Assembly: GCA_017648065.1 (NCBI GenBank)
Contig: JAGCJJ010000092.1
Location: forward strand, 1-57,328
Direction of reading: 5' to 3'
DNA length: 57,328 nucleotides
From: Kiritimatiellia bacterium
GTDB taxonomy: Bacteria; Verrucomicrobiota; Kiritimatiellia; RFP12; UBA3636
In this document: positions 1 through 57,328 of the stretch, piece by piece
Position numbering within the stretch: the first letter of the stretch is position 1
How the letters are laid out: the number at the start of each line of letters is the position of its first letter
Notes under the pieces: generated by a model
Databases searched by the model: none
Told to the model about the DNA's origin: nothing
Seen by the model: only the letters and a program-made list of their open reading frames with translations
Made by a program: the position numbers and the translations under genes

Positions 1-748
1 AATGAACTATGGACGAGTCAATTTTACATGGCCAGAGGAAATCACATCTGAGCGTGGTTTTACAGAGCCATTACCACGTCTTTTTGAATACATCATTAAA
101 AATGTACCTGAGCTAAAGCGTATTCGTTTTACATCAAGCCACCCATCAGGTGTTACAGATGAGTTAGTTCGTGCATTAAAAGATTTCCCTCAACTATGCC
201 ATCATGTACATTTGCCAATGCAATCTGGTTCAGATAGAATTTTGAAGCACATGCGCCGTGGCTATGACACGGAAAAATATCTTGCTGCACTAAAGAAGCT
301 ACGTGAAGCAATTCCTGACATAGCAATCACAACAGATATCATTGTTGGATACCCAGAGGAAACAAAAGAAGACTTTGAGGCTACACGCCGCATTATGGAG
401 GAAGCAAACTTTGATAATTCCTTCATCTTCAAATATTCTCCTCGCCCTGGAACCCCTTCATCATTATTAGATGATGTTATCACTGATGAAGAGAAGCAGA
501 GACGAAATCAAGTACTATTAGCGGATCAAGATGCACGAGCAATGCGCATAAACAATCAGCTTATTGGAACAATAACTGAAGTTCTTGTTGAAGGACCAAG
601 CCTACGTAATAAAGAAAAGTGGTCTGGAAGAAATTCTCAAAATAAGATTGTCATATTTGAACCTAAAACAGAAATTTCAATAGGAGATTTTGTTTCTGTT
701 AAGATAACCTCTGTACAGCCACAAACACTTTATGGAGAAACAATCTAA
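1..748 (+). CDS. miaB: tRNA methylthiotransferase MiaB-type, 3' part
   Basis: This is the C-terminal part of a radical-SAM methylthiotransferase, which would add the 2-methylthio group to i6A37 of tRNAs. The gene runs off the left edge; the methionine at base 2 is internal, because the N-terminal UPF0004 domain and the CxxxCxxC cluster are missing. Visible conserved stretches are RFTSSHPSG, HLPMQSGSDRIL, TDIIVGYPEET and SARPGTP-like YSPRPGTP of the radical SAM core, followed by a TRAM domain with SGRNSQNKIVIFEP near the end. The GRnxxNkxVxF form of the TRAM segment favours MiaB over RimO or MtaB. It ends in front of a bidirectional terminator shared with pta. Confidence 0.88.
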   Translation, partial: MNYGRVNFTWPEEITSERGFTEPLPRLFEYIIKNVPELKRIRFTSSHPSGVTDELVRALKDFPQLCHHVHLPMQSGSDRILKHMRRGYDTEKYLAALKKLREAIPDIAITTDIIVGYPEETKEDFEATRRIMEEANFDNSFIFKYSPRPGTPSSLLDDVITDEEKQRRNQVLLADQDARAMRINNQLIGTITEVLVEGPSLRNKEKWSGRNSQNKIVIFEPKTEISIGDFVSVKITSVQPQTLYGETI

Positions 749-781
749 ATTCAAATTTAGAATTTACAAATGACAAAAAAT

Positions 782-811
782 AAAAGCGTGGAAAATCAAC
801 CCCACGCTTTT
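782..811. terminator. Bidirectional intrinsic terminator between miaB and pta
   Basis: A perfect 10-bp stem (782-791 pairs with 802-811, core GCGTGG/CCACGC) with a 10-nt loop is flanked by A-rich sequence on the left and T-rich sequence on the right, so it has a U tract on either strand. It lies between convergent miaB and pta. Confidence 0.85.
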
Positions 812-842
812 ATTTTTATCGTATTATATTCTTAGCTGACTA

Positions 843-1856
843 TTACAAGCCCTGAAGAATTGTGATAACTACTGTTCCGTAGATATCCTCTGCAGAGCAG
901 CCACGTGATAGGTCATTCACTGGCTTTGCAACACCCTGAAGAACTGGACCATAAGCAGTTGCACCACCTAGGCGCTCTGTAATTTTGTAACAAATATTAC
1001 CTGCCTGAAGGTCAGGGAAGATAAGAACATTTGCATTACCTGCAACTGAGCTGCCAGGTGCCTTTGACTGACCTACAGAAGGAACGATTGCAGCATCTGC
1101 CTGTAACTCACCATCAACATCTGCATCAATACCTAGCTCAGCAAAGCGAGCCTTTGTTAGCTCTGTTGCCTGCTGCATCTTTGATACTAGGTCATGCTTT
1201 GCACTGCCCTTTGATGAGAAGCTTAGGAATGCTAGCTTTGGCTTCTTGCCTAGAAGTGCCTTGTAGCTTGTTGCTGTTGCTAGAGCAATATCAACTAGCT
1301 CCTCAGCTGTTGGGCAAGGATTTACAGCGCAGTCTGCATAAAGAAGTGTTGTATCGCCAGCTGGTGTTGGCTCACGCAAATCCATGATAAAGCAAGAGCT
1401 TGCTAGCTTGATGCCTTTTGCTGTGCCAACGCAGTGGAATGCAGAGCGGAGCATATCTGGTGTTGAAGCAATTGAGCCAGCAACAAAACCATCAACCAAG
1501 CCCTGATTCATCATCATATTACCGAAGTATAGACGATTTGTGCGAACAAGCTTTGTAGCATCCTCTTCTGTCATGCCCTTAGCTTTTCTTCTCTCATATA
1601 GAGCAGCTGTTAGCTGATCACCTAGAGGAGCTGTTGTGTAGTCGATAACCTCAACATTTAGACCCTCTAGAGAAACACCTGCCTTCTCACTAGCTGCAGC
1701 CAACTCCTCAGGAGTAGCTAGAACTGTAAGTTTACAAATTTCATCCTTACCTAGTAGGTATGCTGCCTTAATAACGCGTGGGTCCATACCCTCAGGTAGA
1801 ACGATGTGGCGATTTGCTGCTTTTGCCTTTGGCTTTACTGTTTCTAGAAAATTCAT
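843..1856 (-). CDS. pta: Phosphate acetyltransferase
   Basis: Catalyses acetyl-CoA + Pi to acetyl phosphate + CoA in the cytoplasm. At 337 residues it is the short form, made only of the PTA_PTB catalytic domain (PF01515), without the DRTGG/N-terminal regulatory part of enterobacterial Pta. Family stretches visible include IVLPEGMDPRVIKAA at the N-terminus, GLVDGFVAGS, and the C-terminal NVLIFPDLQAGNICYK with YGPVLQG. It follows ackA by 35 bp on the same strand, so the two steps from acetyl-CoA to acetate plus ATP are probably cotranscribed from the ackA promoter. The gene uses CTA for leucine heavily, as other probably highly expressed genes here do. Confidence 0.95.
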   Translation of the reverse strand: MNFLETVKPKAKAANRHIVLPEGMDPRVIKAAYLLGKDEICKLTVLATPEELAAASEKAGVSLEGLNVEVIDYTTAPLGDQLTAALYERRKAKGMTEEDATKLVRTNRLYFGNMMMNQGLVDGFVAGSIASTPDMLRSAFHCVGTAKGIKLASSCFIMDLREPTPAGDTTLLYADCAVNPCPTAEELVDIALATATSYKALLGKKPKLAFLSFSSKGSAKHDLVSKMQQATELTKARFAELGIDADVDGELQADAAIVPSVGQSKAPGSSVAGNANVLIFPDLQAGNICYKITERLGGATAYGPVLQGVAKPVNDLSRGCSAEDIYGTVVITILQGL

Positions 1857-1891
1857 TTTTTTACCTCAATCTAAAAATATTTACGTTAAGA

Positions 1892-3109
1892 TTAATAGAA
1901 GAACTTAGACATTACAGACTTTGTTTCCTTAGCAATCATAAGCTCTTCGTCTGTTGGGATAATTAGAGCTGTAACCTTTGAACCAGGCTTTGAGATTGTG
2001 CAAGGACCACGAAGTGTTGCGTTTAGCTCTGGATCGATTTCACAACCTAATGCAGCAAACTGCTCAATTAGTGTTGCACGTGCCTCCTTAGAGTTCTCGC
2101 CAATACCTCCTGTAAATACGATAGCATCAGCGCCACCTAGTAGAGCATAATAAGCGCCAACGTAGAATACTAAACGATGTGTCCACATGTCTAGAGCTAA
2201 TTGAGCAGACTCAACACCCTTTGCTGCGTTATTAATAATATCACGCATATCGTTTGAGTTTACTCCACCAACACCCAATAGACCACTCTTCTTGTTTAAC
2301 AAATTATCAACCTCATCTACAGACATACCCTCGCGGATAAGTGTAAACACAACAGCTGGATCAATATCACCAGAGCGAGTACCCATTACAACACCTGCTA
2401 ATGGAGTAAGACCCATTGTTGTATCAAGAACCTTACCATACTTTACAGCAGCGATTGAAGAACCATTACCAAGATGGCAAGTAATAATCTTTAAATCCTC
2501 TGGCTTCTTACCTAGATACTCAGCTGTAGCTAGAGTTACGAAATGATGTGATGTACCATGGAAGCCATACTTACGAATGCCGTACTTCTTATAGAATTCC
2601 TCTGAAATAGCATAGTGGCAAGCACTCTTAGGCATTGTCTGGTGGAAAGCTGTATCAAAAACAGCAATATTTGGTAGACCTGGGAAAAGCTCCTTACAAG
2701 CCTCAATACCGCCAATATTTGGTGGCATGTGCAATGGACCTAGTGGGACAAGCTTCTTTAGCTGAGCCATAACCTCTCTTGTAACGATTGTTGCCTTTGT
2801 AAAGACCTCGCCTCCGTGAAGAACGCGGTGACCCACTGCATCAACCTCCTCAAGGCTCTTTAGAACACCCATCTCTGGATCAATAAGTGCATCTGTTACA
2901 AGACGTAATGCAGCTGAATGATCTGGTGCTGCAACTAGCTGCTCCTGCTTTGCTCCATCACCCTTACGGTAAACCATATTTGCATTATCTGAGCCAATAC
3001 GCTCAACTAAACCAGAGGCAAGCTTAGTCTCTGTTTCAATATTATAAAGAGTAAACTTTAGTGATGATGAACCTGAGTTAATCACAAGAATGGTATCTAT
3101 TTTTTCCAT
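1892..3109 (-). CDS. ackA: Acetate kinase
   Basis: Makes ATP and acetate from acetyl phosphate. The protein has the family's N-terminal LVINSGSSSLKF phosphate-binding stretch, GHRVLHGG, the HGTSHHFV motif with its catalytic histidines, TCHLGNGSS, TRSGDIDP and FTGGIGEN; its length of about 405 residues is normal. There are two in-frame ATGs (3121 and 3109) in a tandem repeat of ATGGAAAAAAT. I chose 3109 because the first copy supplies a GGA/GGAAAA Shine-Dalgarno-like sequence for it and the first ATG has no close purine-rich site; the longer start adds only MEKI. It is first in the ackA-pta operon and is preceded by a good promoter. Confidence 0.95.
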   Translation of the reverse strand: MEKIDTILVINSGSSSLKFTLYNIETETKLASGLVERIGSDNANMVYRKGDGAKQEQLVAAPDHSAALRLVTDALIDPEMGVLKSLEEVDAVGHRVLHGGEVFTKATIVTREVMAQLKKLVPLGPLHMPPNIGGIEACKELFPGLPNIAVFDTAFHQTMPKSACHYAISEEFYKKYGIRKYGFHGTSHHFVTLATAEYLGKKPEDLKIITCHLGNGSSIAAVKYGKVLDTTMGLTPLAGVVMGTRSGDIDPAVVFTLIREGMSVDEVDNLLNKKSGLLGVGGVNSNDMRDIINNAAKGVESAQLALDMWTHRLVFYVGAYYALLGGADAIVFTGGIGENSKEARATLIEQFAALGCEIDPELNATLRGPCTISKPGSKVTALIIPTDEELMIAKETKSVMSKFFY

Positions 3110-3181
3110 AATTTTTTCCATAATTTATTAGTTATAGTTAAGCTATTACCTGCTTTGAGTAAAAGCCAAAAAGTGCCAGAA

Positions 3182-3210
3182 AGTATACTCTTTTCCTTAT
3201 GCAAAAGCAA
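3182..3210 (-). promoter_or_regulatory. Predicted sigma70-type promoter of ackA-pta
   Basis: Read on the minus strand: TTGCTT (3210-3205), 17-bp spacer, TATACT (3187-3182), about 70 bp before the ackA start. The same box pair (TTGCTT-17-TATACT) occurs before the secreted protein gene at 46858. Confidence 0.7.
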
Positions 3211-3261
3211 CATAAAACCTAAATTTGAAAATCACAAACCAAATCTTATTTTATTTTACAA

Positions 3262-3525
3262 TTAGTCTTTTTTTGAAGAATCATTTATATCTGCCCTTAG
3301 CAATTTAATATAACGCTCTAATTCTGTAATTTTTTCTCTCAATGCATTAATCCGAGATAAACTAATTGATACCATAAGCATTACCATAAATGGAACATAG
3401 AGCACCAAATCTTCCAAAATAAAATCTTCCAAACTGGTTGGAACACACAATGGATGAGAAAACATTATGCACAATGGCAACACAAATAATATTGTAGTGA
3501 ATGTCCAACTGATAAAAACAAGCAT
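3262..3525 (-). CDS. Small two-helix membrane protein of unknown function
   Basis: I do not recognise a family. From the chosen start it has 87 residues: a first hydrophobic helix (about residues 3-23), a short loop, a second helix (about 42-62), then a charged amphipathic tail with REKITELERYIKLL, which looks like a short coiled coil. The start at 3525 is preferred over the ATG at 3537 because GGAGG stands 7 nt before it, while the 3537 ATG directly abuts the stop of the DUF523 gene. It is the last gene of the galM-pseudokinase-GT-C-DUF523 run. The layout resembles small bacterial PspB/phage-shock-like or heme-exporter-type helpers, but that is only a resemblance. Confidence 0.6.
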   Translation of the reverse strand: MLVFISWTFTTILFVLPLCIMFSHPLCVPTSLEDFILEDLVLYVPFMVMLMVSISLSRINALREKITELERYIKLLRADINDSSKKD

Positions 3526-3537
3526 AATATCCTCCAT

Positions 3538-3990
3538 CTAAATATTATCTTCTGTAAGAATTTTATCTACACCATATTTTGCAATTACCATCTGAGCCCA
3601 AATACCTGGAGCAAACCCAATTTCTTTTCCTTCATAATCATGAAGCTTTGAACATACCCCACAGCTAGGTGAACGTGCCTTGAGTAAGAAAAATGATATT
3701 TCCTCACCATCCAATTTTGCTAGCATCTGTTCGCAAACAATACGGAGCTTTTCTGTGACATCAACACGGTTTTTTGTGCCCATTACGCGAATCCCCGCCT
3801 CTCCCATATCAACTAACTCAATGGTCTCTCGAGGGATTCCTAAGCCTGCTTCAACCTCTGGACAGAAATGTATAACCTCGTATTGCTCATGTAAAGCATC
3901 AACACCTCCGACCAAATTCTTGTCAGTGCCATCATAACGCGTCTTATAACCAAGCAAACAAGAGCTTACAACTATCTTACTTTTCTTCAT
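3538..3990 (-). CDS. DUF523 family protein
   Basis: A 150-residue DUF523 (PF04463) protein of unknown biochemical function. Diagnostic stretches are VSSCLLGYKTRYDG at the N-terminus, HFCPEVEAGLGIPRE and LKARSPSCG near residue 110. Conserved cysteines (in SSCLLG, HFCPE, PSCGVCS) could bind metal or a cluster; this is inference. It overlaps the 3' end of the upstream membrane glycosyltransferase gene by 14 bp and its stop abuts the next small membrane protein, so translation is probably coupled. Confidence 0.85.
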   Translation of the reverse strand: MKKSKIVVSSCLLGYKTRYDGTDKNLVGGVDALHEQYEVIHFCPEVEAGLGIPRETIELVDMGEAGIRVMGTKNRVDVTEKLRIVCEQMLAKLDGEEISFFLLKARSPSCGVCSKLHDYEGKEIGFAPGIWAQMVIAKYGVDKILTEDNI

Positions 3991-5602
3991 TTTTTAGCTC
4001 GTAGATTTTCAGCTCAGTAAAGCACTGACCAAAGCTTGGAACTGTTTTAACTAAAGTGTACTTTCGATTCAACACTTCATTAAATTTATCTAGAAGCTCA
4101 GGAGGGGTTTGTGTTGTTGATGGGCAAAAGATTGCAAAACCATAGCCACTGACTGCAGCAACTTCATATTTGCCTGACTCAAGCATTTCCAACATTGTTG
4201 TGAATGTATGAACCTTTCTTGCACGTGCCTCATCATCTGTCATCCAACAGCTATATTCAAACATAGAGAATGGACCTAGCTCCAAACCAGGAGCAACCTT
4301 TCTTTGTGCCTCAACAGCAAGATATGCATCTTGCGTAAATAACACGGCATCCTCAGGTAATTTTTCACGAAGTTCAGCACCTATGCGTTTAAGCTTTAGA
4401 ACCTGTGGTTCATCCTGCATAACAAACCAAAATCTATCCTGACGCTCAAGCACCCAGTTCATACACATAGGAGAACCAACTGCAAAAAACCCTACAGACA
4501 CCAACACAATCAAAACCAAACCTTTATACCATGCCACATTACGAATTGCCAACGCAAAAATTGCTGCAACTATTACTGCAAACAAAGGCATACCTGGAGT
4601 CTGATAATCATCATAAGGGAATGGTGCTGTGCCATGAACAAAAAGAGTTGCGAGAAAGGCAAAGGCAATAATAACAACAAAAAGGTGCTCTATCGCTGTT
4701 GATTTAACCCACCCTGCCACACGAGTAAGCATACCTTTGTTTTGATTTGATTGATGCTGTCTTTTAGTTGTAAACCAAACAACAAGTGCGGATGCTAAAA
4801 ATAATGCAACCATAGGGAAATACGCTTGCAAAAGACGCGATGCAAAACCACCCATTAACACAAGTCTATAGAGCAAATCAGGTGTTTCTCTATGCATATG
4901 ATATGTTTGACAAAATACAAAATTATCGAATGAAGACAAAAGCACAGGAACAAAAATTATTGCAAGCATTACTACGCCAGCAATACCAAATCGGAGCCAT
5001 GCAAAGCGCAACTCTTTCCTTCTGCAGAAGATTAAAAGGCAAAATCCAACTGCTGCCAGAATTACACCTAAAGAAAGTCTTACTCCAGCTGCTAATGCAA
5101 AAAATGCTGCAGCAATCTCAAAGCTAAAGCATTTCCGGCTGACTAAAGAAAACATACCAGCAGAAACAAATAATCCAGCTAAAGCATAGGTCTTTGGAAT
5201 TGCTGTAAAATATGAATATACAGGACAAAGGCCAAGCAATGACATCGCAACTATTGCAGCACTTCCCTTGCGACCATTTGGAGCAAGACAATACACTGCC
5301 ACAGAAGCAAAGAAAATACCAAGCATACCAAGAATTGCGGTAAAGACTCTGCCACCAAGCACACCATTTGAAGCCCACAATCCACTAAAAACGCTATAGA
5401 AATATGGCATTACTGGGGCTTGTGTATATGCAAAATCCTTATATGGTTGCATACCTTGCGCTGTATTAATTCCTGCAAGCAAATACCAGCCTTCATCTTG
5501 GTTTAGCGGGCCAAGCACTACATTTATACAATATAGTGAAAGAATGCCTAGCATAACAATGCCAGCAAGCCAATACAAAAATATCGAGCGCTTCTTTTCC
5601 AT
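3977..5602 (-). CDS. GT-C-type membrane glycosyltransferase (ArnT/PMT-like)
   Basis: A 541-residue polytopic membrane protein. The N-terminal helix is followed by a first outside loop with NQDEGWYLL, whose Asp-Glu pair is typical of lipid-phosphate-sugar dependent GT-C enzymes (PMT, ArnT, GT39/GT83-like). About ten hydrophobic segments follow up to residue about 390, then a soluble C-terminal domain of roughly 150 residues. The expected role is transfer of a sugar from a polyprenyl-phosphate donor to a lipid, glycan or protein on the periplasmic face. The acceptor cannot be read from sequence. It begins 5 bp after the pseudokinase stop and overlaps the DUF523 gene, which implies co-expression. 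Confidence 0.72.
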   Translation of the reverse strand: MEKKRSIFLYWLAGIVMLGILSLYCINVVLGPLNQDEGWYLLAGINTAQGMQPYKDFAYTQAPVMPYFYSVFSGLWASNGVLGGRVFTAILGMLGIFFASVAVYCLAPNGRKGSAAIVAMSLLGLCPVYSYFTAIPKTYALAGLFVSAGMFSLVSRKCFSFEIAAAFFALAAGVRLSLGVILAAVGFCLLIFCRRKELRFAWLRFGIAGVVMLAIIFVPVLLSSFDNFVFCQTYHMHRETPDLLYRLVLMGGFASRLLQAYFPMVALFLASALVVWFTTKRQHQSNQNKGMLTRVAGWVKSTAIEHLFVVIIAFAFLATLFVHGTAPFPYDDYQTPGMPLFAVIVAAIFALAIRNVAWYKGLVLIVLVSVGFFAVGSPMCMNWVLERQDRFWFVMQDEPQVLKLKRIGAELREKLPEDAVLFTQDAYLAVEAQRKVAPGLELGPFSMFEYSCWMTDDEARARKVHTFTTMLEMLESGKYEVAAVSGYGFAIFCPSTTQTPPELLDKFNEVLNRKYTLVKTVPSFGQCFTELKIYELKNEEK

Positions 5603-5607
5603 AAACT

Positions 5608-7680
5608 CTATTTTACAAACTCAGCAAAAGGCTTCAATGCTTTAATACCATTTGCATGACGGATAAAATTACCACGGTTTTTAGCTCGCATTGCAAGAAT
5701 TGCCTTTGTAATCTGCAATTCCTTAGAGCTATCTGGCTCCGTACGTAAAATATTATACATCTCTTCAGCAGAAGCTTTAGCTAGTGGAATTGTTATATTA
5801 CGAGTCTCTGTTGAACCAACCTTACGTGCAATGCAAATAAGCTCTCCATTAGCATATCCTTGAGCTTTTACTTCAAAGGTCTTCCCTGCTATTGTAACTT
5901 TCTTAAATGCTATTTGAGTTTGACGAATCAATGCAAAACCAACAGCTTCCACCTCTAGGACAGCAGCATTCAATGTCATTAATATTCCGCGACATTCTGC
6001 ACGATTAACTCCTGGTTTAGAAGCATATTCATCAAATATTTTTTTAACCTCTGCACGAGCCTCTGTGAGTGGCTTTGTTGAAAGCACTTCATATACCTTA
6101 CGAAGCATTTCATCACGAGGAGAAACTTCCTCTACTGTTATTGATGTAGTTTCTGTTTTTTGTGTTTGAGTCACTACTTCTGATGTTGAAGAAACAGAAC
6201 TAGCAACTGTATCACCACTACTTGCTACATTTTCAACAAACTCATCCTCTTCAAAGTCACTAAGTTCAGAAAGATTCATATCCTCTACCGTTGATGCTGC
6301 TACTTCATCAGCTGCAGAATTATCATTAGCAATTTTAGAAGACTTAGATAGAGGAACAACAGGAGCCTCCTCATCCATTACTGGCTGTGAGATTTCAACT
6401 GAACCTGCAGGTCCAAGCTTTTGCACTATTGTATAAATACCACCAACGAAAAGCAGAACACAAACCAATCTTGTTAAAAGCACCACAACTCCAGAAGGAC
6501 GCATATTCACATAGCTCTTATAATTACTTTTGCGAGCTGCCACTGGTTGCTTTGGAATAGAAGTACTTGTTTTTGTCTTTTTTACATCCTGCTTAGCAAA
6601 TTGATTCTTTTGTTCTTCTACTTGTACTGGATTCTGATTTTCAGAAGGTTGAACATTACGGACTGTCTCTGCATAAGCCCCAGATGCTATCGGAGCATTA
6701 TTTACAGGCACTCCAGGAATAATTGGTGTAATAATTGGTGACTGATTTTGTGGTGTAAGTGGTGCCATTGTCAAAGGAGCCACACCTACAGAAAGCAAAT
6801 CAATTGTGCTTCGAACAGCTCCATTAGGTGGCTCCTTACGTAAAGGACGACCTGCAAGAGTATGCTCAATATCCTCTACCACATCTAACCACCAAGCATA
6901 ACGATCATTAGGACTCTTAGCCATTAATCGAGCAAGAATATATACTACATCATCAGAAAGTGTAGGATTCTTGAGCTTTGGATTTGGCAAATGACCAGAA
7001 CGCTGCAGTTCCAAAATTTTCATTGGATCTCGCTCTTCATCAAAAGGAGATGTTCCTGTAAGCATCTGGTACAAAGTTGCACCTAATCCATACATATCTG
7101 CATGAAAATCTATAGTTGGAAGGCAATCTATCTGCTCTGGAGAAGCATAATTCGGAGTGCCAACAACCATACCATCATCAAAAGCAAGTGGGTTTACTCC
7201 AGGTTGAACAATTGTTGCACTATTGAAATTGAATATTTTTATATTACCATCTGCCGAAATACGAATATTTTCAGGCTTTAAATTTCTATGAACAAAACCA
7301 ACCTGTTTCCATGCTGCATCAAGTGCCAAAGCAACTTCCTTAGCTATTTCTAATGCTTTCCCAGCATTATATGGACCATTCTCTTTGATAACTCGGGCAA
7401 CAGATACACTGTAAGCATTTTCAAAAACAATATATGGCAGACCATCTTGTGTAGTTGAAATATCAATCACAGGAGGGAAATTATTATGTTTCAATCGAGA
7501 AATTGCTCGCGTAATTGTAGAAAAATGATTTACGAGATTAGCATCTGCTGCCGAACGATCCTTCATGACCCAAATACTTACATTTCTATCTAAAGAAATT
7601 TGGCGAGCTGTCCAAATCGTAGTATCTGTTGTTCCGCCTGCTTGCTCTAATATCTCATAGCCTTCAATTTTGATTGACAT
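5608..7680 (-). CDS. Transmembrane Ser/Thr kinase-like protein, probable pseudokinase
   Basis: A PknB-type kinase fold (residues about 8-275), a Pro/Gln-rich linker (280-390), one membrane helix (about 397-419), an acidic Ser/Thr-rich stretch and a C-terminal extracytoplasmic part of about 170 residues. The fold is well kept (LKPEN at 134-138, GTPNYASPEQ at 174-183, DMYGLGATLYQMLTG), but catalytic positions are lost. The glycine loop is AGGTTDTT. The alphaC Glu position is Ile56. HRD is HRN (Asn133) and DFG is NFN (Asn151). Lys40 of beta3 remains. So it probably binds partners rather than phosphorylating them. An AAAGG ribosome site stands 9 nt before the ATG. It lies between galM and a membrane glycosyltransferase. 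Confidence 0.85.
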   Translation of the reverse strand: MSIKIEGYEILEQAGGTTDTTIWTARQISLDRNVSIWVMKDRSAADANLVNHFSTITRAISRLKHNNFPPVIDISTTQDGLPYIVFENAYSVSVARVIKENGPYNAGKALEIAKEVALALDAAWKQVGFVHRNLKPENIRISADGNIKIFNFNSATIVQPGVNPLAFDDGMVVGTPNYASPEQIDCLPTIDFHADMYGLGATLYQMLTGTSPFDEERDPMKILELQRSGHLPNPKLKNPTLSDDVVYILARLMAKSPNDRYAWWLDVVEDIEHTLAGRPLRKEPPNGAVRSTIDLLSVGVAPLTMAPLTPQNQSPIITPIIPGVPVNNAPIASGAYAETVRNVQPSENQNPVQVEEQKNQFAKQDVKKTKTSTSIPKQPVAARKSNYKSYVNMRPSGVVVLLTRLVCVLLFVGGIYTIVQKLGPAGSVEISQPVMDEEAPVVPLSKSSKIANDNSAADEVAASTVEDMNLSELSDFEEDEFVENVASSGDTVASSVSSTSEVVTQTQKTETTSITVEEVSPRDEMLRKVYEVLSTKPLTEARAEVKKIFDEYASKPGVNRAECRGILMTLNAAVLEVEAVGFALIRQTQIAFKKVTIAGKTFEVKAQGYANGELICIARKVGSTETRNITIPLAKASAEEMYNILRTEPDSSKELQITKAILAMRAKNRGNFIRHANGIKALKPFAEFVK

Positions 7681-7746
7681 AATCTGCTACCTTTGATGTT
7701 TTCTAAATTATTTTTATAGCGCTTATTGGTATAAACGCATATTCAA

Positions 7747-8787
7747 CTAATCCTCTACGGTATAGAACTGATAGATTGTTGTTGACTGGTATACCTCTCC
7801 AGGATTTAGTCGAATTGATGGGAAGCCTGGCTGATTAGGAGAATCTGGAGCATGCTGTGTTTCCAAGCAGAAACCCATACGCTTACCATATCCACGACCA
7901 CCCTTACCAATTACCTTCTTTTGGCTTAAGAAATTACCTGTATAGAACTGAACACATGGCTCTGTTGTCCAAGTTTCCATTTGGCGACCACTCTCTTCAT
8001 CCTCTACAACAGCACATAGTGATAGATTTGCACCTGCAGGCTTACTAATCACAAAATTATGGTCATAACCACCAGCTACTTGAATTGCAGGATGCTTTGC
8101 TCTTACGCGCTCACCAATTTTATGTGGTGTAAGGAAATCCAAAGGAGTACCTTGTACAGGAAGAACTTTTCCATTAGGAATTAATCCAGGTCCAACATCT
8201 GTATAGCGATCGCAGAATAGCTGAACATAGTGATTATCTACATTTTTCTTTGCGCCATTTAAGTTAAAGTATGCATGATGAGTCAAATTTACTAATGTTG
8301 GAGCATCTGTCATTGCCCAATACTGAATTCGCCATGCATTTGTATCTTTTAGAGTGTAAACCACGCGAACAAACAAATTGCCTGGGAATCCACCTTCTCC
8401 TGCTGGGCTCAAACGAGTAAATTCAATTGCTGGGCCTTCTGGAGTATCAAATTGACGAGCATCCCAAATTACTGAATCATAGCCTCCATCGCCACCATGC
8501 AAGCAGCACTTGTTAGGACGCTTTCCTGAATTAAGTGCTAGCTTGTATTCCTTACCATCTAGAGAAAATTTACCTTCAGCAATACGATTTCCTACGCGAC
8601 CGATTAATGCTGAGATATATCCATCCTTAAGGTGATCCTCAGGCTTATCAAATTCAAGTACTACATTTTCAAATTTTCCATTTTTATCTGGCGCAGTAAG
8701 AGACATTACAATGCCTCCAAGGTTGGAAACCTTCATTGTCATGCCATTTTTGTTTGTCAAAGTAAAAATTTGTGGTTTTGCTGTCAT
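7747..8787 (-). CDS. galM: Aldose 1-epimerase (galactose mutarotase)
   Basis: Interconverts alpha and beta anomers of galactose/glucose in the cytoplasm. The 346-residue protein shows the family pattern: NLGGIVMSL near residue 22, GRVGNRIAEGKFSLDG, LHGGDGGYDSVIWDA, LTHHAYFNLNG with the catalytic histidine, GYDHNFV and the late LETQHAPDSPNQPGFPS containing the catalytic Glu region. No signal peptide. A strong AGGAGA site precedes the ATG. It is the promoter-proximal gene of the run ending at 3262, with 66 bp to the pseudokinase gene. Confidence 0.93.
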   Translation of the reverse strand: MTAKPQIFTLTNKNGMTMKVSNLGGIVMSLTAPDKNGKFENVVLEFDKPEDHLKDGYISALIGRVGNRIAEGKFSLDGKEYKLALNSGKRPNKCCLHGGDGGYDSVIWDARQFDTPEGPAIEFTRLSPAGEGGFPGNLFVRVVYTLKDTNAWRIQYWAMTDAPTLVNLTHHAYFNLNGAKKNVDNHYVQLFCDRYTDVGPGLIPNGKVLPVQGTPLDFLTPHKIGERVRAKHPAIQVAGGYDHNFVISKPAGANLSLCAVVEDEESGRQMETWTTEPCVQFYTGNFLSQKKVIGKGGRGYGKRMGFCLETQHAPDSPNQPGFPSIRLNPGEVYQSTTIYQFYTVED

Positions 8788-8828
8788 AAAATTCTCCTAA
8801 AAAAAGAAAGCTTTTTCCTTACCTATTT

Positions 8829-8858
8829 ATATTAGCAAAAACCAATCGTCTAAAACAA
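8829..8858 (-). promoter_or_regulatory. Possible promoter of galM
   Basis: Minus strand TTGTTT (8858-8853), 18-bp spacer, TAATAT (8834-8829), about 40 bp before the galM ATG. Confidence 0.45.
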
Positions 8859-9059
8859 TGAAAAACTGAAAATTTATCACTGGTTATTTACAAAAAACAG
8901 CAATTATTCAGCCTTATTAAAAGACACTGATACGGCCTAGCCCTACTCGTAAGTGAGGTTGGGTCGAAAACAACAATAAAATGAATTAAATTAGAGTCTA
9001 AGTGTCTAATGTTGAAAACAAATTATTTAATTTTACCGCATACTATTACAAAGCTATGC

Positions 9060-10847
9060 TTATTCTCGTTCAGATAGCTCTGCCCAACGGTCAACTAGCT
9101 GCTCCAGTTGTTGCTCCAGTTCTGCCATTTGTTGGGCCTTTTGTACTGCAATTGCAGGCTGAGTTGCAAATAATTGCGGATCATCTAGCTCTGCTTTTAA
9201 TGCAGCTAATTCCATTTCTAGGCCCTCAATCTTTTCAGGAAGCGCAGCCAGCTCTCGCTTTTCCATATAGCCAAGACGATTTGATTTTTTCCGTTCTGGC
9301 TCTGACTTTTCCTGTTCCTTCTGCTCTGCTTTTTGCTTATCTTGCTCTGCCTTTTTCTCAACCTTACGTTGACGCAGCCAATCTTCATAACCTCCTGGGA
9401 ATACCCCAACAGATCCATCTCCCTCAAGCACAAGCGACGAAGTGACTACATTATCCAAGAAGGTTCTGTCATGGCTTACAAGTATTAAAGTACCACCATA
9501 ATTTAATAATTGCTCTTCAAGTAGCTCAAGTGTCTCAATATCTAAATCATTTGTCGGCTCATCCATAACCAACAAATTACCTGGATTTAGAAATAACTTT
9601 GCCAAAATAAGTCGAGCACGCTCTCCTCCTGAAAGTGCACTGACTGGACATTTAGCACGCTCTGGAGTAAATAGAAAATCCTGTAAATAGCTGAAAACAT
9701 GGCGGCTGACACCATTTACCATCACTTGGTCCTTACCCTCTGCAAGGTTACTAATCACAGTGCCGTTCATATCAAGTGCGGCATGAAGCTGATCAAACAT
9801 AGCTAGCTCCACTCTGCTACCCAATTCAATCTCTCCAGAGGTTGGTTGTAGCTCTCCGGCAAGTAACTTTAGAAGTGTTGTTTTTCCTGTTCCATTCTTT
9901 CCAATTACACCAACACGCTCTCCTCGAAGAATATTTCCTGTGAAGGCTTTTACTATTGGCTTATCATCGGAGTATGAGAAAGACAAATCTTTTACCTTAA
10001 CCACCTGCATACCAGAGCTTGAAGCAGCTCCGATTTGCAGCTTACTTACACCTGACTGTTGTCTACGTAACCTAAACTCCTCACGTAACTTACGTAAAGC
10101 CTCCACACGCCCCTCATTTCTTGTAGTACGCGCTTTTACACCACGGCGAATCCAGGCCTCTTCCTTTTCAAGTTTTTTGCCCTTGCGAGTCCAATAAACC
10201 TCTTCATCTGCCAACAGTTCAGCCTTGCGCTTAAGGAAGGTGCGATAATCACAATCCCAACCCGCAAGACGGCCTCTATCAAGATCAAGAATGCGTAAAG
10301 CTGTCTTTTGAAGAAAAGCTCGGTCATGCGTTACAAACAAGCAGGCACAACGTAATTTTGCAAGCACGCCTTCAAGAAAGATAATAGACTCAATATCAAG
10401 ATGATTTGTAGGTTCATCAAGTAATAATAATTGTGGATCAGTAGCGAGAGCTGCAGCTAAGCGTACACGACGGCGCATTCCACCAGAAAGGCTGTTAAAT
10501 TCAGCAGAACCATCTAATCCTAAAAGCGTTACATAACGGGCAGCAAGTGGAGTAACAACTCCGTCAACAAGAAGAAGATCCTTTGTTACAATATCCATCA
10601 CTGTTCCCGGAGTGTCTCCAGGTACATCCTGAGAAAGAAAAGCTGTACGTAAATTTGGTGCACGAATTATCTCTCCAGCATCAGGCTCGATAATTCCTGC
10701 TACCAACTTTAACAACGTAGATTTACCCTCGCCATTTCGACCGGTAATACATGTGCGCTCTCCCTCCTCTACGGAAAAAGTTACATCCTCAAGGACAGAT
10801 GGACCACCAAATCCTATATTTACATTACGAAAAGTTATTAATGCCAT
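9060..10847 (-). CDS. ABC-F family ATPase (Uup-like)
   Basis: A 595-residue soluble protein with two ABC ATPase domains and no membrane segments. Domain 1 has Walker A GRNGEGKST (about 36-44), signature SGGMRRR and Walker B LLLLDEPTNHLD; domain 2 has GKNGTGKTT, SGGERAR and LLVMDEPTNDLD. The last about 90 residues are highly charged and helical (KAEQDKQKAEQKEQ), like the Uup C-terminal coiled coil. ABC-F proteins act on the ribosome or in DNA/translation quality control; whether this is Uup or another subtype I cannot settle. It stands alone: 272 bp to galM and its own promoter upstream. Confidence 0.88.
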   Translation of the reverse strand: MALITFRNVNIGFGGPSVLEDVTFSVEEGERTCITGRNGEGKSTLLKLVAGIIEPDAGEIIRAPNLRTAFLSQDVPGDTPGTVMDIVTKDLLLVDGVVTPLAARYVTLLGLDGSAEFNSLSGGMRRRVRLAAALATDPQLLLLDEPTNHLDIESIIFLEGVLAKLRCACLFVTHDRAFLQKTALRILDLDRGRLAGWDCDYRTFLKRKAELLADEEVYWTRKGKKLEKEEAWIRRGVKARTTRNEGRVEALRKLREEFRLRRQQSGVSKLQIGAASSSGMQVVKVKDLSFSYSDDKPIVKAFTGNILRGERVGVIGKNGTGKTTLLKLLAGELQPTSGEIELGSRVELAMFDQLHAALDMNGTVISNLAEGKDQVMVNGVSRHVFSYLQDFLFTPERAKCPVSALSGGERARLILAKLFLNPGNLLVMDEPTNDLDIETLELLEEQLLNYGGTLILVSHDRTFLDNVVTSSLVLEGDGSVGVFPGGYEDWLRQRKVEKKAEQDKQKAEQKEQEKSEPERKKSNRLGYMEKRELAALPEKIEGLEMELAALKAELDDPQLFATQPAIAVQKAQQMAELEQQLEQLVDRWAELSERE

Positions 10848-11217
10848 AAAATAAAAACTATATTTGTTAAAACCCGTAAATAATCTATCAAAAAATAATT
10901 TATCTTGTCAAAGACAAGTAGGGTCTCACTTATATTAATCCATACAATAATACTTAATAGATAGGAGACAAACAACATTTTCATGCTAATACAAATATGA
11001 TTTTGCAGCGAATATTTAGCATAAATATTTAATAAAAAACAAATATAATTCAAACAAAATTTTCTTGCAAACAATGCAAAAATATGTAACAATAAGTACA
11101 TAAAAGATGGGTTTATTTTGCGGTTTATGATATAGGAATTACATTATTTTGCAAATATAGAAAGATAATTTAAGGCAAACCAACAAGCCTGTTTTTGGGC
11201 ACGGAAAGGAAATTTAT
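10848..11217. other. Intergenic region between divergent ABC-F and GH127-like genes
   Basis: A 370-bp, very AT-rich divergent promoter region. Besides the ABC-F promoter it holds an inverted repeat ATGCTAA (10983-10989)/TTAGCAT (11016-11022) of possible operator type. For the rightward gene I see only a weak box pair (TTGCGG at 11118-11123, CATTAT about 18 bp later) and a clear AAAGGA ribosome site 7 nt before the ATG at 11218. No convincing gene lies here. Confidence 0.4.
10882..10918 (-). promoter_or_regulatory. Predicted promoter of the ABC-F gene with dyad over the -35 box
   Basis: Minus strand TTGACA (10911-10906), 18-bp spacer, TAGATT (10887-10882). The -35 lies inside a perfect dyad CTTGTC-TTT-GACAAG (10904-10918), which could be a repressor site. 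Confidence 0.5.
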
Positions 11218-13002
11218 ATGGTTCAACAACACAACAAAATTTCTCGACAGACAGATTTTGTAGCATTCAATGCAATTGAGCATGTAGAAGCTTCTTTGAA
11301 TTATCTAACTAAAATGACTGATGCAAAATTGGGATATCTTCCTTATTGGTTTGTATCATTAAGCGGAGGACCTGCATTTGCTGAACATAATCGAATAGAT
11401 GATGCAGAGCTTGTCGCATCCTGGTATGAAGGAATTTCCTCAGCCCGTGAAATTTTAAAGACGCACAATGGTGCAGAAGTTGAACAAGCGCTTTACGATA
11501 AGCTAATAAAAGAAGGCTGGGATTCAAAAACAGGACTTCGCTTCCCTATTCAGCGCCCTTGGTCCCCAGAGCTTACATACTGCACTATTCATGAACAAGC
11601 ATATGTTCTTTCCGCACTTGTTCGAGCTATTTCTATTGACCCTAAAGATAGCAGTGCTATAAAGCGTGCAAAAGGTCTTGTTGATGGATTAAACAAGCTC
11701 GTAACAAAGCATACTTCTCGCGCTATGTGGTTCGGACAAATTGAATATACGGAGCCATCTCTTTCTTTCCCTCTTGATGTTTACATTTTAGGTAAAGGTT
11801 TCAGCAATGAAATTAATACAGGTTGGGGCGATAGTGTACTAAGAAATGCAGCTATCATCACACCACTTGTTGACTATTATGAATTAACAGATTATGAGCC
11901 TGCATTAGAGCTTGCTATTGGACTGTCAAACCACCTAACAACATATAGCCACTACTTGAATTTCAAAATGGAATTTTTCGGACATGTTAATTCTGCACTA
12001 TGGATTTCTTCTGGCTTAATCAAACTAGGTCGAATTCTTACTAATGATCGCTTTGTAGCTCGTGGCAAAGCAATTTATGATTATGTTCGTAATTATTGCT
12101 CTGCATTTGGATGGGTTCCAGAGTTTATGCATTGGCAGCTGTTAGCTGACGAGCGCTGCGAAGCTTCATGTATTAAAAATCTAATGCGCAGCGCACAAGA
12201 GCTTGTACTAAGTGGTTTCCCTGAATATTGGGATGACATTCATCGTTTCTGGCGCAATCATCTAGCAAACAGCCAGTTAACCTACACCAATTTTATTAAG
12301 GAAGACAATTCTATTGAGGACACAGAACAGCGCACTTTCAAAAATATGCGTGAGCGTGTTAAAGGAGCTGGTTTTGGAGCATCAATGCCAAACACCGTTG
12401 AAATGAATAGATTCAACACAATTTCAGGCTCTTCTTCTGCAGCTATTCCTATTGCTATGCTTATGGCATGGAAATCAACTATTGAAAGTAATAAGAATAT
12501 GGTTCTTATTAACTTCCCAGTTAATATTGAAACCCCTGATGTTAAAGTTGAGGTTGGCTACCCTAATGCCGGTTATATCCGCGTAAAGCTTAATCGAGAT
12601 TGTCGCGTAATTCTACGTATCTATCCATGGATGCCATCCCCTCATGAAGGAACAATTGACGGACGCCCTGCATGCTTGGAGCGTAGAGATGATTTAATTG
12701 CATTCTCCCCATCAACAAAGGGAACAATTATTGAACTAAGACACGAATTAAAAACACGCCGTATCATGGAAAATGTTGGTGGTATGAGCTATTTTGGTTT
12801 ATGGCGAGGTCCGGAAATGGTTGATATTTTACCTCACGCCAGCTATGGTTACAGACTATATCAGCGTGCTGTTGACGGAGAAAAAGACTATCCAAATATA
12901 GCTAGCAATATTTCTCCACTGAACCGAAAAATTGAAGTTATTCCAGAGCCTCAACCATTGAAGGAAACAAGATTAAATCGTCGCCGCGCACCACGTTCAT
13001 AA
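11218..13002 (+). CDS. GH127-like (DUF1680-type) six-hairpin glycosidase-like protein
   Basis: A 594-residue protein without signal peptide. Residues about 20-400 look like an (alpha/alpha)6 toroid of the six-hairpin glycosidase superfamily (repeated Trp/Tyr-rich helices, NEINTGWGDSVLRN, GHVNSALWISSGLIKLG). The last 150 residues look beta-rich, with VILRIYPWMPSP and a later IIELRHELKT like the C-terminal beta-sandwich of GH127 beta-L-arabinofuranosidases. I do not find the Cys-rich zinc site of characterised GH127 enzymes, so substrate and even activity are open. N-acylglucosamine-epimerase-like proteins are the main alternative. It is monocistronic, with a ribosome site AAAGGA before it and a strong terminator behind it. 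Confidence 0.5.
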   Translation: MVQQHNKISRQTDFVAFNAIEHVEASLNYLTKMTDAKLGYLPYWFVSLSGGPAFAEHNRIDDAELVASWYEGISSAREILKTHNGAEVEQALYDKLIKEGWDSKTGLRFPIQRPWSPELTYCTIHEQAYVLSALVRAISIDPKDSSAIKRAKGLVDGLNKLVTKHTSRAMWFGQIEYTEPSLSFPLDVYILGKGFSNEINTGWGDSVLRNAAIITPLVDYYELTDYEPALELAIGLSNHLTTYSHYLNFKMEFFGHVNSALWISSGLIKLGRILTNDRFVARGKAIYDYVRNYCSAFGWVPEFMHWQLLADERCEASCIKNLMRSAQELVLSGFPEYWDDIHRFWRNHLANSQLTYTNFIKEDNSIEDTEQRTFKNMRERVKGAGFGASMPNTVEMNRFNTISGSSSAAIPIAMLMAWKSTIESNKNMVLINFPVNIETPDVKVEVGYPNAGYIRVKLNRDCRVILRIYPWMPSPHEGTIDGRPACLERRDDLIAFSPSTKGTIIELRHELKTRRIMENVGGMSYFGLWRGPEMVDILPHASYGYRLYQRAVDGEKDYPNIASNISPLNRKIEVIPEPQPLKETRLNRRRAPRS

Positions 13003-13038
13003 TATAGATATAGAATATCGCGTCGTAGATATTAGTCA

Positions 13039-13100
13039 ATGGGGCTCCCCCATCAACCTAATCTGTTGGGTCGAGGCTTTTGCTCTCGGCCCTTCTGTTT
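13039..13100 (+). terminator. Tandem hairpins/intrinsic terminator after the GH127-like gene
   Basis: A small hairpin ATGGGG-CTC-CCCCAT (13039-13053) is followed by an 8-bp stem GGGTCGAG/CTCGGCCC (13068-13075 with 13085-13092, one G-T pair) and a T-rich tail TTCTGTTTT. It ends the gene before murD and shows that the apparent upstream extension of murD is not coding. Confidence 0.75.
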
Positions 13101-13122
13101 TAATAAAATCCAACGTATCATT

Positions 13123-14508
13123 ATGTCTTTACCAACACAATTCAAAAACAGAAATCATGCACTAGTACTTGGTGCAGGCATCAGTGGATTATCTGCTGCA
13201 TCTCTTTTAATATCCAAAGGATATAAAGTAACTGTTTTGGGCAGTTGCAATAACGAAGAGAAAAAGACACAACTGGCAACACTTGGCGTCAAATTTGATG
13301 TTTCGGAAATGGACTCATACATTCAAAACTTTTGTGATTCCAAAGAAAACACATCTAAAATTTTTGCTGTACTAAGCCCTGGCATCAGCCCAAAATCTAA
13401 TCCAATCAAACTATTGTATCAAGCACAAATCCCTATTATTGGAGAAATGGAATTAGGGCTTACTCTTGGAGATAAATTACTCAAATTTATTGCAATAACA
13501 GGAAGTAAAGGGAAGAGCTCAATCGTAAAACTTATTGCGGATACACTTACCCAAGCAGGTAAACCAGCCATACCATGTGGAAATTACGGAACAGCCACCT
13601 GCAGTGTCGCAGAAACGAATGAAAGTGTAATTCCTGTCGTTGAATGCAGCAGCTTTCAATTAGAAACCACAACCTCTGAATTTTCACCTTATGCGGCTCT
13701 GTTATTAAATCTTTCTCCAGACCATCTCGATAGACATTCCTCTATGGAAGAATATCGTGATGCTAAACTACGTATTTTCTCACACTGCTCAGGAATAAAG
13801 CTTATTCCTGAAACTTGTGATTACAATATCGACGAGTCAATTACAAAACAAGGCATGCAAATTGATTCATTCACACGTTTTGGCACCTCCCCTTCTTCTG
13901 CTTACAAGTATATTGAAGGTAAAATCTACATCTCTGCAACAGGAGAATATATAAACATATCTGGAAGCTACTTTGACAATTCAATTATTGGCCCCGGAGC
14001 AGCTGCTGCAGTAGCAATTCTATTAGAATATGGTTTAACTATCAAACAAATTGAAGACGGCTTTAAGAATTTTGTTCCTCTAAATCACCGAATGCAAAAA
14101 ATACGCGAATTAGAAGGAGTTACATTCATTAATGACTCAAAAGCCACTAGCATAGCAGCACTTTTTGCTGGTTGCAAAATGGCATCAAAAGCCAAAAAAC
14201 CGATTTATTTGATTGCTGGTGGAAAATTAAAAGAAAAAATATCATTAAACGCAAATGATTTAGTAGATTTTTACGTTAAAAAAGTGTATATTATAGGTGA
14301 ATGTTTAGAGGAAATGGCGAGCGCATGGGAAAAAGACATCGCTATTGAGCGTTGCTACACCATGGATGTCGCTGTAAATCAAGCATTTAAGGCAGCAAAA
14401 GAGGAAGAAAGCATTATTCTTCTTTCTCCAGGAACTGCCAGCTTTGATCAATTTAAATCTTATAACCAACGTGGAGAATGCTTTACTAAATTGGTAGAGC
14501 AGCTATAA
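13123..14508 (+). CDS. murD: UDP-N-acetylmuramoylalanine-D-glutamate ligase
   Basis: Adds D-Glu to UDP-MurNAc-L-Ala in peptidoglycan precursor synthesis. From ATG 13123 it has 461 residues, normal for MurD. Visible are the N-terminal Rossmann stretch LVLGAGISGLSAA, the ATP loop ITGSKGKSS, VVECSSFQLE, LNLSPDHLDRH, NDSKATS (Mur C-terminal domain) and the late LLSPGTASFDQFKSYNQRG. The frame is open back to 13039, but that stretch is a terminator structure and encodes no family residues, so I used the later ATG. No good Shine-Dalgarno precedes it. It heads a cell-wall run with a LysM lipoprotein and ftsW. Confidence 0.93.
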   Translation: MSLPTQFKNRNHALVLGAGISGLSAASLLISKGYKVTVLGSCNNEEKKTQLATLGVKFDVSEMDSYIQNFCDSKENTSKIFAVLSPGISPKSNPIKLLYQAQIPIIGEMELGLTLGDKLLKFIAITGSKGKSSIVKLIADTLTQAGKPAIPCGNYGTATCSVAETNESVIPVVECSSFQLETTTSEFSPYAALLLNLSPDHLDRHSSMEEYRDAKLRIFSHCSGIKLIPETCDYNIDESITKQGMQIDSFTRFGTSPSSAYKYIEGKIYISATGEYINISGSYFDNSIIGPGAAAAVAILLEYGLTIKQIEDGFKNFVPLNHRMQKIRELEGVTFINDSKATSIAALFAGCKMASKAKKPIYLIAGGKLKEKISLNANDLVDFYVKKVYIIGECLEEMASAWEKDIAIERCYTMDVAVNQAFKAAKEEESIILLSPGTASFDQFKSYNQRGECFTKLVEQL

Positions 14509-14545
14509 TTCGGATTATAGTCTTCCAAACTCAAGGAGTATATAC

Positions 14546-15922
14546 ATGAACAAAAAACTAACTACAGCTATGGCTGGTAATATTGCTCTAGCAATGATTA
14601 TGGCAACAGGCTGCCAGTCTCTAATGACAAACCGTACAGCAATGGGCTCAGGCGATGATGATCCTTATTCTTCAGCACCTGTAGTTAATATCGAAGAAAG
14701 AGGAACCTCTACTCCTGACCAAATAACACCAAAAACACTTGGTGAAGAAGCTTATGCAACAGTAGCAGAGGCAAAGGAAACTGCTAAGAAAGCAGAAGAT
14801 GATACTGAGGCAAAGATTGCTGAGGCTGAAGAAAGTGCTAATGAAAAGATTGCTGAGGCAGAAAAGGATGCTAAAGAGGCTGTAGATGCTGTTGACGAGC
14901 AAGCAAAAAAAGAGCCTTCATATCAAAAGTATATTATTCCTGCAGATTACAAGAACCCAACAGAAGGTCTAACTCCAACTAAGGAGCGCCCAGATCGCTC
15001 TGCTAAAGAAGAAGAAGAAAAAGCTGAAGCAGCAGATGCTCCTGCAACTGTTGACGAAGACGGCAATTTCACATACATTGTAAAATCAGGTGACTGCCTA
15101 TCTGTTATCGCAAATAGCAATGGTGTAAAAACAAAAGAGCTAGCAAAAATCAACAACATCAATGTTGACACTCCTATTTTTGTTGGTCAAAAGCTAAAGA
15201 TTCCTGCAGGTCGCAAGCCTTTCGAATCAAAGAAGGAAGAAAAAGTTGAGACTCCTGCAGATGATTCTGTTTACGTAGTAAAATCTGGCGATTGCCTATC
15301 TGTCATCGCTAAAAACTATGGCGTAAAGACATCTGATTTCATGAATGAAAACAATTTAGAAAATGCAAATCAAATTTATGTTGGCCAAAAGCTAAAGATT
15401 CCTGGAAAGGCAAAAAAAGCTCCTACTGCAGAGACACCTGCAACTAACGAGCCTGCTCCAACAAAAGAACCAAAGAATGAGGTTGCAAATGAGGCTCCTG
15501 CTCCTGTTGCAGAAAAAGAGCCAGTTAAGAATGACCCATTCGATCTAGATCAGAAGACAGAAGATAAATTTGCTCCTGCTGCTCAGGAAGAGGCACCAGC
15601 TCCTGCTACAGAAACAAAGGAAAAGACAGAGGCAATCGTAGTTCCTCCTGCTCCTGTTGAGGCAGAAGAAACTGTAGAAGAGGCAGACCCATTTGATATT
15701 GATAGCGTTATTCAAAACTTCGAGAACAATGCACAGCAAAAAGCTAACGAAGTAATCGAGAAAATTGAAAACGTAAAAGTTGAAAAAGGTGACACTCTTG
15801 AGCTTATCGCAGCAAACTACAGCACAACTGCTGAAGAGCTACGCAAGCTAAATGGCTTTGACAGCTCTAAGAAGCTAAAGGCTGGCGAAATCATTAAGAT
15901 TCCTGCTCAGACAACAAAGTAA
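14546..15922 (+). CDS. Triple-LysM lipoprotein
   Basis: A 458-residue envelope protein. The N-terminal signal peptide ends in a lipobox-like ATGC with Cys23 as the probable lipidated residue. Residues about 66-122 are an Ala/Glu/Lys-rich helix or coiled coil (repeated KIAEAEE). Three LysM modules follow: about 175-221, 242-288 and 411-456, each with the (V)xxGDxLxxIA...GQKLKIP pattern; LysM 1 and 2 carry a Cys in SGDCLSVIA. Acidic Pro/Ala-rich spacers separate them. LysM binds N-acetylglucosamine-containing glycans, so this is probably a peptidoglycan-bound outer-membrane lipoprotein without its own enzyme domain. AAGGAG precedes the ATG. It stands between murD and ftsW. Confidence 0.85.
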   Translation: MNKKLTTAMAGNIALAMIMATGCQSLMTNRTAMGSGDDDPYSSAPVVNIEERGTSTPDQITPKTLGEEAYATVAEAKETAKKAEDDTEAKIAEAEESANEKIAEAEKDAKEAVDAVDEQAKKEPSYQKYIIPADYKNPTEGLTPTKERPDRSAKEEEEKAEAADAPATVDEDGNFTYIVKSGDCLSVIANSNGVKTKELAKINNINVDTPIFVGQKLKIPAGRKPFESKKEEKVETPADDSVYVVKSGDCLSVIAKNYGVKTSDFMNENNLENANQIYVGQKLKIPGKAKKAPTAETPATNEPAPTKEPKNEVANEAPAPVAEKEPVKNDPFDLDQKTEDKFAPAAQEEAPAPATETKEKTEAIVVPPAPVEAEETVEEADPFDIDSVIQNFENNAQQKANEVIEKIENVKVEKGDTLELIAANYSTTAEELRKLNGFDSSKKLKAGEIIKIPAQTTK

Positions 15923-15935
15923 ACCCTACAGAATA

Positions 15936-17102
15936 ATGAAGCTGGCAATAAGTCTACTGATTACATCTGTACTTTTACTTTCATCGATTGGATTAGTAAT
16001 GATTTTTAGCGTGAGCTCTGTTGAAGGGCTCCGCATTTACAATGACTCATACCACTTCTTAAAAAATCAAGCATTATTCTTTATTGCAGCACTTACTGTT
16101 GCAACAATTATTTTTGCCATTCCTCTTGAAAAATGGTTTTCAAAAGGAATGGTTTATTTTTTAATCGGAGCTATTCTCATTGGTCTGATTGTTGTACATA
16201 TTCCTGGATTAGGCAAAGAAATCAAAGGCTCAAACCGTTGGGTACAACTTCCTGGAATTAGCCTTCAAACCTCTGAATTTATTAAAATCTCTGTCATCAT
16301 TTTAATGGCATGGTGGCAGGGTCAGCCATGGCGAAAAAATGCGGCTTTCAAAGAGGGCCTTCTTTATCCGGGAATTGGAGTTGGACTCGTTTGTGTTGGG
16401 TTACTATTACAACCAGACTTTGGCTCTGCAATTATGCTAGCTCTTATCTGCTGTTTAATGATGATTACAGCAGGAGTAAACATCCGCATTCTTGCAACAA
16501 TGGGAGCAACTGCTCTTGCCATTATCACTATTCTTGTTATCCATGACTCAGTACGCATCAAACGTGTTGTTCCAGTATTCTTGCTAAATATGCCTGAAGA
16601 AGTAGACCCAGAACTTCTCTCTGGACCACTCTACCAAGTTATTAGTGCAATCTCAGCCTTTAAGCATGGCGGTATTATTGGGAAAGGGCTAGGCAACAGC
16701 ATCTACAAAGAGCACTACATCCCTGAATACCATACCGACTTCATTCTCTCTATGATAGGAGAAGAACTCGGCATTATAGGCACAGCAAGTTGTGTTATCT
16801 TGATTCTTACTATTTTTATTTGCGGTCTATATATCAGCTACAAGGCAGAAAATTTTCAGCACCGCCTTTTAGCTCTCGGAATGACTTTACAAATATCCCT
16901 CTATTCTATCGTAAATACAGGTGTAGTTTGCGGACTATTTCCAACAAAAGGTTTGGCAATGCCATTTCTGAGCTATGGGGGAAGTAATCTGCTTTCATCA
17001 TTCATGGCCATCGGTTTTATTCTTGCGGTTGGAAGATATATTATTGAGAATGAAATCCCTGACAATACACCCCAACACAATGACACATTTTGGAATATGT
17101 AG
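15936..17102 (+). CDS. ftsW: SEDS-family peptidoglycan glycosyltransferase FtsW/RodA
   Basis: A 388-residue polytopic membrane protein with about ten helices, polymerising lipid II in septation or elongation. Family marks are GLVMIFSVSS in helix 1, GSNRWVQLPGISLQTSEFIKI, LLQPDFGSA, the long outside loop ending in EYHTDFILSMIGEELG and the late LPFLSYGGSNLL-like AMPFLSYGGSNLL. The neighbourhood (murD upstream) favours FtsW over RodA, but sequence alone does not decide. It starts 14 bp after the LysM gene and ends 2 bp before the next ATG. It has no clear ribosome site, so it may rely on coupling. Confidence 0.88.
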   Translation: MKLAISLLITSVLLLSSIGLVMIFSVSSVEGLRIYNDSYHFLKNQALFFIAALTVATIIFAIPLEKWFSKGMVYFLIGAILIGLIVVHIPGLGKEIKGSNRWVQLPGISLQTSEFIKISVIILMAWWQGQPWRKNAAFKEGLLYPGIGVGLVCVGLLLQPDFGSAIMLALICCLMMITAGVNIRILATMGATALAIITILVIHDSVRIKRVVPVFLLNMPEEVDPELLSGPLYQVISAISAFKHGGIIGKGLGNSIYKEHYIPEYHTDFILSMIGEELGIIGTASCVILILTIFICGLYISYKAENFQHRLLALGMTLQISLYSIVNTGVVCGLFPTKGLAMPFLSYGGSNLLSSFMAIGFILAVGRYIIENEIPDNTPQHNDTFWNM

Positions 17103-17104
17103 CA

Positions 17105-18001
17105 ATGCCAAATTATCGTTCCCAATATAATTTCCCAACAGATATTTCCGGCACCACAGAACCAACTGCTCTTGTTCTTGGTTCAGGCACATCAACCGGT
17201 GTACCTATCATTCAATGTGGTTGTCCAGTATGCTTATCTACTAATCCATTTGACCATAGACTGCGCACCAGTGTTTATCTAAGCTGTGATGGCTTTGGAC
17301 TGCTGATTGACCCATCTGCTGATTTCAGATTACAAGCTCTAAGATATAGACTTCCACGAATTGATGCAGTTCTTGTTTCTCATGCACATGCTGACCATGT
17401 ATTTGGCATGGATGAATTACGGCAATATAATCGGCTACAGGAAGATGCAACAATCAATATTTATTCCAGAGATTTTGCCAATAAAACACTTACAGAAATT
17501 TTCAGCTATATAGTAAACTTCAAACCTAAAGCAAATGATCAGATGTATCGACCTCAACTTAACTTCTGCATCCTGCCTGAGTCTCCATACAAAATTGGGC
17601 CATTTACAATAGAGTCATTCATTATTCCACATGGCCCTGCAAAATCTACAGGCTTTAGAATTGAGGCAAAAGGGAAAACCTTTGGAATCGCATCCGATTG
17701 CAGCGAGTTAACAGAAGAAGCAATGGATAAATTTACAGGCGTAGATTTTCTTTTACTTGATGGGCTTCGAGATCGCCCTCACCCAAGCCACTTCTCTATT
17801 GGTACGGCTGTAGAAAAGATGCAAATTCTTAAGCCAAAAATTGGTAGATTCATACACATTAGCCACGATATTTCTCATTCAGATTTAGAAGCCAGATATC
17901 CTGAAAATTATGGTCCTGCCTACGATGGCATGAAGGTAATTCTTGGGAACCCAACGCCAGAGACTCCATCAAAAGAAGCTCTGAACTATATTAAATTCTA
18001 A
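17105..18001 (+). CDS. Metallo-beta-lactamase-fold phosphodiesterase (PhnP-like)
   Basis: About 298 residues with the MBL fold. The N-terminal LGSGTSTGVPIIQCGCPVC, with Cys pairs, and the metal motif SHAHADHVFGMDELR are those of PhnP-type phosphoribosyl cyclic phosphodiesterases; later metal ligands lie in IIPHGP, ASDCSEL and HISHDISH. Substrate could be a cyclic phosphate; no phn genes are nearby, so a general cyclic phosphodiesterase role is as likely. An upstream TTG at 17090 would overlap ftsW by 13 bp; the ATG at 17105 starts 2 bp after the ftsW stop and is preferred. Confidence 0.85.
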   Translation: MPNYRSQYNFPTDISGTTEPTALVLGSGTSTGVPIIQCGCPVCLSTNPFDHRLRTSVYLSCDGFGLLIDPSADFRLQALRYRLPRIDAVLVSHAHADHVFGMDELRQYNRLQEDATINIYSRDFANKTLTEIFSYIVNFKPKANDQMYRPQLNFCILPESPYKIGPFTIESFIIPHGPAKSTGFRIEAKGKTFGIASDCSELTEEAMDKFTGVDFLLLDGLRDRPHPSHFSIGTAVEKMQILKPKIGRFIHISHDISHSDLEARYPENYGPAYDGMKVILGNPTPETPSKEALNYIKF

Positions 18002-18013
18002 GAATAAAATACA

Positions 18014-18820
18014 ATGTCAGACTCTGCCACAGTTTCAATTCCAGCAACACCAATAATTAGTGTTAAAGAAGCAAGTGTAATTTTCTCCGAAGGAAAATCC
18101 AAAGTGAAGCTTGCAGTTAACACGGTTTCATTTAATGTTGAAGCAAAAAAGATTCTTGGAATTGTCGGCACCAGTGGCTGTGGCAAAACTACACTTGCAA
18201 GAGCAATCGCGGGCATACAACCTCTAAGCTCAGGAGATATTTTATTTGATGGAAATTCTATTCGCAACATGTCGCGAACAGAGCGAATACAATATAGCCG
18301 AAAAGTCCAGCTCGTTTTTCAAGACACACTTGGAGCATTAAATCCACGCATGACAATTTGCGATGCACTTGACGAAGTACTTAAAGTACATAGAAAAGCA
18401 GAAATGCCATCCAAGGAGAAACGCCTGGCTGAAATTAAATTACTTCTCGACAAAGTTGAGCTGCCGGAATCAGTATTAAATTGTTATCCTCATGAAATTA
18501 GTGGAGGACAGCGCCAGCGTATTGGCATTGCTCGAGCATTAGCAGTAAAACCACAAGTTCTCATTGCTGATGAACCTATATCTGCACTTGATGTTTCTGT
18601 ACAAGCACAAATCATCAAAATGTTAGCACATTTAATAGCAGAAGAAAAAATGACAATGCTTTTTATCGCGCATGATCTTGCTGCTGTTCGCTGTCTATGT
18701 GATAACATCATTGTTATGAATGCAGGAAAAATTGAAGAAATGGGTTCTTGCAACGAAGTATACACTTCACCAAAAAGCAAGTTCACACGCGAGCTCCTCG
18801 CAGCAATCCCTTCAATATAA
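18014..18820 (+). CDS. Peptide/oligosaccharide ABC transporter ATPase (DppF/OppF-like)
   Basis: A 268-residue ATPase of the nickel/peptide (family 5) importer type. Walker A is GTSGCGKTT, Q-loop is LVFQDTLGALNPRMT, signature ISGGQRQR, Walker B VLIADEPISALD and the switch histidine is in FIAHDLAAV. The short C-terminus ends soon after SPKSKFTRELLAAIPS and has no Cys-rich oligo_HPY tail. It is the last gene of the murD run, 12 bp after the MBL-fold gene. No permease or binding protein is adjacent. An OppD-like partner lies at 47101 and a family-5 binding protein at 26312. Confidence 0.85.
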   Translation: MSDSATVSIPATPIISVKEASVIFSEGKSKVKLAVNTVSFNVEAKKILGIVGTSGCGKTTLARAIAGIQPLSSGDILFDGNSIRNMSRTERIQYSRKVQLVFQDTLGALNPRMTICDALDEVLKVHRKAEMPSKEKRLAEIKLLLDKVELPESVLNCYPHEISGGQRQRIGIARALAVKPQVLIADEPISALDVSVQAQIIKMLAHLIAEEKMTMLFIAHDLAAVRCLCDNIIVMNAGKIEEMGSCNEVYTSPKSKFTRELLAAIPSI

Positions 18821-18852
18821 GCAAATCTCTCAACGCCAGCCGTATTGTTTTC

Positions 18853-19149
18853 CTAGACGAAATGGCAAAAAAGTGAATAGGGAAATTTGCAACGAGAAAT
18901 AGGTCTACCATAATAAAACAATCTCTTTCCTCTTTCTTCTTTGTAACTAGATAAATCGTAATCAAATGATTTTGTATATGCAAAATATCTATTTAAATTC
19001 TGAACGATATTTGTATGGAGAACAACGTCCAATGAAGTGTTTTCAAAAGACACAGAAAATAATTCATTGATAATTTTTATTGTTTGCAAATATATATGAT
19101 TTAATAAACATACAATAGCCACAAATATATAAAACAAATTACTTTTCAT
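18853..19149 (-). CDS. Possible small exported or membrane-anchored protein
   Basis: A 98-codon frame in an otherwise empty region. The start has a hydrophobic signal-like stretch (MKSNLFYIFVAIVCLLNHIYL), preceded by AAGGG 7 nt before the ATG; the rest is hydrophilic with aromatic residues and three Cys/Phe-rich residues at the end. I recognise no family. Base composition resembles neighbouring coding sequence more than the AT-rich spacers, but the frame may still be chance. It ends convergently 33 bp from the OppF-like gene. Confidence 0.35.
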   Translation of the reverse strand: MKSNLFYIFVAIVCLLNHIYLQTIKIINELFSVSFENTSLDVVLHTNIVQNLNRYFAYTKSFDYDLSSYKEERGKRLFYYGRPISRCKFPYSLFCHFV

Positions 19150-19300
19150 TATTATACCCTTATATCATTAGCCTGTGCTACAATAAATATCTTCTTATAT
19201 GCTATTGGCATAAGAGACAAAAATCCGAGTTGTGTAACATCTTGAAACAAATTTTTGTATTTGTCAAAGGTTATGGCTAAATCTGCGATTGCAAGAAACA

Positions 19301-19330
19301 AAAAAAGGCGGTCCGAAGACCGCCTCTTTT
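19301..19330 (-). terminator. Intrinsic terminator of ppdK
   Basis: Perfect stem GGCGGTC (19307-19313)/GACCGCC (19318-19324) with a CGAA loop (TTCG on the minus strand), flanked by A7 on the left, giving a U tract on the minus strand; a T-rich stretch on the right may let it work on both strands. Confidence 0.88.
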
Positions 19331-19334
19331 GTTG

Positions 19335-21980
19335 TTACTTGCTCTTGATTGCAGCTTGTGCAGCAGCCAAGCGTGCGATAGGCACACGGAATGGGCTGCA
19401 AGATACATAATCCAAGCCAATCTTGTGGCAGAACTCTACGGAAGAAGGATCACCACCATGCTCACCACAAATACCTGTGTGGATTGTTGGGCGAGCAGCC
19501 TTACCTAGCTTGCAAGCCATATCCATTAGCTTACCAACACCAACCTGGTCAAGCTTTGCAAATGGATCGTTCTCGTAAATCTTAGTGTCATAGTATGCAC
19601 CAAGGAACTTACCAGCATCATCGCGGCTGAAACCGAATGTCATCTGTGTTAGGTCATTTGTACCAAAGCAGAAGAACTCAGCTTCCTTAGCAATATCATC
19701 AGCTGTCAGAGCTGCACGTGGAATTTCAATCATTGTACCAACCTCATACTTGAGCTCAGCACCTGCTTGACGAATCTCCTCATCTGCTACTGCAGTTACG
19801 ATATCCTTAACAAACTTGAATTCCTTCAAATCACCTGTTAGAGGAATCATGATTTCTGGCTTAACATTCCACTCTGGATGTAGCTTCTGAACCTTGATAG
19901 CAGCACGAATAACTGCCTTTGTCTGCATCTTAGCAATTTCTGGGAATGTAACTGTCAAACGGCAACCACGATGACCCATCATTGGGTTGAACTCATGCAA
20001 GCTTGCTATGATTTCCTTAATTCTGGATACTGGCTTATTCTGAGCCTTAGCTAGAGTCTCAATATCAGCCTCCTCTGTAGGAACGAATTCGTGTAGAGGT
20101 GGATCTAGGAAGCGGATTGTTACAGGAGCACCCTCAAGAGCTAAATATAGCTGCTCAAAGTCATCCTGCTGATATGGAAGAATCTTACCTAGAGCAATCT
20201 CGCGCTCCTCAAGAGTATCTGCACAAATCATCTCGCGGAATGCAGCAATTCTCTCTGGCTCAAAGAACATGTGCTCTGTACGGCATAGACCAATACCCTC
20301 TGCACCTAGCTCACGTGCCTTCTTAGCATCGCGTGGAGTATCAGCATTTGTGCGCACCTTTAGTCTGCGGAACTTGTCAGCCCATGCCATGATGCGGCCA
20401 AACTCACCACCAATTGTTGCATCAACTGTTGGGATGATACCATCATAGATGCAGCCTGTTGCACCATCAATAGAAATCCAATCGCCTTCGCGATATAGCT
20501 TACCAGCAAGCTTAAATTCCTTGTTATCCTCATCCATTACGATTTCTGAGCAGCCAGATACGCAACATGTACCCATACCACGAGCAACAACAGCTGCGTG
20601 AGATGTCATACCACCACGAACTGTCAAGATACCCTGAGCAGCCTTCATGCCCTCAATATCCTCTGGAGATGTCTCAAGGCGAACTAGAACAACCTTCTCG
20701 CCCTTTGCCTTCCAAGCCTTAGCATCCTCTGCTGTAAATACTGCGCGACCACAAGCAGCACCTGGAGATGCAGCTAGAGCGCGTGCGATTGGCTCTGCAT
20801 GCTTTAGAGCTGTTGCATCAAACTGTGGGTGAAGCAATGTATCAAGATTTCTTGGATCAATCATCATTACTGCTTCTTCCTCTGTGCGTACGCCCTCGTC
20901 TACAAGATCGCAAGCAATCTTAAGAGCTGCGCGTGCTGTACGCTTACCATTACGTGTCTGAAGCATGTAAAGGTGCTTGTTCTCAATTGTGAACTCCATA
21001 TCCTGCATATCGCGGTAGTGAGCTTCAAGTGTCTTACATACATCGCAGAACTGAGCATAAACCTCGGGCATTACCTCTTCCATCTTTGCGATAGGCATTG
21101 GGGTGCGAACACCTGCTACAACGTCCTCGCCCTGAGCATTCATCAAGAACTCACCCATTAGCTTCTTCTCGCCTGTTGCAGGGTCACGAGTAAATGCAAC
21201 ACCAGTACCAGACTCGTCATTTAGGTTACCAAATGCCATCATCTGTACATTAACTGCTGTACCCCAGCTATATGGGATATCATTGTCACGGCGATATACG
21301 TTAGCACGTGGGTTATCCCATGAACGGAACACAGCCTTGATTGCCTCAAATAGCTGTACTTTAGGGTCAGATGGGAAATCCTCACCAATCTTTGACTTAT
21401 ACTCAGCCTTAAACTGAGTTGCTAGTTCCTTAAGATCGTCTGCAGTTAGGTCAACATCGCTTGTGATGCCCTTGCGCTCTTTCATCTGGTCAATAAGCTT
21501 CTCGAAATACTTCTTACCTACCTCCATAACAACGTCAGAGAACATCTGGATGAAGCGGCGATAGCAGTCATAAGCCCAGCGTGGGTTACCTGATTTCTTT
21601 GCTAGCACCTCAACTACTGTCTCATTTAGACCTAGGTTAAGAATTGTATCCATCATACCAGGCATAGAAGCACGAGCACCAGAACGAACAGAAACTAGCA
21701 ATGGATTTTCTGCATCACCGAATTTCTTACCAGCAGAAGCCTCTAGCTTAGCGATGTTTTCCATAATCTGAGTCTGGATATCCTCGCCAATCTGTTTTCC
21801 ATCATCGTAATAGCGAGTACAAGCCTCTGTTGAGATTGTAAAGCCTTGTGGTACTGGGAGTCCAATTAGATTCATTTCAGCTAGGTTAGCGCCCTTACCG
21901 CCAAGCAAGTTACGCATTTCTGCATTACCCTCTGTTTGACCTGCTCCGAAGAAGTAAACAAACTTTGATTTATCTGACAT
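19335..21980 (-). CDS. ppdK: Pyruvate, phosphate dikinase
   Basis: Interconverts PEP + AMP + PPi with pyruvate + ATP + Pi. The 881-residue length fits. N-terminal nucleotide-binding domain: FFGAGQTEGN, LGGKGANLAEM, SVRSGARASMPGMMDT; central swivelling domain: GGMTSHAAVVARGMGTCCV with the phosphorylated histidine; C-terminal PEP domain: GLCRTEHMFF, LDPPLHEF, MGHRGCRL, GTNDLTQMTFG and the catalytic Cys in HTGICGEHGG. In anaerobes it often replaces pyruvate kinase to gain ATP from PPi. Monocistronic, with its own strong promoter, a 120-nt leader and terminator. Heavy use of CTA Leu codons suggests high expression. No PPDK regulatory protein is seen nearby. Confidence 0.97.
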   Translation of the reverse strand: MSDKSKFVYFFGAGQTEGNAEMRNLLGGKGANLAEMNLIGLPVPQGFTISTEACTRYYDDGKQIGEDIQTQIMENIAKLEASAGKKFGDAENPLLVSVRSGARASMPGMMDTILNLGLNETVVEVLAKKSGNPRWAYDCYRRFIQMFSDVVMEVGKKYFEKLIDQMKERKGITSDVDLTADDLKELATQFKAEYKSKIGEDFPSDPKVQLFEAIKAVFRSWDNPRANVYRRDNDIPYSWGTAVNVQMMAFGNLNDESGTGVAFTRDPATGEKKLMGEFLMNAQGEDVVAGVRTPMPIAKMEEVMPEVYAQFCDVCKTLEAHYRDMQDMEFTIENKHLYMLQTRNGKRTARAALKIACDLVDEGVRTEEEAVMMIDPRNLDTLLHPQFDATALKHAEPIARALAASPGAACGRAVFTAEDAKAWKAKGEKVVLVRLETSPEDIEGMKAAQGILTVRGGMTSHAAVVARGMGTCCVSGCSEIVMDEDNKEFKLAGKLYREGDWISIDGATGCIYDGIIPTVDATIGGEFGRIMAWADKFRRLKVRTNADTPRDAKKARELGAEGIGLCRTEHMFFEPERIAAFREMICADTLEEREIALGKILPYQQDDFEQLYLALEGAPVTIRFLDPPLHEFVPTEEADIETLAKAQNKPVSRIKEIIASLHEFNPMMGHRGCRLTVTFPEIAKMQTKAVIRAAIKVQKLHPEWNVKPEIMIPLTGDLKEFKFVKDIVTAVADEEIRQAGAELKYEVGTMIEIPRAALTADDIAKEAEFFCFGTNDLTQMTFGFSRDDAGKFLGAYYDTKIYENDPFAKLDQVGVGKLMDMACKLGKAARPTIHTGICGEHGGDPSSVEFCHKIGLDYVSCSPFRVPIARLAAAQAAIKSK

Positions 21981-22019
21981 TTTTATTCCTATTCTTAGGT
22001 GTTACAACAATACAATAAC

Positions 22020-22053
22020 CATGCAAACGATGCCCTATTGCTCCCTTTGCACG
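22020..22053 (-). promoter_or_regulatory. Hairpin in the ppdK 5' leader
   Basis: In the predicted leader, CGTGCAAA (22053-22046) can pair with TTTGCATG (22027-22020), one G-T pair, enclosing a purine-rich loop. It ends about 40 nt before the ppdK ATG. No known riboswitch fold is recognised. Confidence 0.35.
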
Positions 22054-22111
22054 ATTATTTTTTTATAACCTATTATTATATTAAAAATTTATTTCTTTAA
22101 TGATGGGACAA

Positions 22112-22140
22112 ATTCTAATATAGATTAGCAACATAGTCAA
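22112..22140 (-). promoter_or_regulatory. Predicted sigma70-type promoter of ppdK
   Basis: Minus strand TTGACT (22140-22135), 17-bp spacer, TAGAAT (22117-22112). This predicts a leader of about 125 nt before the ATG, which has AGGA 6 nt upstream. Confidence 0.75.
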
Positions 22141-22291
22141 CCATTAATTTTGTTAGAATACACGCTAGAACTTATCTGAGCTTTCACACATAATCTTGTA
22201 TTGTGCAAGCGACGAATAAGAGTACACCAACTTATAGCTATTTGTACTTGTTTGGACAATTAGTAAGCCAAATTGTTTTTAGAAAAACATA

Positions 22292-22329
22292 GAGGATTCT
22301 CCATACCTTCTACAAGCACGAGAATCCTC
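22292..22329 (-). terminator. Intrinsic terminator of the 1252-residue secreted protein gene
   Basis: Perfect 10-bp stem GAGGATTCTC (22292-22301)/GAGAATCCTC (22320-22329) with an 18-nt loop; on the minus strand it is followed by TATGTTTTTCT, a usable U tract, 24 bp after the stop codon. Confidence 0.75.
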
Positions 22330-22352
22330 ATCACACTAAGCAATATATAATG

Positions 22353-25300
22353 TTATCGTACAATAATTATTAGTGCACTGCCAAGTACATCAATAACACC
22401 TGATGCAGCTTCACTTGAGTCAACAACAACACTATGCCCAGCATCATTGAGCTCTTTTGCCGTATATTGGCCAGCTCCAAGCTTAACCCCATCAAGCTCC
22501 ATAGAGCGAACCTTTAAGGTTCTTCCAGCTATGTCTAATGTACATTTTTTTGCCACATCTACATTCTCTAACTGCACATCCGCAACAATGATAACACGCC
22601 CCGCCTCTGAGATAGACAATGACGCAGCCTTTAGGCTTTCATCATTATTATACTTTGTTGATGGAATTGCTGTTTTAGCTGGTGTCGATGTTAGATTATT
22701 ATTGCGAACAAAAATTGTACCTGAGCCTTCTTTATCAGAGCCAGACTGAAGGTATACAGTTCCAGCAGATGCCAATGAATTTGTTTGTGCTCCTGTCGCA
22801 GCCTTAGAACCACCATAAGCCTTTATTGCTGCAGAAGTCAACCAATGCTCAGAAAATTCTGCATCCTCATCTGTTAGACGGACAGAAACACGCCCACCAC
22901 CTGTACAAGTTTTTATATTTCTTTCAGCAAGCCCTGATACAGATGTAACGCTTGACAAATTAGCACCACAATAAGAACCTATAACAGAAATACTACCTTC
23001 GCCTTGTAAGCTACCTGCCGTTATATTTATTGAGCCACCCGATCCAACTCCCTCATAAGAATTAGGGCTTCCATCTCCAGTTGATACTGCCGTACCATCC
23101 AATGTTAAGCATCCCTCAACAACTAACTTTACTACACCACCTCCAACAAACTGTGATGCAGTATCGTTATGTGCTCCAGGAACACCTGGTAGCAATGGAC
23201 TCAAAATTGAGCCATAAACAGAATTTGTTTGAATTGTCAACTGACCACCATGGCTATAAAAACCATTAAAACGAACATGATCTGTATTATCTGTTAAACC
23301 ACTATAATTTGCAAAAAGAGAACTATCTGCTCCAACAAGCATATTACCCTTTACAATTACATCACAAATACGTGGTTCAGCAACTGTTGATAATAAGCGC
23401 AAGCTACCTATAGCGGCACCATTTGTTACAGTAACATTACCCGTGAATGTATAAGGTTTAATTGCTTGGAAAAGCCATTTATTTTGAATAACTACATTTT
23501 CTTCATCAGAAGCAACAATACTTCCTCCATTATAGAGAATACCTGAGGTTGTTCCAGAACCACGAACAGAAGCAAATCCATTTGGCAATGTTAGCGTTGT
23601 TCCTTCTGGTATTCCCAAAATGCCATAGCCTGAAAATACTATTTCATCAAAGATCCAATTCTCTCCTGACGGAATTAGGGTTGTTCCACAAGGTGTTGGG
23701 AAATAGTGTGTATATACAGTCTTACGAGCAATATTCTTTACATACAATGAGCCATATCTTTGATTAGCTGTTTTAATCAAAATAGTTCCAGCACCTGAGC
23801 CGCCATTAGATGTTGCATCAGTTCCATTCGCTGTTATATTTGCTATTGGCAACCCTAACTCAGTAGCAGAAGTTAAAGAGATTGCAATACGACCTCCTGA
23901 ACCTGGCTTAGATGTGTGTGCTGTTTCTAATGCTGAAGCATTTATTTTTCCAGAACCTGTAACAGCAGCTGCTTCAATGTAGATAGAGCCACCCGCTCCA
24001 TGCGATTCTTTTAGCCATCCATTTGTTGTATTTTCACCAGTATCTGCTCGAACAATTCCATTTATCTCCACAGAGCCTTCCACATCTAAAAATATAGCCC
24101 CACCTCCAGCTGTGGTTTCATTACCAGCACCTAGAGAAATTGGCTTATATACATTTCCATAAACCTTTGAAACGCTTCCATAGCCACCACCATGAACTCC
24201 TGCTGAGCCTCCAGATGGGTATGAATTTTTCTGATATCCCTTTCTGCGGGCATCTAGCTTTGCAGCACTGCCCAATGAGAAGCTACCACCTACAGCAACA
24301 GAAAGGCGATACATTTCCGTATTAGTATTTTCATTGTGAGTCCAAGTTCCACCCTCAATAGAGACATCACCTGTTATATTGAAAGTTTCAAAGCCTTGCC
24401 CTGGATATGTTGTCATAAAAGTAACTATTCCGTTGTATCCACTTTTTTGCTCCCAGCCAGCAACTGTTTGTGGTGCTGCACTATCCCACTTACAGCTACT
24501 TGCTGTAAAATCAGGATCAAAAACAATTCTTTCTGAAGATGTTGGAACAACACCTTTTGACCAGTTTGATGCAGTGGATGCTAAATATGCACCATCTGTA
24601 GCAGTGACACCAATCCAGTAATTATAACCCATAGGCGTTGTAAAGTTTTTTACAATAACCTCTATTGCAGAATTATTAACAAAATAATTTCCCGAATCAA
24701 GTGAAACTGTCAAAGCTGTATCATTTTCATTTTCTGCTTCAACAATAGGTGAAACAAAAATAGTTACAGATGCTTCTCCAGCAGGGATAACAACAACTCC
24801 AGAATCATCTAAATAATTCACATCAGCTCGTGCTGTTCCATCCGCAAATGAATAATTTACCGTTAATGGGAAAGGATCTGCATTAGCACGAGAAACTGTT
24901 ATCATACCTTTTTCAAGTAGAGCTTCTGCGGCATCTTGCGTTTTAACAATAGAAAGAGCTCCACCATAAATTGTTCCCAATGAAACTTCAATATACTCAC
25001 CTAATGAATTTTCTGCATAGAGCGATACTCTATAGGTTTTATTATCCATTGGAGTAGTAAAGCTTGCAGAAACATTGCTATCCTTAGAGCAAGCACCGAT
25101 GGAATTTGTTACCGCTATTGTTCCATCATAGAGAATACATGATAGATTAGCATCAGCATTCGACAAAAATCCTTCTACAGTATATTCCTCCTCAGCAAAG
25201 GTTAGTGCTACATCTGAAAGCACAGGTTCAGTTCTTGCCTTATGGTGATATGCCTCTGCTTCATTTGTTGTAATAACAAATTCATCAAAGGAAACCCACT

Positions 25301-26111
25301 TATTATAAGTGCAATATTGACCAATCATTTGCAAATAACTAAGCGGTGTTGTTCCACTAACCAAACTTACATTTTCATAAACTGTTGTCCAGTCAAAGTA
25401 AATATCGTAGGAATCAACAGGAGCAGCATAAAAGGATAAAGTATCGGAGCCATTTTCACCAATATCTATTTTTGCAATCAGAACACAATTTAAAGTTTTA
25501 CTTGTGTCAATTTCAAACATATTTGTTGGTGTAGAGATTGCCCCAGTTGTGGGATCTCTAAAATATGCAGAAACATAAAATTTTCCACCATTATTTCGTA
25601 CACCCATATATAAACCATTTGCAATATTACCATTATCACTCACAGGGGAAGTAATTGCTTCAGTGCCTAGACCTGCCAACCAATAATTATTATTGCCTAA
25701 AAATTGTGTTGTAAGCAAATTTTTGTCAACTTGCATTAAAAAGCGAAAATATACAGAGCCAGAGCTTGGCCATTCTAGATCAAGTTTGCGCTGCTGTGCA
25801 CGATTCTTTCGTGCACTTGTTCCTACAGCTCCATTTACCATTACTGCACGCAAATCCTCTGTACCTGTAATTGAATCAACACCAGCCCAAGAACTAAGCA
25901 ATTCCAAACTTGGCTCCTGTGCAATAAATACACCAGTTCCAGAATTCCATCCAGCAGTTGTATCTAATCCTATTGATTTAACAGCTCCTTTTTTGTTATT
26001 AATGGATTTATTTAAATCGTAATCACTGGAGCTAAAACCCTCATACATTAGAATCTCGCCAGACAATATGCTAGATATCGATAAAACAAACAATAAAAAT
26101 ATTTTTTTCAT
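22353..26111 (-). CDS. Giant secreted protein: LamG-like, Calx-beta and glycine-rich beta-helix regions
   Basis: A 1252-residue exported protein. Signal peptide about 1-18. Residues about 20-290 resemble a concanavalin/LamG-type sandwich. Residues about 385-490 are a Calx-beta domain (VNYSFADGTARADVNYL, VTIFVSPIVEAENEND). Residues about 490-1150 are glycine-rich, with repeated GGGAIFLDVEGSVEI / GAGGSIYIEA / GSGGSINITAGS segments like a right-handed beta helix. The C-terminal 90 residues (LKVRSMELDGVKLGAGQYTAKEL) resemble the end module of other large PVC surface proteins. There is no outer-membrane beta-barrel, no LPXTG and no clear PEP-CTERM, so how it is held at the surface is unknown. It has its own promoter and terminator. 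Adhesion or glycan binding is a guess. Confidence 0.75.
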   Translation of the reverse strand: MKKIFLLFVLSISSILSGEILMYEGFSSSDYDLNKSINNKKGAVKSIGLDTTAGWNSGTGVFIAQEPSLELLSSWAGVDSITGTEDLRAVMVNGAVGTSARKNRAQQRKLDLEWPSSGSVYFRFLMQVDKNLLTTQFLGNNNYWLAGLGTEAITSPVSDNGNIANGLYMGVRNNGGKFYVSAYFRDPTTGAISTPTNMFEIDTSKTLNCVLIAKIDIGENGSDTLSFYAAPVDSYDIYFDWTTVYENVSLVSGTTPLSYLQMIGQYCTYNKWVSFDEFVITTNEAEAYHHKARTEPVLSDVALTFAEEEYTVEGFLSNADANLSCILYDGTIAVTNSIGACSKDSNVSASFTTPMDNKTYRVSLYAENSLGEYIEVSLGTIYGGALSIVKTQDAAEALLEKGMITVSRANADPFPLTVNYSFADGTARADVNYLDDSGVVVIPAGEASVTIFVSPIVEAENENDTALTVSLDSGNYFVNNSAIEVIVKNFTTPMGYNYWIGVTATDGAYLASTASNWSKGVVPTSSERIVFDPDFTASSCKWDSAAPQTVAGWEQKSGYNGIVTFMTTYPGQGFETFNITGDVSIEGGTWTHNENTNTEMYRLSVAVGGSFSLGSAAKLDARRKGYQKNSYPSGGSAGVHGGGYGSVSKVYGNVYKPISLGAGNETTAGGGAIFLDVEGSVEINGIVRADTGENTTNGWLKESHGAGGSIYIEAAAVTGSGKINASALETAHTSKPGSGGRIAISLTSATELGLPIANITANGTDATSNGGSGAGTILIKTANQRYGSLYVKNIARKTVYTHYFPTPCGTTLIPSGENWIFDEIVFSGYGILGIPEGTTLTLPNGFASVRGSGTTSGILYNGGSIVASDEENVVIQNKWLFQAIKPYTFTGNVTVTNGAAIGSLRLLSTVAEPRICDVIVKGNMLVGADSSLFANYSGLTDNTDHVRFNGFYSHGGQLTIQTNSVYGSILSPLLPGVPGAHNDTASQFVGGGVVKLVVEGCLTLDGTAVSTGDGSPNSYEGVGSGGSINITAGSLQGEGSISVIGSYCGANLSSVTSVSGLAERNIKTCTGGGRVSVRLTDEDAEFSEHWLTSAAIKAYGGSKAATGAQTNSLASAGTVYLQSGSDKEGSGTIFVRNNNLTSTPAKTAIPSTKYNNDESLKAASLSISEAGRVIIVADVQLENVDVAKKCTLDIAGRTLKVRSMELDGVKLGAGQYTAKELNDAGHSVVVDSSEAASGVIDVLGSALIIIVR

Positions 26112-26137
26112 ACCATTGTTCCCTAACTTGTATTTTA

Positions 26138-26166
26138 ATTTTACATCAAAAACAAGAACCAGTCAA
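26138..26166 (-). promoter_or_regulatory. Predicted sigma70-type promoter of the 1252-residue protein gene
   Basis: Minus strand TTGACT (26166-26161), 17-bp spacer, TAAAAT (26143-26138). The short leader contains AAGTTAGGG (26129-26121), a 9-mer also present in the leader of the other large secreted protein. The rest of the 200-bp spacer shows no clear terminator for the upstream binding-protein gene. Confidence 0.72.
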
Positions 26167-26311
26167 TACACAACTAGAATGAAAATTTGCACAAAATGAG
26201 TATTAGGGAATTAGGTCAAGAAACCGCCTGTTCAAAAAATAATGTAGGACGCTAGACATAAGACATAGGGCATCCGATGATAAGCAGCCATTAGAGGGAA
26301 AAAGGTATGCT

Positions 26312-28096
26312 TTATTCGGCAAAAGGAAGTGGCATTACGGCACCATTTAGCTGTGCTTGCTCTAAGGCCTCTGCCCTATCCTCATCATACCACCAATAGG
26401 CAATCGCATCATCTTCACTGCCATATTTTGAGAGAATTTTCTCTGGAACACCAAATTTATTCCACCAAAGGAGGCGTGTACTTGCTGTATTCCATAAGAG
26501 GATGTATGGACACTCATTTGCAACAATTCCATCAATTTCTCTGCAAATTTCATTACGACGAGCCAAATCAAAGCATGTTTTCTGCTCTTCAATCAATTCA
26601 TCTACTCTTGCATTAGCAAAGCCTGTTATATTCACACCACCATTTATTGTTGCATGCTTTGATGACCACATACCCTCTGGGTCTTTAAATAGTCCAGCTC
26701 CCCAAGCACACCATGACATCTCGAAGTTGTAGGAATCCATATCTCGTGACCATGCAGACCAATCCTTACGCTCAATCTTAAGTTGGATACCAACCTTTTC
26801 TAAATCAGAGCGATATAGAGCGATAAATTTATCTGTTGTACCTGAGTCATTTGAAAGAAATGTAATTACAAATTGCTTACCATTCTTTTCTAACCAACCT
26901 GTATTTGGATTGATTTTCCAGCCGGCCTCATTCAACAACTGGATTGCCTTTTCAGGATTGTAATCATAGCCTGGATTTGGACAAGGTGTAGTCTCATCAT
27001 ACAAATCCTCATAATATGACTTATGAAGAAAATATTGTCCATACATCATTGTTGAATTCATTGTAGGACGATCTAAAAGATGTGCCAATGCCTTGCGAAC
27101 CTTAACATCGTTATATGGTTCTCGACGCATATTCATTGCAAAGCCCTGAAAACCGATTGGCTTATTGTTGTTTATTGCTTTAGCAACAATCCAATTTTTA
27201 TCAAAACGCTCACCCTTGATTTCTTGTACCCAAATTCGTGCAGAATATATTGGATATAAATCAAAGCCTCCTTTTCTAAATACCTCCCATGCATTCTCTC
27301 TATCTGTATGGAAACGATATTCAATAAAATCAAAATTAAAGAGATTCTTATTGGCAGGGCGATTACTCTGCCACCAATCGTCACGACGCTTCATCGTGAG
27401 CGAAATATTTTCCTTCATCCCTGCGAGTTGGTAAGGGCCAGACACTACAGGAAAATCAAAATTTATTTTATTAAAATCTTTTCCTTCAAAGCAATGCTTA
27501 GGAAGGATTGGGAAACCACCGATAGCGCCAAGATTTCTCCAATGAGATTCTGCTGCTGTAAATTTGATTGTGCGCTCATCTAACACAACTGGTGGTGTTT
27601 CCAAAAATGTAGCAAGACCTATTTTATATGGACCTGTCAGATGCTTTGGGTCCATTATTGCGTTAAAGCTCCAAAGTACATCGTGAGCAGTAATTGGTGT
27701 ACCATCACTCCACTTGGCTGCTGGATCAATTTTAAATATAAAGGCATTGCCACAGCATGGAGAAACACACCACTCGCTTGCTACATTTGGAGCGTAATCA
27801 GCCGTGATTGGATCACGTCCAAGCAAGGTTTCATACATCATATAAAACACTTGGCTTGAAAAAGAATTATTATCCAAAAGTGCATTTAGGCTTTTAGGTA
27901 CTGCGCTGCCCCATATCGCAAGTTTTCCTCCGCGCTTTGCATAAGGAGACGAATATGGACTTGGTTGCTCTACCCAGTCTGCCTTGGGAAACCATTCTGA
28001 AGAACACTCTGGAGCTGGTGGAGTCACAGCTGTATCAGCAATTAATACAAGCACATGAAGCAATAAAATTAGCACTGTAAATATTTTAAAATTCAT
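26312..28096 (-). CDS. Family-5 extracellular solute-binding protein (OppA/DppA-like)
   Basis: A 594-residue periplasmic binding protein of ABC importers (SBP_bac_5, PF00496). A Sec-type signal peptide occupies about 1-24; there is no lipobox Cys. Family stretches are GGKLAIWG, FSSQVFYMMYETLLGRDP, NVASEWCVS, KWSDGTPITAHDVLWSF, VVSGPYQLAGM and KVRKALAHLLDRPTMN. It starts 2 bp after the GHL10-like gene and downstream of araA. Family-5 proteins carry peptides in many bacteria but oligosaccharides in others (Thermotoga), and the araA and hydrolase neighbours make a sugar ligand plausible. No permease genes lie next to it. Confidence 0.88.
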   Translation of the reverse strand: MNFKIFTVLILLLHVLVLIADTAVTPPAPECSSEWFPKADWVEQPSPYSSPYAKRGGKLAIWGSAVPKSLNALLDNNSFSSQVFYMMYETLLGRDPITADYAPNVASEWCVSPCCGNAFIFKIDPAAKWSDGTPITAHDVLWSFNAIMDPKHLTGPYKIGLATFLETPPVVLDERTIKFTAAESHWRNLGAIGGFPILPKHCFEGKDFNKINFDFPVVSGPYQLAGMKENISLTMKRRDDWWQSNRPANKNLFNFDFIEYRFHTDRENAWEVFRKGGFDLYPIYSARIWVQEIKGERFDKNWIVAKAINNNKPIGFQGFAMNMRREPYNDVKVRKALAHLLDRPTMNSTMMYGQYFLHKSYYEDLYDETTPCPNPGYDYNPEKAIQLLNEAGWKINPNTGWLEKNGKQFVITFLSNDSGTTDKFIALYRSDLEKVGIQLKIERKDWSAWSRDMDSYNFEMSWCAWGAGLFKDPEGMWSSKHATINGGVNITGFANARVDELIEEQKTCFDLARRNEICREIDGIVANECPYILLWNTASTRLLWWNKFGVPEKILSKYGSEDDAIAYWWYDEDRAEALEQAQLNGAVMPLPFAE

Positions 28097-28098
28097 AG

Positions 28099-30042
28099 CT
28101 ATTTACTTTTCCCATCATTAATCAATTCTAGCGCAGGCAAGACCTCTGCCTCTAGATATTCCTCATAGCTATAGAGAGAAATGCCCCTAAGCTTTTTAAA
28201 TCCTGCAAAACGGAGCTGATGAAATACCTGAGTTACATTTAACAACCCCTCAAACGAATTTACACCAATTCCTGAAACAACTCTATCGCGATACTTTGGA
28301 TTTGATTGCACACTTACCAACTCGCGATAATAATTCATATCTGTTGTATAGTTCATAGGAACAACAAAATCAACGAGTCCTTCATCTAGCCACGTATACC
28401 AATCCTGACCAACTGTATTGACGCACTTTGGGTGCTCTCCAAAAACAGCAGTTGAAAAAGTAACATTTGGTACTGCTTTTTTAAGCGATGTACCTACTGA
28501 GCGGACAAACCCTGCCACATTTTTGCTACGCCACTTATCATATTGCTGGCGATGTTTTCCATCAATCGCAATATCCTTTGACCAATCAATTTGCTTGAGT
28601 TTTGCATATTGCATAAATTTAGCTTTATCGTTAACAGACTTCAAATCATTTGCAGGGAAATCTGGGTAGCGGACATAATCTAAATGAACACCATCAAAAC
28701 CATAAGTCTTTACTAAATAAATTGCTGTATCGCTAATAATTTTCGCGACATCTGGATGGTTTGGGTTAAGCCAACGGATAGTTGTTTTTTCAGATTCGCC
28801 CTCTATTGTCATTCCACGTTTTTTATATACATCCCAGTTCGCTTGAGGCATATATTCTCCGCTAAGCGAATATATCCATGCATGGGTGCGAATACCTGCG
28901 GCCTTGTAAAGAGCAATCATTTCACGCAAGTCTTTTTCACGTGACTTATCTTTAGGCAATGGAAGATTTGGCAAAGAAACACGCCCCCAACCAGGTGCTG
29001 CCATTTCCATATACACATCTGTCACACCAGCTGCCTTAAGCTTTTCAACGGCAGCCTTTTTGTTTTTGGTATGAGCAAGAACAGTTGATTTATCCCACGC
29101 TGCCACAACCTTTAGCTTTACTGGTCCATCAAGAAGAGCTTGGGTAATATCCAATTCCTTACGTAGTTTACAAAGCTCTGGCACTGCTTTTGCAAAAAGT
29201 CCTTTAGAAAAGCATATATCTATTTCTGAATTTATATTTCGCAAAACATCCAGCTTTTGCTTTACCTTTGGATATGGTGTATGCTTATATTTCTCATAAA
29301 GAGCTGAAACAGATTTTTGAGGGATTGACTCATTTATTTCTTTACGCAAATTTTGAGCAGCAGAACGCCATAGCGATTTATCTTTCCCGCAGACAATAGA
29401 GGCGACAAAATATGTATAATCTGACTGATTTGCATATTCGCTAGGAAGAAAGCCTATCCAAAAACCATTAGGTACCTCAATAACAGCAGCAGGACCTTTC
29501 GTTTTAGAAGAGCTCTCCCAATTACCAAGCACCTTGCCACCTTTTTGTGGTGTTACCTGCAACACAGATGTTAATTTATGAGAATAGCTTTCAGGCATAT
29601 GAACTGGGCGAGGCCATGCAAAGACAATGCGCTCCCACCACTCTTCCTTGCCATCAAGCTTAACAAACTTATCTATCTGAATCCCCATTGTCTGTGCTAA
29701 AGCAGGAGAATCAGAATAAAAGACACAAACCTTTCCACCACGTCCAACAAAACTGTTTATTCCTGCCAAAAATTCCTTACTTGGATTTTGGCACATAATA
29801 AGACTGGCGGTCTTGCAATCTTGTGATAAAGCATCCTTAAAATTCTTATCTGAAAAAACCTCTGCAGTTAAACCAATACGCTGTAGGTATCGGCTCATCC
29901 CTTTAGCTCTGCGAGCAACAAATGAAACCTCTTTTTTATTTCTTAAAGAATCCTCGCCATAAATAATAGCAACCTCAGCGGTGCGCAATAATGGCATCGC
30001 TAAAAAGAGGAAAACAAAAAAGAATAGAAGCTTACGTAGCAT
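28099..30042 (-). CDS. GHL10 (DUF187-type) glycoside hydrolase-like protein with N-terminal Rossmann-like domain
   Basis: About 647 residues. A hydrophobic signal segment (LFFFVFLFLAM) is followed by a flavodoxin/ThuA- or glutamine-amidotransferase-like domain (AIIYGEDSL, ASLIMCQNPS, GGKVCVFYSDS), a helical linker (about 230-300) and a TIM-barrel of the GHL10 family (PF02638). Key stretches there are AAGIRTHAWIYS, WLNPNHPDV, YGFDGVHLDYVRYP with probable catalytic Asp, and VPMNYTTD. The start is uncertain: GTG 30099 and ATG 30075 fall inside or at the edge of a strong hairpin; ATG 30042 gives a compact signal peptide. Substrate unknown; an exported glycan hydrolase is likely. Coupled to the solute-binding protein gene behind it. 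Confidence 0.78.
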   Translation of the reverse strand: MLRKLLFFFVFLFLAMPLLRTAEVAIIYGEDSLRNKKEVSFVARRAKGMSRYLQRIGLTAEVFSDKNFKDALSQDCKTASLIMCQNPSKEFLAGINSFVGRGGKVCVFYSDSPALAQTMGIQIDKFVKLDGKEEWWERIVFAWPRPVHMPESYSHKLTSVLQVTPQKGGKVLGNWESSSKTKGPAAVIEVPNGFWIGFLPSEYANQSDYTYFVASIVCGKDKSLWRSAAQNLRKEINESIPQKSVSALYEKYKHTPYPKVKQKLDVLRNINSEIDICFSKGLFAKAVPELCKLRKELDITQALLDGPVKLKVVAAWDKSTVLAHTKNKKAAVEKLKAAGVTDVYMEMAAPGWGRVSLPNLPLPKDKSREKDLREMIALYKAAGIRTHAWIYSLSGEYMPQANWDVYKKRGMTIEGESEKTTIRWLNPNHPDVAKIISDTAIYLVKTYGFDGVHLDYVRYPDFPANDLKSVNDKAKFMQYAKLKQIDWSKDIAIDGKHRQQYDKWRSKNVAGFVRSVGTSLKKAVPNVTFSTAVFGEHPKCVNTVGQDWYTWLDEGLVDFVVPMNYTTDMNYYRELVSVQSNPKYRDRVVSGIGVNSFEGLLNVTQVFHQLRFAGFKKLRGISLYSYEEYLEAEVLPALELINDGKSK

Positions 30043-30073
30043 TGGGAACAAAAAATACAGAGGTCTTAAAAGC

Positions 30074-30116
30074 ATTTGTCCTAAACGGCGGCAATGCACC
30101 GTCGATTAGGACAAAT
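30074..30116 (-). terminator. Large hairpin between araA and the GHL10-like gene
   Basis: ATTTGTCCTAA (30074-30084) pairs perfectly with TTAGGACAAAT (30106-30116), and after one mismatch six more pairs extend it (ACGGCGG side against CACCGTCG side, one G-T). The U tract after it on the minus strand is poor (TGCTTTT), so it may be an attenuator or processing signal rather than a full terminator. Confidence 0.55.
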
Positions 30117-30174
30117 ATTTAGTTTGCCTAGTGGCAAAATTGTGTAGCAACAATAATTACTACATTGCTATGCA

Positions 30175-31668
30175 TTAGAATGAAGCATCATTCCAGCGTA
30201 GCTCATTGCGGAAGTTACGAATTGTTGTAGCTTCATCAATGTATACGCACTCAATACCCATAGCAGCAGCCCAATCACCCATCTGCTCAGCTGTCAGGTC
30301 ATAAGAGAATGCAGTATGGTGAGCACCGCCAGCAAGAATCCAAGCCTCAGCACCTGTGATTAGGTTTGGCATTGGCTTCCACAATGCTGTAGCTACAGGA
30401 AGCTTAGGCATTGGTGTATCCTGAGGCAAGCATTCTACCTCATTTACAATCAAGCGGAAACGATGGCCAAGATCAACTAGTGAGCAAGCAACGCCACGAC
30501 CTGGCTTTGATGTAAATACTAGACGTGCTGGATCCTCACGCTGACCCATAGATAGGAACTGAACCTTCATTACAGGCTTTTCAGCTGCAACTGTTGGGCA
30601 GATTTCAAGCATGTGAGACTGAAGGATTGCCTCATTACCTGCTGGTAGATGATATGTGTAATCCTCAAAGAATGAAGTACCCTTAGCATTCTTGATACCT
30701 GTTGTCATAATCTTCATCAGACGAACCATTGCAGCTGTCTTCCAGTCACCCTCTGCACCAAAGCCATAGCCCTCAGCCATTAGGCGCTGAATTGCCAAGC
30801 CTGGTAGCTGCTTCAAGCCACCTAGCATCTGGAAGTTAGTTACGATTGCATGGTAGTTATGCTCTTCAAGGAAGCGGCGGAAACCAATTTCAATTCCTGC
30901 CTGCACCTCAACATGCTTACGAAACTCAGCTGGCTTACGGCCTTCTAGCACTACACCATACTGCTCATAGTAAAGGTCTGTCAAATCATTGATTTCTGAC
31001 TTCTTTACAGCATCAACATATTCAGCAATATCTGTTACATTGTAAGCATCAATTTCCCAGCCAAACTTAATTTCAGCCTCAACCTTATCACCTTCTGTAA
31101 CAGCAACATCACGCATATTATCGCCAATACGTAGAACACGAATATGGCTGCTTTCCATAACACCGATAGCTGTACGCATCCATGAAGCAATGCGCTCTTG
31201 AACATTTTCATCACTCCAATGGCCAACTATAATCTTGCGCTCAATGCCCATACGGCTTACGATATGACCAAACTCGCGATCGCCATGTGCAGACTGATTT
31301 GTATTCATGAAATCCATATCGATTGAATCGTATGGAATTTCGCGATTAAATTGTGTATGTAGGTGTAGCAATGGCTTACGATATTCCTGAAGGCCTAGAA
31401 TCCACATCTTTGCAGGAGAGAATGTGTGCATCCAAGTAATAACACCTGCGCAATTTGGATCTGCGTTTGCATCATTAAAGCACTTACGAATAGATGCTGA
31501 GTCAATAAGTGTTGGCTTTAGCTCTACCTTAAATGGAAGCTTCTTAGAAGCGTTAAGTGCTTCTACGATAATTTGGGAATGCTTTGCGACTTCCTTAAGG
31601 CACTCATCACCATAAAGATCCTGAGAGCCAGTTGCAAACCAAAACTTATATTTCTTTGTCTTTAGCAT
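30175..31668 (-). CDS. araA: L-arabinose isomerase
   Basis: Converts L-arabinose to L-ribulose in the cytoplasm. From ATG 31668 the protein has 497 residues, normal for AraA. Visible stretches: FWFATGSQDLYG at the N-terminus, ITWMHTFSPAKMWI, LLHLHTQFNREIPY, DFMNTNQSAHGDREFG, GFGAEGDWKTAAMVR with a catalytic Glu, EDYTYHL and the late ILAGGAHHTAFS with metal-binding histidines. The frame extends upstream to 31749, but AAAGG 8 nt before 31668 and the family N-terminus fix the start. No araB or araD lies in the window. It is first in an operon with a GHL10-like protein and a solute-binding protein. Confidence 0.95.
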   Translation of the reverse strand: MLKTKKYKFWFATGSQDLYGDECLKEVAKHSQIIVEALNASKKLPFKVELKPTLIDSASIRKCFNDANADPNCAGVITWMHTFSPAKMWILGLQEYRKPLLHLHTQFNREIPYDSIDMDFMNTNQSAHGDREFGHIVSRMGIERKIIVGHWSDENVQERIASWMRTAIGVMESSHIRVLRIGDNMRDVAVTEGDKVEAEIKFGWEIDAYNVTDIAEYVDAVKKSEINDLTDLYYEQYGVVLEGRKPAEFRKHVEVQAGIEIGFRRFLEEHNYHAIVTNFQMLGGLKQLPGLAIQRLMAEGYGFGAEGDWKTAAMVRLMKIMTTGIKNAKGTSFFEDYTYHLPAGNEAILQSHMLEICPTVAAEKPVMKVQFLSMGQREDPARLVFTSKPGRGVACSLVDLGHRFRLIVNEVECLPQDTPMPKLPVATALWKPMPNLITGAEAWILAGGAHHTAFSYDLTAEQMGDWAAAMGIECVYIDEATTIRNFRNELRWNDASF

Positions 31669-31698
31669 AGGAAAAACCTTTCTTACAAAATTATTTTT

Positions 31699-31742
31699 AA
31701 TTTGATAAATCAAATTGTACCTAATTATAGAAAAAAAATCAA
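31699..31742 (-). promoter_or_regulatory. araA promoter with perfect palindrome at the start site
   Basis: Minus strand TTGATT (31742-31737), 17-bp spacer, TACAAT (31719-31714). AATTTGAT-AA-ATCAAATT (31699-31716), with perfect 8-bp arms, overlaps the -10 box and the expected transcription start. This is a classic repressor position. Confidence 0.65.
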
Positions 31743-31856
31743 TAAACAACGCACTGCCAATTCACTACAAACCTAAATTGTGCAATTAGTTGTAAATGTT
31801 ATAGCTAAAAATACAAAGGTTTTGGTAATACAACCTTAAAATTGGATAAATTTTAT

Positions 31857-31900
31857 GCATACTAATAGAGTACAATTACTCAAAAAATTGTAAAGTATGC
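31857..31900. promoter_or_regulatory. Nested dyads upstream of araA
   Basis: GCATACT (31857-31863) is mirrored by AGTATGC (31894-31900); inside lies GAGTA-CAAT-TACTC (31868-31881). This lies about 120 bp upstream of the araA -35 box. It may be a distal regulator site; the rest of the 327-bp spacer 31669-31995 is AT-rich and empty. Confidence 0.35.
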
Positions 31901-31995
31901 TAAGGATATGCATAATTAATGCCTATAGTCCTAAATCCGGAGATGCTTTATATCCGAACTACACTTCCCAAAGGAAAACCATTTGGGCAAAAAAA

Positions 31996-32072
31996 TGGTC
32001 GGAGAGGCGGGATTCGAACCCACGACAGCCAGTTCCCAAAACTGGTGCGCTACCAGACTGCGCTACTCTCCG
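31996..32072 (-). tRNA. tRNA-Pro (UGG), CCA encoded
   Basis: The minus strand folds as a cloverleaf: acceptor CGGAGAG/CTCTCCG, D arm with AGTCTGGTA, anticodon arm CCAGT-TTTGGGA-ACTGG with anticodon TGG, T arm GTGGG-TTCGAAT-CCCGC, discriminator A and encoded CCA. The C1-G72 pair is usual for tRNA-Pro. A T7 run follows the 3' end. Confidence 0.96.
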
Positions 32073-32097
32073 ACTTGTGATGTAAAATATGCGCATA

Positions 32098-32126
32098 ATG
32101 ATACAGTATTCTGAACCAAAATGCAA
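32098..32126 (-). promoter_or_regulatory. Promoter of tRNA-Pro
   Basis: Minus strand TTGCAT (32126-32121), 17-bp spacer, TATCAT (32103-32098), with about 25 nt to the mature 5' end. It lies between the symporter stop and the tRNA. Confidence 0.7.
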
Positions 32127-32150
32127 GCACTTTTTTCAATTTTTTAAGTT

Positions 32151-33473
32151 TTATTTTTTCTTTATTGCTAAAACAGATAAAATCAATGAGATACAACCTC
32201 CAAAAATTGGCAAAAAAGAAGGTAATGTAGGCATTATTGCAGAAATTAAACCACAAAAACCACCAATTCCTGCTGCTGAAAGCCACATTCCAGAGTGCAC
32301 CATGCCACGAGAATGTGCAAATAACGCTACTGCTAATGGAATTGCAATACCTGGAGTATAAATACTATAAGAAAGAAGCAACAATTCAATGATACCATAA
32401 TCTAAAAATGCAAGCGACATTGCCACAAGTCCTATAGCCAATACTGTAAGTCGAATTGAACGCACACTACCACAATTCAGAATATCGCGATTCACAATTA
32501 CAGCACAATTAATTAAGCAAGTATTAGCTGAAGAAAGCAAAACAGAAATCAGCCCAAGAGAAAAAAGCAATTTTAATGGCAATGGGAGCAATGTGCTGAT
32601 GTGAATCAAAGGGTTGTCATTAGAAGAAGGGAATTTTGATGCGTCCCACAACCCCATAAATGTAATTATTATTCCAAGAGCAAGAATTGTTACTGCTGCA
32701 AGAACTGTAGCGAGCTTTGCATGCTTAGGTGTGCGTGCGATAAAGCTTCTTGAAACAACATCTGGGCCAAGAAAGAATGCTCCGCCTGCAGCAAAAAGCA
32801 TCAGCACCAGCTTTTCCCAACCAAAACTAGAATTAAGAAGCTCAAATTGTGGCAAGGTTTGATTAGGCGAATCTACTCCTGTAACACCTCCAAATGCAAT
32901 TGCTATTGCTACTGCAATAAAAGCGGCAATAATTATCATTGCCTGGAGTTTATCGGTACGCACGACAGATAATTGCCCTCCGCACATTGTATAGCAAATT
33001 GTAATAGCACCAGCAATAATTACCCCCCACTCTCTTGTGAGCCATTCAAATGAAAACAATTTTATAAATTCATAGCCGATATAAAATTGTGCCGCAACAA
33101 TTCCAATCCATGCAATTGCAATAATAGAGCCTACTATTTTTTTTGCACGAGAAGAAACTAATTTCTCTGCAAGTTCAGGAAGTGAACATGGCTTAAATTT
33201 TGCAATGCGCGAGGTTAAAAATGCAGCTTGCAAAAGCAAGCCGACAGCACCTGCCGCAAGCCACCAAATTGCAGGCCAACCAATATTTTTTGCAGACTCT
33301 GCCACACCAATAGTTGCTGATGCACCAATAATTGTTGCAACAAGTGATGCATATACACCAAACACACCTTGATTACGCCCAGCGACAACAAAATCTGCTG
33401 CTGTGGGTTTTCGCAGAAAATCGCAAACACAAATAAATGCAAGAATGATGATGTATACTAAAAATATTGTCAT
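32151..33473 (-). CDS. Sodium:solute symporter (SSS family)
   Basis: A 440-residue polytopic membrane protein with about twelve to thirteen helices, of the SSS family (PF00474). Typical stretches are FVVAGRNQGVFGVYASLVATIIGASATIG in the first helices (a Na+ site region) and GGQLSVVRTDKLQAMI in the middle. The transported solute (sugar, nucleoside, vitamin or amino acid) cannot be read from sequence. It is the last gene of the long run starting at 46858, 34 bp after nudC, and it has no clear ribosome site. Confidence 0.85.
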   Translation of the reverse strand: MTIFLVYIIILAFICVCDFLRKPTAADFVVAGRNQGVFGVYASLVATIIGASATIGVAESAKNIGWPAIWWLAAGAVGLLLQAAFLTSRIAKFKPCSLPELAEKLVSSRAKKIVGSIIAIAWIGIVAAQFYIGYEFIKLFSFEWLTREWGVIIAGAITICYTMCGGQLSVVRTDKLQAMIIIAAFIAVAIAIAFGGVTGVDSPNQTLPQFELLNSSFGWEKLVLMLFAAGGAFFLGPDVVSRSFIARTPKHAKLATVLAAVTILALGIIITFMGLWDASKFPSSNDNPLIHISTLLPLPLKLLFSLGLISVLLSSANTCLINCAVIVNRDILNCGSVRSIRLTVLAIGLVAMSLAFLDYGIIELLLLSYSIYTPGIAIPLAVALFAHSRGMVHSGMWLSAAGIGGFCGLISAIMPTLPSFLPIFGGCISLILSVLAIKKK

Positions 33474-33507
33474 AGACTAGTACAAGCCAAAGCGAACCAC
33501 TCCACTA

Positions 33508-34329
33508 TCAGGAAAGGATTGCTGCGGATTTGAATGCCTCTAAATCAGAGAACGCAGGGGTTGTTGATTGAGGAATTGAAGCCGCTGTCTGCTCAGCAAT
33601 CCAACTATCTATGAGCTTACGAGCAAGAGAATCCTTACGAGGCAACTCAGGCAAATTATCAATAGTAAAGAACTGTGCATCTGTCAGCTCAGAATCCTGA
33701 AGAGTAATATCTCCATTTATAGCCTCAGCAGTAAAGCCCAACATCAAGCTATTTGGATATGGCCAAATTTGGCTGCCAAAATATTTCAGATTCTTCAGCT
33801 TTAGACCTGTCTCTTCATAAGCCTCACGAACAACACATTCCTCAAGGCTCTCACCTAGTTCTACAAAGCCAGCAACGAGTCCATAAAATGATCCGCGAAA
33901 ATTCTTTGCACGAACAAGAAGAGCACTCTTCTTGCGTTTAATTAAAATAATAGCTGCAGGCGCAATAATTGTATATTGAGGTTTGCCACATGTGCAACAA
34001 CGCTTTGATGAGAATCCTGCTGGATCCATGCGTCCCCCACATACAGGACAACGCTGGGAATTCAAATCCCACAATACCTTTTCTAAAGCAACAAGAGCTG
34101 GCTTATAAAACTTCTCTGGAAGAAGTTCATATGCATCTCGTAATCCAACTAAATCCGTTAGCTTTTCCTGACAACAAACTGCACGGGCAGGAACACCATC
34201 AATCAAGCCTAAGCCAAATACTATCATACCCTCAGCAGGTGCAACTGGGCAAAACTCCTCACAAGGCAGTTCTCCATTTGGCAAGAACAACTTACCATCA
34301 CAAATAATATACCAATAAATCTTTTTCAT
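33508..34329 (-). CDS. nudC: NAD(P)H pyrophosphatase / NAD-cap hydrolase
   Basis: Hydrolyses NADH to NMNH + AMP and can remove NAD caps from RNA. The 273-residue protein has a zinc ribbon (CPVCGG and CCTCGKPQY, about residues 96-122), the Nudix box GFVELGESLEECVVREAYEETGL in standard spacing (about 156-178), and the NudC-specific SQIWPYPNSLMLGF motif right behind it. So the substrate class is well supported. It sits between DAHP synthase and the symporter, in the same direction. Confidence 0.93.
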   Translation of the reverse strand: MKKIYWYIICDGKLFLPNGELPCEEFCPVAPAEGMIVFGLGLIDGVPARAVCCQEKLTDLVGLRDAYELLPEKFYKPALVALEKVLWDLNSQRCPVCGGRMDPAGFSSKRCCTCGKPQYTIIAPAAIILIKRKKSALLVRAKNFRGSFYGLVAGFVELGESLEECVVREAYEETGLKLKNLKYFGSQIWPYPNSLMLGFTAEAINGDITLQDSELTDAQFFTIDNLPELPRKDSLARKLIDSWIAEQTAASIPQSTTPAFSDLEAFKSAAILS

Positions 34330-34384
34330 AGGTGCAAAATTCTAATAAAAACAAATCTATTTATCAATCCGCAATTTTTGAATA

Positions 34385-35464
34385 TTACATAGGTCTAGCA
34401 GATTTTAACCTTTCATAAGTTTCCATAATCAATTCTTCTGTCTCTGCCCAACCAATGCATGCATCTGTAACAGAAACCCCATAACGAAGTTTAGACTTAT
34501 CTGCTGTAATCGGTTGAGAACCAAACTCAAGATTACTCTCAAGCATGTAGCCACAAATTGATGTATTACCATTCTCAATTTGGCTTAATATGCTATTAAC
34601 TACAATTCTTTGACGCTCCGGCTTCTTTAATGAATTACCATGACTGCAATCAACAATAATGCGCTTAGGAAGATGCGCAGCCTCTAATGCCTCTTCGCAT
34701 TCAATAATTGAAACCTCATCATAATTAGGGCGCTTTCCTCCACGCAAAACAACATGCGCATAACGATTTCCTTTTGTACTGAAAACAGCAGGAAGGCCTT
34801 CATCTGTTACGCCTAAGAAATGGTGAGAACCAAGTGATGCACGAACTCCATTTATTGCAGCTCCAAGAGAGCCATCAGTTGCATTCTTAAAACCAACTGG
34901 AGTAGAAATACCACTGGCAATCTCGCGATGTGTTTGTGCTTCTGCTGTGCGAGCACCAATAGCAGACCAAGAAATTAAATCGCCAATATACTGAGGTGTC
35001 AAAGTATCAAGAATTTCTGTAGCAGCAGGAAGACCAAGCTCAGCCAAATCTAACAAAAATTTTCGAGCAATAATAATGCCCTCTTCCATACGAAAGGTAT
35101 CATCCAAATATGGGTCATTTATCAAGCCCTTCCATCCAAGTACAGAACGAGGCTTTTCAAAATAAACACGCATAACAATTAGAAGCTTATCTGAAACCTT
35201 ATCAGAAAGCACCTTGAGTCGTGAAGCATATTCCTTAGCTTCTTCAATATTATGTAAAGAGCAAGGTCCAGTAATAACAATAAAGTGATTATCTATGCAA
35301 TCCAAGATACGTTCAATTGAAGCACGTCCTTCTGCAACCATCTTAGTTGTAACTTCTGTTTGAGGAAGAATGTCGCGTATTTGAGCAGGTGTCTTTAGTA
35401 AAAGAACATCATTAATATTGGTATTATCAATGCCAGGAAGACGAATATCTTTTTCTTTAATCAT
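34385..35464 (-). CDS. 3-deoxy-7-phosphoheptulonate (DAHP) synthase, class I
   Basis: First step of the shikimate pathway: PEP + erythrose 4-phosphate to DAHP. At 359 residues it matches the AroF/AroG/AroH type. Visible stretches: VITGPCSLHN, MRVYFEKPRS, GWKGLINDP, SWSAIGARTAEAQTHREIASG, GFKNATDGS, HVVLRGG, IVDCSHGNS. Which feedback type (Phe, Tyr or Trp) is not decidable here. It follows the Wzt-like ATPase by 11 bp; an aromatic pathway enzyme inside an envelope-export run is not an obvious functional pairing. Confidence 0.93.
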   Translation of the reverse strand: MIKEKDIRLPGIDNTNINDVLLLKTPAQIRDILPQTEVTTKMVAEGRASIERILDCIDNHFIVITGPCSLHNIEEAKEYASRLKVLSDKVSDKLLIVMRVYFEKPRSVLGWKGLINDPYLDDTFRMEEGIIIARKFLLDLAELGLPAATEILDTLTPQYIGDLISWSAIGARTAEAQTHREIASGISTPVGFKNATDGSLGAAINGVRASLGSHHFLGVTDEGLPAVFSTKGNRYAHVVLRGGKRPNYDEVSIIECEEALEAAHLPKRIIVDCSHGNSLKKPERQRIVVNSILSQIENGNTSICGYMLESNLEFGSQPITADKSKLRYGVSVTDACIGWAETEELIMETYERLKSARPM

Positions 35465-35475
35465 AAATTCACCTC

Positions 35476-36708
35476 TTATTTAACTTCACAGGTAGGAGAT
35501 ATATTTAACAGGCCAAAATTATTTGCATTATTTTCACGAGAATTTATAGGTTGTTTATCATCAATAGTGAACTCTAATGCTTTTGTTCTGCTAACATAAG
35601 TACGAACATAAGGATTATTTAGAAATACATCAATATAGTAATGTCCATTTGTTAATAGCTTTTTAAGACCAGGGAATCGAACAATCATTGTTGCAGAACC
35701 ATTAAGCTCATTAATGGCAACATTTGTATTAACAAAATTTGCCTTTGCAATCATCTCGCTTGTATTAGTCTTAATGATATTCACTACCTCAACAGTTTGC
35801 ACCAATGCTGAAGAAGAGATTTTATTTTCTATGATTAAATCATCACCTTCAAATGAGGTTGTCATTGAATCTATTTGAACAGGATCAAGAGGAGCAACAA
35901 TTGGAAAAACACCAGCTCCACTTGCTGTTTCTCTCAAATAATCATCAACAATCTGCGCAGATGGGCCTTGCTTATAAACCTTGCCATCTTTTAACCAAAC
36001 ACACTTATTACAAAGTTCGCGAACAGCATTCATATTGTGTGAAACAAAAATAATTGTTCGACCACCCTTTGCAATATCATTCATTTTTGAAAGGCATTTC
36101 TTTTGGAATTCAGCATCACCAACAGCAAGCACCTCATCAATAAGCAAAATTTCCGGTTCAAGGTGCGCTGCAACAGCAAAACCTAAGCGAACATACATAC
36201 CAGAAGAATATCTTCTCACGGGAGTATCAAGAAAATTTTCTACACCTGAGAACTTAACGATTTCATCAAACTTGTCATCGATCTCATGCTTATGCATTCC
36301 AAGAACAGCACCTGAAAGATAAATATTTTCTCTGCCTGTCAAATCTGGGTGAAAGCCAGTTCCCACCTCGAGCAAAGAGCCAACACGGCCATCAAGCATA
36401 GCCTTACCTGAGGTTGGTTCTGTAATGCGTGTTAACACCTTTAGAAGAGTTGATTTTCCAGAACCATTTGTTCCAATCAGTCCAATAACATCACCTTGTT
36501 CAACAGTAAAAGAAACATTATCAAGAGCCTTAAATAAACCCTTCGCTCCTATACGACCCTCATCACCAATTTTAACAAAATCGTCTAGTTTCCTACGAAA
36601 TATTTTTTTTAGAAAATAATGAAACTCATCGCCAAAGGTTTTTCTATCAATTACACCTAAGCGATAATGCTTACTAATATTTTCTACAGAAATAACTGTT
36701 TTACCCAT
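35476..36708 (-). CDS. Polysaccharide ABC exporter ATPase (Wzt-like)
   Basis: About 410 residues. The N-terminal ATPase has Walker A GTNGSGKST, the family stretch VGSLLEVGTGFHPDLTGRENIYL, signature RRYSSGMYVRLGFA, Walker B ILLIDEVLAVGD and FVSHNMNAV. The last 150 residues form a beta-rich domain (about 260-400) like the Wzt C-terminal glycan-recognising domain, so export is probably substrate-selective. Together with the permease behind it, it would move a finished O-antigen or other polysaccharide across the inner membrane. ATG 36708 is chosen over a TTG at 36723, although neither has a good ribosome site. Confidence 0.88.
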   Translation of the reverse strand: MGKTVISVENISKHYRLGVIDRKTFGDEFHYFLKKIFRRKLDDFVKIGDEGRIGAKGLFKALDNVSFTVEQGDVIGLIGTNGSGKSTLLKVLTRITEPTSGKAMLDGRVGSLLEVGTGFHPDLTGRENIYLSGAVLGMHKHEIDDKFDEIVKFSGVENFLDTPVRRYSSGMYVRLGFAVAAHLEPEILLIDEVLAVGDAEFQKKCLSKMNDIAKGGRTIIFVSHNMNAVRELCNKCVWLKDGKVYKQGPSAQIVDDYLRETASGAGVFPIVAPLDPVQIDSMTTSFEGDDLIIENKISSSALVQTVEVVNIIKTNTSEMIAKANFVNTNVAINELNGSATMIVRFPGLKKLLTNGHYYIDVFLNNPYVRTYVSRTKALEFTIDDKQPINSRENNANNFGLLNISPTCEVK

Positions 36709-36733
36709 AATATTCAAAACCAATAATTATCAA

Positions 36734-37573
36734 TTAAATTACATCTACAAAATTTCTCTGCACTTTGTTAAACAAAGCCAATCCAGAGAAAAATATTATT
36801 ATTGTAGAAACGCAACCAATAATAATAGCGTTCAAATCAAGAGTCGTTTGGCCAGTGAACATAAATCTATTTAATTCAACCGCTATAGAGACTGGATTAG
36901 CCCAGATAATAGCACGATATACAGGATTACTTACAACGCTTGCAGGAAAAATAATTGGTGTTGCATACATCCATGTTTGAACAAAGAAAGGAAGCATAAA
37001 TCTAAAATCGCGATATTTCGTAGTTACTGCGGCAATCCATAGACCAACACCCAGACCAACTACAGCTGTATATAAAATCAGCAAAGGAAATGCTAGCATA
37101 TACCAATTTGGCGCAAATTGCGTTCCCCCAGTTTGTGTAAAATAATAATACAAATAAAATGCCAAAAACATTAGCATATTCAAACCAAGATAAACGAGAT
37201 TGGAAACCACACCAGAAAGAGGAATAATAATTCTTGGGAAATACACTTTTGAAAGCATAGTAGAATTTGAGGCAAGAGAATTTCCTGCAGTATTCATCAC
37301 CCCTTGAGTATAATTCCAAATCACAATACCACTCATATAGAAAACCATATGAGGTAAACCATCAGTTGAGATATTAGCAACCCTACCAAAAATGACAGTA
37401 AAAACAACAGTTGTAATTAATGGCTGAATTAAAAACCACAAAGGGCCAAGAATTGTTTGCTTATAAATAACAGTCAAATCGCGTTTAACTAATAGCATTA
37501 GTAAATCGCGATACTCTAACACTTCTTTTAATTTGAAATTAAAAAAATTCTTTGTAGGTTGTATAATTACCAT
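36734..37573 (-). CDS. Polysaccharide ABC exporter permease (Wzm-like)
   Basis: A 279-residue ABC-2 type membrane permease with about six helices. It shows the N-terminal EYRDLLMLLVKRDLTVIYKQTILGPLW amphipathic stretch of the family, split here by nothing unusual, and the mid segment YRDFRFMLPFFVQTWMYATPIIFP. It pairs with the Wzt-like ATPase directly downstream and would form the channel for O-antigen/polysaccharide export. ATG 37573 is preferred to the TTG two codons before it. Upstream neighbours gmhB and hldA link it to heptose-containing LPS. Confidence 0.9.
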   Translation of the reverse strand: MVIIQPTKNFFNFKLKEVLEYRDLLMLLVKRDLTVIYKQTILGPLWFLIQPLITTVVFTVIFGRVANISTDGLPHMVFYMSGIVIWNYTQGVMNTAGNSLASNSTMLSKVYFPRIIIPLSGVVSNLVYLGLNMLMFLAFYLYYYFTQTGGTQFAPNWYMLAFPLLILYTAVVGLGVGLWIAAVTTKYRDFRFMLPFFVQTWMYATPIIFPASVVSNPVYRAIIWANPVSIAVELNRFMFTGQTTLDLNAIIIGCVSTIIIFFSGLALFNKVQRNFVDVI

Positions 37574-37588
37574 AAACAAACTTTATAT

Positions 37589-38134
37589 TTATTGTTTCAG
37601 ACTCTCGATTGCAAACTTAACTGCATCTAGAATGGATGCACAAATTGGGAGCTGGTTTTGTTCTGCGTACTCTTTTGCACTCTCGCGTGGAGCACCTGTT
37701 GCTCCTCGATAAACAAGTATTGACCCAACACCTGCATTTACACCACACTCAATATCTGAACGCTTATCCCCTACTATCCAACAATGAGCTGCATCAAGTT
37801 TATCTTCTTCTATGCGCTCTAAAATATATGCCGGAGATGGCTTACGATATTTTGATGGCTCATCTGGTGTCTCAGGAGCGATGCAAATTCCTGCAAAGCT
37901 TGGCAACTCAAGAAGCTCAAGCAAGCGTGCATTACATGCCTCTGCATCTGAAAGTGTGTAATACCCACGATTGATGCCGCTCTGATTTGTAAGCAAATAC
38001 AACTCAAAATGCTTTGCAGCTAACTTTAATGCTTCCTTTGCATCTGGGAGTAAACGTATCTGTTCTGGACGGCTCATGTAACTCTCATCAAAAACGAGAG
38101 TATCATCACGATCTAAAAATAAAGCAGGTTTCAT
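37589..38134 (-). CDS. gmhB: D-glycero-D-manno-heptose 1,7-bisphosphate 7-phosphatase
   Basis: HAD-superfamily (subclass IIIA) phosphatase of 181 residues. Motif 1 is FLDRDDTLVFD with the nucleophile Asp8-type residue, then LLTNQSG, RKPSPAY and VGDKRSDIECG. The family's zinc loop (CxH...CxC before RKP) is reduced to CIAPETPDEPSKYRKP, with only one Cys, so the metal is probably absent. It removes a phosphate during ADP-heptose synthesis for LPS inner core. It follows hldA by 12 bp, which supports the assignment over histidinol phosphatase. Confidence 0.85.
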   Translation of the reverse strand: MKPALFLDRDDTLVFDESYMSRPEQIRLLPDAKEALKLAAKHFELYLLTNQSGINRGYYTLSDAEACNARLLELLELPSFAGICIAPETPDEPSKYRKPSPAYILERIEEDKLDAAHCWIVGDKRSDIECGVNAGVGSILVYRGATGAPRESAKEYAEQNQLPICASILDAVKFAIESLKQ

Positions 38135-38146
38135 TTTACAAAATTC

Positions 38147-39124
38147 TTATTTATTAGAAGCGTATGCAATAATATCTTCTGGTGTAGCAGTTGCAGTACC
38201 GAGTTTACCAACAACAAAGCCAGCAGCTGTATTTGCAAAGTGAATTGCATCAAGTATTGAGGCACCTGTTGCAAGAGCTACACTTAATGCTGCTATTACA
38301 GTATCACCAGCTCCAGAAACATCAAATACCTCACGAGCATATGTTGGCACTTTACTTACTACTTCTCCATTTTCTGAAAGAAGCATTCCATCAGCACCTA
38401 ATGTGATAATTAAACTCTTTGGAGAATACTTCTCATAGATACGCTTACATACTAGCTCTGCAGGGAAATCAGTAATCTCATCCTCATTTATTCCTGCCAG
38501 TTTATAAGCTTCTGAACGATTTGGTGTCATTACAGATAAACCAGTATAGCTAATGCTTGGACGAGGCTTAGGGTCTAATGCAATTATTGTTTCAGGGCGA
38601 GCAATACTCTGAATCTGTTTAATTGTTTCTGTAGTAATAATACCCTTTGCATAATCAGAAAGAATAATTGCATCAGCTTCTTTAATTGCAGGAGCAAGCT
38701 TAGTGGCAATGTCATATGGTGTCACTTGGAAGCAATCTGGAGAATCTTCTGAGTCAAGGCGGCATACTTGCTGGCGGCGGCATACAACACGTGTCTTTAC
38801 GATTGTATTCTTCTCCTTTGAGATAGAACCGGGTACTACAACCACGCCTTGATTTGTTATTGTCTGAGTAAGCTTTTCGCCATTATCATCAACACCAATC
38901 CAACCAAATAAATTTGCCTTTGCACCAAGTGTTGCGATATTAAGAGCAACATTTGCGGCACCACCAGCTGTATATGTTTCAGAAGAAACTTTTACAACAG
39001 GTACAGGTGCTTCTGGAGAAATCCTTGATGTATCGCCCCAAATATATTTATCAAGCATCACATCGCCAATTACAAGAAGCTTTACTTCTTTAGCATCATT
39101 TAAAATCTTTTGAATAGCCTGCAT
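38147..39124 (-). CDS. hldA: D-glycero-beta-D-manno-heptose-7-phosphate kinase
   Basis: A PfkB/ribokinase-fold sugar kinase of 325 residues, the kinase half of HldE (RfaE domain I). Key stretches are VIGDVMLDKYIWGDTSRISPEAPVPV, split over the substrate site near the N-terminus, AGGAANVALNIATLGA, RQQVCRLDSE, and DVSGAGDTVIAALS with the catalytic Asp. The nucleotidyltransferase half (HldC) is not fused and not in the window. Together with gmhB it makes heptose 1-phosphate for ADP-heptose. Confidence 0.92.
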   Translation of the reverse strand: MQAIQKILNDAKEVKLLVIGDVMLDKYIWGDTSRISPEAPVPVVKVSSETYTAGGAANVALNIATLGAKANLFGWIGVDDNGEKLTQTITNQGVVVVPGSISKEKNTIVKTRVVCRRQQVCRLDSEDSPDCFQVTPYDIATKLAPAIKEADAIILSDYAKGIITTETIKQIQSIARPETIIALDPKPRPSISYTGLSVMTPNRSEAYKLAGINEDEITDFPAELVCKRIYEKYSPKSLIITLGADGMLLSENGEVVSKVPTYAREVFDVSGAGDTVIAALSVALATGASILDAIHFANTAAGFVVGKLGTATATPEDIIAYASNK

Positions 39125-39169
39125 CTATCTACCTTTCAAAAATAAAAATCATAAAATATCTTGTCACAA

Positions 39170-39919
39170 TTATTTGAAAATTACAGTACCAAATTGTGAT
39201 TCATCAATAAATGGAGTCTTTGGATTTCCTGTAAAGTAAAGAGCAGAATCTCTGCGACCTCCATCATCATCGTCCTGAAGAGAAATATTAAATCCGATTT
39301 TCTCTGGGCGAGCTGTTTGACCCATAGCTTCCCACTTAATTAAATATTCATATTGAACAATACCCTGCTCTATATCTGTATGCTGCTTAACTTGCTTTGC
39401 AGCACCCTGCCACAATTTTCCGAAGGAATGTGGGTAGCCAGAAAAATCAGATGTATATGCACCATTGGCAACGATAGAAAATTCACCGCCAAACTTTAAA
39501 TCCTCACCATTGTTTGCACGAGAATTTGTTACGCGATTATAATTTCCATCAATAAAAAATTCACATGCATCATCATCCCATGCAGGAGCGGAATCCTGAC
39601 CTGGCTTTGCTGAGTCTGCAACAATTTTATCATCCTCAACTTTTACTGCAACTAACAGACCTTCGTCGTTATATGCTAATGCAAAAGAGAAAACAAGATC
39701 CTTTTCTCCTTCAAGTGGACGAGTTCCTGCATCAAGCACACCATTGTCTTTTGTAACTTTAATCCAATTAGCATTATCCCAATCGCACAAATCGCCATCG
39801 ACCTTTATTGAGTTATTTTTTTCGGCGCTACACTCTGTTAAATTGGAGATGACAGCACTAGCATTAGCAAAAAATGCCATTGAGAGAATAATTGCGCCTG
39901 TAAATAATTTTTTATTCAT
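39170..39919 (-). CDS. Secreted CBM9-like carbohydrate-binding protein
   Basis: A 249-residue exported protein: signal peptide about 1-22 (FFANASA), then a beta-sandwich of the CBM9-like/DOMON-type family (PF06452 kind). Visible are KVDGDLCDWDNANW near residue 40, LAYNDEGLLVAVKVEDD around 85, WDDDACEFFIDGNYN around 128 and YEYLIKWEAMGQ near 205. CBM9-type modules bind ends of polysaccharides or sit in large hydrolases; here it is free-standing, so it may be a periplasmic or surface glycan-binding protein. AAGGAA precedes the ATG. It lies 11 bp after the pyrophosphatase gene. Confidence 0.72.
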   Translation of the reverse strand: MNKKLFTGAIILSMAFFANASAVISNLTECSAEKNNSIKVDGDLCDWDNANWIKVTKDNGVLDAGTRPLEGEKDLVFSFALAYNDEGLLVAVKVEDDKIVADSAKPGQDSAPAWDDDACEFFIDGNYNRVTNSRANNGEDLKFGGEFSIVANGAYTSDFSGYPHSFGKLWQGAAKQVKQHTDIEQGIVQYEYLIKWEAMGQTARPEKIGFNISLQDDDDGGRRDSALYFTGNPKTPFIDESQFGTVIFK

Positions 39920-39930
39920 AATTTATTTCC

Positions 39931-41598
39931 TTATTTTGGAAGTTCAGAAATGATTGATAAAATCAATGGAAGAAATTGTTTTTTACGAGAAAGAACACCT
40001 GGCATCATAAGCACACCATGATCATTCTTCTTAAAGTGTAATGCGCTCGCAATCTGTGGATTACCAGCAAATAGAAGTACAGAATTACCACGAACAGCAT
40101 CTGTAATCATTAAACCAAAGAAATCAAGTTTATCTGCTGTAACGCGTCTCTGCAGTTCAGCATGAAGTTTATCCTTATGTTTGTATACAATTGAAAGATT
40201 TGTTTCTTCAAGCTGGGACAAAGCAAAACGCCAGCCATTTTCATTATAGTCCTTACAGTCAGAATTGATTGCATTATGTGCTGACATAGTTGCCAAAGGT
40301 GAATCAATTTCTAACAAGCGAGCCATTAGCTTATCAGATTTTACACCAGCAAGCTTTTCAAGCCACTTTGCTGTAGTTTTATCCAACTCAGTAGTTGTTG
40401 GAGATTGGAACAAAAGTGTATCTGTTACAATGCCACTAAGAATAAGTCCTGCAGTTGACTTTGATGGTTCAATGCCTGCATTCTTAAACATATTTGCAAC
40501 GATTGTACATGTACTGCCAACAACATCGCAAGTATAACGGATAGGCTCAACCGTTGGGCGCATTCCAATGCGATGGTGATCTACGACCTCTACAATTGGA
40601 AGCTCCTCTGCTCCAGGAATTGCTTGAGAAAGCTCGTTATGATCCACAAAAATCATTTTCATTGGAGGTGGTGCAGTCAAATTTGCTTTTGCCACAATTC
40701 CTATAAGCTTTCCATCATGATCACAAACTGGGCATTGAGCAGTAGTAGCTGCCATAACCTTGTATTTTATGTCATGCACCATATCATTAGGAGAAAGAAC
40801 AACAGCATCTGAGCGCAGTGTTATATTACGCACTGGCGTACTGAATTTTACGCGACGTATTACTGTGGCAGAGTCATATTTCGTTCTAAGGATTGTAACG
40901 CCTTTAACATTTGCCAATTCTATTACTGCTTTTTCAACAGGACAATTTCCTGTGATGATTATAAGCTTAATATCATTTTGTAAAACGCGCAAATGAATTT
41001 CTGGTCTGTCACCAACAATAACAACAGGCTCATGATCAGGAGCCGCCTTAACATGTTTGTCAAAGAACTCAAGGCTCATCGCTGCGACAAACATATCATA
41101 TGTCTTAAGCTCAGAATTTATCTCTCCACTTAGAAATTCTGCTTTAAGAGTATTTGCAATTTTTTTAATCGAAGAAACAACGGATCGACCAGTCAAGCTG
41201 CTATCTGATTTTGAATCAATATTAAGCAACTCTGAAATAAGATTTACAGGACTTAAGATTCCAAGAAAAGTTCCATCCTTTTCAATTACAGGAATTGTTG
41301 TCTTATCAAATTTTCTTAATGCAGCAACTGCATCAAGAACTGTTTTACTTCCGTAGATTGATGCATAATCTGTATTCATTACATCACGAACACGAAGATA
41401 CACATCATTTCTACGGCGAATTGGTTTCACCTTAAATTCATTAAATAGCCATGCTGCCTTGCCAGGCATTAAACCAGGGCAAATGGCTTCAACTCCTTTT
41501 TCGCCTTGTAGCTGCTTCAATTCAGCCAAGGCATATGCTGACATAATACTGTCAACATCAGGATTTTTATGACCACTAATTACTATTTTTGAATTCAT
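39931..41598 (-). CDS. CBS/DRTGG-domain Mn-dependent (family II) inorganic pyrophosphatase
   Basis: About 555 residues. DHH domain at the N-terminus with GHKNPDVDSIMSAY, then a CBS domain (VRDVMNTDYASI, TTIPVIEKDGTFLGILS), a DRTGG domain in the middle, a second CBS (DMVHDIKYKVMA...), the DHH metal motifs VDHNE and VVDHHRIG, GIVTDTLLF, and DHHA2 with the family-typical SRKKQ near the end. Such enzymes hydrolyse PPi and are tuned by AMP/ADP/ATP or diadenosine polyphosphates bound at CBS. ATG 41598 has AGGA upstream; the TTG at 41619 is less likely. It links energy state to the PPi pool, which PpdK also uses. Confidence 0.92.
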   Translation of the reverse strand: MNSKIVISGHKNPDVDSIMSAYALAELKQLQGEKGVEAICPGLMPGKAAWLFNEFKVKPIRRRNDVYLRVRDVMNTDYASIYGSKTVLDAVAALRKFDKTTIPVIEKDGTFLGILSPVNLISELLNIDSKSDSSLTGRSVVSSIKKIANTLKAEFLSGEINSELKTYDMFVAAMSLEFFDKHVKAAPDHEPVVIVGDRPEIHLRVLQNDIKLIIITGNCPVEKAVIELANVKGVTILRTKYDSATVIRRVKFSTPVRNITLRSDAVVLSPNDMVHDIKYKVMAATTAQCPVCDHDGKLIGIVAKANLTAPPPMKMIFVDHNELSQAIPGAEELPIVEVVDHHRIGMRPTVEPIRYTCDVVGSTCTIVANMFKNAGIEPSKSTAGLILSGIVTDTLLFQSPTTTELDKTTAKWLEKLAGVKSDKLMARLLEIDSPLATMSAHNAINSDCKDYNENGWRFALSQLEETNLSIVYKHKDKLHAELQRRVTADKLDFFGLMITDAVRGNSVLLFAGNPQIASALHFKKNDHGVLMMPGVLSRKKQFLPLILSIISELPK

Positions 41599-41650
41599 AA
41601 TGAAATAATTCCTATTCAAGAATCTTTGAGACAGAACCTACTATACAAAA

Positions 41651-43312
41651 TTAAATCTTGTAAAGGAATCTCTTAATCTTAAGAGTTGTTGTTTTCTCAA
41701 AAGGTTCCATACGAATAATGATACGACGAGGATGCTTATATGTAGAGATTGCCTTTACTGCATTCAATACCTCTTCGCGGCACTTATTAGTAATCTCTTC
41801 TTCTGTATATGACTGATTATTTTCTTTATGCTCAGCAAAATAATCAAGATTTGGAACAACGATTACACCAACTCGTTCACCCTTTTCGCCTTCCTCGCTA
41901 TAACCTAAAACGAGAGACTCAAGAATCCATGGACTTGCAGCAATTGTACCTTCAACCTCCTCAGGATAAATATTCTTGCCTTCGCGATTAACAATCATGC
42001 ACTTCTTACGTCCTGTGATTGTAATATATCCATCCTTGTCCATCTTACCAAGGTCACCAGTCATAAACCAATCACCATCCATGCAAGCAGCTGTTGCAGC
42101 ATCATTTTTGAAATAGCCTTGCATTACGATTGGTCCTTTAATTTGGATTTCGCCAATACCCTCTTCATTTGGCTCAGCAATACGAGCCTCGCAATTAGGA
42201 AGTGCTTTACCAACAGAACCAAAGCGAATATCTTGCTCAGGTGTTAATGCGCAAATTGGAGAAGTTTCTGTCAGGCCATAGCCTTCCATAATACCAATGC
42301 CAAGCTTTGTGAAGCCTTTCATTACTGCAACATCTGTAGCAGCACCACCACAAATGATTAAGCGCAGCTTACCACCAAGTCCTTCCTTTACCTTCTTGCC
42401 GATTACCTTACCTAAGCCTAGCTTCATTAGTAGCATTGCTGCCTTGCTCTTCTTAAGCTTTGCATAAATTCCATTGTACATTTTCTCTGCTAGCAATGGC
42501 ACTGCAAGAAGAATTGTTGGAGATACCTCGCGCATATTTTCTGCAACAGTGCGAAGATTTTCAACCATACTGATTTCACAACGGCGGCATAGTGGCACAA
42601 GGAAGTTTGCTGAAAATGCAAAGCCATGGTGCAATGGAAGCACAAGCAAGAAATTATCATGCTCATAAACATGGAAATATTGCAAAGCGCCCTCTAGCTG
42701 AGTTGTGAAATTACCATGTGTAAGCATTGCGCCCTTTGGGTAACCCGTTGTACCTGATGTATAAATAATTGAAGCAATATCTGACTCGCTAGGAACATTG
42801 CTATCAAAGAATGAACCTGGTAGTGCTGCTGCTTCCTGTACACTATCCATCAGCTTAACGAAATCATGAGCAAAAACATGACCAATCTTAGCATCTTCAG
42901 AAACTACGTTATCAAGAATTACTACATGCTTAAGCTCAGGCAAATCATCAGCAATTGTATTTAGCAATGGCCATAGCTTTCCTGAAGCAAATACAACATA
43001 TGTCTCTGAGTCGCGTAGGATATAAGAAACCTCTTTCTCCTGCAAGCGAGCATCAATAGGAACTACCTCAACACCAATAGTTGCCAAACCCAAATATGTA
43101 ATTAACCATTCTGGGCGATTCTCCATTATAACAGCCGCTCTAAAACCAGGCTTTACTTCAAGCTTATTTGCTGCCTCTGAAACAATTCTGCTACGCTTGT
43201 ATAGTTCAACAAAGCTCCAAGAATGCCACTGTCCATGAGACTTCCAACGAACAAATGGGCGATTACCTGCCTTATCATTTGCATCCTGTAAATATGTACG
43301 AATTGTAGCCAT
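41651..43312 (-). CDS. AMP-dependent acyl-CoA ligase (long-chain fatty acid type)
   Basis: A 553-residue AMP-binding enzyme. P-loop-like IIYTSGTTGYPKGAML, the GYGLTETSP adenine motif, TGDLGKMDKDGYI with the ribose-binding Asp, GRKKCMIV hinge and KNIYPEEVEG are all present, with the C-terminal catalytic Lys region near KTTTLKIKRFLY. It has the linker length and motifs of long-chain acyl-CoA synthetases (FadD), giving acyl-CoA + AMP + PPi; acyl-ACP ligase is the alternative. A good AGGAG lies 8 nt before the ATG. The PPi it makes would be removed by the pyrophosphatase encoded just downstream. Confidence 0.88.
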   Translation of the reverse strand: MATIRTYLQDANDKAGNRPFVRWKSHGQWHSWSFVELYKRSRIVSEAANKLEVKPGFRAAVIMENRPEWLITYLGLATIGVEVVPIDARLQEKEVSYILRDSETYVVFASGKLWPLLNTIADDLPELKHVVILDNVVSEDAKIGHVFAHDFVKLMDSVQEAAALPGSFFDSNVPSESDIASIIYTSGTTGYPKGAMLTHGNFTTQLEGALQYFHVYEHDNFLLVLPLHHGFAFSANFLVPLCRRCEISMVENLRTVAENMREVSPTILLAVPLLAEKMYNGIYAKLKKSKAAMLLMKLGLGKVIGKKVKEGLGGKLRLIICGGAATDVAVMKGFTKLGIGIMEGYGLTETSPICALTPEQDIRFGSVGKALPNCEARIAEPNEEGIGEIQIKGPIVMQGYFKNDAATAACMDGDWFMTGDLGKMDKDGYITITGRKKCMIVNREGKNIYPEEVEGTIAASPWILESLVLGYSEEGEKGERVGVIVVPNLDYFAEHKENNQSYTEEEITNKCREEVLNAVKAISTYKHPRRIIIRMEPFEKTTTLKIKRFLYKI

Positions 43313-43361
43313 AGTCTAATCTCCTATCAGAATTATAGATTAAATTTGTTTTGCAAAAAAA

Positions 43362-44486
43362 TTATGCGAGACTCTCGCGATCCTCAATCCATGTTTGCAT
43401 TTCACGAACAGTCTCTTCCCAGCGCTCTTCATTCTTAAGTATCTCAAGAAATTCATCGAACAGGCTATAAAATGCATCTACAAAGAATGAAAAATGCTGT
43501 AGTTTCTCAACTAAGCGACCACGCTCATCTGTTCCCTCCTCTGCGCGAGGAACCTTAACAGTACGAAATGCGAAAGTTTGTGCATCAATTGAAGCAGACC
43601 ATTGATGATTCTCATCAAGAATAAAAGCAACATTTGCACGTGCGAGCTTCTTACCAGAAAGTAGTGCTGTTTTTGCTTCGCTACTTAAAATTGGAGTACC
43701 CTTGCGTAGGCTTGTTTCATAAGAGCCTGCACCCTCATTATTCAAGAATGTAATTGGATCAGCAAATGCCAATGCATATGAAATATTTGGATCATGCTTT
43801 CCATTTGTAACTCTAAAAGTATGATCTTTTACTTCTGAACGGAAAAGAAGCCAAGTCATAAAATCCAAACCTAAGCCACTCTTATCGGGAATAGCAGATG
43901 AATCTGGAGAAAATGTAACTGCACCAAAAGAATCATAAGTAAGGCCTGCACGCTTGAATGCAAGAAGCTCAGGAATCATTGGAATAAGCTTTGCTTGGCT
44001 TGTATGTGTAAATGCTGCTTCAAATGCATCCTTTTGCTTTGGACCACGGCATTCAGCAAAAACGCGCTTATTACGGCAATCTGTTGCCACATCAAGATTA
44101 GTTAGTGTTGGAGGCATCTGCTCAAGCAATTCCTCATGAACATGTGCTTTTATTTCTGCATGCTGCTGTTTATTGATTGAAGTCAAATTTTGATCCTTCA
44201 TAAACTGGTATTCAGAAAGCTTCACAATTGATTTCAAAAGTTTGCTTGGCACCTTCTTCTCTGCCTTTAACAAAGAACCACAGAACCAACCATTAATAAA
44301 CATTGTTTCTTCTGAAATTTCTCTATCAAGCAAAAATCTTGCGGTTGTCCAACCAAAGATAGGAGTCTCACGAAGAGAGTCAAGTGTAGGACATTGACCT
44401 TCCTTAACAAGCTCCAGAATATCTGTTGTAATTTCTGCTTCTGTTTCATATACCTGAAACGAATTTGACGAACCATCAAAAATCAT
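43362..44486 (-). CDS. RdgC-like recombination-associated protein
   Basis: A 374-residue cytoplasmic protein that I assign by pattern to RdgC (PF04381), a ring-shaped DNA-binding protein which limits RecA in Proteobacteria. Similar are the early GW segment, AEKKVPSKLLKSIV (RdgC: EEKILP...), the AEIKAHVHEELLEQMPP stretch (RdgC: KDEVLHSLLPRA), and near the C-terminus LSSEAKTALLSGKKLARANVAFI (RdgC: LTSEEITNHIEAGKxVTKLAL). Length is 70 residues above E. coli RdgC. The match is distant, and its place among lipid and envelope genes gives no support. AAGGAG precedes the ATG. Confidence 0.6.
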   Translation of the reverse strand: MIFDGSSNSFQVYETEAEITTDILELVKEGQCPTLDSLRETPIFGWTTARFLLDREISEETMFINGWFCGSLLKAEKKVPSKLLKSIVKLSEYQFMKDQNLTSINKQQHAEIKAHVHEELLEQMPPTLTNLDVATDCRNKRVFAECRGPKQKDAFEAAFTHTSQAKLIPMIPELLAFKRAGLTYDSFGAVTFSPDSSAIPDKSGLGLDFMTWLLFRSEVKDHTFRVTNGKHDPNISYALAFADPITFLNNEGAGSYETSLRKGTPILSSEAKTALLSGKKLARANVAFILDENHQWSASIDAQTFAFRTVKVPRAEEGTDERGRLVEKLQHFSFFVDAFYSLFDEFLEILKNEERWEETVREMQTWIEDRESLA

Positions 44487-44518
44487 AATTACTCCTTAAA
44501 AATAAAAATTAAAATCGA

Positions 44519-46858
44519 TTAGTTTTTATAATAAAGCACAATTTGCTTTCTATCCTTACGAACATCAAGCACCCAGCGACTTGCATCCATTGAAGGATCA
44601 AGCTTTATATTATCAATGCTTTTACATTCACCCTTCCATGCAAGTACAGGATATTGACCAGGCTTTGCACGCTCTGCATTTACCACCTTAATACATGCAC
44701 CTTCACCAAATGTTACGTTCTTATTAACAAGCAAAGGTTTTGGAGCAGAAGCTAAATCTAACTCAATTAAATTCTTTGCATTAACAGTCAAATTTTCAAT
44801 CAATGCATTACCACCGGCAAGCACAAGTGCATTACCAGTATTGTTATTGCAATTCTTCTCTGCTCCAATAATAATTGAAGCAACTCCTGTCAATTCACTA
44901 TATGGGCCAAGTATAAAGCGATTATCCTGTGCATGACGATTATTGCTCTGGCTATAGCCAATATAAATATTTTGATTATCCATCTTAAGAATAGTCTTTG
45001 CCTTTGATGTACCACGCATTTCAAAAACATTATCGCGAATACTTTGATTATCGCTATTATTATTCTTACCAACGATAATTGATTGCTCTTGACGCATCAT
45101 GCTTCCAGAAAGCAATCTAAATCTATTTGTAACAGCAGGACGTCCAACTCCATTACCAACAATAATCTGAGACTTTGATAGAACCCTTGCACCATCTTGA
45201 ACTACGATTGAATTTCCTTGAGCAGTTGAAGAGCCTGCATTTCCAACAATTGTGGTATCGCCTGTACTCTCCCATGCTGAGCCGGCACCACTGATAATAA
45301 GCTTATTATCTACTGCATGTGAAGTATTATGAGTGCGAGATGCATGACCGATTACTGCTCCCTTTGAGCGAAGCTTACCACCCTTGATTACACGAACAAC
45401 AACATTACTTACTGGACAATTTTCTGATTTATGAGCTGATGATGTTTGTCCTACATACATTCGTGGTGTAGAATTTAAAACTGCGCCATTAGAAACTGTA
45501 ATTGTGACATTTGTTGTAGGATTTCCCCAATCAGTATATCCGATTGTTAAATCATCTGCTGTTACATTGAGGCGGGTATCCTTGCCTGTAATAACTGCTG
45601 TTGAGCAGCTGCCTCTGAAACCAAACCATAATAGACGTGTTTCTAGCTTTGCTCCATCGCTCAAAATCAACTTAGAATGCTTAGAGCCGTCGGTTGGAAT
45701 TTGAAGCTTGTTAATGCCAATAATTTGAGAATTACCTAGCACCTCAATTGTATTGCTTCCTTTACTGAAAAGGTCACCCCAACCACCGCGAACACCAAGA
45801 AGCAAATCGTTATTATTTAAATTAATTGTTGTTGGAGAATCCTTTGTACCACCTGTCAAACGCAGAGTTACATTACTGCAACCAATCTGGCCAAGATTTC
45901 TATCTGCAACACCAACATACATTCCCTTGCAGCTTACCTCTGCGCCATTAGCAAATTCGAAAGTATATCTTTCTCCATCCCATGCATTAAATAAACGGAT
46001 GTGACCAACATTTGAAAAAATACCACCATCTAGCTTAAAGCCTTTTGAAAATAATGCAATTGGACGATTTTGAAAATCAACCATAGATGGCTCACCTGCA
46101 TCATTAACTCCAGAGACATCAAATTTATGACGAATAAAAAATATATCATTTTTATTTGTGCTGCAAACCTTTATCTGAGATCCCTTAACGATTGAGAATG
46201 AAGATGCATAGTTTGTTGAAAAGCTATTTTCATTTAGGATGCTGCCAGTAACATTTGAAAGAGTAACATCACCTTGGTTAAAAGAAAGCGACTTTAAATC
46301 AACAACACCATCAGCAATAGTTAAACTCTTAGGACCATGCTTATTGATACGGAATTGAGATCCATCAGCACCGCCTTTTAGAACAACATCACCATTGATT
46401 GTATCAATGGTTGTATCCCATCCAATACGAAGACGTTTCCCTTCCAAAGTTTGAGTATTTGAAGAGTGATTTTCAATTATGCCTTTAGAAAAAATATTTT
46501 CCAGAATGTAACCATCATCTTTATTTTCATTTACTGAGCCACCAATTGAAAGAATTGGTGCAGAAACAGTGAATGGTCCTGCATTTGTTGGGTAAAGAAA
46601 AGTACCTGCACGAAATTCAAAATCTTCGCCACCAAATCCAAAACGCTTTCCTTCTTCTGAATCAAACGAAATAGCTGATGAAAAAGCGAAAAAACTAGGA
46701 TTATTCTGTTCATGCCAATTTGTTTTGTCTGTCCATTTGGGAGATGTGCCACCACCTAACCAACGATGTATAATAACACCATCAGCATCTCCTTTTGCAA
46801 CTAAACTTGTCATCCAAGTAATGGACAAACCAAGTACACATAAAATAAAGCTTCTCAT
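44519..46858 (-). CDS. Secreted autotransporter-passenger-like beta-helix protein
   Basis: A 779-residue exported protein with signal peptide about 1-21. It starts with WLGGGTSPKWTDKTNWHEQ, like PVC autotransporter-associated strand proteins. Residues about 150-700 carry degenerate repeats of about 45-50 residues, with a Gly-rich N...I.GAGSAWESTGDTTIVGN / NSIVVQDGARVL / IIVGNG pattern, as in beta-helical passengers. The last 70 residues (PGQYPVLAWKG...) resemble the final cap of those proteins. No beta-barrel or membrane anchor is found. A strong promoter stands upstream; it heads the long gene run down to 32151. Confidence 0.75.
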   Translation of the reverse strand: MRSFILCVLGLSITWMTSLVAKGDADGVIIHRWLGGGTSPKWTDKTNWHEQNNPSFFAFSSAISFDSEEGKRFGFGGEDFEFRAGTFLYPTNAGPFTVSAPILSIGGSVNENKDDGYILENIFSKGIIENHSSNTQTLEGKRLRIGWDTTIDTINGDVVLKGGADGSQFRINKHGPKSLTIADGVVDLKSLSFNQGDVTLSNVTGSILNENSFSTNYASSFSIVKGSQIKVCSTNKNDIFFIRHKFDVSGVNDAGEPSMVDFQNRPIALFSKGFKLDGGIFSNVGHIRLFNAWDGERYTFEFANGAEVSCKGMYVGVADRNLGQIGCSNVTLRLTGGTKDSPTTINLNNNDLLLGVRGGWGDLFSKGSNTIEVLGNSQIIGINKLQIPTDGSKHSKLILSDGAKLETRLLWFGFRGSCSTAVITGKDTRLNVTADDLTIGYTDWGNPTTNVTITVSNGAVLNSTPRMYVGQTSSAHKSENCPVSNVVVRVIKGGKLRSKGAVIGHASRTHNTSHAVDNKLIISGAGSAWESTGDTTIVGNAGSSTAQGNSIVVQDGARVLSKSQIIVGNGVGRPAVTNRFRLLSGSMMRQEQSIIVGKNNNSDNQSIRDNVFEMRGTSKAKTILKMDNQNIYIGYSQSNNRHAQDNRFILGPYSELTGVASIIIGAEKNCNNNTGNALVLAGGNALIENLTVNAKNLIELDLASAPKPLLVNKNVTFGEGACIKVVNAERAKPGQYPVLAWKGECKSIDNIKLDPSMDASRWVLDVRKDRKQIVLYYKN

Positions 46859-46898
46859 TACATTACACCAAAAAATTCTATCAAATAAAATACCCCTA

Positions 46899-46941
46899 AC
46901 TTATATATATAAAGTATAGCAAAATATCACTCTATAAGCAA
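46899..46941 (-). promoter_or_regulatory. Promoter of the 779-residue secreted protein gene
   Basis: Minus strand TTGCTT (46941-46936), 17-bp spacer, TATACT (46918-46913). A near-palindrome of ACTT-TATATATAT-AAGT (46899-46915) overlaps the -10, but low complexity may explain it. AAGTTAGGG (46902-46894) follows. Confidence 0.72.
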
Positions 46942-47065
46942 CTTAAAAGCAAATAACGTTAAACGCAAATTTGACAATTTGAAGTATATGTATTAATTCA
47001 CTTTTTATTAAGGGTTGACCCACAACAACCTAATTCTACAAACACCTGGAATTGCAACGGAAATA

Positions 47066-47089
47066 TAGCATGGAATACATCACATGCTA
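47066..47089 (-). terminator. Possible terminator hairpin after the OppD-like gene
   Basis: TAGCATG (47066-47072)/CATGCTA (47083-47089), 7-bp perfect stem, 10-nt loop, 12 bp past the stop. On the minus strand only TATATTT follows, so termination is uncertain. Confidence 0.35.
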
Positions 47090-47100
47090 CAACTCAAATT

Positions 47101-48057
47101 TTAATTTAAATTAGTATTGCACTCAACAAAATGTGTTTGTGTAACCATATTAACATTAGGTATTTGACACTTAAATCCGCAATCCCTTGAACTTGAACAC
47201 CGTTCAAAAAATGCACATCCCTCCCATTCGCCTGGAGGAGGCACTCGTCCTGGAATAGTTTGAAGCTCAGCAATGGTCGTCCCTTTTATAGACGGCACAG
47301 CCTTCAGCAAGCCTTGTGTGTACGGATGAAGTGGATTTTCTAAAATTTCTGAAACTTTTCCTGATTCTACAACTCTGCCACCATACATTACTGCGGCATA
47401 TTCAGAATATTTTGCAACTAGGCCCAAATTATGAGTAATAAAAAGAATTGAAAGACCTAGTTTTACACGAAGTTCTGACAAAAGCTCTAGCAACCTTTGC
47501 TGCATAATAACATCAAGAGCAGTTGTTGGTTCATCTGCAATTAACAATCTAGGCCTAGAAAGCATTGCCATCGCGATACATACTCGTTGAGCCATTCCAC
47601 CACTCAATTCACAAGGGAATGCATTTAAAATACGTTTCTCAAGCCCAACAGACTGTAAAAGTTTTGATAGCTCATACTCACAAGATTTCTTTGGTCCTCT
47701 GTAAACTTCTAATAATTGGTTTTTTACTCTAAGCACAGGATTTAATGCAGAAATTGGATCTTGAAAGATATATGCAATACCACCCTCGCCTCGCAATTCT
47801 CTTAATTCATTAGAACCTAAATTTAATATAGATTTACCTGCAAATAGCACCTCTCCTGAAAGCTTTGCTTGATTAAAAGGAGGTAACTGAGTCAGACTCA
47901 TAGATGTAACACTTTTACCGCATCCACTCTCTCCTACTAAGCTATAAAAACTGCCCTCGGGTATATTAAAACTTACGCCACGAACAAGCTCAAGAGGCTT
48001 TTTATCTTTTATTACACTCACATGTAAATCACGAACCTCCAATATGTTACAACTCAT
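47101..48057 (-). CDS. Peptide/oligosaccharide ABC transporter ATPase (DppD/OppD-like)
   Basis: About 318 residues. Walker A GESGCGKSVT, Q-loop YIFQDPISALNPVLR, signature LSGGMAQRV, Walker B RLLIADEPTTALD, FITHNLGLV and a C-terminal oligo_HPY tail with GCAFFERCSSSRDCGFKC, whose cysteines could bind a cluster or metal. The ATG at 48057 overlaps the gluQ stop in an ATGA, so translation is coupled; a TTG two codons earlier is possible. It pairs logically with the OppF-like gene at 18014. No permease is adjacent. Confidence 0.88.
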   Translation of the reverse strand: MSCNILEVRDLHVSVIKDKKPLELVRGVSFNIPEGSFYSLVGESGCGKSVTSMSLTQLPPFNQAKLSGEVLFAGKSILNLGSNELRELRGEGGIAYIFQDPISALNPVLRVKNQLLEVYRGPKKSCEYELSKLLQSVGLEKRILNAFPCELSGGMAQRVCIAMAMLSRPRLLIADEPTTALDVIMQQRLLELLSELRVKLGLSILFITHNLGLVAKYSEYAAVMYGGRVVESGKVSEILENPLHPYTQGLLKAVPSIKGTTIAELQTIPGRVPPPGEWEGCAFFERCSSSRDCGFKCQIPNVNMVTQTHFVECNTNLN

Positions 48058-49052
48058 AAACAAAAGTACTCCTTTACTCTTTGAGTTAATATTGCAGGTT
48101 CTTTATAAAAGCTATTCCAATTAAAACGAGAAAGCAAATCACCAGGATCAAGCTCTTCTCCAAATTCAGCCCAGCCACACCACCATGCAAGAATGCCTAC
48201 TACTTGCTTTGGAGTAAAACCTTTCTCACGTAACATAGCAATTCGTGTATCGCCATGACGCTTAGCTAAACGCCGTCCATCTTCAGCAACAACAAGTGGC
48301 ACATGAATATATTGTGGAGAATAAAAATTTAATGCTCTTTGAAGGATAATGTGAGAATGAGTTGCTTCTAGCAAATCATCACCTCTTAAAACCTCGGTTA
48401 CCCCCATCAGATAATCATCTATTACATGAGCAAACGTATAACCAGCTCCATTTTGCTCACGAGCCAGGGCAAAATCTCCAATATCTAGCTGATAATCAGC
48501 AATGCTTTCTCCACAAAGCAAATCATTGAAGCTTGTTGTTCCTTGCTTTTCAAGCTTAAATCGCCATACAGGAAGCCTACCCTCACCTAATATATTTGTG
48601 GCAGAGTCCCAATCTGCAAAACGCCCTCTACATGTCCCATTATAAATTAAGCGTTGATCTTCACGATGCGGAGCACTTTGTACATTTTCTATTTCATTAC
48701 GAGAACAAATACAAGGGTAAACTAAATTTTGCTCAATAAGTTGCTGAAGATATTCTCGATATATTTCTTTACGATTCGATTGGATATACTCTTTTTCATC
48801 AGTATCAGGTCCTGCATCCCAATCTAGGCCAAGCCAATGCAAATCATCAAGTGCCGCCTTTGTCGCCCATGGCTTTACCTTTGGATGATCAAGATCCTCC
48901 ATACGAACAATCAATCGGCCATTACGAGAACGAATACTAAGCCATGCTAACAGAAAGCTTCGAGCATTCCCTAAATGTAATGCACCTGTAGGGCTAGGAG
49001 CTAAACGGCCCACTATAGGTGTTATATTTTTTGATGATTCGACAGCATTCAT
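48054..49052 (-). CDS. gluQ: Glutamyl-Q tRNA(Asp) synthetase
   Basis: A 332-residue truncated glutamyl-tRNA synthetase paralogue that loads Glu on queuosine of tRNA(Asp). GRLAPSPTGALHLGNARSFL is the HIGH-type motif; the zinc region has YPCICSR and YNGTCRG; the KMSKS loop is LAKRHGDTRI. It lacks the C-terminal anticodon-binding domain of GltX, as expected for GluQ. The class-specific IDDYLMGVTEVLRGDDLLEATHSHI is intact. ATG 49052 is used rather than a TTG at 49061. It overlaps the OppD-like gene by 4 bp; no functional link is evident. Confidence 0.9.
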   Translation of the reverse strand: MNAVESSKNITPIVGRLAPSPTGALHLGNARSFLLAWLSIRSRNGRLIVRMEDLDHPKVKPWATKAALDDLHWLGLDWDAGPDTDEKEYIQSNRKEIYREYLQQLIEQNLVYPCICSRNEIENVQSAPHREDQRLIYNGTCRGRFADWDSATNILGEGRLPVWRFKLEKQGTTSFNDLLCGESIADYQLDIGDFALAREQNGAGYTFAHVIDDYLMGVTEVLRGDDLLEATHSHIILQRALNFYSPQYIHVPLVVAEDGRRLAKRHGDTRIAMLREKGFTPKQVVGILAWWCGWAEFGEELDPGDLLSRFNWNSFYKEPAILTQRVKEYFCL

Positions 49053-49095
49053 TGTGTGCAAAAATACAGCAGTATAACTACAAATTACTCAAATC

Positions 49096-50496
49096 TTACT
49101 CTTGATAGAAAACATAAGCACCAGTTGGAATATTCTTTTCATCCATATCTGCACCTGAAGTAAGAGTACCTTTTTTTGAATTAAAATAATATGTGTCAGG
49201 CATATTCCACTTTAATCCACATATATTAAAGACTGGTTTTTTTGAAGAAATTGGTCCACCAACTTTGTAACCTACTAATACAAATGAACCTTCTGGTAAT
49301 GCTTCAAGCTTCTTAATTGTTTGCTGACTACCTCTTAAATAATAGCCTTTTTTATTAGATGGGAAATAAAATGTTGTACCAGCAAGTATTTCATCTCCTG
49401 TTATATCGTGAACACTTCCATCCTTACCTATCTCCATTAAAGTAACATCAGGATTTTCGCTTCCCTCTCCACCACCAATTTCTACACGTGTTCCTTCTGG
49501 CATTGACTTCCATTTTTTTACCTCTTTTCCCGTTTTTGTAGAGCCATCTGGGAAATGATAAATTGTATCTGCTGAATTATACAAATCTCGTGCAATATCC
49601 CATGCAGAACGACCTGGGCCAATAATATTGCTTGGAAGTTTGAATACAAATGGTTGAGTTGTTGTAGTAAGCACTACAGGTGTCTGTGACTTTGTTTGTG
49701 TAACTTGATTTGTAACTACATACGATCCAGAAGGTTGTACAACAGTTTTATCAACAACAGGTATCGTTTCCTTTTGTGTTTTAGGAGTACTAGCTTTCTT
49801 TGGGCGAGAATACAAAATTTTTGACAGCTCTGTATCTGCATCCACTAAGCGTCCTGCACGCACATCAGGGTCAAACAAAGGCTTTGATTTAAGACCTAAC
49901 TTTAATCTATTTTCTGGCTTTGCCAGGAGCATACCACAACGCTTTCTTCCACGATGTTTACGCTTTTGCCAACGATTAGGATTTCCATATGCAACCATTG
50001 AATGCGTAAGCACCCTGTCATCACTAATTGCATAGGTAGTTTTTAATTCTGAAATCAAGCGTCTCAAAGATTCGTATTGTGCCTTGGTAATTTCTTTATC
50101 ATGGTAGCCGGCTATCTCAATTCCAATAGACATCGAGTCTAAACCTGTTTGGCCGTTCCACATGCTGACGCCTGCATGGTAAGCTATACGATTTTTATCA
50201 ATAATCGTATATATTTTACCATCCTTGTCTACCATATAATGACATTCGCCATTTTTACTAAGTTTTTCCAATGCTCCTCTTGCAGATCCCTCAGTAGTAT
50301 GCAAAATAATAAATTTTGTTACACGACGATATTTTCTTGTAACATTTTTGGGGCTGCGATAACTCTTTATCACAAATACTGGTTTATTATTTGTGGGAGC
50401 AGCTACTAGTTCTTGCGGCAAAAAAAACAGATGGGCAGAAATAGCAAAAAGAATAATGCTCCAATAGCATCTAAAAAATTGCTTTAATCTACCCAT
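49096..50496 (-). CDS. Exported N-acetylmuramoyl-L-alanine amidase (Amidase_2 / T7-lysozyme type)
   Basis: A 466-residue protein with a signal/anchor helix (about 12-32). Residues about 55-195 are an Amidase_2/PGRP fold: ILHTTEG (His66), AYHAG (Tyr106, His107), SIGIEIAG (Glu127), LTHSMVAYG (His165) and KRC (Lys185, Cys187). The Lys-x-Cys spacing matches T7 lysozyme and PGRPs, where Cys is a zinc ligand, in place of AmpD's Asp; an Arg/Lys-rich insertion lies between His165 and Lys185. The rest (220-466) is unassigned, with beta-rich segments about 70 residues apart. It probably cleaves the MurNAc-L-Ala bond in the periplasm. Confidence 0.85.
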   Translation of the reverse strand: MGRLKQFFRCYWSIILFAISAHLFFLPQELVAAPTNNKPVFVIKSYRSPKNVTRKYRRVTKFIILHTTEGSARGALEKLSKNGECHYMVDKDGKIYTIIDKNRIAYHAGVSMWNGQTGLDSMSIGIEIAGYHDKEITKAQYESLRRLISELKTTYAISDDRVLTHSMVAYGNPNRWQKRKHRGRKRCGMLLAKPENRLKLGLKSKPLFDPDVRAGRLVDADTELSKILYSRPKKASTPKTQKETIPVVDKTVVQPSGSYVVTNQVTQTKSQTPVVLTTTTQPFVFKLPSNIIGPGRSAWDIARDLYNSADTIYHFPDGSTKTGKEVKKWKSMPEGTRVEIGGGEGSENPDVTLMEIGKDGSVHDITGDEILAGTTFYFPSNKKGYYLRGSQQTIKKLEALPEGSFVLVGYKVGGPISSKKPVFNICGLKWNMPDTYYFNSKKGTLTSGADMDEKNIPTGAYVFYQE

Positions 50497-50513
50497 CTCT
50501 ATGCTTTCACATA

Positions 50514-50542
50514 CACTCTGCCACGCATAATGTGGCAGAGTG
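50514..50542 (-). terminator. Perfect 11-bp hairpin between gpmI and the amidase gene
   Basis: CACTCTGCCAC (50514-50524) pairs perfectly with GTGGCAGAGTG (50532-50542), loop 7 nt. There is no U tract on the minus strand after it, so it may be a processing or stability element rather than an intrinsic terminator. Confidence 0.5.
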
Positions 50543-50551
50543 AGTAATTAA

Positions 50552-52102
50552 TTAAGCCAATAGGCTCTTTGATGTCATATCTGCAGGTATTTCAATACCC
50601 ATTAGGTCAAGTACTGTAGGTGCAATATCTGACAAAATACCTTCCTTGCGTAGCTTTACACCTTCTGCATCATTTGCTACATAAATGCAGTCAACAAGAT
50701 TTAGAGTGTGGCTTGTCTTTGTCATGCCTGTCTCATAATCTACCATCTGATCAGCATTACCATGATCAGCTGTGATTAGAATCTTAGCATCAAGCTCTAG
50801 CAAGCGCTTTACTACCTTACCAACACACTCATCAACAATTTCTACTGCCTGACGAGCAGCATCAAAATCACCTGTATGACCAACCATATCGCAGTTTGCA
50901 AAGTTAACAGCAATAAAACCATACTCGTTATTTTCCAAACGCTTTAGTAGGTCCTCTGTTACTGTATAAGCATCCATCTCTGGGTGGCTAGCAAAAGTAG
51001 CTGGGTCAAAGCGGCTAGGAATATTTACCTGATCTTCGCCATCATATGGCTTTGTTGACTTACCATTGAAGAAGCTTGTAACATGGCGGAACTTCTGAGT
51101 TTCAGCAATACGTAGCTGACGTACACCAGCCTTGCTAATTACCTCACCTAGAAGGTTATCCATGCCACCACCTGCGCCCATAGCGCCAAGTAGGTAATCT
51201 TCAAACTCATCCCAGTAACGTGTAAAGCCTAGATATGCAATACGTGGGCGAACACTGCGTGTTCCCTCATAATCATCACAAACAAATGCCTGTGTTAGCT
51301 GAATTGCACGATCCTGACGATAGTTTGTATGCATTACAACATCGCCATCCTTGATACCTGCATAATCACCGATTACATATGGAACAATGTACTCATCTGT
51401 CATCTCAACGCCATCTGGTGTCTTGTCATTATCATAAGACTCCTTAACTGCGCTAACTGCATCTGCAGCCTTACGGCCAACTGCTGCAACCAATGTCTCA
51501 TAAGCCTGGCTTGTTAGCTCATAATTGCGAGAGCGGTCCATTGCATAATAGCGGCCCATTACTGTACCAATCTTACAATTACCGATTGCTTCCATTTCCT
51601 TCTGTAAGCGGCCGATATACTCTAGAGTACTGCGTGGTGGTGTGTCACGACCATCTAGGAATGGGTGAACAATAATCTGACCCTCAGCCCATGTCTGGCG
51701 TGCACGACGCATTAGCTTAAATAGATGCTCCTGATGAGCATGTACACCTTCGTCCTGCAATAGGCCTAGGAAATGTAGGCTGCCTTTGCCATCCATCCAA
51801 GCCTTCATAAAGCCCTGCCACTTCTCTGTTTCAAACAAAGAACCACTGCTCAAGCCATCATCAATACGCTTTAGCTCTTGAACAACTATACGGCCAGCAC
51901 CCATATTTAGATGACCAACCTCGCTTGAACCCTGATAACCATTTGGCAAGCCTACTGCTTCACCGCAAGCATCAAGAAATGCCCAAGGAAATTTTGCCTT
52001 ATATGAATCAATATTTGGTGTATTAGCGGCTGCTACAGCGTTACCTTCTGTCTTATCATTAACGCCCCAACCATCACGAATAATCAATGCTACTGGTCTC
52101 AT
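50552..52102 (-). CDS. gpmI: 2,3-bisphosphoglycerate-independent phosphoglycerate mutase
   Basis: Interconverts 3- and 2-phosphoglycerate with two Mn ions. The 516-residue length is that of GpmI. Visible: LIIRDGWGVND at the N-terminus, GSSEVGHLNMGAGR with the phosphorylated Ser, VHPFLDGRDTPPRS, MGRYYAMDR, NFANCDMVGHTGDF, LITADHGNADQM and KTSHTLNLV. It has an AGGAG ribosome site and a strong promoter just upstream, which fits a highly expressed glycolytic gene, as does the CTA-rich Leu codon use. Confidence 0.96.
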   Translation of the reverse strand: MRPVALIIRDGWGVNDKTEGNAVAAANTPNIDSYKAKFPWAFLDACGEAVGLPNGYQGSSEVGHLNMGAGRIVVQELKRIDDGLSSGSLFETEKWQGFMKAWMDGKGSLHFLGLLQDEGVHAHQEHLFKLMRRARQTWAEGQIIVHPFLDGRDTPPRSTLEYIGRLQKEMEAIGNCKIGTVMGRYYAMDRSRNYELTSQAYETLVAAVGRKAADAVSAVKESYDNDKTPDGVEMTDEYIVPYVIGDYAGIKDGDVVMHTNYRQDRAIQLTQAFVCDDYEGTRSVRPRIAYLGFTRYWDEFEDYLLGAMGAGGGMDNLLGEVISKAGVRQLRIAETQKFRHVTSFFNGKSTKPYDGEDQVNIPSRFDPATFASHPEMDAYTVTEDLLKRLENNEYGFIAVNFANCDMVGHTGDFDAARQAVEIVDECVGKVVKRLLELDAKILITADHGNADQMVDYETGMTKTSHTLNLVDCIYVANDAEGVKLRKEGILSDIAPTVLDLMGIEIPADMTSKSLLA

Positions 52103-52144
52103 TAAAACTCCTTCAGTATAAATTTAATGTAAAAATTGTGGTTA

Positions 52145-52173
52145 ATTCTAACAAAAATATGATTTTTTTTCAA
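52145..52173 (-). promoter_or_regulatory. Promoter of gpmI
   Basis: Minus strand TTGAAA (52173-52168), 17-bp spacer, TAGAAT (52150-52145), about 43 bp before the ATG. Confidence 0.72.
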
Positions 52174-52210
52174 TTTGAAAAGGTCTTAGAAAATGAAATT
52201 ATAAATGTCA

Positions 52211-53533
52211 TTAAAATTCAAATTTCAACACCTTAACACCATAAGTGTCAACATCACTCCAATCTACGCCCTCAAGATATGGACCACTCCACATTTCAAA
52301 GGATAGTTCCTTACCTGTTCGCAAATCTGTTATGCGCTTTGGCACATAACCAGCTGTCTCAAACAAAGCAAATCCTTTAAGTGGTGTCTGTGTCACTAGC
52401 ACATAAAATGTGTTTGGATCATCGTATGGTGTTGTGATTGAGCAAAAACCAATACTATTATGGTGATCAAAGTAGCCTGGTGTCATAATTGTAGCCTCAG
52501 CACCCTTTGTATTGTAAATAGCTTCGCTACCCCACTCCAAGAAATCTTTGATGCGCTTCAAGGATGGCTTTAGCTCTTCTGGAACAGTTCCATCAATTAA
52601 AGGGCCAATACCAGGGGCAAAATTCCACATGCCACGCTGACCCATTGCACAGCAAAATTCACGCAATAAGAAAAATTCATCATTTTTATATTCTGGCTTA
52701 ATCTTATCAGGGCCATTCCACCACCAATAGTTTGGTGTAGGAATATCCTCATTAAAGTCACGACGTGGTGGAGTTGCTCCCCAACGACCATTTCTACGAT
52801 AGCCACTCCATCTATTGTATGGAGGAGAGCAAGGGTCTTCATGCTCCTCAGATGTTCCATAATCTGTATCTGGAACATCTAGCTCTGCAGCAGCATTATT
52901 TGTAATGATAAAATCATCACCCCACAATGAGCGAATATATCCTGGGATACGTTCCATACCAAACTCTGGACGTCCATCAAGCCATAAACCAGCAAGTGCT
53001 TTGCCATAGCGATCATAAATTTCCTTAATCAGTTCACACAACAGAGTGTAGTATGCAGGATATCCGCCCTTACCAACCTCTGGATCAATACATGGAGCAT
53101 ATGGCTCTTGATCCCAACCACCAAAGCCCATTGGGAGATATAGGAATGGCTTAATTCCACGCTCGTTACATGCTTTGATAAATTCACCAACATAATCACC
53201 CTTTGTCTTGTAATAGAAAGTAGCATTATTTGTTGGGAATAAAACTGTCAAAGCATCACCTGTGTGAATTGCTGTCAAAATAGCATATTTCGCACCTACA
53301 TCCTTTGCTGCCTGGGCAAGATTAACACCTACTGCCTCTGGGCCTGGAGTTGCTGCTTCAAACTCCTCAGGCGTTGAATACATCATTTTGCCATTATAAA
53401 TATCATCTTCAACAACTACAGAGCAGCCACCACCTGTAAATAAACCATAGTGGTAAAACATACCGAAACGTGCTGGAGCAAACCATTTCATTGCACGCTC
53501 TAAACGAGCCTTATGAGTATCTGATAATTGCAT
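52211..53533 (-). CDS. GH29-like alpha-L-fucosidase
   Basis: A 440-residue protein related to GH29 alpha-L-fucosidases. FAPARFGMFYHYGLF near the N-terminus matches the GH29 WF...kFGiFiHWGl stretch, AKYAILTAIHTGD matches AKYavLTaKHHDG, and LAGLWLDG holds the probable nucleophile Asp186. No signal peptide, so intracellular use on imported glycans is suggested. It is divergent from characterised members (Tyr in FYHYG for Trp, AIHTG for KHHDG), so fucose may not be the true substrate. It has its own weak promoter and AAGGAA ribosome site. Confidence 0.72.
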   Translation of the reverse strand: MQLSDTHKARLERAMKWFAPARFGMFYHYGLFTGGGCSVVVEDDIYNGKMMYSTPEEFEAATPGPEAVGVNLAQAAKDVGAKYAILTAIHTGDALTVLFPTNNATFYYKTKGDYVGEFIKACNERGIKPFLYLPMGFGGWDQEPYAPCIDPEVGKGGYPAYYTLLCELIKEIYDRYGKALAGLWLDGRPEFGMERIPGYIRSLWGDDFIITNNAAAELDVPDTDYGTSEEHEDPCSPPYNRWSGYRRNGRWGATPPRRDFNEDIPTPNYWWWNGPDKIKPEYKNDEFFLLREFCCAMGQRGMWNFAPGIGPLIDGTVPEELKPSLKRIKDFLEWGSEAIYNTKGAEATIMTPGYFDHHNSIGFCSITTPYDDPNTFYVLVTQTPLKGFALFETAGYVPKRITDLRTGKELSFEMWSGPYLEGVDWSDVDTYGVKVLKFEF

Positions 53534-53604
53534 ATTTCTCTTCCTTGAACAAAATAAATATTAAAACTCAAAAGAACCAAAATTGACTCTTTATTTATAT
53601 GGTA

Positions 53605-53632
53605 ATATTAACAAATATCCGTCATAAAACAA
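53605..53632 (-). promoter_or_regulatory. Possible promoter of the GH29-like gene
   Basis: Minus strand TTGTTT (53632-53627), 16-bp spacer, TAATAT (53610-53605), about 70 bp upstream of the ATG. The rest of this 173-bp spacer is AT-rich without visible structure. Confidence 0.45.
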
Positions 53633-53706
53633 AAGAGAAAAAGAATAAAAAATATATCTAAAAAACAATTTTCATTAAAATACTACAAAAAACAGCAATA
53701 ATATTA

Positions 53707-54675
53707 CTATTTTTTCCGATTGGCTCTAAAATCTCTGACTGCACGCACTAACCATAATGGCAGATGCTCTACAAGAAAGCAATAGGTACCATGCTTAATT
53801 TGTGCACAAATACGTGCCCAACGTGTACGCTTCAAGTATTCAGGTGTTACCTTAAAAATATATTTCTCAAACTTATCTTGATTTTCTAAAATATATTTTG
53901 GAAATGTATTATCCAAAGGAATACAGAAAAAACGCTGCCAATCAAATGGTGTCTTACCTTCAGAAATCAGCTTTTCAATACTCTGCTCTGTTACTCCATC
54001 AACATTAAATTCCTGATGTGCGTAGGATTTTAGTTTATGCAATACAGCGGCAGCTCCACCTATACTTGTGAAATGCCAGCCTGCATGGCGTAGCTTACGC
54101 ATAGGAATCTCACGAGCACAACGAATTTTAGTAGGCGTCGTTCCTTGATTATATTCCTCAAGCATAAAGCGATTATACTCAACCTTAACATTATCTGCGA
54201 TTGAGAAAAAATTATCGTATGAAAGTAGTTTTGTTCCTTGCCAATAATACTCCATCACATTACGGGCATTCAAATAAAAGCAATAGTAATCGTTATAGAA
54301 TGTTGTCATCCCAGCGGCACCAGCATACTTTGCTACTAGTTCTGGGCGTGGAATCTCGTCAATATCTGAAAGAAGAATTGTATCTCCGGATTTTGCATGT
54401 TGCTTCACTACTTCTGCAATATAATTGCGTTGGAGATTTTCTAAAATCCATGAATCATCTGCTTGAGGAAGTGTTTCTAATTTTGCATAAATAATTTTAT
54501 CTTCAAAGCGAGAAAAACGAGCACGATTCTCCTCAAAATAAAATGGTTTTTCTAAACCAGAGTGTGTTTTACTTGCTTCTACAATTATAAAGCGATCAAC
54601 AACTGGACTTAGCAATTCCAGGCGTAGCTCTAAAAGCTCTAGCTCATTAAAAAATGTAAAGCAATCAAAAATCAT
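53707..54675 (-). CDS. Glycosyltransferase family 17
   Basis: A 322-residue soluble protein of GT17 (PF04724). The N-terminus is typical: MIFDCFTFFNELELLELRL and FIIVEASKTHSG, followed by FYFEENRARF, and DTILLSDIDEIPRP with the metal-binding Asp run. The family was named for the eukaryotic beta-1,4-mannosyl-glycoprotein N-acetylglucosaminyltransferase; bacterial members are mostly uncharacterised and sit in cell-surface glycan loci. Sugar and acceptor here are unknown. It starts 15 bp after a GT2 gene. Confidence 0.85.
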   Translation of the reverse strand: MIFDCFTFFNELELLELRLELLSPVVDRFIIVEASKTHSGLEKPFYFEENRARFSRFEDKIIYAKLETLPQADDSWILENLQRNYIAEVVKQHAKSGDTILLSDIDEIPRPELVAKYAGAAGMTTFYNDYYCFYLNARNVMEYYWQGTKLLSYDNFFSIADNVKVEYNRFMLEEYNQGTTPTKIRCAREIPMRKLRHAGWHFTSIGGAAAVLHKLKSYAHQEFNVDGVTEQSIEKLISEGKTPFDWQRFFCIPLDNTFPKYILENQDKFEKYIFKVTPEYLKRTRWARICAQIKHGTYCFLVEHLPLWLVRAVRDFRANRKK

Positions 54676-54690
54676 AAAAGAAAAGTTGAG

Positions 54691-55503
54691 CTAGCGGTTC
54701 TTCAGATAGACAATGCCCACACGCACTCTCTCTACCATCACCATTGTAAATAATATTGGATGGCGAATAATCTTTAGCCATTTCCAATTCTCAACAAACA
54801 CCCAAAAGAAACGATACCACACGCCGAGCTGCTTTCGGATAATTTTATCATTATTCCACTTCTCGCGATATGCAGCCATCTTCTGCGTATAATACGCTTT
54901 CTTTTCAAGCATCTTTTCTGTGGACAACAGCTTTTCGTTATGAATCAACTCGCCTTTTGTCAATGCCACATTTTTAGTGACAGCTAAGATACGTCTGTCA
55001 ATATCCCAATCTTCCGGACCGACAAGTGCTTCATCATAGCCACCTATTTGAAGAAAGAGCTCACGCTCAAATAAACGCAGTCCATCTATACATGTGGCAT
55101 TGTAAAAACTGCGCTCAAAATTACGAGCCCTTGCACGCAATCCCTTTCCTACGCGATGCTCACGAATATACATCGCAGAAGGAGGTTTCTCTGAATTGCA
55201 GCATGCAAGAAGCTCTTGAAGAGTTGCCTCTGGCAATATCATATCTGCATCCAAAAATAACAGATATTTTCCAGAGGCTTGTTGTGCTCCAAAATTACGT
55301 TGTGTGGAGCGCTCAGGACCAATAGAAAAAACGCGTGCGCCAAATTCGTTTGCAATAGCTAATGTATCATCCTCAGAGAAATTATCCACAACAATTAACT
55401 CACAAGACCCTGCCACCAATTGCTCTGCAAATGGTGTACAGCAATTAGCTATATTTGCTTGCTCATTTTTTGTTGGGATAATTACACTAATAATTGGTTG
55501 CAT
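54691..55503 (-). CDS. Glycosyltransferase family 2
   Basis: A 270-residue GT-A-fold transferase. ISVIIPTKNEQANI, ELIVVDNFSEDDT and the metal-binding KYLLFLDADMIL are clear, as is the later GYDEALVGPEDWDIDRR. No membrane helix is certain, though a hydrophobic stretch near the C-terminus (ILFTMVMVERVRVGIVYL) could attach it to the inner membrane. It probably extends a surface glycan together with the GT17 protein. It lies 46 bp after the alkaline phosphatase gene. Confidence 0.88.
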   Translation of the reverse strand: MQPIISVIIPTKNEQANIANCCTPFAEQLVAGSCELIVVDNFSEDDTLAIANEFGARVFSIGPERSTQRNFGAQQASGKYLLFLDADMILPEATLQELLACCNSEKPPSAMYIREHRVGKGLRARARNFERSFYNATCIDGLRLFERELFLQIGGYDEALVGPEDWDIDRRILAVTKNVALTKGELIHNEKLLSTEKMLEKKAYYTQKMAAYREKWNNDKIIRKQLGVWYRFFWVFVENWKWLKIIRHPILFTMVMVERVRVGIVYLKNR

Positions 55504-55549
55504 TTTGTTTTAGAAACAATTAGCTATTACTTGTGGCACACGCTTTTTA

Positions 55550-56716
55550 TTACTTTAGAATTTCTAGTTCAACACCTAGTAGGCTTGCAATATTCTTTGC
55601 AAGAACTGTGTTATCAATTTCGCCAGCAAATAATTCTGCGCCAGGACCAAATGCATATACAGGAACATTTGCTGCTGAGTGAGAACCAGAATTATATGTA
55701 ATTGTCATCTCCTTATCATCGCGAGAAGAAGCAGAGATGCTGCCAGTTTCATGGTCTGCTGTTACGATTACAAGAGTATCCTTATTCTTGTTAGCAAAAT
55801 CAACAGCTGCCTTAACTGCGATATCCATATGTATTGTTCCTAGAACTGTCTTTGATGGGTCATTACCATGTCCACCCTTATCAGGATAGCAGCACTCAAC
55901 CATCATAAAGAAACCATTAGGATTCTTCTCTACACGAGCAATAGATGCATTCATAAATTCAGCAACAGATGTTTCCTTATCCAGGAATTTGCTATCTAGG
56001 TGAGCAATGACCTTCTTATCTGCTGGAGCAGCTTCAAACTCACTCATACCTTCTGTGATAACATGTGTATCTGCAATCTTTGCAACTACTGCTGCGTTAT
56101 CTTTGTTACATAGCCATTTAAGTGTATTATTACCACCGAGAACTACATCAAATTTACAATCCATCAAATCTGTTAAGATTCCACCAAAATCGTGGCGAGA
56201 TGGTTTGTGAGCAAAAAATGCAGAAGGAGTTGCTCCTGCAATACTATCAGAAGTAATAATAGCGATAGCCTTACCTTTTTCATTGCTTAGGGTAGCATAT
56301 GATTTCAGAGGAACAAAGTTTGTGCCTTCTTCAGACTTAACAGTTCTTCCACCGATATTGCCATTATTAACCTTATTACCTGTTGCCATAGCAGTTGCAG
56401 CTGCAGCAGAATCTGTTACACCACTGTTAAGAGAGCGAGTCTTTAGCATACCTTTAACAGGTAGTTGCTCCATAAATAGTTTACCATTTTCACCATGAAT
56501 ATAAAGTGATGTTGCATTAAATGCACCAGAACCCATACCATCGCCAATTAAAAGAATGATATTTTTTGGCTTTGCACCAGCTTCTACTGCTGCAGGAACA
56601 TCATTCGCAGAATATTTTAGGCCTTCATACTTACCTAGCTCAATTTTCTTGTCGTTTGCTGCAAATGCAAAAGCACAAAAAGAAGTTAAAACAACTGTTG
56701 AAATAAATTTATTCAT
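55550..56716 (-). CDS. Alkaline phosphatase
   Basis: A 388-residue periplasmic phosphomonoesterase of the PhoA family. Signal peptide about 1-19 (CAFAFAA). Metal motif ILLIGDGMG (Asp59), nucleophile GVTDSAAAATAMATG (Ser103), and late metal ligands TADHETG and HSAANVPVYAFG. The shape is that of PhoA/PhoB-type enzymes. AAAGGA precedes the ATG. No Pho box could be recognised upstream; the spacer to rubredoxin contains a hairpin. Confidence 0.93.
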   Translation of the reverse strand: MNKFISTVVLTSFCAFAFAANDKKIELGKYEGLKYSANDVPAAVEAGAKPKNIILLIGDGMGSGAFNATSLYIHGENGKLFMEQLPVKGMLKTRSLNSGVTDSAAAATAMATGNKVNNGNIGGRTVKSEEGTNFVPLKSYATLSNEKGKAIAIITSDSIAGATPSAFFAHKPSRHDFGGILTDLMDCKFDVVLGGNNTLKWLCNKDNAAVVAKIADTHVITEGMSEFEAAPADKKVIAHLDSKFLDKETSVAEFMNASIARVEKNPNGFFMMVECCYPDKGGHGNDPSKTVLGTIHMDIAVKAAVDFANKNKDTLVIVTADHETGSISASSRDDKEMTITYNSGSHSAANVPVYAFGPGAELFAGEIDNTVLAKNIASLLGVELEILK

Positions 56717-56742
56717 TTTTACTTATCCTTTAAACAACAAAT

Positions 56743-56777
56743 GGCATTTCTATCATTGAATAACGCGTAGAAACACC
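56743..56777 (-). terminator. Probable terminator of rubredoxin
   Basis: GGCATTTCTA (56743-56752) with TAGAAACACC (56768-56777), 10 pairs including two G-T, loop 15 nt, followed on the minus strand by ATTTGTTGTTT. It may leave alkaline phosphatase partly transcribed by read-through. Confidence 0.5.
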
Positions 56778-56813
56778 ATTCTTTTTCAATTTTATAATAA
56801 TTTTAATAATTAA

Positions 56814-56975
56814 TTATTCTGCCTTTGAAAAATCACCTTTTCCAACGCCACATACTGGGCATACCCAATTCTCTGGGATATCCTCAAATTTTGTTCCAGC
56901 AGCGATACCGCTATCAGGATCACCTACCTCTGGGTCATAGATATAACCACAAATATTGCAAACATATTTATCCAT
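56814..56975 (-). CDS. Rubredoxin
   Basis: A 53-residue electron carrier with one Fe bound by four Cys: [12 protein letters not shown] near the N-terminus and [10 protein letters not shown] near the C-terminus, with the family's [13 protein letters not shown] between them. Usual length 52-54. GGAGG stands 8 nt before the ATG. Rubredoxins pass electrons to rubrerythrin, superoxide reductase or flavodiiron proteins in anaerobes; none of those partners is in the window. It is expressed from its own promoter, whose start site carries a palindrome. Confidence 0.96.
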
Positions 56976-57028
56976 AATTTTACCTCCTTAGAGACATTTC
57001 TTTAATAAAACATTAAATTAACGGGACC

Positions 57029-57073
57029 TTCGTTCTAACGAATATTTTACCAAAAACAAAATATCAAAATCAA
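57029..57073 (-). promoter_or_regulatory. Rubredoxin promoter with palindrome at the start site
   Basis: Minus strand TTGATT (57073-57068), 18-bp spacer, TAAAAT (57049-57044); TTCGTT-CT-AACGAA (57029-57042) begins 2 bp after the -10 box, a likely repressor position. The palindrome is not a known PerR, Fur or LexA consensus. Confidence 0.62.
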
Positions 57074-57328
57074 CACATAACAAAAAAATATCACACATCG
57101 GAGTTTGTCATAGTAAATGAATCCAGAAAGAAAAATGTAAAGTACAAAATAACACCCATTTGCTCAAATGCTAGACACTTTGGTAAAACAGAAAAAACAA
57201 TCTTTTGAAAGTCAACAGCCAAATATATCAGAATCAAGAAAAAGACACCAATCTTCAAATAAACTAAAAGAGTCACATAAATATATTAAAGATATAGACA
57301 ATTAACGTAAAAATGTAAATAAACAACC
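57074..57328. other. Right-edge spacer, nothing certain
   Basis: 255 bp of AT-rich sequence. A 61-codon frame (57091-57276, minus, GTG start) is hydrophobic but has no ribosome site, so I do not call it a gene. Confidence 0.5.

Follow-up and report, generated by a model that had tools for sequence, protein, structure and literature searches.

The gut-bacterial gene at positions 5608..7680 on the minus strand of the window (the whole 57,328-nucleotide stretch of DNA analysed here) encodes a 690-aa transmembrane protein whose kinase domain lacks the residues needed for catalysis, and the clade to which it belongs is a new family of bacterial transmembrane pseudokinases, itself a known kind of protein. 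We consider it reasonably probable that this protein is a non-catalytic adaptor, tethered to the membrane, for Ser/Thr phospho-signalling, descended by staged loss from a transmembrane RD-type Ser/Thr kinase. The reading frame opens with ATG at its 7680 end and stops at 5608-5610; the first-pass annotation gave the correct coordinates, but its strand has been corrected to minus, since the plus strand of this interval is rich in stops. All features below lie on the minus strand unless stated otherwise. Immediately upstream is galM, encoding aldose 1-epimerase (7747..8787; PF01263, E=7.1e-86), and immediately downstream is a conserved neighbour encoding a polytopic membrane protein of 541 aa (3977..5602), which had no Pfam, NCBIfam or PDB match, but in which an LNQDEGWY loop suggests a GT-C glycosyltransferase-like product. 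Elsewhere in the window, a 594-aa protein encoded at 11218-13002 on the plus strand likewise had no Pfam or NCBIfam match. The source genome is a 2.06 Mb draft in 102 contigs, and orthologues with 72% and 63% identity to the window protein were found in the congeneric MAGs RGIG990, from the rectum of dairy cattle, and RGIG4692, from that of roe deer.

The window protein holds a genuine kinase domain beyond doubt. Residues 5-285 (6826..7668) match Pfam PF00069 with E=1.7e-27, and PknB is the best match in both sequence (structure 1mru, E=1.7e-29) and structure (Foldseek TM-score 0.8-0.92); the AlphaFold2 model of the domain has a pLDDT mostly >90. The marks of a Hanks-type fold are present, with the APE Glu, the alphaF Asp and the conserved Arg at E182, D195 and R260. 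Directly after the kinase domain, the family alignment reveals an S-T-I motif at residues 291-293 (6802..6810), with the Ser present in 28/31 and the Thr in 27/31 family sequences, and T292 may be a phospho-acceptor. A disordered cytosolic linker follows (residues 299-394, 6499..6786; pLDDT <50 over nearly all of its length), and then a single transmembrane helix at residues 397-422 (6415..6492). The helix, placed near 397-419 in the first-pass annotation, is borne out by the AlphaFold2 model, by a Kyte-Doolittle hydropathy peak at residues 393-405 and by the flanking charges, which are 4+/0- on the N side versus 0+/4- on the C side and thus favour an N-in/C-out orientation. Beyond it lie an acidic, disordered linker predicted from the model and its composition to be extracytoplasmic (residues 426-516, 6133..6405; 21 D+E versus 3 K+R in residues 423-518) and a C-terminal (CT) domain at residues 521-690 (5611..6120), made of four helices, four strands and four helices. 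Modelled alone, the CT domain gives a confident fold (pLDDT 95.1), and the flanking charges favour the extracytoplasmic position that had been proposed. It had no Pfam match, and a PDB fold search returned no match below E=0.001. No PASTA domain was matched in Pfam, and the score against the PASTA kinase model NF033483 (the PknB/Stk1 equivalog), at 184 bits, lies well below the cut-off of 450.

Within this conserved fold, each of the three residues whose replacement defines a pseudokinase (the beta3 Lys, the HRD Asp and the DFG Asp) has been replaced. Alignment places Trp37 (TGG, 7570..7572, in the motif VSIWVMK) at the Lys of VAIK, Asn133 of HRN (residues 131-133, 7282..7290) at the catalytic Asp and Asn151 of NFN (residues 151-153, 7222..7230) at the Asp of DFG. 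In addition, Ile56 (7513..7515) occupies the position of the alphaC Glu, and the glycine-rich loop is degraded (residues 13-22, QAGGTTDTTI, 7615..7644), being reduced to AGGTTDTTIW. The first-pass annotation of a transmembrane Ser/Thr pseudokinase with four catalytic losses agrees with the kinase-domain matches, the membrane helix and the losses themselves, and both Asn codons are AAT as it reported, but its list is one short, the fifth loss being that of the beta3 Lys to Trp37. Similarly, LKPEN and GTPNYASPEQ are intact in the window protein as claimed, but only 14/38 family members retain the Asn of KPxN. The losses at N133, N151, I56 and the glycine loop recur in both congeneric orthologues; this recurrence, together with that across the order, indicates more than chance or sequencing error. 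From these replacements, we infer that the window protein lacks kinase activity.

Kinases with altered motifs may stay active or perform other chemistry, as SelO (AMPylation) and SidJ (glutamylation) do in bacteria (PMC12599244), so a rearranged mechanism might instead let the protein phosphorylate, or transfer AMP or glutamate. We regard this as very improbable, given that there is no acidic metal ligand at either Asp site, that the glycine loop is lost and that Trp37 takes the place of the ATP-binding Lys. The family has no conserved replacement active-site residues save Asp168 of the activation loop (7177..7179), which is invariant in the family and not conserved in paralogues. Moreover, HER3, which likewise has HRN, is reported to be inactive even when reverted to HRD (PMC2639636).

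To define the family, we searched 162 genomes of the order, all of them drafts and mostly MAGs, with a profile of full-length relatives. The matches fell into two classes, clear orthologues and other kinases at far lower scores; about 40 of the 162 genomes carry a full or partial orthologue of the pseudokinase. Contig-edge fragments apart, nearly all orthologues have the full-length kinase - helix - CT arrangement, and the CT domain is present in every full-length member. We then aligned 39 pseudokinase sequences with 31 other kinases, mostly from the same genomes, and the two groups are cleanly split by their catalytic residues. The Lys, Glu, HxD, Asn and DFG Asp/Gly are all kept in 31/31 of the other kinases. 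In the family, the HRD Asp is found in 0/38 sequences (33 Asn, 4 Ser, 1 Ala) and the alphaC Glu in 0/38 (Ile, Val, Met or Leu in 35/38), while the beta3 Lys is kept in 3/37 and the DFG Asp in 26/39. In the glycine loop, the Gly columns that 28/28 close paralogues retain have mostly gone from the family. Arg132 of the former HRD is invariant (38/38), as are Asp168, Glu182, Asp195 and Arg260 (39/39 each). Asn at the DFG site (as NFN or NYN) is confined to 6 sequences from 4 genera, which make up the sub-clade of the window protein, and Trp fills the beta3 Lys site in this sub-clade.

These counts bear on the proposal that both Asp-to-Asn changes were selected. For N133 the proposal is reasonable, since Asn at this position (33/38, and never Asp) is a family-wide trait. 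N151, however, is shared only within the sub-clade, and 26/39 sequences keep the DFG Asp; thus, the two changes were not one event.

The order of the losses was examined with a kinase-domain tree built after removal of 13 catalytic or motif columns. The pseudokinase family forms one clade (support 100/99), which covers GTDB family codes f1, f2, f3, f5 and f6 and broadly tracks the genome groups; the window protein falls in this clade, has lost the HRD Asp and the alphaC Glu that the whole clade has lost, and has the CT domain. The sister group (support 96/96) consists of kinases from other orders of the class; several of these (L148, L149, L160 and L156) combine an intact HRD/DLG with the same CT domain. 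The ancestor was therefore most likely an active RD kinase with the same kinase - helix - CT layout. The first-pass annotation had named orthologues with both Asp residues as evidence that would count against it; there are none within the order, and they appear one level up, in the sister group from other orders. By their position in the tree, these intact kinases fit an ancestral loss and do not rescue activity in the window protein. Taken together, the tree and the alignment show that the losses were staged. The HRD Asp, the alphaC Glu and the glycine loop went early, no later than the base of the order's clade. The beta3 Lys was lost across most of the family and kept in one family-level group. 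Loss of the DFG Asp came later and took place in the GTDB family to which the window belongs.

Motif changes are also found within the sister group, as HRN with NLG (L147, genome G340), HRG (L150) and HRN with FIG or FFG (L155 in G333 and L158 in G334). These are apparently independent conversions in other orders, from which it seems that the HRD Asp changed to Asn in parallel at least three times and the DFG Asp did so at least twice. L147 has the same double Asp-to-Asn change as the window protein, yet keeps the Lys and the alphaC Glu.

The CT domain has a wider distribution than the pseudokinase. With a profile of this domain alone, it is found in 72/334 genomes in a sample of the class and in 33/388 in a sample of the phylum, two of the latter outside the class, and its cytosolic partner may be an intact kinase, a pseudokinase, a truncated kinase, no recognisable kinase or an FHA domain. 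L207 (G079, f3) has a kinase without an activation segment, and L210 (G014, of the window's GTDB family) has only the N-lobe, the C-lobe being gone; both keep the helix and the CT domain. L210 sits between galM and the GT-C-like gene on one contig and is thus the positional orthologue of the window gene; with both flanks present, it is a firm case of truncation. L199-L202 (281-327 aa) and L203 (370 aa) are membrane proteins that carry the CT domain; a kinase domain was recognised neither in the proteins nor in the surrounding 3.5 kb examined. L208 also lacks a recognisable kinase, but the end of its contig is 44 bases from its start, and an upstream kinase may have been lost there. In another order, an FHA domain replaces the kinase (PF00498, E ~1e-16), giving FHA - helix - CT proteins (L204:1268-2404 and L205:1065-2267). 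Whole-domain losses seen on single contigs could be assembly effects, but the frames of L210 and L207 are open with flanking sequence. In a tree of the CT domain, in which many branches are weak, L207, L208 and L210 are nested within the family clades of the order and the FHA forms make up one clade; L206, labelled as a pseudokinase in this tree, is a contig-edge fragment without the catalytic loop and was left uncounted. More distantly, wider HMM searches match the CT domain to those of two intact kinases of the order with an HCD motif, L027 (E ~3e-5) and L112 (E ~2e-6). A profile-profile comparison leaving out L027 gave a weak match (prob 11.7%), and a distant relationship of these domains to the family CT domain is supported by the HMM matches. 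Judged by domain content, the common denominator of these relatives is the helix and the outside domain, not catalysis.

The stepwise loss in these relatives, which includes deletion of the activation segment, deletion of the C-lobe and absence of the whole domain, is what would be expected if the kinase were a passenger on its way out, with only the helix and the outside domain mattering. Against this reading, the kinase domain is the most constrained region of the protein in the window's genus. Among the three congeners, dN/dS is 0.08-0.09 for the kinase domain, 0.14-0.17 for the CT domain and 0.28-0.77 for the linkers, ratios that are approximate because dS is >1; dN itself is 0.09-0.12, 0.22-0.29 and 0.3-0.8, respectively. 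The earlier view that the fold is conserved thus translates into purifying selection on the kinase fold, with dN/dS of about 0.09 between congeners. N133, R132, D168 and D195 are, moreover, kept across the order. We consider it unlikely that the kinase domain is a mere remnant.

We looked to the genome for potential partners. Conservation of the order galM - pseudokinase - GT-C-like gene does not extend beyond the window's GTDB family, the neighbours elsewhere being ligA, a PPIase, Maf and others; the gene neighbourhood was therefore set aside as a pointer, as it names no partner. Besides the pseudokinase, the genome encodes five kinases that look intact, making six kinase-domain proteins in all, together with five FHA domains, while a PP2C_2 search found no such phosphatase in this 88% complete genome. 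Active kinases occur throughout the order, so that co-occurrence with them is uninformative, and the HCD kinase in particular was rejected as a partner clue as it occurs both with and without the pseudokinase.

The adaptor that we favour would work as follows. A transmembrane RD-type Ser/Thr kinase with a kinase - helix - outside (CT) domain layout would have lost catalysis stepwise, and the leftover fold would have been retained as a protein-binding module. The CT domain would engage something in the envelope, while the cytosolic pseudokinase would dock on, or allosterically influence, an active kinase, its substrate or an FHA protein. One of the five intact kinases in the genome may phosphorylate the S-T-I motif, which one of the five FHA domains may then recognise, and the invariant Arg132 and Asp168 may keep the activation segment in an active-like pose. 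Nucleotide binding is not a common conserved feature, since the glycine loop is lost and Trp stands at the beta3 Lys site in the sub-clade of the window protein, while other members have the Lys and the DFG motif. A constrained fold without catalytic residues, a varying nucleotide site and an FHA domain as a stand-in for the kinase together favour an adaptor. The first-pass suggestion of a sensor or scaffold is plausible, but the truncated, kinase-free and FHA-bearing relatives tilt the balance from sensor towards adaptor or scaffold; the kinase-free and FHA-bearing forms belong to other lineages, and their role may therefore differ. More tentatively, and with somewhat less than even chances, the CT proteins as a whole may be envelope receptors with an interchangeable cytosolic module (active kinase, HRN pseudokinase, N-lobe remnant, nothing or FHA), in which the kinase repeatedly went from enzyme to docking module across one class.

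A narrower role, to which we give a low probability, is that the N-lobe pairs with and switches on an intact kinase, such as the HCD kinase L002 on contig C76, much as HER3 does for HER2. The invariant HRD Arg132 and Asp168 could hold the activation segment in an active-like form, the N-lobe is the part that survives in the truncated orthologue L210, and the order does contain intact HCD relatives whose CT domain is related (L112, L027). However, the HCD kinase of the window's own genome has no detectable CT domain, and HCD kinases are also found in genomes without the pseudokinase, which argues against specific pairing.

Functions have been assigned to few bacterial pseudokinases. Within a single class, this clade forms a graded series in which the same helix and CT domain are joined to an intact kinase, a pseudokinase, a truncated kinase, no kinase or an FHA domain; such natural variants make the role of a non-enzymatic kinase fold directly testable by comparison, and the FHA replacement is a natural domain-swap clue to an adaptor role. 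The review of the published families (ActPs1-3, GLW, CP1, DYD and DLHK) lists them from actinobacteria, firmicutes, proteobacteria and cyanobacteria and names no PVC taxon, and the known transmembrane bacterial pseudokinases include ActPs2, ActPs3, GLW, DYD and EssB (PMC12599244). A full-text literature search combining pseudokinases with Planctomycetes and Verrucomicrobia, which covered few subscription journals, found no such family in titles or abstracts.

The window protein shares its fold and its order of kinase, linker, helix and outside domain with PknB/StkP-type kinases (M. tuberculosis PknB, 1mru, 5u94), but PknB has VAIK, the alphaC Glu, HRD, DFG and PASTA repeats, all of which the window protein lacks. 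HRN or HGN replaces HRD in HER3/ErbB3, PSKH2 and VRK3, as HRN does here, and Ser or Thr for the Ala of VAIK, as in the VSIW of the window protein, is common in pseudokinases; VRK3 takes up a pseudo-active pose without ATP (PMC2639636). These three are eukaryotic, however; HER3 keeps the Lys and DFG, and VRK3 lacks this membrane-receptor layout.

Among bacterial pseudokinases, the clade is set apart from ActPs2, ActPs3 and GLW by the descriptions of those families. ActPs2 of actinobacteria (PMC12599244), like the window protein, has the HRD Asp changed to Asn, the beta3 Lys lost and a helix after the kinase domain. It has Arg at the beta3 position, and mostly insertions of 250 residues in the activation loop and 32 residues between beta3 and alphaC (PMC12599244), whereas the window protein has W37, shows neither insertion when aligned, and comes from a different phylum. 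The GLW pseudokinases of proteobacteria (PMC12599244) resemble it in having a bulky Leu or Trp at the beta3 Lys and a membrane helix after the domain, but GLW replaces HRD where the window protein has HRN. MviN of M. tuberculosis, an ActPs3 protein, is a membrane-linked pseudokinase like the window protein (PMC12599244). It is, however, fused to a lipid flippase, whereas the outside domain of the window protein is unrelated, and the activation loop is deleted in ActPs3, whereas the window protein has a full activation segment with GTPNYASPEQ. No ATP binding is reported for MviN, which has bulky aromatics in its pocket, and its phosphorylated tail recruits an FHA protein (PMC12599244). By analogy, the MviN - FhaA pair is the nearest functional precedent, and a possible model for the S-T-I motif.
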